39,172 nucleotides of DNA from an uncultured Chloroflexota bacterium (GTDB taxonomy: Bacteria > Chloroflexota > Anaerolineae > Anaerolineales > Villigracilaceae), in NCBI GenBank assembly GCA_903914955.1, contig CAIWRB010000403.1, positions 1 to 39,172 on the forward strand, read 5' to 3'. The notes below the pieces were generated by a model. The model was not told the DNA's origin. It saw only the letters and a program-made list of their open reading frames with translations, and made no database searches. The number at the start of each line of letters is the position of its first letter. Position 1 is the first letter of the stretch. Both the position numbers and the translations under genes were made by a program. Of the stretch, positions 1 through 39,172 are shown piece by piece.

Positions 1-1146
1 AGTCAAATTCATGTGGGTGACCACGTCAGCATTTTTGGCTACCCCGGCATTGGTGGAGATACGATCACGTTCACCCAGGGGAGCGTTTCCGGCTTTACCT
101 TTGAAGATCAACTCGGTGACCGCGCCTGGATCAAAACAGATGCAACAATTGCCGGCGGCAACTCCGGCGGTCTTGGCGCAGATGATAACGCCCGGATTAT
201 TGGCGTTCCCACTCTGGCCTCCGCAGGCATCGCAGGCGGAAACGTGACCGACTGCCGTCAGATCCAGGATACAAATGGGGATGGCACAGTCGATCAAAAT
301 GACAGTTGTATTCCCATCGGCGGTTTTATCAATGCCATGCGCCCAATTCAACTGGCTCTGCCGCTCATTCAATCAGCGCAGGCGGGCAAGCAATATGTCA
401 GCCAGTTCCATGTACCGGGAACGGTAACAGAAGCAGGTTCCGGCAATGAATCGGCAACTGGTTTCATCTGGCACAATGCAACCTATGCTTCCAATGGCTG
501 TGACCTGGGCGATGTTGTTACATCCTTCCAATCCTCGATTCTCTGTATTGGCGCATCCTTTACCTATTCCGGAATGACCAAAGGAGAGGCGGTCCGCGAA
601 CAATGGTTCCTTAATGGCAACCCAGCCGGAGAATATTCTTATGGCTGGGAATTTGACACTGACGGCACTTTTGGCACATACCTGCCAAATAATGGTGACC
701 CCATGCCGGAAGGCGAATATTATCTGGAGATGCACGCCGGTAGCAGCGATAGAGTGATCGGCACTTCTGGCACAGTAATCGTTGGCAATGGCGGCAGTGG
801 AACAACTCCTGCTCCTGCTCCATCTCCGCAGGGAAATACAATAACGGTTTTCGGCGTTCTCACTGATGCAGATACCAAAAACCCCATCTCTGGCGCATAC
901 GTCATTATTCTATCGCCTGGAATGACATATGACCAATGGGGAAGCAAGAATTACGAAACTAAATATGTTGAGGGAAGTATCAAGACGGATGGTAGTGGTA
1001 CATATGCAACTACAGACATTCCGCGAAATACACAATTCACAATTGTCTTCGCCGCAGATGGGTATCGTGATAAGTTTGGAGATAATTTAGAGATTTCATC
1101 AACCGACCCTGATCGGCTTGAATTGAACGTCGAAATGAACAAGTAA
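1..1146 (+). CDS. secreted trypsin-like serine protease, C-terminal part (5' end outside window)
   Basis: The frame is open from base 1, so this is the C-terminal 381 residues of a longer protein. A GNSGG motif preceded by TDATIAGG (bases about 145-171) is the catalytic-serine loop of the S1/HtrA-like trypsin fold; the His and Asp of the triad lie upstream of the window. A loop DTNGDGTVDQNDSC follows (about bases 271-315) and resembles a dockerin/EF-hand-type calcium loop. The middle part (about bases 460-785) looks like an Ig-like beta-sandwich, followed by a Gly/Pro/Ala linker and a C-terminal carboxypeptidase-regulatory-like domain (GVLTDADTKNPISGAYV). The domain order suggests an extracellular or cell-surface protease; the substrate is unknown. 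The gene ends at a TAA just before a strong bidirectional terminator. The GTG at base 13 is only an artefactual start. Confidence 0.8.
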   Translation, partial: SQIHVGDHVSIFGYPGIGGDTITFTQGSVSGFTFEDQLGDRAWIKTDATIAGGNSGGLGADDNARIIGVPTLASAGIAGGNVTDCRQIQDTNGDGTVDQNDSCIPIGGFINAMRPIQLALPLIQSAQAGKQYVSQFHVPGTVTEAGSGNESATGFIWHNATYASNGCDLGDVVTSFQSSILCIGASFTYSGMTKGEAVREQWFLNGNPAGEYSYGWEFDTDGTFGTYLPNNGDPMPEGEYYLEMHAGSSDRVIGTSGTVIVGNGGSGTTPAPAPSPQGNTITVFGVLTDADTKNPISGAYVIILSPGMTYDQWGSKNYETKYVEGSIKTDGSGTYATTDIPRNTQFTIVFAADGYRDKFGDNLEISSTDPDRLELNVEMNK

Positions 1147-1162
1147 GATCGCTAAACAAAAA

Positions 1163-1200
1163 AACATCCCGTTCCGATTTTGCTGAACGGGATGTTTTTT
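1163..1200. terminator. bidirectional intrinsic terminator
   Basis: A perfect 12-bp stem (1163-1174 with 1185-1196, sequence AACATCCCGTTC) closes a 10-nt loop. It has an A-run on the left and a T-run on the right, so it can terminate both the protease gene on the plus strand and the convergent endonuclease IV-like gene on the minus strand. Confidence 0.93.
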
Positions 1201-1205
1201 TGTTA

Positions 1206-2069
1206 TCAGGATTTCTTTTCCTTCTCTCCACTTGCCTTCATCCAGGCTTTCTTCATATTCATCGCATCCTCCTCCATAATGGGACTCTCACACATGATGC
1301 GTCCGCCACAACCGAATTTATTTAATGCCTTGAACAAAGCATTCATATTCAAGTCTGCATCAGCAAGCGGAAGATGATTTTTTTCGCCTTTGGGGCCGTA
1401 TTCAATACCGGAGAGATGAATATGTAATCGCTTCAGAGCTTGACCGCCAAGTTCACGGCCATAGATTTCCAACAGCCGCGACCATTCTTCATAAGTATTC
1501 ATTGAGCCGTCGCCGGGGCGCGCGTGCAAATGAGCGAAATCCAAACAAGGCTGTACCATGTCGATGGCTTTACTCATCGCAATCGCGTCTTCGAACGAGC
1601 CAAGCATGGCAGATTTTCCCATGGTCTCCGGGCGGATCGTCACGTTATCGCCGTTCTTCTTTAGCTCAGTCACACAACCCTGCAAACGTGGAATGGTGAC
1701 TTTCAATACTTCAAGGGGATCATTCAAAAAATATGAGCCGGGATGAAAAATTATATCTGTTGCGCCTGCGAGATACCCGTAATGCGCTGCATCCATTAAT
1801 CTTTTGCGCGATTTGGGCCATTCCTCATCGTTCGCATTTAAGTTTATAAAATATGGAGCATGAACACTCAACGCCACGCCATGTTCTGCACCTGTAGACT
1901 TGATCAATGCGCAGGTAGCCTCGGTCACGCGCACCGACTGCACCCAGCCGAGTTCCAATGTGTTCAGCCCAATGGATCTGCTAAATTCAATCGCCCCAAC
2001 AGAGCCACCCGGTTTCTTCGGTGTACCAGTGGGGGAGCCAACTGTTCCAAATTTAAACGATAAGGTCAT
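1206..2069 (-). CDS. endonuclease IV-like TIM-barrel protein (AP endonuclease family 2)
   Basis: A 287-residue protein of the Nfo/xylose-isomerase-like TIM-barrel superfamily. Metal-ligand motifs appear in order: SVHAPYFINL (His), IIFHPGSY (His), IRPETMGK (Glu), CLDFAHLHAR (Asp, His), HIHLSGIEY (His), KNHLPLADADLN (His) and IMCESP (Glu). These match the trinuclear zinc site of endonuclease IV, which cuts DNA at abasic sites. The Asp-X-His pair of E. coli Nfo is replaced by a KNHLPL-type segment, so a DNA-repair role is likely but not certain. I chose the ATG at 2069 rather than 2108 because it overlaps the stop of the upstream gene as ATGA, like the two preceding junctions, and because the conserved domain begins there. 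It is the last gene of the pgpH-ybeY-dgkA chain. Confidence 0.82.
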   Translation of the reverse strand: MTLSFKFGTVGSPTGTPKKPGGSVGAIEFSRSIGLNTLELGWVQSVRVTEATCALIKSTGAEHGVALSVHAPYFINLNANDEEWPKSRKRLMDAAHYGYLAGATDIIFHPGSYFLNDPLEVLKVTIPRLQGCVTELKKNGDNVTIRPETMGKSAMLGSFEDAIAMSKAIDMVQPCLDFAHLHARPGDGSMNTYEEWSRLLEIYGRELGGQALKRLHIHLSGIEYGPKGEKNHLPLADADLNMNALFKALNKFGCGGRIMCESPIMEEDAMNMKKAWMKASGEKEKKS

Positions 2070-2467
2070 GGTGAAACTCCAGAAAATAGGAAAACCAGTT
2101 TTGCCCATAATGGCGGGCCGAGGATCAACAACCCGATCAAGATCGCCGCTATTGCGGCCACAAGAACTGCGGCGGCACCGACATCCTTGCCAATTTTCGC
2201 AAGTGGATGAATATCCGGACTGGCAAGGTCCACCACAGCTTCGATGGCGGTATTCATAAATTCAGCCGCGAACACCATGGCACTCGTCAAAACGAGAATC
2301 GCCCAATCATACGCTGGAAGGCGCAGCCATAATGTCAAAATAAAAACAACGCTGGCGATGCAGCCATGAATCCACACATTTTGTTGCGTTCGAAGAACAT
2401 GATACCAACCCTGAAACGCATATCGAAAAGAAGCGACCCGCGAAGATAAAAAAGACTTCACGATCAT
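2066..2467 (-). CDS. dgkA: diacylglycerol kinase / undecaprenol kinase family membrane protein
   Basis: A 133-residue integral membrane kinase of the DgkA/UdpK family. The signature is intact: EFMNTAIEAVVDL, then HPLAKIGKDVGAAAVLVAA, which carry the catalytic Glu/Asn and Mg-ATP-binding residues. Three hydrophobic segments are visible (around residues 33-50, 55-72 and 97-125). Gram-positive members mainly phosphorylate undecaprenol, recycling the lipid carrier for cell-wall synthesis; that substrate is inferred here. The start at 2467 forms an ATGA overlap with ybeY, which implies translational coupling; the upstream in-frame codons to 2533 lie inside ybeY and look non-native. Length is normal for the short bacterial form. 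Confidence 0.9.
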   Translation of the reverse strand: MIVKSFLSSRVASFRYAFQGWYHVLRTQQNVWIHGCIASVVFILTLWLRLPAYDWAILVLTSAMVFAAEFMNTAIEAVVDLASPDIHPLAKIGKDVGAAAVLVAAIAAILIGLLILGPPLWAKLVFLFSGVSP

Positions 2468-2916
2468 TCCGCATCCTGTATCTTGACATAAGACAAACCA
2501 AGTCTTGACAGAACCTCGGCCTGCGCGTTCCACATGCGGGTTTTTTCCTCTACCTCGGCATGATCGTGGCCAAGCAAATGCAATGTCCCATGCACAACGA
2601 GCAGTTGTACTTCCGCCTCAACACTGTGACCTGCAGCCTGCGCCTGTTCCGCCGCACGCGGGATCGAGATAAGGATATCCCCCAGATAAGGGATACCGGT
2701 TTCAGGGTCTGATTCAGAGGCGGGGAATGAGAGTACATCTGTGGGTGCATCCACACCAAGGTATTCCAAATTTAATTCGTGGAGCTGCGAGTCGTCTGTC
2801 AGGACGATGGTCATGTCTGCATCAGCCGGAGCAGACGCCAGATCCAGTGTGATGCGAGCAGCGCGTTCAAGCAATGCTGATTCCAAAAAATCCTGTTGAT
2901 TATCTATGTTGATCAT
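2464..2916 (-). CDS. ybeY: YbeY endoribonuclease / 16S rRNA maturation factor
   Basis: A 150-residue protein of the UPF0054/YbeY family. The zinc-binding signature HGTLHLLGHDH lies near residues 110-120 and supplies three His ligands of this single-strand-specific RNase. A second family block, PTDVLSFP, is at about residues 58-65. YbeY acts in 16S rRNA 3'-end processing and ribosome quality control. The start overlaps the stop of pgpH as ATGA (2913-2916), and its own stop overlaps dgkA in the same way. The pairing of PgpH, YbeY and a DgkA-type kinase is a commonly conserved neighbourhood in Gram-positive bacteria, which supports all three calls. Confidence 0.95.
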   Translation of the reverse strand: MINIDNQQDFLESALLERAARITLDLASAPADADMTIVLTDDSQLHELNLEYLGVDAPTDVLSFPASESDPETGIPYLGDILISIPRAAEQAQAAGHSVEAEVQLLVVHGTLHLLGHDHAEVEEKTRMWNAQAEVLSRLGLSYVKIQDAE

Positions 2917-5024
2917 TCTTCTTTTCTCGCGGCAGGAATGGTTAAATCTTTGTACGGCAAACTTGCGCTGGGATATTGAATGCGTGGATGATATGTGCCG
3001 CGCAGAGTAACTGCGAATGATTCAATGATCAGATTCAGATCACGGAGCGTGAGAAGTGTATCGTCCAATTGATTGAATTTTTGTACAGTATCGATCACGC
3101 TTCGCACCAGCGCGCGCAGATCTTCATCGGAGTCAGGACGCTCAGCGCGGGCGCGGGCCTCTGTGGCATCTGCAAGCATCAGCAAAGCAGTTTCCCGTGA
3201 CTTCGGGCTGGGACCGGGGTATCGGAATTTTTCAATATCCACTTTGGTCACATCGCCGCCTGCCGCTTCCATGGCTTGATTGTATTGATAGCGCGTGATC
3301 AGAGTTCCGTGGTGTTCAAGAATAAAATCATGCAGACGATGCGGCAGACGATACTTCTTCGCCAACTGCACACCATCTGTGACATGACGAATGATAGTGG
3401 CCGCGGATACTTCAGGGACAAGATCATGATGTGCGTTTACATTTCCAGGAATTTGATTCTCAATAAAGAAGATCGGGTTGAGGGCTTTGCCAATATCATG
3501 AAATTGTGCGCCTACGCGGGTGAGTAATGGATCCGCGCCAATCTTCTCGGCGGCCTGCTCGGCGAGATTGGCAACTTGCAAACTATGCTGGTATGTACCA
3601 GGCGCGTTGCGGAGAAAAAATTTTAAGAGCGGGAAATCCGGGCGTGATATATCCAGCAGTTGTAAAGCGGTGGTCAGGCCGAGTGATTGAGCGAGAAGAT
3701 ATTGAAGCACAAGTGCAACGCTGGCCGCAGCGAACCCGGAAAATATAACAATACCAATAAATTGAACAATACCCAGCCAATCCGGCGGGAAGAATGGCAG
3801 CCTAAATGCGATAAGGGCTACAAACCCTGAAAGCGAAATGGCCAAACCCGCCCGTAGGAATCCCAAAAAACGACGGGCCGGGCCAAGTGCCAACAGGCCG
3901 ATCAGTGATGAGAGTAAATAATACGGAGCAAGATCAAGCGTATTTGGTAAACCATACGCAGCCAGCAAACAAAGCGGAATAACGATCACGAGTCCAGCTT
4001 CAAGCCCAAATAATGTGGTGATCAACAGCCCGGCAGCTTGCAAGGGATAACCATACGGCGCAAGCGTGCGGTTGGTGAACAAACGCGCACCTATCAAAAA
4101 GACAAGAAAGATCAGCGCAATAACCAGAATACTACGGGGATCATTCACAACCGAAGAACGCCGCTGACGGAAAAAATAAAGGGGGACCAGAACTGCTGAA
4201 ATAACGATCAAAGCGATCGCGCCAACCATATCCTCCCAGCGCTGACCGGGACGGATCATGCCAAGTTGTTGAAAGGCTTCGAAATCTGCGGGAGTAATGA
4301 TCTCTCCAGCCGGCACGATCGTCTCTCCTGTTTTATACGTGCGCACGATAGGCTTGACTGCATCACGAGCCGATGCGCCTGCGGCGATGGTCAACTCTTC
4401 GCTGTAAAAACTATTGGGAACAATGAAGGCATCCACTAGTTCGATCACAAGCGCGAATTGCTGTTCATTCAAAGTAAGGCTGACAAAAGAAGAAACACCC
4501 GCCTGGGCAAACTCCACTTTGTCTTCATAGATCGCGCGGCGCATGACCTGCTCCAGTACCCGCAAAGCCTCTACACGGACGGTTTCCCAACGCGAAGCAG
4601 ATATCGCCAGAAGATAATCGATCGTTTCCGCATTCAAACGCACATCACTGAGCGCAATTAGTGATGTGCGTTTTTGCTCAAGGCTTATTTCACTATTATC
4701 CCGCACTGAAGTTATAGATTGCGCTGCAGTGTTCAACCGCGTAATCTGCTGACGCGCAATCGCCGCATCCGGCTGACTATAAATAGGCTGCACCGCGCTT
4801 TCTGCCGCTTTGCGGGCTTCCTCCGTGCGAACCTCGCTCACATATTCGATATCACGTGGAGATTGCAGTGTGATTTGCGCAACATCGCCCACCTCCAATG
4901 CCTGTGTGACCGGACGCAAACCGATAGGCAAAGTTAGCGCGGCAAAAGATCCAAGACTGACCACAACGATCAAGCTGATCTGCAGAATACGAATACGGGT
5001 GGAAACCGGGGTACGTGCGGGCAT
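2913..5024 (-). CDS. pgpH: PgpH-type 7TM-HD phosphohydrolase (cyclic di-AMP phosphodiesterase)
   Basis: A 703-residue membrane protein. It has an N-terminal transmembrane helix, an extracellular 7TMR-HDED-type region (roughly residues 35-270), a bundle of about seven hydrophobic helices (roughly 285-470) and a cytoplasmic HD domain. HD-domain metal ligands are visible: TYQHSLQVA, QFHDIGK, NAHHDLV, LEHHGTLI and LMLADATEAR. PgpH proteins hydrolyse c-di-AMP, which controls potassium and osmotic balance and cell-wall stress; activity here is inferred from the family. I prefer the ATG at 5024 to the GTG at 5060, because the GTG lies inside a 15-bp hairpin and the residues it would add are not membrane-like. 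No good Shine-Dalgarno precedes 5024. Confidence 0.9.
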   Translation of the reverse strand: MPARTPVSTRIRILQISLIVVVSLGSFAALTLPIGLRPVTQALEVGDVAQITLQSPRDIEYVSEVRTEEARKAAESAVQPIYSQPDAAIARQQITRLNTAAQSITSVRDNSEISLEQKRTSLIALSDVRLNAETIDYLLAISASRWETVRVEALRVLEQVMRRAIYEDKVEFAQAGVSSFVSLTLNEQQFALVIELVDAFIVPNSFYSEELTIAAGASARDAVKPIVRTYKTGETIVPAGEIITPADFEAFQQLGMIRPGQRWEDMVGAIALIVISAVLVPLYFFRQRRSSVVNDPRSILVIALIFLVFLIGARLFTNRTLAPYGYPLQAAGLLITTLFGLEAGLVIVIPLCLLAAYGLPNTLDLAPYYLLSSLIGLLALGPARRFLGFLRAGLAISLSGFVALIAFRLPFFPPDWLGIVQFIGIVIFSGFAAASVALVLQYLLAQSLGLTTALQLLDISRPDFPLLKFFLRNAPGTYQHSLQVANLAEQAAEKIGADPLLTRVGAQFHDIGKALNPIFFIENQIPGNVNAHHDLVPEVSAATIIRHVTDGVQLAKKYRLPHRLHDFILEHHGTLITRYQYNQAMEAAGGDVTKVDIEKFRYPGPSPKSRETALLMLADATEARARAERPDSDEDLRALVRSVIDTVQKFNQLDDTLLTLRDLNLIIESFAVTLRGTYHPRIQYPSASLPYKDLTIPAARKEE

Positions 5025-5036
5025 AAAGAAAAGGTG

Positions 5037-5085
5037 GTGACAGTCATCTTTGCAAAACACACTTTAGAGTAAAGATGACTGTCAC
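5037..5085 (-). terminator. 15-bp hairpin between yqeY and pgpH (terminator or attenuator)
   Basis: A perfect inverted repeat pairs 5037-5051 with 5071-5085 around a 19-nt loop. Read on the minus strand it is followed by CACCTTTTCTTT, a weak pyrimidine/U tract, directly before the pgpH ATG. It lies 6 bases beyond the yqeY stop, so it could partly terminate yqeY transcripts or protect their 3' end. Confidence 0.7.
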
Positions 5086-5091
5086 TTAAAA

Positions 5092-5538
5092 TTATTTCGT
5101 GAGCAACTCTTTTACCGCCGCGCTGATCGCATCATTAGGAGCGCGACCCGCAACTTTGGGGATGACAATCTTCATCACTTTACCCATATCGCCCGGCGCT
5201 GCCGCGCCTGTCTCGGTGATCGCAGCCTGCACCAACGCATGCAGTTCCTCGGCAGGCATGGCTTTGGGAAGGAAAATCTCCAGCACTTTGATCTCCGCTT
5301 CATTCCCTTCAATGAGATCGGAGCGATTTGCTCTCTTAGCTTCTTCGATGGCTTCGCGACGATTCTTGATCTCTTTTTGGATCAATGCCACCACAGCCAT
5401 ATCATCAAGGGCGATACGCTTATCCACTTCGATCTGCTTGACGGCAGCCAGCGCCATGCGAACCGTGCGCTTGCGAACTTCATCGCCGCTCTTCATGGCT
5501 TCTTTCACTGCTTCATTAAGTTGAGTTTTTATATCCAT
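5092..5538 (-). CDS. yqeY: GatB/YqeY domain protein
   Basis: A 148-residue protein matching the YqeY family: KTQLNEAVKEAMKSGD at the N terminus, a central AIEEAKRANRSDLIEGNEAEIKVLEIFLP block and a C-terminal MGKVMKIVIPKVAGRAPNDAI segment. The family corresponds to the tail domain of GatB of the Asp/Glu-tRNA amidotransferase and is thought to bind tRNA; its precise role is unsettled. I place the start at 5538 instead of 5646, because the family N terminus begins there and a TATAAT box lies only 6 bases upstream. The longer version would translate promoter sequence. Confidence 0.9.
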   Translation of the reverse strand: MDIKTQLNEAVKEAMKSGDEVRKRTVRMALAAVKQIEVDKRIALDDMAVVALIQKEIKNRREAIEEAKRANRSDLIEGNEAEIKVLEIFLPKAMPAEELHALVQAAITETGAAAPGDMGKVMKIVIPKVAGRAPNDAISAAVKELLTK

Positions 5539-5544
5539 ATTTTG

Positions 5545-5550
5545 ATTATA
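5545..5550 (-). promoter_or_regulatory. -10 box of yqeY, predicted leaderless
   Basis: A perfect TATAAT on the minus strand ends 6 bases before the yqeY ATG. Normal -10 to start-site spacing would put the first transcribed base at or next to the A of the ATG. The -35 region is poor. Confidence 0.65.
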
Positions 5551-5679
5551 CCCTTTCATTAATTGGATGAAGAACCCGCTTCCTCCCAACGACTGAAGTG
5601 TTGCAACATCCCTGGCATTTCCACCGCTTGACATTTCGCATCGCAACCCAGGTTTACAAATCGACTCATCTCTTCGGGA

Positions 5680-6309
5680 TTATAAATCCACAAATTTTAC
5701 ATACATTTCAGGCGGGAGTATTTTTTTCAGAAGCTCAAATTCGTATTGCGTACGTTTGACTGCGGCGACGCGCGCATATTCAAAACGCGGGCCTTGTTTG
5801 GGCGAGTCTAAATTCATTTTGCCATGTGAGTCGTCAGGTAAAAATTTGAGGGATAATTTTTTCAGGAATGGGATAAAGTACAAAACATCCAAAGGGAAAT
5901 ATATCTTGCCGGAGTGTAGGCTCGAGCTTTGGAGCAAATTCTTTTGAACAGGATCAATTTCGATCGGACGCGAAGCCGGGGCCATGCCACTATGTTGGTC
6001 AAGCCACAGGGAAACATAATTGGTATGAGAGTAGAAATCCTGCGCGGTATGAGTCAATCTCCCAAAAGCGATCCATGCGGAAAGTACGCCGGGCGAAAGC
6101 AATGAAGCAAGCACGAAACCGCGCTGCTCGTTGATATAGCGATTGCCCTTCTCGATGGCGTTATTGTCAAAATGAAATTCATCGTGACCGATCTGCCCGC
6201 TGAGCGTATCCTGCTTGCGATTGGCGGCGATGATGATCTCAAGCGCGCGCGGACTAAAATGTGAGCCAAGGGCTTCGCGGGTCATTTCTTCGTGAATGGG
6301 GATAAGCAT
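5680..6309 (-). CDS. Het-C / zinc-dependent phospholipase C-like protein
   Basis: A 209-residue protein without an obvious signal peptide. It begins MLIPIHEEMTREAL, and has GHDEFHFDNNA near residue 41 and GRLTHTAQDFYSHTNYV near residue 83. These His/Asp-rich helices match the Het-C (fungal heterokaryon incompatibility C) and bacterial zinc phospholipase C/P1-nuclease type fold, in which such residues bind zinc. Function in bacteria is unknown; a hydrolase is the best inference. The gene is monocistronic, divergent from the adenosyltransferase gene, with only 46 bases between the start codons. Its TATAAT lies 6 bases before the ATG. Confidence 0.7.
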   Translation of the reverse strand: MLIPIHEEMTREALGSHFSPRALEIIIAANRKQDTLSGQIGHDEFHFDNNAIEKGNRYINEQRGFVLASLLSPGVLSAWIAFGRLTHTAQDFYSHTNYVSLWLDQHSGMAPASRPIEIDPVQKNLLQSSSLHSGKIYFPLDVLYFIPFLKKLSLKFLPDDSHGKMNLDSPKQGPRFEYARVAAVKRTQYEFELLKKILPPEMYVKFVDL

Positions 6310-6315
6310 TCGAAA

Positions 6316-6321
6316 ATTATA
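6316..6321 (-). promoter_or_regulatory. -10 box of the Het-C-like gene, predicted leaderless
   Basis: A perfect TATAAT on the minus strand stands 6 bases upstream of the ATG at 6309, the same spacing as for yqeY and the gene at 6356. No convincing -35 is seen. Confidence 0.6.
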
Positions 6322-6343
6322 AGCGAGGCTGTGATTAAGTGGT

Positions 6344-6349
6344 TATAAT
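6344..6349 (+). promoter_or_regulatory. -10 box of the cobalamin adenosyltransferase gene, predicted leaderless
   Basis: TATAAT is followed by GCGCGC and then the ATG at 6356. The 6-base gap leaves no room for a Shine-Dalgarno in the transcript. It forms a compact divergent promoter region with the box at 6316-6321. Confidence 0.6.
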
Positions 6350-6355
6350 GCGCGC

Positions 6356-6898
6356 ATGACTTTTTATACCGCAAAAGGCGATGACGGCACAACCGGCTTG
6401 CTCGGTGAGGGACGCGTCCCAAAGTATCATGTCCGCATGGAAGCGATCGGCGCTTTGGATGAAGCCTCCGCCGCGATTGGGCTGGCTCGTGCGCAGTGCA
6501 GCGCACCTCAAACCGCGCCAATTTTGCTGGAAGCGCAGCGCGATCTTTACAAGCTAATGGCAGAAGTAGCCGCAACTCCAGAGAACGCGCAACGCTTTCA
6601 TTTCATTAATGAAACGCGCGTGAACTGGCTGGAGAAACAAACCGACGAGCTGAGCAAGATCGTTGAGATGCCGAAGGAATTTATTTTGCCCGGCGACACT
6701 CTGGGCGGAGCGACGCTTTCGATGGCGCGCGCCATTGTCCGCAGGGCTGAGCGCTGCGTGGTCAGTCTCTTCGATGACGAAGTAGTTATCAACGCAGACT
6801 TGCAGCGTTATTTAAATCGGCTTTCATCTTTATGCTTTGTGCTTGAGCTTCTCGAAAATCAATTCATTGGGAAGAAAACTTCGCTGGCTAAATCATAG
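6356..6898 (+). CDS. PduO-type cob(I)alamin adenosyltransferase
   Basis: A 180-residue protein of the PduO-type ATP:corrinoid adenosyltransferase family. It shows the N-terminal ATP loop (FYTAKGDDGTTGLLGEGRV), the LDEASAAIGLAR helix, and the C-terminal signature RRAERCVVSL followed by YLNRLSSLCFVL. The enzyme transfers the 5'-deoxyadenosyl group of ATP to reduced cobalamin, making coenzyme B12. No other cobalamin gene is in the window, so a role in salvage or repair of adenosylcobalamin is as likely as de novo synthesis. It is followed after 13 bases by a DUF554 gene, probably cotranscribed. Confidence 0.92.
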   Translation: MTFYTAKGDDGTTGLLGEGRVPKYHVRMEAIGALDEASAAIGLARAQCSAPQTAPILLEAQRDLYKLMAEVAATPENAQRFHFINETRVNWLEKQTDELSKIVEMPKEFILPGDTLGGATLSMARAIVRRAERCVVSLFDDEVVINADLQRYLNRLSSLCFVLELLENQFIGKKTSLAKS

Positions 6899-6911
6899 GA
6901 ACAAATATCAC

Positions 6912-7613
6912 ATGACAGGTACTTTCATTAACGTCGCCGCCATTCTGATCGGCGGGACGATTGGCTTAATTTTCGGTGCGCGTATTCCTGAACGATTTAA
7001 GAATACCGTCATTGCGGGCATGGGACTTTTCACCGCCGCGATGGGTTTGCAAATGTTCTTCAAGAGCAATAACCAATTGATCGTATTAGGCGCGATCATC
7101 ATTGGCGCAATGTTAGGCGAATGGATCGGGATCGAGGATTGGCTGCAATCTCTGGGAGAGACTCTTGAAAAACGATTCTCCCGTGACACTGAAACTGGCG
7201 CCGGTTCGAGATTTGTCCGTGGCTTTATGGTTGCCTCTTTGCTATATTGCATCGGCCCCATGGCGATCTTAGGTTCCATTCAAGACGGACTAACCGGCGA
7301 TTACAAATTGCTGGCGGTGAAATCTACACTGGATGGATTTGCATCCATCGCATTCGCATCCACATTAGGAGTGGGCGTGATGTTCTCGTCACTGATCATC
7401 CTTGTTTATCAGGGAGGGATCAGCCTTTTGGCAGGGCAACTCAACGCGATCGTCACCGACCCGATGATGGCAGAAATGACCGCAACAGGCGGTGTGATCC
7501 TGATGGGAGTTGCCTTCAACAATTTGCTGGAGATCAAGAAGATTCGTGTGGGGAATTTCCTGCCGGCGCTGGCGGTAGCTCCACTGATCGTGTGGGTATT
7601 GAGTCTTTTCTAA
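6912..7613 (+). CDS. DUF554 family integral membrane protein (YdfK-like)
   Basis: A 233-residue protein with about seven hydrophobic helices. The family is recognised by the N terminus FINVAAILIGGTIGLIFG, the SLLYCIGPMAILGSIQDGL block in the centre and GGVILMGVAFNNLLEIKKIRVGNFLPAL near the C terminus. DUF554 proteins are putative transporters of unknown substrate. I chose the ATG at 6912; the upstream in-frame stretch to 6837 overlaps the adenosyltransferase and is not hydrophobic. A weak AGGA lies 11 bases before the ATG. A terminator follows at 7655-7701. Confidence 0.88.
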   Translation: MTGTFINVAAILIGGTIGLIFGARIPERFKNTVIAGMGLFTAAMGLQMFFKSNNQLIVLGAIIIGAMLGEWIGIEDWLQSLGETLEKRFSRDTETGAGSRFVRGFMVASLLYCIGPMAILGSIQDGLTGDYKLLAVKSTLDGFASIAFASTLGVGVMFSSLIILVYQGGISLLAGQLNAIVTDPMMAEMTATGGVILMGVAFNNLLEIKKIRVGNFLPALAVAPLIVWVLSLF

Positions 7614-7654
7614 AGCTACCCACAAAATTAATGCTTTGGAAATAGAAGGAATAG

Positions 7655-7703
7655 AACTTCTCTAAACTAAATTAGTATCTATTTAGATTAGAGAAGTTTT
7701 TAA
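7655..7703 (+). terminator. intrinsic terminator after the DUF554 gene
   Basis: An 11-bp stem pairs AACTTCTCTAA (7655-7665) with TTAGAGAAGTT (7688-7698), followed by more T residues. The stem is AT-rich and the loop is 22 nt. Confidence 0.75.
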
Positions 7704-7808
7704 ACTCTGCACTCATGCGACAAAAAAATTCGGCTTGTTTTTATTTATAGAGGAGGCTTATTGAGAATTGCGGGAGAGGGAACGCGCTCCTTTTAATAAA
7801 AAAGCCAA

Positions 7809-7817
7809 TGATATAAT
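7809..7817 (+). promoter_or_regulatory. extended -10 promoter of the giant Thr/Pro-rich gene
   Basis: TGATATAAT is an extended -10 element (TGn plus TATAAT at 7812-7817). It ends 9 bases before the ATG at 7827, so the 5' leader would be only a few bases. The rest of the gap 7704-7808 holds AT-rich sequence with no ORF. Confidence 0.65.
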
Positions 7818-7826
7818 CGTGTACTA

Positions 7827-10800
7827 ATGTCATCGAATTTGCTGCTTCTTGGAGGAATTGCAATAGCCTTAGGGGTTATTTTCAGTTACTTTATTGCCAT
7901 CCGCGCACTGCAAGAATCACGCCGCTCCCCAAATTACATCACACGCCAGCAAAACACAATCCGTGCAAAAAAAGCCTTTTCAGTTTTGGGTGTCTTTGTT
8001 TCCATCGGGGTTCTGCTTATTATATTCATACAGCTTCCACAATTTAATCCGCCATCCAGCCCTTTATTGAATACACAAACGCCAGTCCCAATACGTAAGG
8101 TTACCGAAGCCACTGCGCCATTGGACACACCTGATAACAACCCGACTAACTTCATCATCACAGCCACACCGGCGACTACCCCCACCCCCACTCAAACCCC
8201 ATTGTCATCTGTTCCATTAGCTGTTGAAGCCTTATTCAAAAGCAAAATCACACCACAGCCAGATGCTGAAATAAAGGATCTAAAATTCTCTACGAGGATC
8301 CAAGGTGATCTTCCTGCAGTCATCGCAACAAGTTTTAGTAATCCTATTTCAACCATGTATGTCTTTTTTACATACGATGGACTTGACTTGGGCGTGCAAT
8401 GGACGGCACTTTGGTATCGTGATGGCATCTTGCAATACTACGAAACCAAACCATGGGACAAAATAAACAAGGGTTTTGACAATTCAGTATGGAAACAGTC
8501 TGCAGAAAAATGGCAACCGGGTCTTTATGAAGTTCAAATATTTATCGGCAATAAGTGGAAAACCTCGGGATCTTTTATTTTGACAGGTACCCCAGCTACG
8601 GCCAAACCTGCGCCGACATCCACACCAAGCAGGACGCCTTCCAAAGCGCCGACAGCGACTCTTACATCCACGGCCACAGCGACCCGGACTCCGCTCCCAA
8701 CGAAGACCCTGCCTGCTTCAAACACTCCAAGCAGCACCCCAACTTCAACATCCGCTGCCACAGCAACCTCTTTACGTCCACCTACGATCACGCCGTCAAA
8801 AACCTTTACTATTACGCCATCTGCCATGGTTACGGGCACTTCGTCAAGCACTCCTACAAATAGACCGACCAACACAGGCACAGCAACGATCACAGCTACG
8901 CCGCTTACTTTTAAAGTGAACATTGTCTTTACTGATAAACGCCTTCTTACAAGTGGTGCTACCTCATTCGAAAGGGCTACCTCAAGAGACATTCTCTCTT
9001 CGATTAACCCGGTTGCCGCTGTAATAGATGAATACTTCAAAGGCCCGAATGCCACAGAACAGAATGCGGGCCTAGTCGCGTATTGGAATGGATTTGTCGG
9101 ATACAGCCGCATAGACCTGGCAGGAAACGGTATCCTGCACATTTATCTAAAAGGACAATGTCAATCCAATGGAACTGCGTACAATATTGCTCGGCCCTTG
9201 ACGGCTACGGTCAAGCAATTTCCGTATGTGAAGTATGTAAAGATATACGATGAATACGGCGATACCATTGCCCCCCTCGGAAAAGTCGACTCTGCTCCAA
9301 TTTGTCTCGACGCATCATTTACGCCAAGCCCCACCATCACGCTTATACCCACGATCACAGCAACCTCTACGCCATCGTTAACGCCTACGATCACGGTGAC
9401 AGCATCGAAGACTTCCACTATTACATCCACCGCCACAATGACAGTGACGCCTTCACGTACGCCCACCGTCAGGCCCAGCAAAACGCCAACCTTGATACCA
9501 TCTGCTACGATCACGATGACACCATCATTTACGCCATCGAACACATCAACCTTCAAGCCAACAAATACCGCAACGGCGACTTTTTCGCCGACTCCAACCA
9601 AGACAGCTACATTCACGCCATCATCCACGCCAACAAAAACTTTCACACCCTTACCAACTTCCACGTCGCTTGTGATCAAGGTCAATATTGTTTTTCCAGA
9701 TAAACAACCGACTGGGAAAGGCTCATCGCCTGTTGAAAAAGTGGTAACCCGCCAGATACTTTCTTCAACAAACCCTGTAAATGCTGTGATAGACGAATAT
9801 TTCAGGGGGCCAACTGCCGCAGAGCAGGATGCAGGGCTAACTGCTGTTTGGAATGGTTTTATCGGATACAACCGCATTCTTTTATCAAAAGGCATTCTAC
9901 ATATCTACTTGAAAGGACAATGCCAATCAAATGGCAGCACTTACAGTATTACACAACCTTTGAGTGCGACTGTTAAACAATTTTCATATGTGGAATATGT
10001 GAAACTATATGATGAATATGGAAATACGCGCAACTCAGTTGACCGGGCGGACTCTGCTCCAATTTGTTTGGATCCATCCTTCACACCTAGTCCAACTATC
10101 ACCTTACCGCCAACCATTACGCCAACGTTTACACCGTCACTTACGCCGACAAGGACACTCACACCTACTTTCACGCCCAGCAAGACACCAACCTTCACGC
10201 TTACAAATACCGCAACTTTTACTCCGAGTAAAACGCCAACTCTTACACCTTCTCGCACACCGTTACCGACTGCGACATTAACTTCTACCCGCACTCCGCG
10301 ACCCACGAAAACATTCACGCCCTCATTCACGCCGCGCCCGACCAAAACCAATACGCCGACCAGTACAGCTACACTCAGGCCGACCAACACTGCCACAGCT
10401 ACAATCACGTTCACTCCAAGCTATACCCCAACCATCACACCGTCATTTACTCCGACTTTTACACCGAGCATCACTTTTACTGCCACATCCACGCGAACGC
10501 CATTGCCGACCGAGACATTAACTTCGACTCGTACGCCGCGCCCAACACATACAATCACACCTTCGTATACACCGCGCCCAACCAAGACCAATACTCCAAC
10601 CAACACTTTCACCTTGACCCCCTCCGTGACTTCTACAGCCACTTCCACTCGCACACCGTTGCCGACTGCGACATTAACTTCTACCCGCACTCCGCGACCA
10701 ACGAAAACATTCACACCTATCTTCACACCGCGCCCGACCAAGACCAATACGCCGACCAATACAGCTACACTCAGGCCGACCAACACAGCCACAGCTACAA

Positions 10801-12533
10801 TCACGTTCACTCCAAGCTATACCCCAACCATCACACCGTCATTTACTCCGACTTTTACGCCGAGCGTTACTTTTACAGTCACATCCACGCGAACGCCGTT
10901 GCCGACCGCGACAATAACTTCAACTCGTACTCCACGACCAACCTCTACATTCACACCTTCGTTTACACCGCGCCCAACTAAGACCAATACTCCAACCAAC
11001 ACTTTCACCTTGACCCCCTCCGTGACTTCTACAGCCACTTCCACACGAACGCCGTTGCCGACTGCGACATTAACCACTACCCGCACTCCGCGACCAACGA
11101 AAACATTCACACCTACCTTCACACCGCGCCCCACCAAGACCAATACTCTGGCCAACACAGCCACCTTATGGCCGACTGTCACATTTACATCCACTTCCAC
11201 GCGTAAACCATTACCTACTGCAACGAATATTCCAAGCCGTACACCACGCCCAACGGCTACCATCACCGCTTCGTATACGCCGCGCCCAAGTGCTACAAAA
11301 ACCCCATCACGCACACCGAGTAAAACGCCCACTTTCACGCCTTCCTTCACGCAAACACTTACTCAAACTGCAACATTCACGTTTACACCTCTTCCAATAG
11401 CCACGTTTGACCCCAGATGTAATCGCGCTGGATTCGTTTCAGATATAACCGTACCCGATGGAACCACTGTCAACGCAACTGAAAAATTCACTAAGACTTG
11501 GCGATTCAAGAACATCGGCACATGCACATGGACAACTTCCTACAAATTCGTCTTTACCGGCGGAGACAAAATGGATACAGTGGACTCCATAACACTTCCC
11601 AATAATGTCGCTCCCTCTGAAACGATTGATATATCCATAGATCTGACCGCCCCCGAAGCGCCCGGCATATATCGAGGCAACTGGTCATTTGAAGACAATA
11701 CTGGAAAGCAATTTAGACTTGGTTCATCAGGAACTGGTCAGATATGGGTTCAAGTGAAAGTGATATTAGCCCCAACCAATACTCCAACACCTTCGCCAGC
11801 GCCCACTCAAACGGGACTACCAACCACAGTAACTCCATTCGCCCCGCGCCAAATGGAAACTCTCGCGTATGACTTCATCTCAGAAATTTGTTCGGCGCAA
11901 TGGTTAAGTAACAATATCCAGCAACCATGTCCAGGGTCAGGTAGTGAAGCGAAAAAATTCATTAATCTGGTCACAATACCTACTCTGGAAGATGGCACCG
12001 CACTCAACAATCCGGCGATCATGATCGTTCCAGATAATTTAAATGGATCCATAAAAGGCATCTATCCTGAATTTTTGGTACAGAATGGTGATCACTTCCG
12101 AGCCACCGCAAGCTGTGAAGCAAATTCTACAACCTGCTCAGCCATCTTCCGAGTCAGCTATCAGGATGCTTCAAACGCCGTAGTGGACCTTTGGGCTGTT
12201 GGAGAATTCTTCGATCAGAGATATACACAGATCGATATTGATATCAGCGCCCTAACGGGTCAGAGCATCAAATTTATATTAGATGTAACACCATTGAACA
12301 CCGATCCAGGCAATCATGTTTTCTGGGCGTTGCCTGGTATTTATCGTGAGCTTTTGCCAACAGCCACGTTCACAATTGCGCCAACCACCACCGCTACCAT
12401 AACCCCCATTCCGACAACCACTCTGCTGTCAACTCCGACTGCCTTACCGCAAGCAGAGCCAGAAACTCAGTCAGTAATTGAGAAAATCCAGAAATTCTTT
12501 AACGACATTTATAAATTAATTTTTGGTGGATAA
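7827..12533 (+). CDS. giant membrane-anchored Thr/Pro-rich protein with two GerMN-like domains and an NBR1-type domain
   Basis: A 1568-residue protein. Two hydrophobic helices (about residues 3-28 and 50-70) anchor the N terminus. Next comes an Ig-like module (about 130-253), then a Thr/Pro/Ser linker. Two copies of a GerMN-like domain (about 362-495 and 615-750) each contain INPV.AVIDEY..GP, GILHIYLKGQCQSNG, VKYVK/VEYVK..DEYG and APICLD. They are separated by another Thr/Pro stretch and followed by a 440-residue TPTxT-rich stalk. At about 1195-1313 lies an NBR1-type four-tryptophan domain (KTWRFKNIGTCTW, GNWSFED, GQIWVQV). A C-terminal beta-rich domain (about 1342-1510) and an amphipathic helix end the protein. 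The stalk is probably O-glycosylated and spans the envelope; the function is unknown. The start is supported by an extended -10 element just upstream. Confidence 0.85.
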   Translation: MSSNLLLLGGIAIALGVIFSYFIAIRALQESRRSPNYITRQQNTIRAKKAFSVLGVFVSIGVLLIIFIQLPQFNPPSSPLLNTQTPVPIRKVTEATAPLDTPDNNPTNFIITATPATTPTPTQTPLSSVPLAVEALFKSKITPQPDAEIKDLKFSTRIQGDLPAVIATSFSNPISTMYVFFTYDGLDLGVQWTALWYRDGILQYYETKPWDKINKGFDNSVWKQSAEKWQPGLYEVQIFIGNKWKTSGSFILTGTPATAKPAPTSTPSRTPSKAPTATLTSTATATRTPLPTKTLPASNTPSSTPTSTSAATATSLRPPTITPSKTFTITPSAMVTGTSSSTPTNRPTNTGTATITATPLTFKVNIVFTDKRLLTSGATSFERATSRDILSSINPVAAVIDEYFKGPNATEQNAGLVAYWNGFVGYSRIDLAGNGILHIYLKGQCQSNGTAYNIARPLTATVKQFPYVKYVKIYDEYGDTIAPLGKVDSAPICLDASFTPSPTITLIPTITATSTPSLTPTITVTASKTSTITSTATMTVTPSRTPTVRPSKTPTLIPSATITMTPSFTPSNTSTFKPTNTATATFSPTPTKTATFTPSSTPTKTFTPLPTSTSLVIKVNIVFPDKQPTGKGSSPVEKVVTRQILSSTNPVNAVIDEYFRGPTAAEQDAGLTAVWNGFIGYNRILLSKGILHIYLKGQCQSNGSTYSITQPLSATVKQFSYVEYVKLYDEYGNTRNSVDRADSAPICLDPSFTPSPTITLPPTITPTFTPSLTPTRTLTPTFTPSKTPTFTLTNTATFTPSKTPTLTPSRTPLPTATLTSTRTPRPTKTFTPSFTPRPTKTNTPTSTATLRPTNTATATITFTPSYTPTITPSFTPTFTPSITFTATSTRTPLPTETLTSTRTPRPTHTITPSYTPRPTKTNTPTNTFTLTPSVTSTATSTRTPLPTATLTSTRTPRPTKTFTPIFTPRPTKTNTPTNTATLRPTNTATATITFTPSYTPTITPSFTPTFTPSVTFTVTSTRTPLPTATITSTRTPRPTSTFTPSFTPRPTKTNTPTNTFTLTPSVTSTATSTRTPLPTATLTTTRTPRPTKTFTPTFTPRPTKTNTLANTATLWPTVTFTSTSTRKPLPTATNIPSRTPRPTATITASYTPRPSATKTPSRTPSKTPTFTPSFTQTLTQTATFTFTPLPIATFDPRCNRAGFVSDITVPDGTTVNATEKFTKTWRFKNIGTCTWTTSYKFVFTGGDKMDTVDSITLPNNVAPSETIDISIDLTAPEAPGIYRGNWSFEDNTGKQFRLGSSGTGQIWVQVKVILAPTNTPTPSPAPTQTGLPTTVTPFAPRQMETLAYDFISEICSAQWLSNNIQQPCPGSGSEAKKFINLVTIPTLEDGTALNNPAIMIVPDNLNGSIKGIYPEFLVQNGDHFRATASCEANSTTCSAIFRVSYQDASNAVVDLWAVGEFFDQRYTQIDIDISALTGQSIKFILDVTPLNTDPGNHVFWALPGIYRELLPTATFTIAPTTTATITPIPTTTLLSTPTALPQAEPETQSVIEKIQKFFNDIYKLIFGG
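10254..11160 (+). repeat. 396-bp higher-order tandem repeat coding for the Thr/Pro stalk
   Basis: A block beginning CGCACACCGTTACCGACTGC at 10254 recurs at 10650 and, slightly diverged, at 11046. Each interval is exactly 396 bases (132 codons), about 2.3 copies in all. Each unit splits into two related halves that both begin TSTRTPLPT. Copies differ mostly at scattered bases, implying recent in-frame duplication. Confidence 0.85.
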
Positions 12534-12598
12534 AGAACCGCTTCCCGCCTGCCTGATAATTGGTTCAGAATCCCAACCATTCCTTTCCCCGAGATAAG

Positions 12599-12630
12599 AA
12601 AACAGCCCCAAAAAATTGGAGGCTGTTTTT
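12599..12630. terminator. bidirectional terminator between the giant gene and tRNA-Lys
   Basis: AAAACAGCC (12599-12607) pairs with GGCTGTTTT (12621-12629), followed by T. It serves the giant gene on the plus strand, and on the minus strand it follows directly after the tRNA 3' end. Confidence 0.8.
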
Positions 12631-12704
12631 GGTGACCCCGGGCGGGCTCGAACCGTCAACAAATTGCTTAAGAGGCAACTGCTCTGCCATTGAGCTACGG
12701 GGCC
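12630..12704 (-). tRNA. tRNA-Lys (anticodon CUU)
   Basis: Read on the minus strand it folds as a complete cloverleaf: acceptor GGCCCCG with CGGGGTC, D stem GCTC/GAGC, anticodon stem GTTGC/GCAAT around loop CTCTTAA (anticodon CTT), and T loop TTCGAGC. The discriminator is A and CCA is encoded (bases 12632-12630). The T stem has one A-C mismatch (second pair). CUU-reading tRNA-Lys decodes AAG. Confidence 0.93.
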
Positions 12705-12740
12705 GTTTTTAGAATTTGCACGGCTTTATTTGCGGACGAT

Positions 12741-12768
12741 ATTATACACCAAAGAAAATTAGTGTCAA
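12741..12768 (-). promoter_or_regulatory. consensus sigma-70 promoter of tRNA-Lys
   Basis: The minus strand shows a perfect TTGACA (12763-12768), a 16-base spacer and a perfect TATAAT (12741-12746), 36 bases upstream of the tRNA 5' end. Confidence 0.88.
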
Positions 12769-12826
12769 CGAAAAAAACGGGCACCTTGGAAAACCTGCCA
12801 TAGGTACAAATGACCGCTATCAGTGA

Positions 12827-12835
12827 TGTTATACT
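12827..12835 (+). promoter_or_regulatory. extended -10 promoter of the acyltransferase gene
   Basis: TGTTATACT (TGn then TATACT at 12830-12835) lies 24 bases upstream of the ATG at 12860. It is divergent from the tRNA promoter; both share the 12741-12835 region. Confidence 0.55.
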
Positions 12836-12859
12836 TTGGCAAAAAATGGCAGAAAATTT

Positions 12860-13882
12860 ATGAGCAATCGGACTGACTGGGTTGACTACGGGAAGGGGAT
12901 CGGGATAATTCTGGTGGTATACGGGCATCTATTAAGCAGTGCATATCACGCTGGTATAAAAATCCCGGAACATTTCTTTTTGCTCTCAGACAGCATCGTC
13001 TATGGATTCCATATGCCATTTTTCTTTTTACTGGCGGGCCTATTTGTTGAGGGCAGTCTGCAGAAGCGCGGCATTAAAAGCTATATTCTAGACAAGTTCT
13101 CACGCATTGCTTATCCGTATATAATCTGGTCCATTCTGCAAGTAAGTGTTGAAGTACTCTTTTCCAACCAAACCCAGTTGGGCGCAACCTTTACCGATCT
13201 CGCAGCAATCTTTTACCAACCCTGGGGACAGTTCTGGTTTCTCTATGCGATTTTCATTATGCATATTTTGTTTGCTATCACGAGCAGGTTTGGAAAATAT
13301 TCCACGGGGATAATATTCATCCTTTCAGTAGTTTTATATTTTTATCCGCTTAACGTTGGAGTCGCTGGTATCTTCGGCTTTTCAACTTATTTTATCTTTT
13401 TTGTAATGGGCATTATTCTGAGAAAAACATTCATTAATGCAGAGAGATACAACCTGTCTCTTTGGTTTATTCTTTTGCTTATTTTTATCTTAATTGGTTC
13501 TGGGTATATTATTTTTGAATTTCAGATCAAGCCTACACGCCTAAACGGCAGTACCTATCCTTTTTATTTCCTTTATTTAGCCATTCTCGGCATTACGGCC
13601 TGCACAAGTCTGTCACAATATCTCGCCAAAAGAAATATAGCCCCCTACCTACAAAGGCTGGGAGTGTACTCTCTACAGATATATCTCGTCCATATGCTGG
13701 CAGGAGTAGGTATAAGAATGGTTTTGTTACATGTATTTGGGATACAAAACTGGGTCATTCACATAACAATGGGCGTCGCTTTCGCACTGGCAGCGCCGAT
13801 TATTCTTCAAAAAATATCTGACCGGTTTAAGTTTCCATATTTATTTGAATTCAAAAGAATTTATGATTCGGCTTCAGGTTAA
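12860..13882 (+). CDS. acyltransferase family 3 membrane protein
   Basis: A 340-residue polytopic membrane protein with about ten hydrophobic helices. The N terminus DWVDYGKGIGIILVVYGHLL carries the conserved histidine of the acyltransferase-3 family (OafA/WecH/fucose O-acetylase type), and FHMPFFFLLAGLF follows at about residue 51. Such enzymes transfer acetyl or succinyl groups to surface sugars or lipids; the acceptor is unknown. I use the ATG at 12860; a TTG eight codons upstream lies immediately after the -10 box and cannot be transcribed with a leader. It is monocistronic and ends at a bidirectional terminator. Confidence 0.85.
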   Translation: MSNRTDWVDYGKGIGIILVVYGHLLSSAYHAGIKIPEHFFLLSDSIVYGFHMPFFFLLAGLFVEGSLQKRGIKSYILDKFSRIAYPYIIWSILQVSVEVLFSNQTQLGATFTDLAAIFYQPWGQFWFLYAIFIMHILFAITSRFGKYSTGIIFILSVVLYFYPLNVGVAGIFGFSTYFIFFVMGIILRKTFINAERYNLSLWFILLLIFILIGSGYIIFEFQIKPTRLNGSTYPFYFLYLAILGITACTSLSQYLAKRNIAPYLQRLGVYSLQIYLVHMLAGVGIRMVLLHVFGIQNWVIHITMGVAFALAAPIILQKISDRFKFPYLFEFKRIYDSASG

Positions 13883-13908
13883 AGTTTGGACGCTCTATGA
13901 TAATAAAA

Positions 13909-13943
13909 CGGGATGGCGAAAAAGGCCATCCCGAAATTGTTTT
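13909..13943. terminator. bidirectional terminator between the acyltransferase gene and the nuo operon
   Basis: CGGGATGGC (13909-13917) pairs with GCCATCCCG (13925-13933) around a 7-base loop. T-rich tracts occur on both sides in the appropriate orientations, so it ends the acyltransferase gene and the long nuo transcript. Confidence 0.88.
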
Positions 13944-13960
13944 GTTTCCTAATTTAAATA

Positions 13961-15403
13961 CTATAACAATCTTAGCACTGCCGTACTTGCCATAACGAAC
14001 AACCATTGCGGGACAAAACTCAACGCGACGGTGGCTATGGCTGTAGTTGCAATTGTGAAGTTTAACCACTCTTCATTTTCGATCGTTGGGTCGCCTTCAT
14101 GCATGTACATGTTGACGACCACCCTTAAATAGTAATATGCGGAAACCAGCGAAGTCACACCGCCGATGATGGCAAGGCCTGTATATCCGCCGGCGATGAC
14201 GGCGCGGAAAAGATAGAATTTTCCGACCAATCCTAAAGTTGGAGGGAAGCCGATGAAGGAGAGCATGAAGACGGTCATCGCAATGGCAAGGGCAGGATAT
14301 TTCCTGGCGAGGCCGGCGAAGTCGCTAATTTCAAGTCCTTTACCATCGGCTTTTTCAAGCGCGATTACGACTGACCATGCGCCGAAGTTGGCCACAGCAT
14401 AAGATACGAGGTAGAACAATCCTGCCGCGATTGAAATGGGGAGGACTTCCTTGTTTCCATAAGGGACAAAAGCCATCAGGATATAACCTGCGTGTGCGAT
14501 GCTTGAGTACGCCAGCATACGTTTGATGTTGGTCTGTGATATGGCTGAGATGTTACCGACGATCATGGTCAACGCGGCCAGCACCCAGAGGATGGCGGTG
14601 ATGTCTATGGCAATGGATGGGAACGCGGTGGCAAATACTCGCAGTAACGCGGCAAAGCCAGCGATCTTCGCGCCAGAAGACATGAAGGCGGAAACAGCGG
14701 TTGGTGAACCTTGATATACGTCAGGAGTCCACATGTGGAAGGGAACGGCGGCTACTTTGAAGCCAAATCCCACCAGGAGCAGAGCCGCCCCAATGGTCAG
14801 GAGCAGGCTTGAGGTCCCGTTTGAAGCGGCGAAGAAAATCCCGCTCAGGGATGTGGTTCCAGTCGCACCGTAGATCAATGCAATCCCATAAACAACAAAT
14901 CCAGTGGAGAATGCGCCGAGTAAAAAATATTTGACGCCCGCTTCTTCCGATTGAAGATTGGGGCGGGCAAACGCAGCCAGCACATACAGTGGAATGGACA
15001 GCAATTCAAGCGCGAGGAAGACAATGATGAGGTCTGAGGCTTGCGCCATGAGCATCATACCGACAAGGCTGAACAACATAAGGATATAGTATTCGCCGCG
15101 CTCAAGACCCATGCGTTTGATGTAGCCATAGGCAAGGGCAATGCCCAGTAAACCGCTCGCAAGGAGGAGGATATTAATAAACGCTGCAAAGCCGTCGACC
15201 ACCACCATGTTGTTGAAACCCGTGTTCTCGTGGCCGACTTGGGTGATCGTAAGCCCCAACGTGACCGCCAATCCCAATGCGGACAGGAACGCTGTAATGC
15301 CTTTGCGATCCTTTGGGATGAAGAGATCAGCCAATAAAAGCACACAGGCCCATACGGTGAGGACGGTCAGTGGGAGGATTGTGTAAAAATCAAGTTGCGT
15401 CAT
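13961..15403 (-). CDS. nuoN: NADH-quinone oxidoreductase subunit N
   Basis: A 480-residue antiporter-like membrane subunit of complex I with about 14 hydrophobic helices. The proton-channel block is conserved: GFGFKVAAVPFHMWTPDVY with its lysine, then GSPTAVSAFMSSGAKIAG. The acidic residue of IVFLALELLSIPLYVLAAF lies in transmembrane helix 5. Last gene of the nuo cluster; GGAGCG serves as Shine-Dalgarno before the ATG. It is separated from nuoM by a 65-base gap filled by heptamer repeats. Confidence 0.96.
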   Translation of the reverse strand: MTQLDFYTILPLTVLTVWACVLLLADLFIPKDRKGITAFLSALGLAVTLGLTITQVGHENTGFNNMVVVDGFAAFINILLLASGLLGIALAYGYIKRMGLERGEYYILMLFSLVGMMLMAQASDLIIVFLALELLSIPLYVLAAFARPNLQSEEAGVKYFLLGAFSTGFVVYGIALIYGATGTTSLSGIFFAASNGTSSLLLTIGAALLLVGFGFKVAAVPFHMWTPDVYQGSPTAVSAFMSSGAKIAGFAALLRVFATAFPSIAIDITAILWVLAALTMIVGNISAISQTNIKRMLAYSSIAHAGYILMAFVPYGNKEVLPISIAAGLFYLVSYAVANFGAWSVVIALEKADGKGLEISDFAGLARKYPALAIAMTVFMLSFIGFPPTLGLVGKFYLFRAVIAGGYTGLAIIGGVTSLVSAYYYLRVVVNMYMHEGDPTIENEEWLNFTIATTAIATVALSFVPQWLFVMASTAVLRLL

Positions 15404-15418
15404 GAACGCTCCGAATAA

Positions 15419-15467
15419 GTTGCGAGTTACAGGTTTTAGGTTGCAGGTTTAGCCTTCAACTTTCAAC
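15419..15467. repeat. seven degenerate tandem heptamers in the nuoM-nuoN gap
   Basis: Read on the plus strand: GTTGCGA, GTTACAG, GTTTTAG, GTTGCAG, GTTTAGC, CTTCAAC, TTTCAAC, exactly 7 bases each, filling nearly the whole gap. The last two are the inverse-complement type of the first ones. Confidence 0.7.
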
Positions 15468-15468
15468 C

Positions 15469-16962
15469 CTACAAAGGCAACGCAGATATAAGTTTCTCAA
15501 CAGCGGGCGCGATCAAATTGAAGAACGGCGCGGGGTAAAGTCCGATCCAGAACATGAGGATCAATAATGGCGTGACGGTGAGGAGCTCGCGCCAATTGAG
15601 GTCTTTGAGTTGGTGATGTTGTGTGATCTCACCCGCAGGTCCGAGGAACATTTTCTGGAACATGTAGAGGATGTAAACCGCAGCCATGATGACGCCGATG
15701 GCAGAGATACCCGCATACCACGGGCTGCCAATTGCCTTCGAACCAAATGCGCCGAGCAGAATAGTGAACTCACCGACGAAGCCGTTCAATCCAGGCAAGC
15801 CCATCGATGAAAGTGAAGCGATCAACATGATCGTGCCAAAAATTGGCATGACCTTCCACAAGCCGCCGTAGACTTTGATCTCGCGGGTGTGAGTCTGTTC
15901 GTAGACCATACCGATGAGAAGGAACAGCGCGCCGGTGCTGAGGCCGTGATTAATCATTTGCAAAATGGCGCCAGATACACCTTGAACATTGAGCGCGAAC
16001 ATACCCAACATCACGAAGCCGAGATGACTCACGGATGAATAAGCAACCAACTTTTTGACATCCTTTTGAGCGTATGAAACCGCCGCGCCATAGATAATGC
16101 CAATAGTAGCGAAGAGCGCGATCCACGGGGCGGCTTTGACTGTCGCTTCAGGGAAGAGCGGAATGTTGAAGCGCAGGAAACCGTAAGTTCCCATCTTCAG
16201 CAAAACGCCCGCCAAAATGACAGAGCCAGCCGTCGGCGCTTCCACATGGGCATCGGGCAGCCATGAATGTAGTGGCCACATCGGCACTTTGATGGCAAAT
16301 GCGGCAGTGAACGCCAGGAACAGCCACCATTGGATGCCCGTAGGAATACTTCCTTTGGCGATCAAGTCTGGCACTGAGAATGTATTTCCATAAATGCCGA
16401 GCCACAGAATGGCAACCAACATCAAAATGGAACCAGCCATGGTATACAGGAAGAATTTCACCGCGGCATAGATGCGGCGCGGGCCGCCCCACAAACCGAT
16501 CAGGAAGTACATCGGCACGAGTGTGAATTCCCAGAACACATAGAACATGAACAGATCCTGCGCGAGGAAGACGCCCATCATGCCCACTTCCAGCAAAAGG
16601 AAGAAGATCATGAAATCCTTGACGCGCTCTTCGACGGCAGTCCATGTGGAGAGAAGCGAGATCGGCGTGAGGAAGGCGGTCAGCAGGACGAGCAAAATGC
16701 TCAAGCCGTCGACAGCAAGATAATAGTAGATGTTCCAGCCCGCCACGTTGATCCAAGAATATTTGGCGACCAGCTGAAGGTCAGGGTTGGATGCGTTGAA
16801 CTGCGAGAGCACCCAAAGCGATATGCCAAACGTCAGCAGGGATGTGACCATCGCGACCCAGCGGATGGCGGTCTTTGCTTCGGAATTCATAAACAGAAGC
16901 ACGATCACACCAAGGAGCGGGAAGAAGGTCAGAAGAGTAAGGGGTTCAAAAAGAAATTTCAT
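15469..16962 (-). CDS. nuoM: NADH-quinone oxidoreductase subunit M
   Basis: A 497-residue antiporter-like membrane subunit. Conserved blocks: FYVFWEFTLVPMYFLIGLWG (the helix-5 glutamate of the proton channel), KVPMWPLHSWLPDAHVEAP (lysine of helix 7) and GVLLKMGTYGFLRF. Around 14 hydrophobic helices. It pumps protons together with NuoL and NuoN. The size and motif order are those of ordinary bacterial NuoM. Confidence 0.97.
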   Translation of the reverse strand: MKFLFEPLTLLTFFPLLGVIVLLFMNSEAKTAIRWVAMVTSLLTFGISLWVLSQFNASNPDLQLVAKYSWINVAGWNIYYYLAVDGLSILLVLLTAFLTPISLLSTWTAVEERVKDFMIFFLLLEVGMMGVFLAQDLFMFYVFWEFTLVPMYFLIGLWGGPRRIYAAVKFFLYTMAGSILMLVAILWLGIYGNTFSVPDLIAKGSIPTGIQWWLFLAFTAAFAIKVPMWPLHSWLPDAHVEAPTAGSVILAGVLLKMGTYGFLRFNIPLFPEATVKAAPWIALFATIGIIYGAAVSYAQKDVKKLVAYSSVSHLGFVMLGMFALNVQGVSGAILQMINHGLSTGALFLLIGMVYEQTHTREIKVYGGLWKVMPIFGTIMLIASLSSMGLPGLNGFVGEFTILLGAFGSKAIGSPWYAGISAIGVIMAAVYILYMFQKMFLGPAGEITQHHQLKDLNWRELLTVTPLLILMFWIGLYPAPFFNLIAPAVEKLISALPL

Positions 16963-16975
16963 GTTGAGTCCTTGC

Positions 16976-17030
16976 GTTGAAAGTTTTGCAGGTTGGAAAG
17001 TTGGAAGGTTGAAACCTGTAACCTGCCAGC
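16976..17030. repeat. imperfect heptamer-type repeats in the nuoL-nuoM gap
   Basis: GTT-headed units (GTTGAAA, GTTTTGC, then GGTTGG/AGTTGG/GGTTGA types) are spaced 7-9 bases apart, followed by AACCTGT and AACCTGC in the opposite sense. It shares the GTTACAGGTTT motif (as its complement) with the nuoM-nuoN gap. Confidence 0.55.
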
Positions 17031-17036
17031 TTGTAA

Positions 17037-19181
17037 TTACTTAAAGATAAGATATCCTAAAATTAATACGACGCCTAACATGACGGACAGCGCATATGAA
17101 CGCACAAATCCATTCTGGATCTTGCGCAGGGTCGCCGATACTGATTGAGTTGCCGTGCCCAGCCAGTTCGCGAATGCGTCAATTCCTTTTTGGTCGGCGT
17201 AATGATCGAGCGCAATTTCGCTCAGCCAGTTATAAGTTCCCAGAATAACCGTATCATGCACAAAGTCATGCCAGAACTGCCAGTCGATCACATCCGCAAG
17301 AAATTGCGATAGTTTCTTGAACGGATTAATGATGATGGCAAAGTACCCTTCATCTACAAACCATTTATTTTCCATGCCTGTGAAGATGAAACCAAGCGGC
17401 CTCTTGAGCGGATCGATCTGCCCAGCCTTGAGCGGATTGCGTCCGTAGAGCAACCATGAAGTGAGGATGGCGGCCAGGGCCAGTACTGTGGAAATTCCCG
17501 CGACTTTCAGATCAAGCGGAAGGCTTTCGACTTCGGCGAGTGTATATCCCAGCCAGTGACCCAGATTATGGAAACCTTCAAATGGAAGATTCAAAGCGCC
17601 ACCCAGAATCGATAAAGCAGCCAGCACCATAAGCGGCACGGTCATCACTTTTGGGCTTTCCTCGGCGTGAGCAGCGGCGGCATGACGCGGCTCACCGAAG
17701 AAGACCATCCAGATCTGACGGCCCATGTAGAAGGCGGTCAGAAATGCGGCGAGAGTTAGCTGCCAATAAATGCTTGTGAAATGCAGGCTGGCGTCCAAAA
17801 GAATTTCATCCTTCGACCAGAAGCCCGCAAATGGGAAGATGCCCGCGAGCGCAAGTGTGCCGATGATGTAAAGCCAGAACGTGACTGGCATGGTTTTGCG
17901 AAGTCCACCCATGTTGCGCATGTCGCCTGGATCAAATATTTCATCATGATGACTGTCATCATGAGTTTCCTTGCTTGATTTCTTTCCCTTGGCAGGTTTG
18001 CTTTCATGGTGCGCGTGAGCGAGATGATGATGTCCACGCTCCATGCCAAGAATGACAGACCCGGCGGAAAGAAATAACAGAGCTTTGAAGAACGCATGCG
18101 TAATGAGGTGGAACATTCCTGCCACATACGCGCCCATGCCCACTGCGGCAACCATGAATCCAAGTTGTGATATCGTGGAGTAAGCCAAAACTTTTTTGAT
18201 ATCGTATTGGCCAACTGCGATGGTCGCAGCGAAAAGTGCCGTGCCCGCGCCGACCATCGCCACAATATATTGCGCCTGCGGTACAAGCGTATATATTTCA
18301 GCGGAACGAGTTACGAGATATACACCTGCGGTCACCATTGTCGCGGCATGAATCAACGCCGAGACAGGAGTTGGACCAGCCATCGCATCTGGCAGCCAGA
18401 TATACAGTGGGATCTGCGCAGATTTACCTGCCACACCCACCAGCATAAACAATGTGATTGCGACGATTATTTCAGGGGGAGCGGATTTCGCGGCTTCAAA
18501 AACCTGGTCAAATTGGAAGGAGCCGAGATACCAGAACATCAGGAAGCCTGCGATGAGGAAACCGAAGTCACCGACGCGGTTGGTGATGAAGGCTTTCTTC
18601 GCAGCATTCGAATTGGCCCAGGATGGACGAGCCAGCGTATCCATCTCATACCAGAAACCGATCAGCAGGAAGGAGCAAAGTCCCACGCCTTCCCAGCCGA
18701 CGAAGAGCATCATGTACGAGTCGCCGCTGACGAGGATCATCATGGCCGCGATGAACAGATTCAGGAAAATAAAGAAACGCGGAAAGCGTCCCTCTTCCTT
18801 CTTGAAGCGCACATCCTCGTGCATATATCCGATGGCGTAGATGTGGATGAGTGTGCCCACACCAGAAACGACCAACATCATAGTGGTCGAGAGTGAGTCC
18901 ATGCGGAAGGTCCAATCGAGTTGAAGTGTTCCGACATGGATCCATTCAGCCAGACGCCAGCGCACCATTTCGCCGTGATTGATCGAGACTGAATACGCCA
19001 ATAGCACCGAAACGACAAATGCCGCTCCTGATGCAAGACTCGCCACTGTGCCGACCATCTTTTCGCTGAACTTGAACCACTTGCCAAAGATCAAATTGAT
19101 CAGCAAGCCGGTTAAAGGCGCAAAGACCAGCCATGGGGCGAGGAAGAAAAATCCGCTGGTTACTGTTTCGCTTAAATGCAT
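17037..19181 (-). CDS. nuoL: NADH-quinone oxidoreductase subunit L
   Basis: A 714-residue antiporter-like subunit, the distal proton pump of complex I, with about 16 hydrophobic helices and the long C-terminal lateral-helix region. Conserved blocks: FVGWEGVGLCSFLLIGFWY (helix-5 Glu), GVAGKSAQIPLYIWLPDAM (Lys) and PVSALIHAATMVTAGVYLV. A cytoplasm- or outside-facing loop at about residues 380-415 is rich in His, Lys and Asp (HHHLAHAHH and later HDDSHHDE), a lineage-specific insertion. The rest is ordinary in length and order. Confidence 0.97.
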   Translation of the reverse strand: MHLSETVTSGFFFLAPWLVFAPLTGLLINLIFGKWFKFSEKMVGTVASLASGAAFVVSVLLAYSVSINHGEMVRWRLAEWIHVGTLQLDWTFRMDSLSTTMMLVVSGVGTLIHIYAIGYMHEDVRFKKEEGRFPRFFIFLNLFIAAMMILVSGDSYMMLFVGWEGVGLCSFLLIGFWYEMDTLARPSWANSNAAKKAFITNRVGDFGFLIAGFLMFWYLGSFQFDQVFEAAKSAPPEIIVAITLFMLVGVAGKSAQIPLYIWLPDAMAGPTPVSALIHAATMVTAGVYLVTRSAEIYTLVPQAQYIVAMVGAGTALFAATIAVGQYDIKKVLAYSTISQLGFMVAAVGMGAYVAGMFHLITHAFFKALLFLSAGSVILGMERGHHHLAHAHHESKPAKGKKSSKETHDDSHHDEIFDPGDMRNMGGLRKTMPVTFWLYIIGTLALAGIFPFAGFWSKDEILLDASLHFTSIYWQLTLAAFLTAFYMGRQIWMVFFGEPRHAAAAHAEESPKVMTVPLMVLAALSILGGALNLPFEGFHNLGHWLGYTLAEVESLPLDLKVAGISTVLALAAILTSWLLYGRNPLKAGQIDPLKRPLGFIFTGMENKWFVDEGYFAIIINPFKKLSQFLADVIDWQFWHDFVHDTVILGTYNWLSEIALDHYADQKGIDAFANWLGTATQSVSATLRKIQNGFVRSYALSVMLGVVLILGYLIFK

Positions 19182-19198
19182 AAACTGCTCCGGAAATC

Positions 19199-19280
19199 AG
19201 GAATTAGGGATTGGGAATTAGGATTTAGGATTTCGCACAATTGTCTGGCCGACTGCCTAAACACCTAGTTACTAATCACC
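19199..19280. repeat. tandem heptamers in the nuoK-nuoL gap
   Basis: Five units in a row on the plus strand: AGGAATT, AGGGATT, GGGAATT, AGGATTT, AGGATTT (19199-19233). After a spacer, CCTAAAC, ACCTAGT, TACTAAT, CACCTAA follow in the complementary sense (about 19255-19282). Confidence 0.7.
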
Positions 19281-19285
19281 TAACT

Positions 19286-19588
19286 TTATCCCTTCAAAGA
19301 ATTCATCTCATCAATATTGATGTTCTTCTTGGTCTTGAAAATTTCAACGATCAAGGCGAGACCAACAGCCACTTCCGCCGCCGCGACCGCGATGACAAAA
19401 AACACGAATATCTGTCCGTTAAAACTCTTGTACATATTGGAAAAAGCCACGAAGGCCAGATTGCCCGCATTGAGCATCAACTCAATGGACATGAAAATGA
19501 TCAACGGGTTGCGGCGGATGAGCACGCCCATCGCGCCGATGGTAAACAAAATCGCCGAAAGAATAATGTAATAATCTACAGGTACCAT
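19286..19588 (-). CDS. nuoK: NADH-quinone oxidoreductase subunit K
   Basis: A 100-residue protein with three transmembrane helices. The helix-2 and helix-3 glutamates conserved in NuoK are visible in [16 protein letters not shown] and [14 protein letters not shown]. It connects the quinone module to the antiporter subunits. Its ATG overlaps the stop of nuoJ by one base (TAATG), suggesting coupled translation. Confidence 0.97.
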
Positions 19589-20112
19589 TATTTGCGTCCT
19601 ACCTTTTCACGATTGGTAAGTACGATCGCTCCCACCATCGCGACCAATAACAAAACTGATGTGACTTCAAATGGCAAAAGGAACTGATTGAACATGGTCA
19701 TCGCCATTTCTCGCAGGTTGTCCATTGAGTTCACTGCTATGTCTGGCGCAGTCACAACCATATTCGGCTGTGCACGTGAAATCAGAAGATAGACCGATTC
19801 CACGACGAGGATGAACGCCAAAGAAAACGCCAACGGCTTCTGCCACGGCAGAGATTTTGACGGGGCGAGACTATCCACACCGAGCAGCATGATCACGAAA
19901 AGGAACAAGACCATGATCGCGCCCGCATACACGGTGATCTGTGACATGGCAATGAACGGCGCTCCCAACAACAGGTAGAAGACCGCCACCGTAGTGAAGT
20001 TCAACACAAGGAATAATGCAGAATAGACCGCATTACGGCTGAAAACCATGCCGAGGGCTGCCGCAATGGCTACGAGGGAAAGAACGAGGAAAACAATTAG
20101 TTCAGAAGTCAT
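19588..20112 (-). CDS. nuoJ: NADH-quinone oxidoreductase subunit J
   Basis: A 174-residue protein with five hydrophobic helices. Family features: [26 protein letters not shown] and the glycine-containing pi-bulge region [20 protein letters not shown]. NuoJ takes part in coupling quinone reduction to proton translocation. It lies between nuoI and nuoK as in the canonical operon. Confidence 0.96.
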
Positions 20113-20153
20113 AGATACCTTTTGGGTAATTGGTGCTTACCATTTATCAGCTA

Positions 20154-20675
20154 CTAATCTCTTGGGTCTTGCATTTCAGGCACCGAACGTGTAAACACAC
20201 CTTCTTCTGTTTTACGCGGCGTGATCATTTCTGTAGTTGGAACCGATTCAAGTAATAAGTCTTTGGTGTAGATGGCCTGACGGCGATCTGTGAACGAGAG
20301 TTCGTAGTTATCGCCGAGGACAATTGCTTCTGTCGGGCAGGCATCTTCGCAGAAACCGCAATAGATACAGCGCAGCATATTTATTTCGTAGGTCGAAGCA
20401 AACCTCTCGCCGGGAGAGAATCGTTTTTCATCGGTATTCTCAGATGCTTCGACGAAGATCGCATCCGCAGGGCAGGCTGCCGCGCAGAGCGAACATCCGA
20501 TACATTTTTCGAGACCGTTTTCATAGCGTTTCAACACGTGTCGGCCACGATAACGCGGACGAACTTCACGCTTCTGTTCAGGATATTGGTATGTTACAGT
20601 CTTTTCAAAAAAGAAAGAACGAAGCGTCTCACCGAGGCCGCGCCCAAGCTCAATAACGGGATCAAACACGCCCAT
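20154..20675 (-). CDS. nuoI: NADH-quinone oxidoreductase subunit I
   Basis: A 173-residue iron-sulfur protein with two 4Fe-4S ferredoxin motifs, CIGCSLCAAACP and CIYCGFCEDACP, which bind clusters N6a and N6b on the path to the quinone. The start at 20675 overlaps the end of nuoH by 14 bases and is preceded by a strong GAGGAG site. The C terminus after about residue 130 is longer and unconserved. Confidence 0.97.
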   Translation of the reverse strand: MGVFDPVIELGRGLGETLRSFFFEKTVTYQYPEQKREVRPRYRGRHVLKRYENGLEKCIGCSLCAAACPADAIFVEASENTDEKRFSPGERFASTYEINMLRCIYCGFCEDACPTEAIVLGDNYELSFTDRRQAIYTKDLLLESVPTTEMITPRKTEEGVFTRSVPEMQDPRD

Positions 20676-21801
20676 TGGATTTTCTCCTCAAGTCACGATA
20701 AATAAACACCACCGCTACCATTGCACAAACAATAGAAAGGATGGGGATGCTATAAAAATAAATTGAATTATGAAGTTCCTGCTCCAGCAAAATTCCAGCG
20801 GCTGTGATGAAGAGCACCACCAGAGAAAGCGGCAGAAGCACCTTCCAGCCGAACGCCATCAATCGGTCATAACGAATTCGCGGCCAGGTTGCGCGGATCC
20901 AGATCATAAAGAATAACAACACAACTACTTTCAACAGCAAATAGATCGGTGCAAGGAACCAGTAACGATCCACGCTAAGAAAGGTATCCTTCAAAAACCA
21001 GAATTCACGATAGCCGCCGAAGAATAAAGTTGCCGAGATCATGCAGATCACGATCATCTTTTGATATTCCGCCATGAAGAATAACGCGAATTTCATACCA
21101 GAATATTCCGAGTGGAAGCCAGCGGTCAATTCCTGTTCGGCTTCAGGCATATCGAACGGCGCACGGTTGACCTCGGCCAGTGTCACGATCAGAAAGATCA
21201 ACGCGCCCACAGGCTGGATCACAACAAACCACATTCCCTTTTGCGCATTGACAATATCAACTAGATTCATGGAATTGCTCATGACGATTGCGATCGCGAA
21301 ACACAATCCAAGTGAAAGTTCATACGAGATCATCTGCGCCGAGGCGCGAATGCCACCCAGCATGGCGTATTTGTTATTGCTCGACCAGCCCGCCAGCACA
21401 ATTCCATACACCGCTATGGACGCGATGGAGGTCAGATACAAAACACCGACGTTCAAGTTCGCAACATACAAAGTAATAACGCGGCCAAAGAAAGTGAACG
21501 ATGTTCCAAGCGGAATCACAGCCGCCAGAACGAGCGAAGGTACAACGGTCAAAACAGGCGCGAGCACGAAGACGACCTTGTAAACCTTCGCGGGCGTTAG
21601 CTCTTCCTTGAAGATTAACTTGACCGCGTCCGCGATCGGTTGCAGCAAACCTTGATAACCTGCACGGTTCGGCCCAACGCGAATCTGCATGCGAGCAAGT
21701 GCGCGACGCTCATACAACGTCAGGTATGCAAAACCTGTCAACAAGATCAGGCAGAGCACAAACCCTTTTACGATCCATTCAACCCAGAGTGTCCAATCCA
21801 T
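20662..21801 (-). CDS. nuoH: NADH-quinone oxidoreductase subunit H
   Basis: A 379-residue membrane subunit with about eight helices. Conserved blocks are GPNRAGYQGLLQPIADAVKL and the acidic quinone-channel loop AEVNRAPFDMPEAEQEL followed by GFHSEYSGMKFALFF. NuoH docks the hydrophilic arm and lines the quinone cavity. One base separates it from nuoG. Confidence 0.97.
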   Translation of the reverse strand: MDWTLWVEWIVKGFVLCLILLTGFAYLTLYERRALARMQIRVGPNRAGYQGLLQPIADAVKLIFKEELTPAKVYKVVFVLAPVLTVVPSLVLAAVIPLGTSFTFFGRVITLYVANLNVGVLYLTSIASIAVYGIVLAGWSSNNKYAMLGGIRASAQMISYELSLGLCFAIAIVMSNSMNLVDIVNAQKGMWFVVIQPVGALIFLIVTLAEVNRAPFDMPEAEQELTAGFHSEYSGMKFALFFMAEYQKMIVICMISATLFFGGYREFWFLKDTFLSVDRYWFLAPIYLLLKVVVLLFFMIWIRATWPRIRYDRLMAFGWKVLLPLSLVVLFITAAGILLEQELHNSIYFYSIPILSIVCAMVAVVFIYRDLRRKSNGRV

Positions 21802-21802
21802 A

Positions 21803-24250
21803 TCATTTCACCTTCGCAAGAACAGGTTCACGGATCGCAATGCCCATGCTACGCGGCACCAGAGCCACACCCGCCGAGATCGTATCGTCTATCTTCACAA
21901 CCACTTCAGCCTTCACACCCTCGAAACTGATTTTCACGCGCGCACCCGCTTCCACGCCGAGATTCTTCGCGGCAGATGGATGCAGTGTGACAGTTGCTTC
22001 GCCAATTCGTCCATCGAGGAGTTGCGCTGGGTTGACGGTCACGCCGCGATCATATAATTTATTTACCGGGACTGCCAGCAGTTCTTTTTCTTTTGGACGA
22101 AGAGCCGCTTCTTTTCTGACTTTTGGAATGGTCACTGTTTTCCCAGACTGAGCCGTCGGGGCAAGTTGCACACCCAAGCCCTGCGTGTTCTCATAAGTTG
22201 TGCCACCGTAATACAAGTCACCGCGCCCAACGATAGGCCATTGACCATGTGTCTCGGCAAGTTTTTCATAACTCAAATCTGTAAACGCATCGAGGGAATT
22301 TGCAAGAATATCGAACACGACCGATACGGACGAACCTTCAAGAATAACGCCCATCTGTCTGGCAATTTGTGACGTGATGGCAAAATCAGGTCTTGCATCA
22401 CCTTTCACTGGAACAGCCGCATAGAAACGCTGAACCCGCCGCTCGCCGGAAGTGAATGTCCCATCGCGTTCTGTATAAGCCTGCGCGGGGAAAACAACAT
22501 CCGCAATTTCAGTGGTTGCAGTTTCAAGAATATCCTGTACAGCCACGAACTTCGCGCCTTTGAGCGCCTTCGCCAAAGCCGGGTCATCACCAACCGGGTC
22601 AGCGCCAACAATGTAAACTGATTTACCCTTGAGCGCTTTTTCGAGATCAGGCTCAGGTTGGAAACCAACTTCCCATGCGCCCTGATCGTTGGCTCTTGGC
22701 CAGACACCAACCAAACCGTTATTCGGTTTGCCGATATGATCGGTTTCTTTCAAAAGTATGGCGCACGCGGATGCGAGACCGGAAGTACCATTCAAACCAA
22801 GTCCCTCATTGCCATAGAACACAACAACATTCTTGGCCTTCACGAATTCATCAGAGATCTTGCTCTTCGCGCTCAAGTCGTTCACTGCCTTTGATTCATC
22901 GCCATACGCATAGCGGATGACGAACTTGGCAAATCTATCCAATTTCGTTTCGCGCGGATTTGCAACAATGAGGGTCGCACCACGGTCGGCGGCTTGTTTA
23001 ACTCGCAACCACCAAATGGGAGCTTCTTCATATAAGTCAGAAGCAACCACGAGGATCGCATCGCCCGCACCCATTTTTCCGATGTTCGTGCCCTGCCCCA
23101 CACCCACCAGTTGGGTGATTTCACCACCGCCCATGTCTGAGTACAGAATCGCGGTCCCGCCGGCATGGTCTGCAAGAGACTTCAAGTTGAACAAATCTTC
23201 ATTCGCTAGTCTACCGGAAGCCAGTATGACAAAATCTTTTTTACCTTTCGAGAAATTCTCTGCGGCAAATTTTGTAGCGGCATCCCATGAAGCGCGTGCT
23301 AATTTTTCATCTTTTCTAACCAGCGGTTTGGTGAGCCGCTTCTTGCTTTCGGTGTAGTGATAAGCAAAGCGGCCTTTATCGCACAACCAGATTTCATTTA
23401 CTTCTTCATTTTGGCGCGGCATGATACGCTTCACAACTACGTCCCCGCCAGCCTTCGCTTCACGGCGTGTGTTGAGTGTGGTATTGCATCCAACAGGGCA
23501 TTGCGTACAAATGGATGCCTGCGCTTTTAATTCCCACGGGCGTGCGCCAAAACGGAAGTCCGCTGTGGTCAATGCGCCGACGGGACAAATGTCGGTAGTG
23601 TTGCCTGAGAAAACAGAATCAAATCCGGGCGTAGATAGGGAAACGATTTGTGTATTGCGCCCACGTTCATCAAAGCCGAGCACTGCTTCACCCGCAACTT
23701 CATCTTGAAAACGGATACAGCGCGCGCATTGGATGCAGCGCTCGCGGTCGAGCCAGATCAACTCACCGAGAGGAACCTGCTTCTCAAGATGCTGTTTCTC
23801 GTCATAGATAAAACGGCTCTGGCCGGGGCCGAAAGCCATCGTCAAATTTTGAAGCGGACATTCGCCGCCTTTATCACAAACAGGGCAATCCAGCGGATGC
23901 GAGGTGAGCAGGAATTCAACCGTGCCCTTTTGACCATCCAAAGCTTTGTCGGTTCTGGTCATCACAACCATGCCATCTGAAACTCGATTAGTGCAGGCCG
24001 TTTCGAGTTTTGGCATGAATTGAATTTTGGGCTGACCATTCTCGATTACTGCCTGACCTGTGGCGCGATCCAGCATGGGACGGCCAACTTCGACCAGACA
24101 CATGCGGCACATGCCGACAGGTTCGAGTTTTGGATGATGACAAAAAACGGGGATGTCAATGCCGGCCATCTTGGCAGCATCAGCGATCAACGTTCCATCC
24201 GGGACCGTTACACTTATTCCATTAATTGATAGCGTGACTTGTTTCGTCAT
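21803..24250 (-). CDS. nuoG: NADH-quinone oxidoreductase subunit G
   Basis: An 815-residue iron-sulfur subunit. The N-terminal 2Fe-2S domain has CHHPKLEPVGMCRMCLVEVG; HPLDCPVCDKGGECPLQNL supplies the following cluster region, ERCIQCARCIRF a further cluster, and CTQCPVGCNTTLN a 4Fe-4S site at the front of the molybdopterin-oxidoreductase-like domain, which carries no active molybdenum in complex I. An MopB-type C-terminal beta domain (PAQLLDGRIGEATVTLHPSA) ends the protein. NuoF ends inside its start codon (ATGA). Confidence 0.96.
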   Translation of the reverse strand: MTKQVTLSINGISVTVPDGTLIADAAKMAGIDIPVFCHHPKLEPVGMCRMCLVEVGRPMLDRATGQAVIENGQPKIQFMPKLETACTNRVSDGMVVMTRTDKALDGQKGTVEFLLTSHPLDCPVCDKGGECPLQNLTMAFGPGQSRFIYDEKQHLEKQVPLGELIWLDRERCIQCARCIRFQDEVAGEAVLGFDERGRNTQIVSLSTPGFDSVFSGNTTDICPVGALTTADFRFGARPWELKAQASICTQCPVGCNTTLNTRREAKAGGDVVVKRIMPRQNEEVNEIWLCDKGRFAYHYTESKKRLTKPLVRKDEKLARASWDAATKFAAENFSKGKKDFVILASGRLANEDLFNLKSLADHAGGTAILYSDMGGGEITQLVGVGQGTNIGKMGAGDAILVVASDLYEEAPIWWLRVKQAADRGATLIVANPRETKLDRFAKFVIRYAYGDESKAVNDLSAKSKISDEFVKAKNVVVFYGNEGLGLNGTSGLASACAILLKETDHIGKPNNGLVGVWPRANDQGAWEVGFQPEPDLEKALKGKSVYIVGADPVGDDPALAKALKGAKFVAVQDILETATTEIADVVFPAQAYTERDGTFTSGERRVQRFYAAVPVKGDARPDFAITSQIARQMGVILEGSSVSVVFDILANSLDAFTDLSYEKLAETHGQWPIVGRGDLYYGGTTYENTQGLGVQLAPTAQSGKTVTIPKVRKEAALRPKEKELLAVPVNKLYDRGVTVNPAQLLDGRIGEATVTLHPSAAKNLGVEAGARVKISFEGVKAEVVVKIDDTISAGVALVPRSMGIAIREPVLAKVK

Positions 24251-25506
24251 GCGTGCTCCGTAGCCTTTACTGCTTTTTTGAAATCTTGCGGAAATCTTTC
24301 GATACCGGTAACAACTGCCATCGTGGCAAATTCACCCAATGCGCACAAACATTTGCCTTGCATTTGTTTGGCGACATTCAAGAGCAGATCTACATCAGCC
24401 TTTGAACCATCACCGGAATGAATTCGCTCGGTGAGATGCTGCATCCAATAATTGCCTTCGCGGCAGGGAGTGCACTTACCGCAAGACTCATGCTTGAAGA
24501 AATGAATGGTCTTGTTGATGATCCAGTCCACGCTGACAGTGTCGTCGATTACGATCACGGAAGCAGACCCAAGGTCCGCGCCAAGTGTGCGAACGGTTGC
24601 GTAATCCATCGGTGTGTCGAGGACTTTGTCATCCACAACGATCAATGAAGAGGAAGCACCCGCAGGCATGATCGCCTTGACCGGGCGGCCTTCCTGAACA
24701 CCGCCGCCGTATTCATAGATCAACTGGCGGAAGGTTGTTCCAAAGGGTAATTCGTAATTACCGGGTTTACGTACCCGACCAGAGAGCGAGAAAAGTTTTA
24801 CACCTGCGCTATCCGCTGTGCCCATGGACTTGTACCAGTCCGCGCCGTTTGTGATGATGGGCGGGACATTGGCAAAAGTTTCGACATTATTAATAATTGT
24901 CGGCTTGCCGTATAAACCAAATGAAGGCGGGAAGGGCGGACGTACCCGAGGCTGTCCGCGTTTGCCTTCGAGCGATTCGAGCAAGGCTGTTTCTTCACCG
25001 CAGATATAAGCGCCAGCGCCGAGATGCGTAAATATTTTCAGCGAATATTCGGTGCCAAAAAGGTTATCGCCAAGATACCCAGCCTTTTCCATTTCAGCGA
25101 TCTTTTCATCGAGGAAGGCAGCTACCTGCCAGAACTCGCCACGCAGATAGATGTAAGCCGCCGTCGCACCAACCGCGTATGATGCGATGGCCAGACCTTC
25201 GAGGAATTGGAAAGGATTGCTTTCCATTAGCTCGCGATCCTTGAAAGTACCAGGCTCGGATTCATCTGCGTTGGCGACAACATAATGCGGCCAGTTCTTA
25301 TTATCAATAAAGGACCACTTCATCCCAGTGGGGAATCCAGCACCGCCGCGACCGCGCAGATTGGAGTTTTTGACTACATCAATCACTTCAGTAGGCTTCA
25401 TTTTGGTGACGGCTTTTTTGAATGCATCGATTCCGCCATTCTTTTTGTAGACATCCAACTTATTGATGTCGGGAATATCACGATGACGTAACAGGACGTG
25501 AGTCAT
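24247..25506 (-). CDS. nuoF: NADH-quinone oxidoreductase subunit F (NADH-binding)
   Basis: A 419-residue flavoprotein. NADH-binding glycine-rich loop GRGGAGFPTGMKWSF, FMN-binding GAGAYICGEETALLESLEGK, and the 4Fe-4S motif ESCGKCTPCREG with the distant Cys in GKCLCALGEF. It accepts electrons from NADH and passes them into the iron-sulfur chain. Its start overlaps the nuoE stop by one base and its stop overlaps nuoG by four. Confidence 0.97.
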   Translation of the reverse strand: MTHVLLRHRDIPDINKLDVYKKNGGIDAFKKAVTKMKPTEVIDVVKNSNLRGRGGAGFPTGMKWSFIDNKNWPHYVVANADESEPGTFKDRELMESNPFQFLEGLAIASYAVGATAAYIYLRGEFWQVAAFLDEKIAEMEKAGYLGDNLFGTEYSLKIFTHLGAGAYICGEETALLESLEGKRGQPRVRPPFPPSFGLYGKPTIINNVETFANVPPIITNGADWYKSMGTADSAGVKLFSLSGRVRKPGNYELPFGTTFRQLIYEYGGGVQEGRPVKAIMPAGASSSLIVVDDKVLDTPMDYATVRTLGADLGSASVIVIDDTVSVDWIINKTIHFFKHESCGKCTPCREGNYWMQHLTERIHSGDGSKADVDLLLNVAKQMQGKCLCALGEFATMAVVTGIERFPQDFKKAVKATEHA

Positions 25507-26000
25507 TAATTCACCTCCTTGAGCGCTTCGATCAATTCCATGGTGCGATCCACTGTCATGTTTTCGTGATATTTGATTCCGTCAGGACCTTGCGTCTGGA
25601 ACATCGGAGCTTTGTCACATGCAGCGAGGCACATCACACCTTCAAGAGTGACCAGCCCGTCAGCAGTCGTTTCACCAACTTTGATGCCGAGATTGCCGCA
25701 CAGGTTATTGAGGAATTCATCCGCGCCGCGCAATGCACAGGGCAGATCCGTACAGACTTGCATGCGGTACTTGCCGGCTTTTTCGTCATGATACAGCGTA
25801 TAGAAACCAACGATTGAAGCTACTTCGGTTTCAGTGATTTCAAGCATTTTCGCGATATCCTGCATCGCGGCCTTGTTGATATAACCTTCTTCGCGTTGTG
25901 CGAGATAAAGCAGAGGCATGACCGCCGAGCGTTTTTGCTCCGCCGGATACTTCGACAAAATTAGCTTTACTTCCTTCGGATATGTTTTCTCAAGGCTCAT
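25506..26000 (-). CDS. nuoE: NADH-quinone oxidoreductase subunit E
   Basis: A 164-residue thioredoxin-like 2Fe-2S protein (cluster N1a). The four ligands are in CTDLPCALRGADEF and CLAACDKAPMF. The N-terminal helical part (AQREEGYINKAAMQDIAKML) is typical. NuoE starts at 26000 in an ATGA overlap with nuoD. Confidence 0.96.
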   Translation of the reverse strand: MSLEKTYPKEVKLILSKYPAEQKRSAVMPLLYLAQREEGYINKAAMQDIAKMLEITETEVASIVGFYTLYHDEKAGKYRMQVCTDLPCALRGADEFLNNLCGNLGIKVGETTADGLVTLEGVMCLAACDKAPMFQTQGPDGIKYHENMTVDRTMELIEALKEVN

Positions 26001-27226
26001 CTGTCAATATCTCCGAGGACAATGTCAATGGAAGAGAGAATGGCAACCAAGTCAGCCACCAAATGTCCCTTTACGATCTGTGATAGCACAGCCAAATTAT
26101 CAAATGAAGGCGTGCGTAAATGCACACGATATGGTTTCGGACCGCCATCACCTTCGAGCAGTAATCCCAATTCACCGCGCGGTGATTCCACTGCGCTATA
26201 AATGGAAGCCTTCGGCGCAGAAAAACCTTCCGTCCACAACTTGAAGTGATGGATTAGTGATTCCATGCTGACGCCGATCTCTGAACGTGGCGGTGTGACA
26301 AATTTGCGATTCCCGGAACGCACGGGGCCAAGCGGAAGTTTATTTAAAGCCTGTTCAACGATCTTCAATGACTCGCGCATTTCCTGCACACGCACCAAAT
26401 AGCGCGCGTATGTATCGCCTTCAGTACGGGTGGGCACATTGAAATCATATTGCTCATATCCGGAATATGGGCGCGCCTTACGCAAATCCCAGTCAATACC
26501 TGAAGCACGCAGCGGAGGTCCGGTCACGCCAAATGATAAGGCGGTGGCGACATCCAACTTTCCAATGCCAAGTGTTCGATCAAGAAGAAACGGGTTCTTC
26601 GTCAATAAGGTTTCATATTGATCAACGCGCTTTGGGAATATCTTAATAAAATCACGCACAGCTTTTTCAAATTCCACAGGCACGTCACGCCAGACTCCGC
26701 CGGGGCGGAAGTAGGTCGTCATCATGCGCTGACCTGATACCAGTTCAAAAATATCGAGGATCTGCTCTCGTTCGCGGAAACAATACAGGAACATAGACAT
26801 GGCCGCGAGGTCGAGGCCCGAAGTACCAAGCCAGACCAAATGCGATGAGATGCGCTGAAGTTCGGTCAGAATCACACGCAAACCTTGGGCACGCGCGGGC
26901 ACATCCAGATCGACCAATTTTTCAACCGCCATCACATACGCGAGATTATTGCCGATCGGATTCATATAGTCGAGCCGGTCGGTCATCACTTCAGCCTTTT
27001 GATAGGTCTTGGCTTCCATGTTTTTTTCAATGCCCGTATGCAAATAACCAATATCGGGAATACAGTTGACAATGATCTCACCATCCAACTCAAGCAAAAG
27101 GCGCAGCACACCATGCGTGGATGGATGCTGAGGCCCCATGTTCAAGAGCATCGTTTCGCCGGTTAGGGCACGCTCTGAAACAAGATGTTTAAATTTATCC
27201 AAACTTACTTCTTCAATCTGACTCAT
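25997..27226 (-). CDS. nuoD: NADH-quinone oxidoreductase subunit D
   Basis: A 409-residue 49-kDa-type subunit with the hallmark GPQHPSTHGVLRLLLELDGE near residue 31, whose His lies in the quinone site, and the C-terminal IDIVLGDIDR that is the remnant of the hydrogenase large-subunit end. Together with NuoB it forms the quinone-reduction site. Two bases separate it from nuoC. Confidence 0.97.
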   Translation of the reverse strand: MSQIEEVSLDKFKHLVSERALTGETMLLNMGPQHPSTHGVLRLLLELDGEIIVNCIPDIGYLHTGIEKNMEAKTYQKAEVMTDRLDYMNPIGNNLAYVMAVEKLVDLDVPARAQGLRVILTELQRISSHLVWLGTSGLDLAAMSMFLYCFREREQILDIFELVSGQRMMTTYFRPGGVWRDVPVEFEKAVRDFIKIFPKRVDQYETLLTKNPFLLDRTLGIGKLDVATALSFGVTGPPLRASGIDWDLRKARPYSGYEQYDFNVPTRTEGDTYARYLVRVQEMRESLKIVEQALNKLPLGPVRSGNRKFVTPPRSEIGVSMESLIHHFKLWTEGFSAPKASIYSAVESPRGELGLLLEGDGGPKPYRVHLRTPSFDNLAVLSQIVKGHLVADLVAILSSIDIVLGDIDR

Positions 27227-27228
27227 AA

Positions 27229-27741
27229 CTATTCCTTTGCGTACGGCTTGCGCAGATCGATCTCATCAAAATTAAAAGTAAATTGCGGTTCTTCATAACC
27301 CAGGGGAAAATCTTTTCGAAGCGGGTGCCCTTCCATATCTTCAGGGCTTAGTATGCGGCGCGGATCAGGATGACCGTCAAATTCGATGCCAAACATATCG
27401 AGGAGTTCACGCTCGCGCCAATTGGCAACATCATAGACATGCGTCGCTGTCGGGATTTTGGGACTGCTCCCATTTACTGGAACTCTGATCTGCACTGACC
27501 GGTTCTTGGCGATCGAAGTAAGTTGATAGACCACATGAAAACGCGGAGTCTCCTGCGGGTAATAATCAACCGCAGTTAGAGCCGACAACAATTCGAAATT
27601 AAATTCATCGCGCAAGAGGGTCAACGCATCGACGATCTGTTCAGGCTTTAGGAACAGATGCACTTCATCGCGAAACTCTTCAAAGGTCGCGCTGAATTTA
27701 TCCTGTACCGATTTTACGATGGGTTCGAGTTTTTTATCCAT
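27229..27741 (-). CDS. nuoC: NADH-quinone oxidoreductase subunit C
   Basis: A 170-residue 30-kDa-type subunit with the signature RERELLDMFGIEFDGHPDPRR and LRKDFPLGYEEPQF near the C terminus. I choose the ATG at 27741: an AGGA site lies 8 bases upstream, the family N terminus starts there, and the longer frame (to 27867) would overlap nuoB by 62 bases. NuoC is not fused to NuoD here. Confidence 0.93.
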   Translation of the reverse strand: MDKKLEPIVKSVQDKFSATFEEFRDEVHLFLKPEQIVDALTLLRDEFNFELLSALTAVDYYPQETPRFHVVYQLTSIAKNRSVQIRVPVNGSSPKIPTATHVYDVANWRERELLDMFGIEFDGHPDPRRILSPEDMEGHPLRKDFPLGYEEPQFTFNFDEIDLRKPYAKE

Positions 27742-27805
27742 AAATATCCTAGCTTCAGCCGCCGTTCTCAGCGGCAAGACACCGTCGAGAGCAGATGAAA
27801 TGATG

Positions 27806-28309
27806 TTAAGTGGTTTGCTTATATTTCTCAGCGTATTGCTTAAACGATTCGCCCTTAACTTTTTCATGAATGGTCATCACGCCGTGGATCAAAGCCTCGG
27901 GGCGCGGCGGGCAGCCAGCCACGAATACATCCACAGGCACCACTTCATCAACACCCTGGAAGATGGCATAGTTATTGAAGACACCGCCGCAGGAAGCGCA
28001 ATCGCCCATGGCGATCACCCACTTCGGCTCGGGCATTTGATCGTACAAGCGGCGCAGGACAGGCCCCATTTTCTTCGAGACGCGCCCCGCCACGATCATC
28101 AGATCAGATTGGCGCGGACTGGCGCGCATGAGTTCCATACCAAAGCGACTCATATCATAGGCTGATGATTGCGCAGACATCATCTCGATGGCGCAGCAAG
28201 CCAGACCGAACAACATCGGCCACATGGCATTCGTACGTCCCCAATTAACAACACTTTCAAGCGTGGTGGTGACCACGCCCATATTTCCAAGTTTTTGCTC
28301 TACTCCCAT
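27806..28309 (-). CDS. nuoB: NADH-quinone oxidoreductase subunit B
   Basis: A 167-residue PSST-type subunit carrying the terminal 4Fe-4S cluster N2. The ligands lie in [11 protein letters not shown] (adjacent Cys pair), [10 protein letters not shown] and [10 protein letters not shown]. It hands electrons to quinone. The start overlaps nuoA by 10 bases; the 64-base gap after it holds a small GCCGC/GCGGC stem. Confidence 0.97.
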
Positions 28310-28656
28310 TCCAACGCTCCTTTTTTCCAGGCGTACACATAACCTATCAATAAGATACCAATAAAGACGACCATTTCAAGCAAGCCGAAAATTCCCAGCT
28401 TGCGAAACGCGATCGCCCAGGGTAGAAAAAATACTACTTCAATATCGAATAGAATGAACAAGACAGCGATCAAATAAAAGCGGACAGGCATGCGCCGAGT
28501 CCCTTCGCCGTACGGGTTCATGCCCGATTCATAAGGCATGGATTTTGCTTCTGAATTTTTACGTGGACCAAACAATTCCCCCAAACCTATCGCGATAAAA
28601 GCTATCAGGGTGGCTACCGCGATCATCACTGCAATGGCAATATATTCAAACAACAT
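28300..28656 (-). CDS. nuoA: NADH-quinone oxidoreductase subunit A
   Basis: A 118-residue protein with three transmembrane helices. The conserved loop block YESGMNPYG and [12 protein letters not shown] (acidic residues of helix 2) are present. It is the first gene of the nuo cluster; AAGAGGCG is a plausible ribosome-binding site. The leader upstream carries a hairpin and a promoter. Confidence 0.96.
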
Positions 28657-28688
28657 AAACGCCTCTTGGTGTGTAAAATCACAGAGTA

Positions 28689-28716
28689 CCGCATAAAAAC
28701 TTCAGTTTTTATGCGG
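28689..28716 (-). promoter_or_regulatory. 12-bp hairpin in the nuo leader
   Basis: CCGCATAAAAAC (28689-28700) pairs perfectly with GTTTTTATGCGG (28705-28716) around TTCA. There is no U-tract after it on the minus strand, so it looks like a leader or stabilising structure rather than a terminator. It lies about 30 bases upstream of nuoA. Confidence 0.6.
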
Positions 28717-28782
28717 AATTTCTGATAAAAAACTCGTAATATGCAACCAGTGGTAGTGCGTGAAATCTGGCACGTTCGGCGA

Positions 28783-28791
28783 AGTATATCA
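28783..28791 (-). promoter_or_regulatory. extended -10 promoter candidate of the nuo operon
   Basis: TGATATACT on the minus strand (TGn plus TATACT) stands about 127 bases upstream of nuoA. It is the best promoter-like sequence in the 28657-28892 gap; no consensus -35 is seen. Confidence 0.45.
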
Positions 28792-28858
28792 TAAGAAACT
28801 TTGGGGAAATAGATAAAGTGTCACATTTCACAAAAATAATGATAATCGTCATGCTGGT

Positions 28859-28887
28859 AAAAAAAGACGCCGCTACGCAGAGTCTTT
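28859..28887 (-). terminator. intrinsic terminator after rpoD
   Basis: On the minus strand AAAGACTCTGC pairs with GCGGCGTCTTT (one mismatch, small loop), followed by a run of T. It starts 6 bases beyond the rpoD stop codon. Confidence 0.82.
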
Positions 28888-28892
28888 ACATT

Positions 28893-30524
28893 TTAATTCC
28901 CCAAAAAATCGATCAACTCGTGACCAGTCGCAGGATGCCGCAGCTTCCGCAAGGCCTTGGCTTCAATCTGACGAATGCGCTCACGAGTAACATTGAAATA
29001 ACGGCTGACTTCCTCCAGCGTGTGCTCTTTTCCATCGCGCAGGCCAAAGCGCAGTTCAAGCACGTCTCGTTCACGTTCCGAAAGCGTTTCCAACGCATGT
29101 TGAACCTGCTCGCGGAGCATTTCACGCACTGCCGCGTCCATTGGGGAAGGCGCGTCTTCATCTTCGATAAAATCGCCTAGCGAGCTGGAATCCTCGTCTC
29201 CCACCGGCCCTTCCAAGGATACTGGCTCTTCTGCAGAACGGAGGATACGTTTTACTTTTTGCGAAGCCTCTTCGAGGCGCGCCTGTATTTCTGGTTTGAT
29301 CGGCTTATTCTCAGATTGCGCGTGCATGATCACATGCATGTCTGAAGCGGAAAGATATCCCACTTCCAAGGCAAGCTCGGCATTATTTGGGTTTCTACCA
29401 AGCACCTGCGTAAGATGCCTTTGCGCGCGTAGGATACGCGAGATAGATTCAAACAAGTGAACAGGAATACGGATGGTGCGCGCCTGTTCTGCAATGGAGC
29501 GATTAATGGATTGGCGAATCCACCACGTTGCATAGGTGCTGAACTTAAAGCCGCGGCGCGGATCGAATTTTCCTATCGCGCGCAATAAACCCATGTTGCC
29601 TTCCTGGACCAAGTCGAGCAGTGACATGCCGCGGCCAAGGTAACGCTTGGCAACGCTGACCACCAATCTTAAATTCGCGCGGATGAGCGCTTCGTTCGCA
29701 TCCACTGCGCGGACGTGTATCGCGTCCATTTCACTGAACAGGGTTTCATCAGGCGGCAGGTTGCGATAGAGAGTCCTTTGAGGGAGGAATGTATTCTGGT
29801 TGCGGATAAACGTCAGCAGCCACTCAGCATAACTAAACGGAAGCAGGTACAGGTTGAGAAAGACCGAGTATGCATGTCGGGCAAGGTTATCCCAAAGATG
29901 GTCCACTCCCCAATGGCCGTTATCCAAATATGCGCGGAAGTAGGATGGAGAATCAAACTGCCAGCCCGAATGAAGCGACTGGGATTCGGCGATCATCAAA
30001 GCTAGATTGGGAAGTTCATAATCGAGCTGCTCGGCATCTTCGATCAGGCGATCCCATGAAGTGAGCATTTCCAAAAGCAGGGAATGATAGATCGAGGATG
30101 CCAGCGAAACGCCTTTGCGCTGTTTCAACTTACGAAGCGTTGTGATATGGCGGTCTGCTTCGCTGCATGTGGCAAGTCGAAACTCACTATCCGATCCAAG
30201 CAATTTAACCAGGCCGATCTCGCGCAGATACAATCGGACCGGGTCTTCAGAAAGTTCAACAACAATATCTTGCGAATGTGGCGACTGGATTTCATCCAGG
30301 TCATCCGCTGGCACGAGCAGAGTCTCATCCGACTCAACGATCTCATCTGTTGTAATGTCCAGCGGAAGGATATCCTCATCATCGAGCGAATCCAAAACAA
30401 TGTCCGCTGTAAAGTCAAGTTCGTTCGCTTTCTTCGGTGCATGAACCGTTGGTCCTTGTTTTGCCTTCGGCTTTTGATTTTTCTTAACTTTGGAATTGAT
30501 TTTTGTTTTTTCTTTTACAGGCAT
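28893..30524 (-). CDS. rpoD: primary RNA polymerase sigma factor (sigma-70 family, RpoD/SigA)
   Basis: A 543-residue sigma factor with all core regions: 1.2 ([12 protein letters not shown], about residue 93), 2 ([20 protein letters not shown] then [19 protein letters not shown] and [17 protein letters not shown]), 3 ([12 protein letters not shown]) and 4 ([18 protein letters not shown] with the helix-turn-helix [18 protein letters not shown]). A Lys-rich N terminus is followed by a very acidic stretch (residues about 35-90), and a long non-conserved helical segment separates regions 1.2 and 2.1. The spacing and dnaG linkage fit the housekeeping sigma factor; an alternative paralogue cannot be excluded. 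Confidence 0.92.
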
Positions 30525-30577
30525 CGGTTTCTCTTTCCCAACACGTCTTGAATAATATTTTTACAGGCTTGCAATCG

Positions 30578-32494
30578 TTACTCCTGCCGCCTTAATGTTA
30601 ATTTTCGTTTGGCTTGATCCAAGCTATGCAGCAACCGCATAAATTGCATAGCTTGCTCCTGATATGTTTTTAAGTTCGCACCACCCTGCTGCTGTTCATC
30701 TTCCTGTAAGAAACGCAATTGATTCATATTCAACATCGCGTTTGCGCGGCGCAGATCAATAAAACGCGCGAGCAGTTCTTCGAGCAATTTATCGTCCACG
30801 GGATCAAGTTGTTCTGTTTGCGCAAGCAGATCCAACGAAACATCATTGATCGATTCGGGCAAGTGACTCATCACATATTGATGATGATCCTTCTCATCCT
30901 GCTCCACGGCCAAACGGATCACTCCGAAAATCAACTGATGGTCAGTATACTCGAAGTCTTCCACCGCGAGCGCGCTCAAGCCAGACTCTTGCAGTTTTCT
31001 ATCCAAGCGATACAACAAGGCAGGCTTACGAAACAGAACACCGATGCAATAAGATTCAATTCTTAAGGTGGGATTAAGCGCCACAAGCGGAGTAACAACC
31101 CTTTGACTGCGATCCACCGCGCGAGGTCTGTGTCGCACGACCGGCCCCTGAGCCTGCGTGCCCGCTAATACACTCTCATCCACCCTCAGCATTCGCGCAA
31201 GCGCCTGACGATAGGTGTCACGTTCCATCGCGTTAGGCAGGTCTTCAATCAACGGAAGCACCTGCGCGGCAATTTGATTTTTTACTTTTGCATCATTAAG
31301 ATTTTGCCCCGCCGCAAGAGAATCCATCACATGCGTGACGATCGGCTTGGCATTCTCGATCAGCCGTTTCCATTCATCCTTGTCACGCGCCACGATCTCA
31401 TCCGGGTCGAGATCGTCAGGCATGGATGCCACGCGCAAGTCAGCTTGCAGACGGGCTTCATTGCGTAAAAGTCCGCGCGCGTCAAAACCCAACTCGCCTT
31501 CACGATCCATCGCTGAACGCGCCGCATCCAATCCATGCAAGACGGCTTTTTGTCCTGCTGTATCAGGGTCAAGCGCAAGCACAATTCTGCGCGTTGACTT
31601 CTTTAGCAAACGTAATTGATCTTCGGTGAGCGCCGTGCCCATCGGCGAGACAACATTCTCATATCCCGCTTGATGTAAGGCGATCACATCCAGATAGCCT
31701 TCCACGATCACGGCCTGGTCCGCCATGCGAATCGGCTTGCGGGCGCGGTCTAATCCGTAAAGGATATGCCCCTTGGTAAAGATCGGCGTCTCGGGTGAAT
31801 TCAAAAATTTAGGAATATCGTTCGGGTCGACAATGCGAGCGCCAAAACCTGCCATCTTCCCAGTCTCATCGCGGATGGGGATCATGATGCGGTTGCGGAA
31901 TTTATCGTTGGTACGTTTTATTTGTTGAGCGTCGTCTTCTCTGACAGTTAACAAACCCACGTCAATTAACTCTTGTTGAGTGTAACCCTTTGGAACAAAA
32001 TGTTTTAGAAGGTTATCGTATCCATGCGGCGCGTATCCCAAGCCAAAAGTTTCAATGGTCGTATCATTTATTTTTCGTTTTTCACGCAGGTACGTCAAAA
32101 CCTCTTTGTTGTTGAATAGATGCGTTCGATAATAAATAAGTACATCTTCTAATAAAAGACGCAAACGTTCATGCGCTTCTTTAACTTGCGGCGCCTCGCG
32201 TTGAAGCGACTCGATCTTTACGCCAGCGCGATCTGCCAGTTTTTGCAGAGCATCCTTGAAGTCCAGCCCGTCGCGCTTCATCACGAATTTAAAAATATCC
32301 CCGCCTTCGTTGCATTGACCAAAGCAGCGCCACGTCCCAGACTCAGGCCAGACCACAAAGGCGGGCGTATGCTTGTTATCGTGGAATGGACAGAAACCCG
32401 TATAGTTCCTGCCCGCGTGGCGCAGTTTAACGCCAGCCTCAGACACAAGGTCTACGATATCGATCTTGGATTTGATGTCATCAATGGTAGCCAT
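30578..32494 (-). CDS. dnaG: DNA primase
   Basis: A 638-residue primase. The CHC2 zinc-binding motif is at Cys35, His38, Cys57 and Cys61. The catalytic core includes the FGLGYAPHGYDNLL segment, the MIPIRDETGKMAGFGARIV block and the TOPRIM parts VIVEGYLDVIALHQAG and IVLALDPDTAGQKA with the metal-binding acidic residues. The C-terminal helicase-interacting part is divergent. DnaG makes RNA primers at the replication fork. It precedes rpoD by 53 bases, the classic macromolecular-synthesis pairing. The TATAAT lies 11 bases before the ATG. Confidence 0.95.
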   Translation of the reverse strand: MATIDDIKSKIDIVDLVSEAGVKLRHAGRNYTGFCPFHDNKHTPAFVVWPESGTWRCFGQCNEGGDIFKFVMKRDGLDFKDALQKLADRAGVKIESLQREAPQVKEAHERLRLLLEDVLIYYRTHLFNNKEVLTYLREKRKINDTTIETFGLGYAPHGYDNLLKHFVPKGYTQQELIDVGLLTVREDDAQQIKRTNDKFRNRIMIPIRDETGKMAGFGARIVDPNDIPKFLNSPETPIFTKGHILYGLDRARKPIRMADQAVIVEGYLDVIALHQAGYENVVSPMGTALTEDQLRLLKKSTRRIVLALDPDTAGQKAVLHGLDAARSAMDREGELGFDARGLLRNEARLQADLRVASMPDDLDPDEIVARDKDEWKRLIENAKPIVTHVMDSLAAGQNLNDAKVKNQIAAQVLPLIEDLPNAMERDTYRQALARMLRVDESVLAGTQAQGPVVRHRPRAVDRSQRVVTPLVALNPTLRIESYCIGVLFRKPALLYRLDRKLQESGLSALAVEDFEYTDHQLIFGVIRLAVEQDEKDHHQYVMSHLPESINDVSLDLLAQTEQLDPVDDKLLEELLARFIDLRRANAMLNMNQLRFLQEDEQQQGGANLKTYQEQAMQFMRLLHSLDQAKRKLTLRRQE

Positions 32495-32505
32495 AGGGTG
32501 AGTGA

Positions 32506-32511
32506 ATTATA
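32506..32511 (-). promoter_or_regulatory. -10 box of dnaG
   Basis: TATAAT on the minus strand lies 11 bases upstream of the dnaG ATG, leaving a leader of about 5 bases. It sits just downstream of the glyQS terminator, so dnaG-rpoD can be transcribed independently. Confidence 0.6.
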
Positions 32512-32523
32512 GACGCAATTGGC

Positions 32524-32566
32524 AAAATAAAACCGCAGAGACTCTGTGTCTCTGCGGTTTTATTTT
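32524..32566. terminator. strong intrinsic terminator between glyQS and dnaG
   Basis: An 18-bp perfect stem (32524-32541 with 32549-32566) encloses a 7-base loop; the core is ACCGCAGAGA/TCTCTGCGGT with A and T runs on the outside. It begins 4 bases after the glyQS stop on the minus strand. Confidence 0.92.
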
Positions 32567-32569
32567 TGG

Positions 32570-35500
32570 CTAGAAACCTTCGAGTTTACTGAGGTCTATG
32601 ACTCCGTGTGACAATGCGGAAATCCTTTGAAGCAAGCCCAGCCGATTTTCCTTCACAGCTTTATCTTCAGCCATCACCAATATCTTCTCAAAAAATATAG
32701 TAATGGATGGAATCATCGAGGAAATATTTTTCAGGAGCGAATCGACATCACCTTCGACAGTGGGCGGCAGACGAAGGAACGCTTCATATAATCCTTTTTC
32801 TGCTTCTTCAACGAGCAGCTCTTCGCTCACTTCGAATTTGGCCTTTTGGTCGCGCGTAATGCGGACACAGCGCGCAAAACCATCCAGCGTGGTTGACCAG
32901 TCCTCGCGTCCCACCCAAGCAGACAGTTGCTTCACCGCTCGCACAGTTCCCGCAGGGTTATTTGATTGCGCCGCAAGAACGGCTTCCACAATATCATATT
33001 TATAACCAGATTCATTTAACACAACCTTCAAGCGCCCAGTGATGAAATCAAGGATCTGTTTTTGCACATCGTCACTGACTGCAATAGGCTGAGTCTTGGT
33101 CGATTTCTTCACAGCTTCGGTTATGTCAAAATCCACATTATGTTCGATCAACGGTTGGACAACACCGATCGCGGCGCGGCGCAAACCAAATGGATCTTTC
33201 GCGCCCGTGGGAGCGAGTCCGGCGGCAAAGAGACCGACAAGTGAATCGATACGATCTGACAACGCAAGCGCAAGCCCGAACTTTGTCTTCGGAACGGTTT
33301 GGTATTGTTCGGAAATCGCCTGCGCCGCTTGTACATTTTCGCCAGAACGCAGCGCATATTCGCCGCCGATTATTCCTTGCAGAGAAGTCATCTCTGTGAC
33401 CATCTGAGTCGCAAGGTCCGCTTTGGCAAGATAGATACTGCGCGCAAGATATTTGATGTCCATCACATCTTTGAAGCCGAGCATTGCGCCCACTTCCGCG
33501 CCCAAGATCAACATGCGGTTGGATTTGTCGAGCATGGAGCCAAGCTTGGTGTGGAAGGTAAGCGAAGAAAGTTTGGGACGATACTCTTCGATCTTGAATT
33601 TGACATCTTCACGGACGAAGAAGTTGGCGTCGGCAAAGCGCGCGCCAAGGACGTGTTCGTTCCCTTCGCGGACGGTGTCGATGTGAATGTCGTCACCGTT
33701 GCGAATGGCGATGAAATGTGCCATCAATTTCCCATTTTTCTGGACAGGGAAATAGCGCTGATGTTTCTTCATCACCGAGATAAGCACATCGCGCGGTAAT
33801 TGTAAAAATTCTTCGTTGAAGCTGCCCATGACAGCGGTGGGCATTTCGATGAGGTTTGTGACTTCGTTGAGCAAGCCTTCTTCGATGATGGCTTGTCCAC
33901 CAAGCAAGGCTGCGGCTTGATTGACCTGTTCCACAATGGAAGCTTTGCGTTCTTCTTTATCAAGGAGGATACCTGCTTCACGTATCATATCAAAATACGC
34001 TTCGCGATCAGCGGATGGAATGGTGATGTCGGGGGAACCGTAGGGACGAAGTCCGCGGGAGACATTGCCGCTCACAACACCAGCATATTCGAACGGGATG
34101 ATCATGTCGCCGAGCAACGCCACATACCAGCGGATGGGACGAGAGAAGGCAACGCCTGAGTCGTTCCAGCGCATGGACTTTTCAAACTTGATGCTTTCGA
34201 CTAATTTGGGCAACGCATCCACGAGAACTTCGGGAGTAGGGCGTCCCTTTTGCTTGACGACAGCCGCCACGTATTTTCCACCGTCGATCTCGCGGGCTTC
34301 GAGTGTAGCAGGGTCGAGATTATTTTTCTTTGCAAAGCCAAGCGCGGCCTGAGTAGGTTTGCCGTCTTTGTCGAAGGCTTTATCCGCGGGCGGACCTTTG
34401 ACGAGGTCTTCGCGGTCTGGCTGATTCGGAGAGAGAGAGTCAATAGAAACAACCATCCGTCTCGGGGTTGTAAAGATGCGGACATCTCCATGTTCAAGTC
34501 TAAGTTCGTTAAGCAGCGTTGGAATCCGCTGGCTGAGTTGTTCGTAAGCGGAGTCCACATCGTTGGCAGGTAATTCTTCGACTCCGATTTCAAGGATGAA
34601 TGATGAAGGATGAGGGATGAATTTTAAAGGCGCGGATGATTTTGCTTCATCCTTCACACCTGCACTTGCGTGCGGGGCAAGTGTCCTTTTGCCTTCATCC
34701 TTCAGTAATGGATACTCCAACTTCATGCGTTGATCGCCATAAGCTACCGCCACGCCCTTAGCCAATTCGCGGATGCGTCGGAAGAAGGCTTGGCGCTCGG
34801 CGACGGAAATGGCGCCGCGGGCATCGAGTATGTTGAACGCATGATTGCATTTGAGAATGTAATCATGCGCGGGGACGAGCAGACCCTGTGCGAGGCAGGC
34901 TTCGGCTTCAGCAGAGAAGAGGTCGAACATTTGGCGGGCACGCTCGACATCCGCAATCTCATAATAATATTTGGAGTGCTCGAACTCCTCCTGACGGCGA
35001 ATCTCGCCATAGGTGACGCCTGCGCCGTATTCTTCGTTCCAGATGGCTTTGGCGTTGTTGAGCGCAATGAGGATGCGTTCGAGCCCGTAGGTGATCTCGA
35101 CCGAGACGGGGTCGAGCGCCACGCCGCCCATCTGCTGGAAGTAGGTGAACTGCGTGATCTCCTGCCCGTCGAGCCAAACCTCCCAACCGAGCCCCCACGC
35201 GGAGATGGCGGGCTGTTCCCAGTTATCCTCCACGAAGCGGATGTCGTGCTGGCGCGGATCGATGCCGAGGGCCTTGAGCGACTCGAGGTAGAGTTCCTGC
35301 GGGTTGCCAGGGTCGGGCTTGAGGATGACCTGATACTGGGTGTGCAGTTGGAAGCGGTTGGGGTTCTCGCCGTAACGCCCGTCATCTGGGCGGACAGACG
35401 GCTCGACGTATGCCACGTTCCACGGCTCGGGTCCGAGCACGCGCAGGAAGGTGGCAGGATTCATCGTCCCTGCGCCCACCTGGGTGTAGTAGGGCTGTGT

Positions 35501-35575
35501 GATCAGGCATCTGTGCGATGCCCAGAAATCTTGTAGTTTGAGGATGATTTCTTGGAAGGAGGAGGGTTTCGTCAT
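32570..35575 (-). CDS. glyQS: glycyl-tRNA synthetase, alpha and beta chains fused
   Basis: A 1001-residue single chain. Residues 1 to about 293 are a complete alpha subunit ([52 protein letters not shown]). From about residue 325 a beta subunit follows ([20 protein letters not shown] to the C-terminal anticodon-binding region with LLLQRIS-type end). Bacteria usually have separate glyQ and glyS genes, giving an alpha2-beta2 enzyme; fused forms are known in scattered lineages. The linker of about 32 residues ([14 protein letters not shown] then KFIPHPSSF) is coded by heptamer-repeat DNA like that in intergenic gaps here. It charges tRNA-Gly. It is a single gene ahead of dnaG-rpoD with its own terminator. 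Confidence 0.95.
34592..34703. repeat. heptamer repeats inside glyQS at the alpha-beta junction
   Basis: Four perfect-length heptamers AAGGATG, AATGATG, AAGGATG, AGGGATG (34592-34619) are followed by a region with TTCATCCTTC in the opposite sense near 34645 and 34692, plus a CACTTG/CAAGTG stem between. The DNA codes the linker of the fused enzyme. Confidence 0.7.
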
Positions 35576-35622
35576 TTACGATTTCCGATTTTGGGTTGAT
35601 GATTTTGGATTGATGATTGCGG
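35574..35622. repeat. seven tandem heptamers upstream of glyQS
   Basis: ATTTACG, ATTTCCG, ATTTTGG, GTTGATG, ATTTTGG, ATTGATG, ATTGCGG on the plus strand, each exactly 7 bases (49 in all). They fill the predicted glyQS 5' leader between the TATAAT at 35627-35632 and the start codon. Confidence 0.75.
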
Positions 35623-35626
35623 GGGG

Positions 35627-35632
35627 ATTATA
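35627..35632 (-). promoter_or_regulatory. -10 box of glyQS
   Basis: TATAAT on the minus strand, 51 bases upstream of the ATG. The -35 region is weak. Confidence 0.5.
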
Positions 35633-35700
35633 CCGTGAGAGTATGCGTCCCACAGGGGGATGATATCGCACCTGAGCTAAGTGGATGAAACTACTCGATA

Positions 35701-35772
35701 AGATTTTTCTCATCAAGAGGAAAATCTAGTCTGTAAAGTACGACGCATTAATTGCAACGATTAATGCGTCGT
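35701..35772. other. two adjacent hairpins in the gap between glyQS and the IS element
   Basis: The first pairs 35701-35711 with 35717-35727 (11 bp, one G-T pair, loop ATCAA). The second pairs 35740-35752 with 35760-35772 (13 perfect bp, core ACGACGCATTAAT). Neither has a U-tract. The remaining bases 35633-35842 hold no ORF I can support. Confidence 0.6.
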
Positions 35773-35844
35773 TGGAGTTGATTCTACTTCGAGGGGGCAA
35801 TTATCCACACCTTTGCATCACTGGCAAGCAGAAACTAAACAATA

Positions 35845-36724
35845 GACCTCTTGCATAAGTAAATTAGAGAGTGGTTTTAAGTTCCATATTGTAGATTGCA
35901 GCAATCAAATTAAATCGGAGACCAAAGCGTTTACGACGGTTGCGATAGCGTTCACTCAAAATTCGAAAGATTTTCAACCTGCGAATAATATTTTCAATCA
36001 GGATACGTTTTCGTGACAACTTACAATTGCTGGCTTTCTGTTCCTGACTCAACGGATGAAATTTGCTTTTCTTGACAGGTGTTTGACTATTTGGATGAAG
36101 TGCTAACAATCCTTGATAACCAGAATCAGCTAAAAGACAGGTCTCTGGTGAAATAAGGTAATGGCTGTTTTTGAGTAATTGAAAATCATGTGTGCTGCCG
36201 ATGCAAAAGTCGGTCACAAGGATTTTTTCTGTGTTTAGGTCTGCTAATAACTGTGCTTTCTGTGTGTGACGCTTCTTTTTGCCACTGTAATGCCTGCGTT
36301 GCCTTTTTTGGGGCGCTCAACTGGCTGTTCGGTGGCGTCTACCAACACAACTTCAATCACTGTGTCGCTGGGTTGCAGGGCTTTTTTACCAGGCAAATGA
36401 AATTGCTTCGACTTGATCAGCACATTTTCTACCTTTTTGACCGTGCGACAATACTGTCGCTTCGCTAACACCATAGGCCAGGCCAATATGAAACTCTGTT
36501 CGATATTCGCGCCAATACATCAAAGTCAGCAACAATAGGTCTGCTCGACTTAATTTCGTCGGCCTGCCAAAGTCTCGTAATCCTGCCGTAACGACTTCCA
36601 ACATCTTTTCAAAGGTACTGCGCTGGACACCAGTTGATCGCTTGAAATCTTCATCTTTTAGGGCTTGAACTGTTTCATATCTCATCTGCCCATTATGGCA
36701 CATTTCTCACTTATGCAAGAGGTC
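35845..36724 (-). mobile_element. IS5-family insertion sequence
   Basis: An 880-base element bounded by perfect 16-bp inverted repeats beginning GACCTCTTGCATAAGT, flanked on both sides by TA (35843-35844 and 36725-36726), which fits a TA target duplication. Counting the TA, the symmetry is 18 bp. The one coding region is a DDE transposase of IS5 type. Confidence 0.88.
35864..36703 (-). pseudogene. IS5-family transposase, interrupted by two frameshifts
   Basis: Three frame segments together make a full transposase. Segment 1 (36703 to about 36450) has the N-terminal helix-turn-helix (RADLLLLTLMYWREYRTEFH, AYGVSEATV). Segment 2 (about 36450-36305) continues with CRTVKKVENVL and the first catalytic Asp in VLVDATEQPVERPKK. 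Segment 3 (36303-35864) has HYSGKKKRHTQKAQLLADL, the second Asp in LLADSGYQG and the Glu in ILIENIIRRLKIFRI. The first shift is +1 near 36450; the second is -1 at an A6 run (36304-36309). All DDE residues are present. Programmed frameshifting at the A6 run is possible for the second site, but the first has no such signal, so I call it broken, with sequencing error as an alternative. Confidence 0.8.
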
Positions 36725-36875
36725 TAATAAAAAAAATAAAAAACGCTGAGGCTATACAGTATGTTTTTTTATAAAATTACGGATACCAACTCACAAGCAA
36801 GTCAAGAGAGATTGGCAATAAAAACCCCAGGATTAGAGTTTACTTAAGTTTGTAGCGAAACCAATAAAAATACAC

Positions 36876-36881
36876 TATACT
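36876..36881 (+). promoter_or_regulatory. -10 box upstream of the manganese riboswitch
   Basis: TATACT stands about 8 bases before the 5' edge of the aptamer. No good -35 is visible. The rest of 36727-36875 is AT-rich with no gene. Confidence 0.5.
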
Positions 36882-36883
36882 AA

Positions 36884-36988
36884 AAACAATAGGGAGTAGC
36901 CACCCATCTAAGGGTCGGTTAGTCGTCAATACAGAGCGAACGCTCTCGGCTAACCGTATGCGTACATTTTACACTATTGGCGAGACTA
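36884..36988 (+). promoter_or_regulatory. yybP-ykoY (manganese) riboswitch aptamer
   Basis: The two conserved ends of this class are present: AGGGAGTAGCC (36891-36901) and TTGGCGAGACTAT (36978-36989). ATAG/CTAT form P1. CGGTTAG (36916-36922) pairs with CTAACCG (36950-36956), topped by AGAGC/GCTCT, and the loop has GTCGTCAATAC. The class binds Mn2+ and usually controls manganese export or TerC-type genes, as the next gene here. Confidence 0.9.
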
Positions 36989-37032
36989 TCACGATTAAGA
37001 CCGTGGAGTCTCGCTTTTTGTTTTCCACGGTC
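36980..37032 (+). terminator. riboswitch expression platform: terminator and alternative hairpin
   Basis: GCGAGACT (36980-36987), which is part of the aptamer, pairs with AGTCTCGC (37007-37014), followed by TTTTTGTTTT: an intrinsic terminator. GACCGTGGA (36999-37007) can instead pair with TCCACGGTC (37024-37032). The terminator stem borrows aptamer bases, so ligand binding should prevent it and switch the gene on. Confidence 0.8.
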
Positions 37033-37056
37033 AAATTTTCAACAGGAGAATAAATA

Positions 37057-38010
37057 ATGTTTGAAGGAACAATTTGGTTGTGGATAGGTTTCAATGTATT
37101 TGTGCTGGCAATGCTCGCGTTGGATTTGGGGGTTTTCCACCGAAAAGCCCATGTCATTTCAATTAAAGAGGCGACAATTTGGAGTGTAGTATGGATAAGC
37201 ATGGCGTTGCTCTTCAATCTCGGGCTGTATTTCTTCTGGGATAAGATTTCCCCCGCGAGTGCTTATTCCAATAGTGAAGCGGCGCTTGCCTTTTTTACAG
37301 GGTATCTCCTTGAAAAATCATTAAGCGTTGACAATATCTTTGTCTTCGTATTGATTTTCACGTTCTTTGCAGTCCCCTCTATATATCAGCACCGAGTTTT
37401 GTTTTGGGGCATTATTGGCGCATTAATCATGCGCGCAACCCTGATAGCTGTAGGCGCTGTGCTCTTAAAAGAATTTCACTGGATTATCTATCTCTTCGGA
37501 GGGTTTTTGATCTTTACAGGTATCAGGATGGCTCTTCATCGCAACGAAGAAATGCATCCTGAGAAAAATCCACTGGTAAAACTCCTGCGAAGCATCATAC
37601 CCGTAACAGAAAACTATGATGGCGATAAATTCTTTATTCGCCGAGCTGGGAAACTTATGGCAACCCCGCTTTTCCTTGTCTTGTTATTAGTTGAAAGCAC
37701 CGATCTAATCTTCGCGGTCGATTCGATCCCAGCCATTTTCGCAGTGACAAATGACACATTTATCATCTATACATCGAACGTGTTTGCCATTCTCGGTCTA
37801 CGCTCGCTGTATTTTCTATTGGCAGGGGTGGTGGATAAATTCTACTACCTGAAACTTGGGTTGTCAGTGGTGTTGGTCTTTGTCGGAATAAAAATGATGA
37901 TGGTGGATATTTACAAAATCCCAGTTGGCTTGTCACTCGGCGCAATCTTCATTATCATTGCGATTTCAATCGCGGCTTCGTTATGGAGAGCGAAACGTCT
38001 TATTAAGTAA
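37057..38010 (+). CDS. TerC/Alx family membrane protein, probable manganese exporter
   Basis: A 317-residue protein with about nine hydrophobic helices. It has the acidic family motifs ALDLGVFHRKAH, LEKSLSVDNIFVFVLIF and LLLVESTDLIFAVDSIPA, whose Asp/Glu residues are thought to bind metal. The order matches the long TerC form (Alx/YgjT), members of which export manganese or help metallate secreted enzymes. A good AGGAG lies 7-8 bases before the ATG. Its leader is a yybP-ykoY riboswitch, which strongly supports a manganese role. A long inverted repeat follows. Confidence 0.93.
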   Translation: MFEGTIWLWIGFNVFVLAMLALDLGVFHRKAHVISIKEATIWSVVWISMALLFNLGLYFFWDKISPASAYSNSEAALAFFTGYLLEKSLSVDNIFVFVLIFTFFAVPSIYQHRVLFWGIIGALIMRATLIAVGAVLLKEFHWIIYLFGGFLIFTGIRMALHRNEEMHPEKNPLVKLLRSIIPVTENYDGDKFFIRRAGKLMATPLFLVLLLVESTDLIFAVDSIPAIFAVTNDTFIIYTSNVFAILGLRSLYFLLAGVVDKFYYLKLGLSVVLVFVGIKMMMVDIYKIPVGLSLGAIFIIIAISIAASLWRAKRLIK

Positions 38011-38048
38011 GAGACAACAAGTTAAATATCCAAATCAGATCATCTTCA

Positions 38049-38101
38049 TTAACATAAATAATGCTTCGTCTTGACTTTTGACGGAGCATTATTTATGTTA
38101 A
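38049..38101 (+). terminator. 17-bp inverted repeat after the TerC gene
   Basis: TTAACATAAATAATGCT (38049-38065) pairs perfectly with AGCATTATTTATGTTAA (38085-38101); the loop adds CGTC/GACG. It is a probable terminator, though the stem is AT-rich and the T-tract after it is lacking. The rest of 38102-38246 has no gene except the repeat copy at 38167. Confidence 0.55.
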
Positions 38102-38142
38102 ACATTACGGAGGTTCTCCTGCGGGGGCATACACCAGTTGGC

Positions 38143-38246
38143 CTAAGTTAGGCGAGTATAGAGTGCGCGCACAGCCTTGCGGATTTCCAATTCCCAATCT
38201 GGCAGGTTGCGACCAACGGGAGTGTCGAAACCCTGCCAAATAAAAC
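38143..38246 (-). pseudogene. short gene remnant downstream of doc, containing repeat copy 1
   Basis: The minus strand has an open frame running over the doc stop and ending at a TAG (38143-38145): it reads GFDTPVGRNLPDWELEIRKAVR and then ALYTRLT. WELEIRKAVR is identical to the segment in the TIR-like remnant upstream of the antitoxin. It has no start of its own and is probably debris of a duplication. Confidence is low. Confidence 0.3.
38167..38198. repeat. direct repeat copy 1 flanking the Doc module
   Basis: This 32-base stretch starting GCGCACAGCCTTGCG matches 38870-38901 with a single mismatch, in the same orientation. Confidence 0.85.
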
Positions 38247-38633
38247 TTAGGACAGGTCAACAACGTGATTTTTTAGCCATTCAGTAAAAGTATTTCGGTC
38301 AATTTTCCCAGAAGCAACACCAAGAATAAGATCAACTTGTTCATCCACGTTTGCGGATATTTCAGAACCGTTAAACATGAGAAAAGATTCCATTGCGGCA
38401 TGACCTGCACGTTTGTTACCGTCAATAAATGGATGATTTTGAATCAAGGAAAATCCAAGAGCCGAGGCTTTTTCCAAAATTGTTGGGTAGAGTTCTTCGT
38501 CATTAAAGGTCATGCGCGGCTGGGCAACTGCCGATTCTAATGCGCCGAGGTCACGAATTCCAACTCCGCCGCCTGATTGTTTCATCACTTGGCTGTAAAT
38601 TTCCAATACTTCTCCCACCGTTAAATAGCGCAT
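38247..38633 (-). CDS. doc: Doc-type (Fic fold) toxin
   Basis: A 128-residue protein of the death-on-curing family. The Fic-fold active-site motif is HPFIDGNKRAGH at residues 67-78, with the Doc form GNKR in place of the Fic GNGR. Doc of phage P1 phosphorylates EF-Tu and stops translation; the same activity is inferred here. The N-terminal segment ALESAVAQPRMTF is also typical. It starts immediately after the antitoxin stop codon, with no gap, so both are in one transcript. Confidence 0.93.
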   Translation of the reverse strand: MRYLTVGEVLEIYSQVMKQSGGGVGIRDLGALESAVAQPRMTFNDEELYPTILEKASALGFSLIQNHPFIDGNKRAGHAAMESFLMFNGSEISANVDEQVDLILGVASGKIDRNTFTEWLKNHVVDLS

Positions 38634-38831
38634 TTATGCCAGCCGTTTGTATAAATCCGCGTTTTTGGTCAAAACCCGTTCCACAATTTTTTGAAAGTCA
38701 TCCAGCGGGCGGGTCAATAACTCTTCAAGGCTGGCGCGCACTAAGTCTTCGGGCGCAACACGGAAACGTTCGGCAATCTCTTGCAGTTTCTTTACTCGCT
38801 CATCAGGTAATGTAATCGTAAATGTAGTCAT
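38634..38831 (-). CDS. ribbon-helix-helix antitoxin of the Doc module
   Basis: A 65-residue protein. The N-terminal TTFTITLPDERVKKLQEIAE segment is a ribbon-helix-helix DNA-binding fold, and the C-terminal part (IVERVLTKNADLYKRL) is a candidate toxin-binding helix. I place the start at 38831, preceded by AGGAAA, not at 38972: the residues before it are a different gene remnant. The protein probably neutralises Doc and represses its own promoter. The AG-rich start overlaps the TGA of the remnant upstream as ATGA. Confidence 0.88.
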   Translation of the reverse strand: MTTFTITLPDERVKKLQEIAERFRVAPEDLVRASLEELLTRPLDDFQKIVERVLTKNADLYKRLA

Positions 38832-39007
38832 AAGTTTCCTACTTTCTCTTGTGAGCAAATTATACTCTTGCGCACAGCCTTGCGAATTTCCAATTCCCAA
38901 TATTGTTTTGGAAGAAGTTTGGCTTTGTCGAGCCACGCGTCCACACCGTCTTGTAAAGTACCTACCGCACATGGAAATTTTTTTTCATACCTGAAAATCT
39001 GGTATCC
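38828..39007 (-). pseudogene. TIR-domain-like gene remnant upstream of the antitoxin
   Basis: An open minus-strand frame of 59 codons with no ATG, ending in a TGA that overlaps the antitoxin ATG. The segment LQDGVDAWLDKAKLLPKQYW then ELEIRKAVRKS follows the TIR-domain pattern (DGxxxWLDxxxLLPGQxWxxEIxxAV). The rest of a TIR domain is absent, so it is a fragment. The similarity is judged by eye. Confidence 0.45.
38870..38901. repeat. direct repeat copy 2 flanking the Doc module
   Basis: A 32-base copy of 38167-38198 with one base difference. Both are part of a frame coding WELEIRKAVR on the minus strand. Confidence 0.85.
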
Positions 39008-39032
39008 TTATTGTAAGTAACGTGAATAATGT

Positions 39033-39172
39033 TTAAGCAACGAGTAAAGGCAATCCAGAAGGAATAATGCCCAAGGAAGGTTTCTTGGGCTGGTGACAAT
39101 AGGCGATCAAGCCAGCAATAATGTTGATGAAGGCTTTGATCGGACTGCGATGACGAGTATGCTCAATTTGAG
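39033..39172 (-). CDS. IS982-family transposase, C-terminal end (cut by window edge)
   Basis: The last 45 codons of a minus-strand gene, ending at a TAA (39033-39035). The sequence [20 protein letters not shown], followed by [14 protein letters not shown], matches the C-terminal end of IS982-type transposases. The 5' part lies beyond base 39172. The IS end is likely between 39007 and 39033 but I cannot fix its inverted repeat without the other end. Confidence 0.75.

Follow-up and report, generated by a model that had tools for sequence, protein, structure and literature searches.

The window (the whole 39,172-nucleotide stretch of DNA analysed) carries a gene for a giant protein of 1568 residues, in which two hydrophobic helices, a conserved N-terminal module, two GerMN domains, a basic Thr/Pro stalk, an NBR1 domain, a predicted jelly-roll domain and an amphipathic helix follow one another (Table 1). 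We give about even chances to the proposal that this giant is a membrane-anchored tether working like a fibrillar adhesin. The GerMN domains, the variable basic spacer and the pair of beta domains at the far end fit a tether or a fibrillar adhesin. The parts are known; their combination, the kept amphipathic tail and the unnamed C-terminal domain were not met in the literature and database searches made. Among the literature matches listed, in which subscription journals were mostly not covered, no paper described the combination.

Apart from pili and Tad systems, little is known of what uncultured Anaerolineales carry on their surface; the available part of a study on sludge Chloroflexota discusses adhesion structures such as Tad pili, and the giant is absent from that part (PMC10746286). 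The giant family joins GerMN, FW/NBR1 and the unnamed jelly roll, all three with unsettled roles in bacteria, on one chain and offers concrete constructs for probing what GerMN and bacterial FW domains bind.

Gene and domain layout

The ORF is intact, closed by a stop codon and free of internal stops. The host genome (G000) comprises 4.40 Mb in 470 contigs, with a completeness of 98.7% and a contamination of 4.5%. Comparison of five domains with those of the nearest giant (L030) gave pN values of 0.11-0.18 and pS values of 0.60-0.82, the latter near saturation. Judged from these substitution values, the domains are evolving under constraint. A chance ORF or artefact was rejected on the basis of the intact frame, the low pN and the homologues in separate assemblies, including the single-contig genome G025.

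A Pfam scan of the whole giant (E<=1) returned N_BRCA1_IG as the sole family; it contained no catalytic domain and no Germane match for either GerMN copy. NCBIfam gave no family matching the giant. The sequence lacks an LPxTG motif and a lipobox, so that the two-helix hairpin is the only anchor seen. The number of cysteines is even in each folded domain, which agrees with an oxidising outside.

The sequence-only reading had drawn two N-terminal helices, two GerMN-like domains, a Thr/Pro stalk of about 440 residues, a four-tryptophan NBR1-type domain, a C-terminal beta domain and an amphipathic C-terminal helix, and had judged the architecture unlike any described protein. All these elements were recovered, with profile-based boundaries within a few residues of those first proposed. 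Profile support was obtained for NBR1 and for GerMN, in the latter case from relatives and, just under the cut-off, from copy 1, and no homologue of known function, close ones included, was found. The strong K/R excess of the stalk had not been part of that reading.

Table 1. Positions of the giant, its parts and its neighbours in the window
Feature (residues)	Coordinates	Strand	Basis
Giant stalk protein ORF	7827..12533	+	ORF reading; domain conservation
Two hydrophobic helices (1-75) flanking a basic 26-residue loop	7827..8051	+	Hydrophobicity/charge; homologous to order-wide stand-alone module
Conserved module (129-254), earlier labelled Ig-like	8211..8588	+	Common to stand-alone 258-450 aa membrane proteins
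T/P/S linker 1	8589..8915	+	Composition
GerMN domain 1 (364-495), Cys445/Cys493	8916..9311	+	PF10646, AF2 model, fold match to GerM 6gz8
T/P/S linker 2	9312..9680	+	Composition
GerMN domain 2 (619-749), Cys699/Cys747	9681..10073	+	65% identical to domain 1
Basic Thr/Pro stalk, 448 residues (750-1197)	10074..11417	+	Composition, repeat analysis
NBR1/FW domain (1198-1312)	11418..11762	+	Pfam PF16158 1.2e-23; PDB ILRUN and NBR1 matches
C-terminal jelly-roll domain (1347-1507), CBM51/MAM-like predicted fold	11865..12347	+	AF2 model, structure comparison
Amphipathic C-terminal helix ending FGG (about 1548-1568)	12468..12530	+	Hydrophobic moment
DUF554 gene, one border of the giant's site	6912..7613	+	Pfam 4e-80; synteny
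tRNA-Lys (CTT), other border of the giant's site	12630..12704	-	tRNA detection; synteny

Putative N-terminal anchor and GerMN domains

The hydrophobic stretches span residues 1-29 and 47-75, and the intervening loop, which is predicted to be cytoplasmic, contains 7 K/R and 1 D/E. The helices and the basic loop argue for an anchored, outward-facing protein. In the proposed topology, suggested by helices, charge and domain types, a two-helix hairpin would span the cytoplasmic membrane, leaving its basic loop inside the cell and about 1500 residues outside.

The giant's own copy of the following module, which had been labelled Ig-like, matched no Pfam family, so that the label is provisional; among the 26 rows scanned by Pfam, of 34 collected, only scattered weak matches appeared, the strongest being to LysE (0.0021, a single row). 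Together, helices, T/P linker and this module were matched in 56 of the 61 genomes searched. This N-terminal part also forms stand-alone proteins across the order, of which 26 complete ORFs of 258-450 aa were collected; G000 itself has one (L129). At L133 and L150, the gene immediately upstream of the stand-alone one codes for a GerMN protein that has the N-terminal helices, an arrangement to be expected if the giant had arisen as a tandem duplicate. The stand-alone genes at L129:4200-5021, L133:10195-11160 and L150:6574-7389 lie near formate-tetrahydrofolate ligase, and their neighbours include an amino-acid kinase (L129, L133) and a 4HBT thioesterase (L129, L150).

The GerMN domains were evaluated by profile and by fold. 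Copy 1 matched Pfam PF10646 (Germane) with an E value of 1.7e-4 and 22.6 bits, 0.4 bit short of the cut-off of 23, while copy 2 alone gave no match. Germane was matched at E<=1 by 11 of the 12 GerMN rows of the genus (best 2.6e-6); these rows are the domains from the first search for relatives and include the giant's two. Five small proteins of this subfamily were scanned, all of which lay above the cut-off (best 5e-8), and copy 1 was the sole Germane match in G000. With the AF2 model of copy 1 (pLDDT 92, pTM 0.86), Foldseek placed GerM structures at ranks 1 to 5 (E 2.8e-3 to 8.2e-3), and VIA-align gave a Z of 11.7 against GerM 6gz8 (rmsd 2.6, 117 residues aligned), followed by a Clostridium lipoprotein (Z 8.0) and then by values of 4.9 or less. 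By these profile and model comparisons, together with the mutual identity of the copies, the two are divergent GerMN domains missed by the default Pfam cut-off. The Cys pair is invariant in the 12 aligned rows. The 12-row profile did not find GerM among the PDB sequences (best 2atz, E 1.3), so the link to GerM is drawn from Pfam and from the fold.

The giant shares with GerM of Bacillus subtilis the GerMN fold, present twice as it is in the tandem structure 6gzb. It differs by an identity of only 14-15% over the aligned part, by the 123 T/P residues that set its copies apart, by the invariant Cys pair, the long stalk and the further domains, and by the absence of a lipobox. GerM is, moreover, a sporulation protein, whereas Spo0A was not found in the giant's genome: the Spo0A_C search gave no match in G000 and, among the control genomes, detected B. 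subtilis only. A spore function was rejected on this ground. The association of GerMN with spore germination and lipoproteins, which had been thought surprising here, lost its force because Germane also occurs outside spore formers: 5 of 14 control genomes matched, including Thermus, Deinobacterium, Thermotoga and Corynebacterium. A scan of viral contigs with the GerMN alignment found no relative, and a phage origin was rejected.

Outside the genus, the GerMN subfamily was found in two further settings. In nine proteins of sister genera, GerMN stands behind a long N-terminal part; the four scanned by Pfam all carry M23 and Golvesin_C, and of the other five, four have the GPHLH motif, which the scanned L136 and L138 also show, and L139 lacks it. 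These proteins (L135, L136, L137, L138, L139, L148, L149, L151 and L152; 4 of 9 Pfam-scanned) read as M23, Golvesin_C, a T/P linker and one to three GerMN domains. We met no description of such a GerMN-bearing family of M23 wall peptidases. They resemble the giant in having the same GerMN subfamily on T/P linkers, but carry a peptidase where the giant has hairpin, stalk, NBR1 and C-terminal domain. The second setting consists of eight small proteins elsewhere in the class, seven of them with a lipobox-like Cys near the start. In a tree of 48 GerMN domains, the 17 domains of the nine genus giants formed one starred group (99/95); the domains of the sister-genus giants did not join it, and one of them, from L150, lay next to the M23 group. 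Three changes are required to account for the three labels on this tree, whose root is arbitrary, so that an origin of the GerMN lineage in lipoproteins is a suggestion only.

By analogy with GerM and the M23-fused subfamily, the GerMN domains would probably dock on partners in the wall or envelope. The wall-docking reading is weakened by the position of the domains, which lie at residues 364-749 in the G000 giant and reach residue 1157 in L133 and 1531 in L031. The main rival to a tether is wall remodelling, in which the giant would be a scaffold that brings in or controls a wall peptidase of the LytM/M23 type through its GerMN domains and whose stalk places this activity through the wall, adhesion being secondary. 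It owes this rank to the fusion of the same subfamily to Peptidase_M23 and Golvesin_C in sister genera and to the dependence of SpoIIQ, a LytM-domain protein of B. subtilis, on GerM for its place, as given in the available part of PMC6934232. We regard this scaffold as unlikely, because Pfam detected no catalytic domain in the giant and no peptidoglycan hydrolase among the 19 window ORFs scanned, though an Acyl_transf_3 gene lies beyond the tRNA, and because the distal head is adhesive in look. The Acyl_transf_3 family includes surface-polysaccharide acetyltransferases.

Stalk, distal domains and tail

The stalk consists of 38% T, 18% P and 8% S (T+S 47%), without Cys or Gly, and is strongly basic, with 42 K/R against 2 D/E. 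The excess of K/R over D/E (0-5) was seen in the post-GerMN stalk of all ten giants measured, three of which are ended by the contig end. In the seven complete giants, the stretch after the last GerMN domain measures 383-966 aa and contains 65-83% T+P+S. A tandem repeat with a unit of 396 bp (132 aa) and a match of 91% occupies positions 10252-11176, and the stalk units were duplicated more recently (pS 0.15) than the domains diverged. The stalk length in the window may be wrong because of these repeats and of the 470 contigs. This basic, nearly acid-free segment would act as a length-variable spacer and may also bind an anionic wall polymer.

The sequence-only reading had suggested a heavily glycosylated surface structure. 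On this view the giant would be a mucin-like coat protein, whose O-glycosylated T/P stalk would mainly form a coat or brush. The T+S content agrees with this idea, and G000 has seven PMT-family matches, six above the cut-off. These matches are not specific, since PMT was also matched in 8 of the 14 control genomes, including E. coli and B. subtilis, and mucin-like regions do not usually have such a K/R excess. We hold a mucin-like coat to be quite improbable.

The presence of an NBR1 (FW) domain is certain at the level of sequence. Its match to Pfam PF16158 reached 84.1 bits (cut-off 28) over profile positions 1-108 of 108, and PDB sequences of ILRUN (2.1e-14) and NBR1 (1.9e-8) were matched. 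Three of its four tryptophans (W1225, W1235, W1286) stand opposite W in ILRUN; W1307 lies outside the ILRUN alignment. The full-length match, the four Trp and the solved structures liken it to the FW domain of NBR1 and ILRUN. The NBR1 autophagy receptor also carries PB1, ZZ and UBA domains. In the giant, by contrast, the FW domain is set on a bacterial stalk and no other domain of NBR1 was detected by Pfam (E<=1). The domain is familiar chiefly from eukaryotic autophagy receptors, yet its presence here is no reason for surprise: G000 has 16 PF16158 matches, and bacterial FW domains, including those of Chloroflexi, were reported in 2012 in the part of PMC3357945 available, and also appear in that of PMC9233695. 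A recent transfer from eukaryotes was not supported, since the published clustering separates bacterial from eukaryotic FW domains (PMC3357945, available part).

For the C-terminal domain, 65 members were collected and 40 of them scanned, none of which matched a Pfam family (best E 0.045, an unrelated family), and its profile gave a best E of 0.69 against the PDB. Its AF2 model (pLDDT 90.8) is a jelly roll. In the structure comparison by Z score, CBM51 7js4 came first (Z 14.2, 136 residues aligned, rmsd 2.6), with CBM51 entries at ranks 1-3 and 5-11 and MAM domains from Z 12.3; the first Foldseek match was a MAM domain. We predict from the model a jelly roll of CBM51/MAM type, a fold that is no proof of sugar binding. 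The domain was matched in 48 of the 61 genomes searched. In the loci read, it accompanies NBR1 domains; most of the proteins concerned are repeat proteins, 13 of them complete (425-847 aa), and the same search yielded many further ORFs of about 400-470 aa. Repeat proteins that alternate NBR1 with this unnamed jelly roll occur at G000:C250:52835-56031 (L128) and in L040-L065, from many genus genomes.

We propose a distal head made up of NBR1 together with the CBM51-like jelly roll, a head that would probably bind a glycan or protein outside the cell. Against a sugar-binding head, the jelly-roll fold is common to many domains that do not bind sugars, such as MAM and those of Eph receptors. A stalk with an adhesive domain is the general plan of fibrillar adhesins according to the available text of PMC8286594, from whose main text "Chloroflexi" is absent. 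Like the fibrillar adhesins and FA-like proteins described there, the giant would be long and anchored, with a spacer leading to a putative distal binding head; unlike them, it has a T/P spacer instead of folded stalk domains and an N-terminal hairpin as anchor (PMC8286594, available part).

The terminal helix has a hydrophobic moment of 0.77, a value reached in none of 5000 shuffles. Such a tail was found in all six genus giants whose C-end is known (five of them complete, the sixth being the G008 fragment L038, taken as the end of the G008 giant), the fraction of shuffles as high being 0 to 0.0032. Among these giants the tail diverged in sequence and was kept in shape. The tail was also looked for in 35 C-domain ORF entries that lack GerMN and are complete at the 3' end: four have it (L036-L039, cut-off giant ends) and the remaining 31 do not. 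The kept tail would probably serve as a second membrane contact or for self-association.

A further rival is a double-anchored bridge, with the hairpin in one membrane, the tail in the cell's own or a neighbour's membrane, and the stalk linking membranes or looping. The restriction of the strongly amphipathic tail to the genus giants favours it, but a single short helix may equally self-associate and the tail is missing from L132 and L133, both sister-genus giants. We hold such a bridge to be distinctly unlikely. The tether itself is also challenged by missing parts: besides the tail in L132 and L133, NBR1 is absent in L035 and the module labelled Ig-like in L034, L035, L132 and L133. The tether in its fullest form, a lineage-specific, double-ended envelope structure with hairpin, wall-docking GerMN, length-tunable polycationic T/P spacer, glycan-binding NBR1/jelly-roll head and membrane-active tail, receives little credence from us. 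If true, in these Chloroflexota it would fasten the membrane and the wall to the sheath or to an adjacent cell.

Distribution and genomic site

Relatives with the GerMN subfamily were detected in 7 of the 61 genomes searched, more rarely than the N-terminal part or the C-terminal domain. They are present in only 9 of 57 genus genomes (7 of 32 among the better assemblies), so the giant is dispensable; they also occur in sister genera, and 22 of 396 genomes sampled from the class contain the subfamily. All six named records encoding GerMN-domain relatives are MAGs labelled Anaerolineales or Chloroflexi bacterium. The seven complete giants measure 1221-2015 aa and have one or two GerMN domains, and incomplete ones have up to four. 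The G008 giant (L031:5756-10984) has four, of which copies 2-4 were duplicated more recently (pS 0.26-0.36).

Pfam scanning of 19 of the window's ORFs placed cobalamin adenosyltransferase and DUF554 to the left of the giant, and an acyltransferase and respiratory complex I genes to the right. The giant adjoins DUF554 in all five genus giants bearing the module labelled Ig-like (G000, L030-L033), and tRNA-Lys lies 3' of it in the three checked (G000, L030, L032). The stretch after DUF554 was without a giant in all ten other genomes inspected, chosen from the 51 genus genomes with a DUF554 match. At eight of these sites, tRNA-Lys lies 51-305 bp from DUF554; at the other two, the stretch yielded no tRNA. 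Two of the ten genomes, G025 and G031, carry their giants at other loci. When compared with the empty site of G015, the window flanks aligned on the DUF554 side and again from the tRNA onward. Site-specific insertion was rejected: no att-like repeat was present at the site, and the longest string common to tRNA-Lys and the flanks has 6 bases.

The surroundings of tRNA-Lys vary (12630-13900), the window having the acyltransferase gene there; between tRNA-Lys and the Nuo genes lie about 4.3-4.6 kb of other sequence in L194 and L192, and about 50 bp in L191. A promoter scan gave 7 sites against 6.9 in shuffles. Upstream of tRNA-Lys, 12741-12768 (-) is a perfect 12/12 match to a sigma-70 promoter (TTGACA-16-TATAAT). 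Two further elements, seen by eye only and not among the promoter-scan sites, are a TATAAT (7812-7817) that precedes the giant's ATG by nine bases and an AT-rich hairpin-like palindrome after DUF554 (7655-7703). The giant may be expressed as a single-gene, leaderless transcript. The window also contains an ORF of 1001 aa at 32570-35575 (-).
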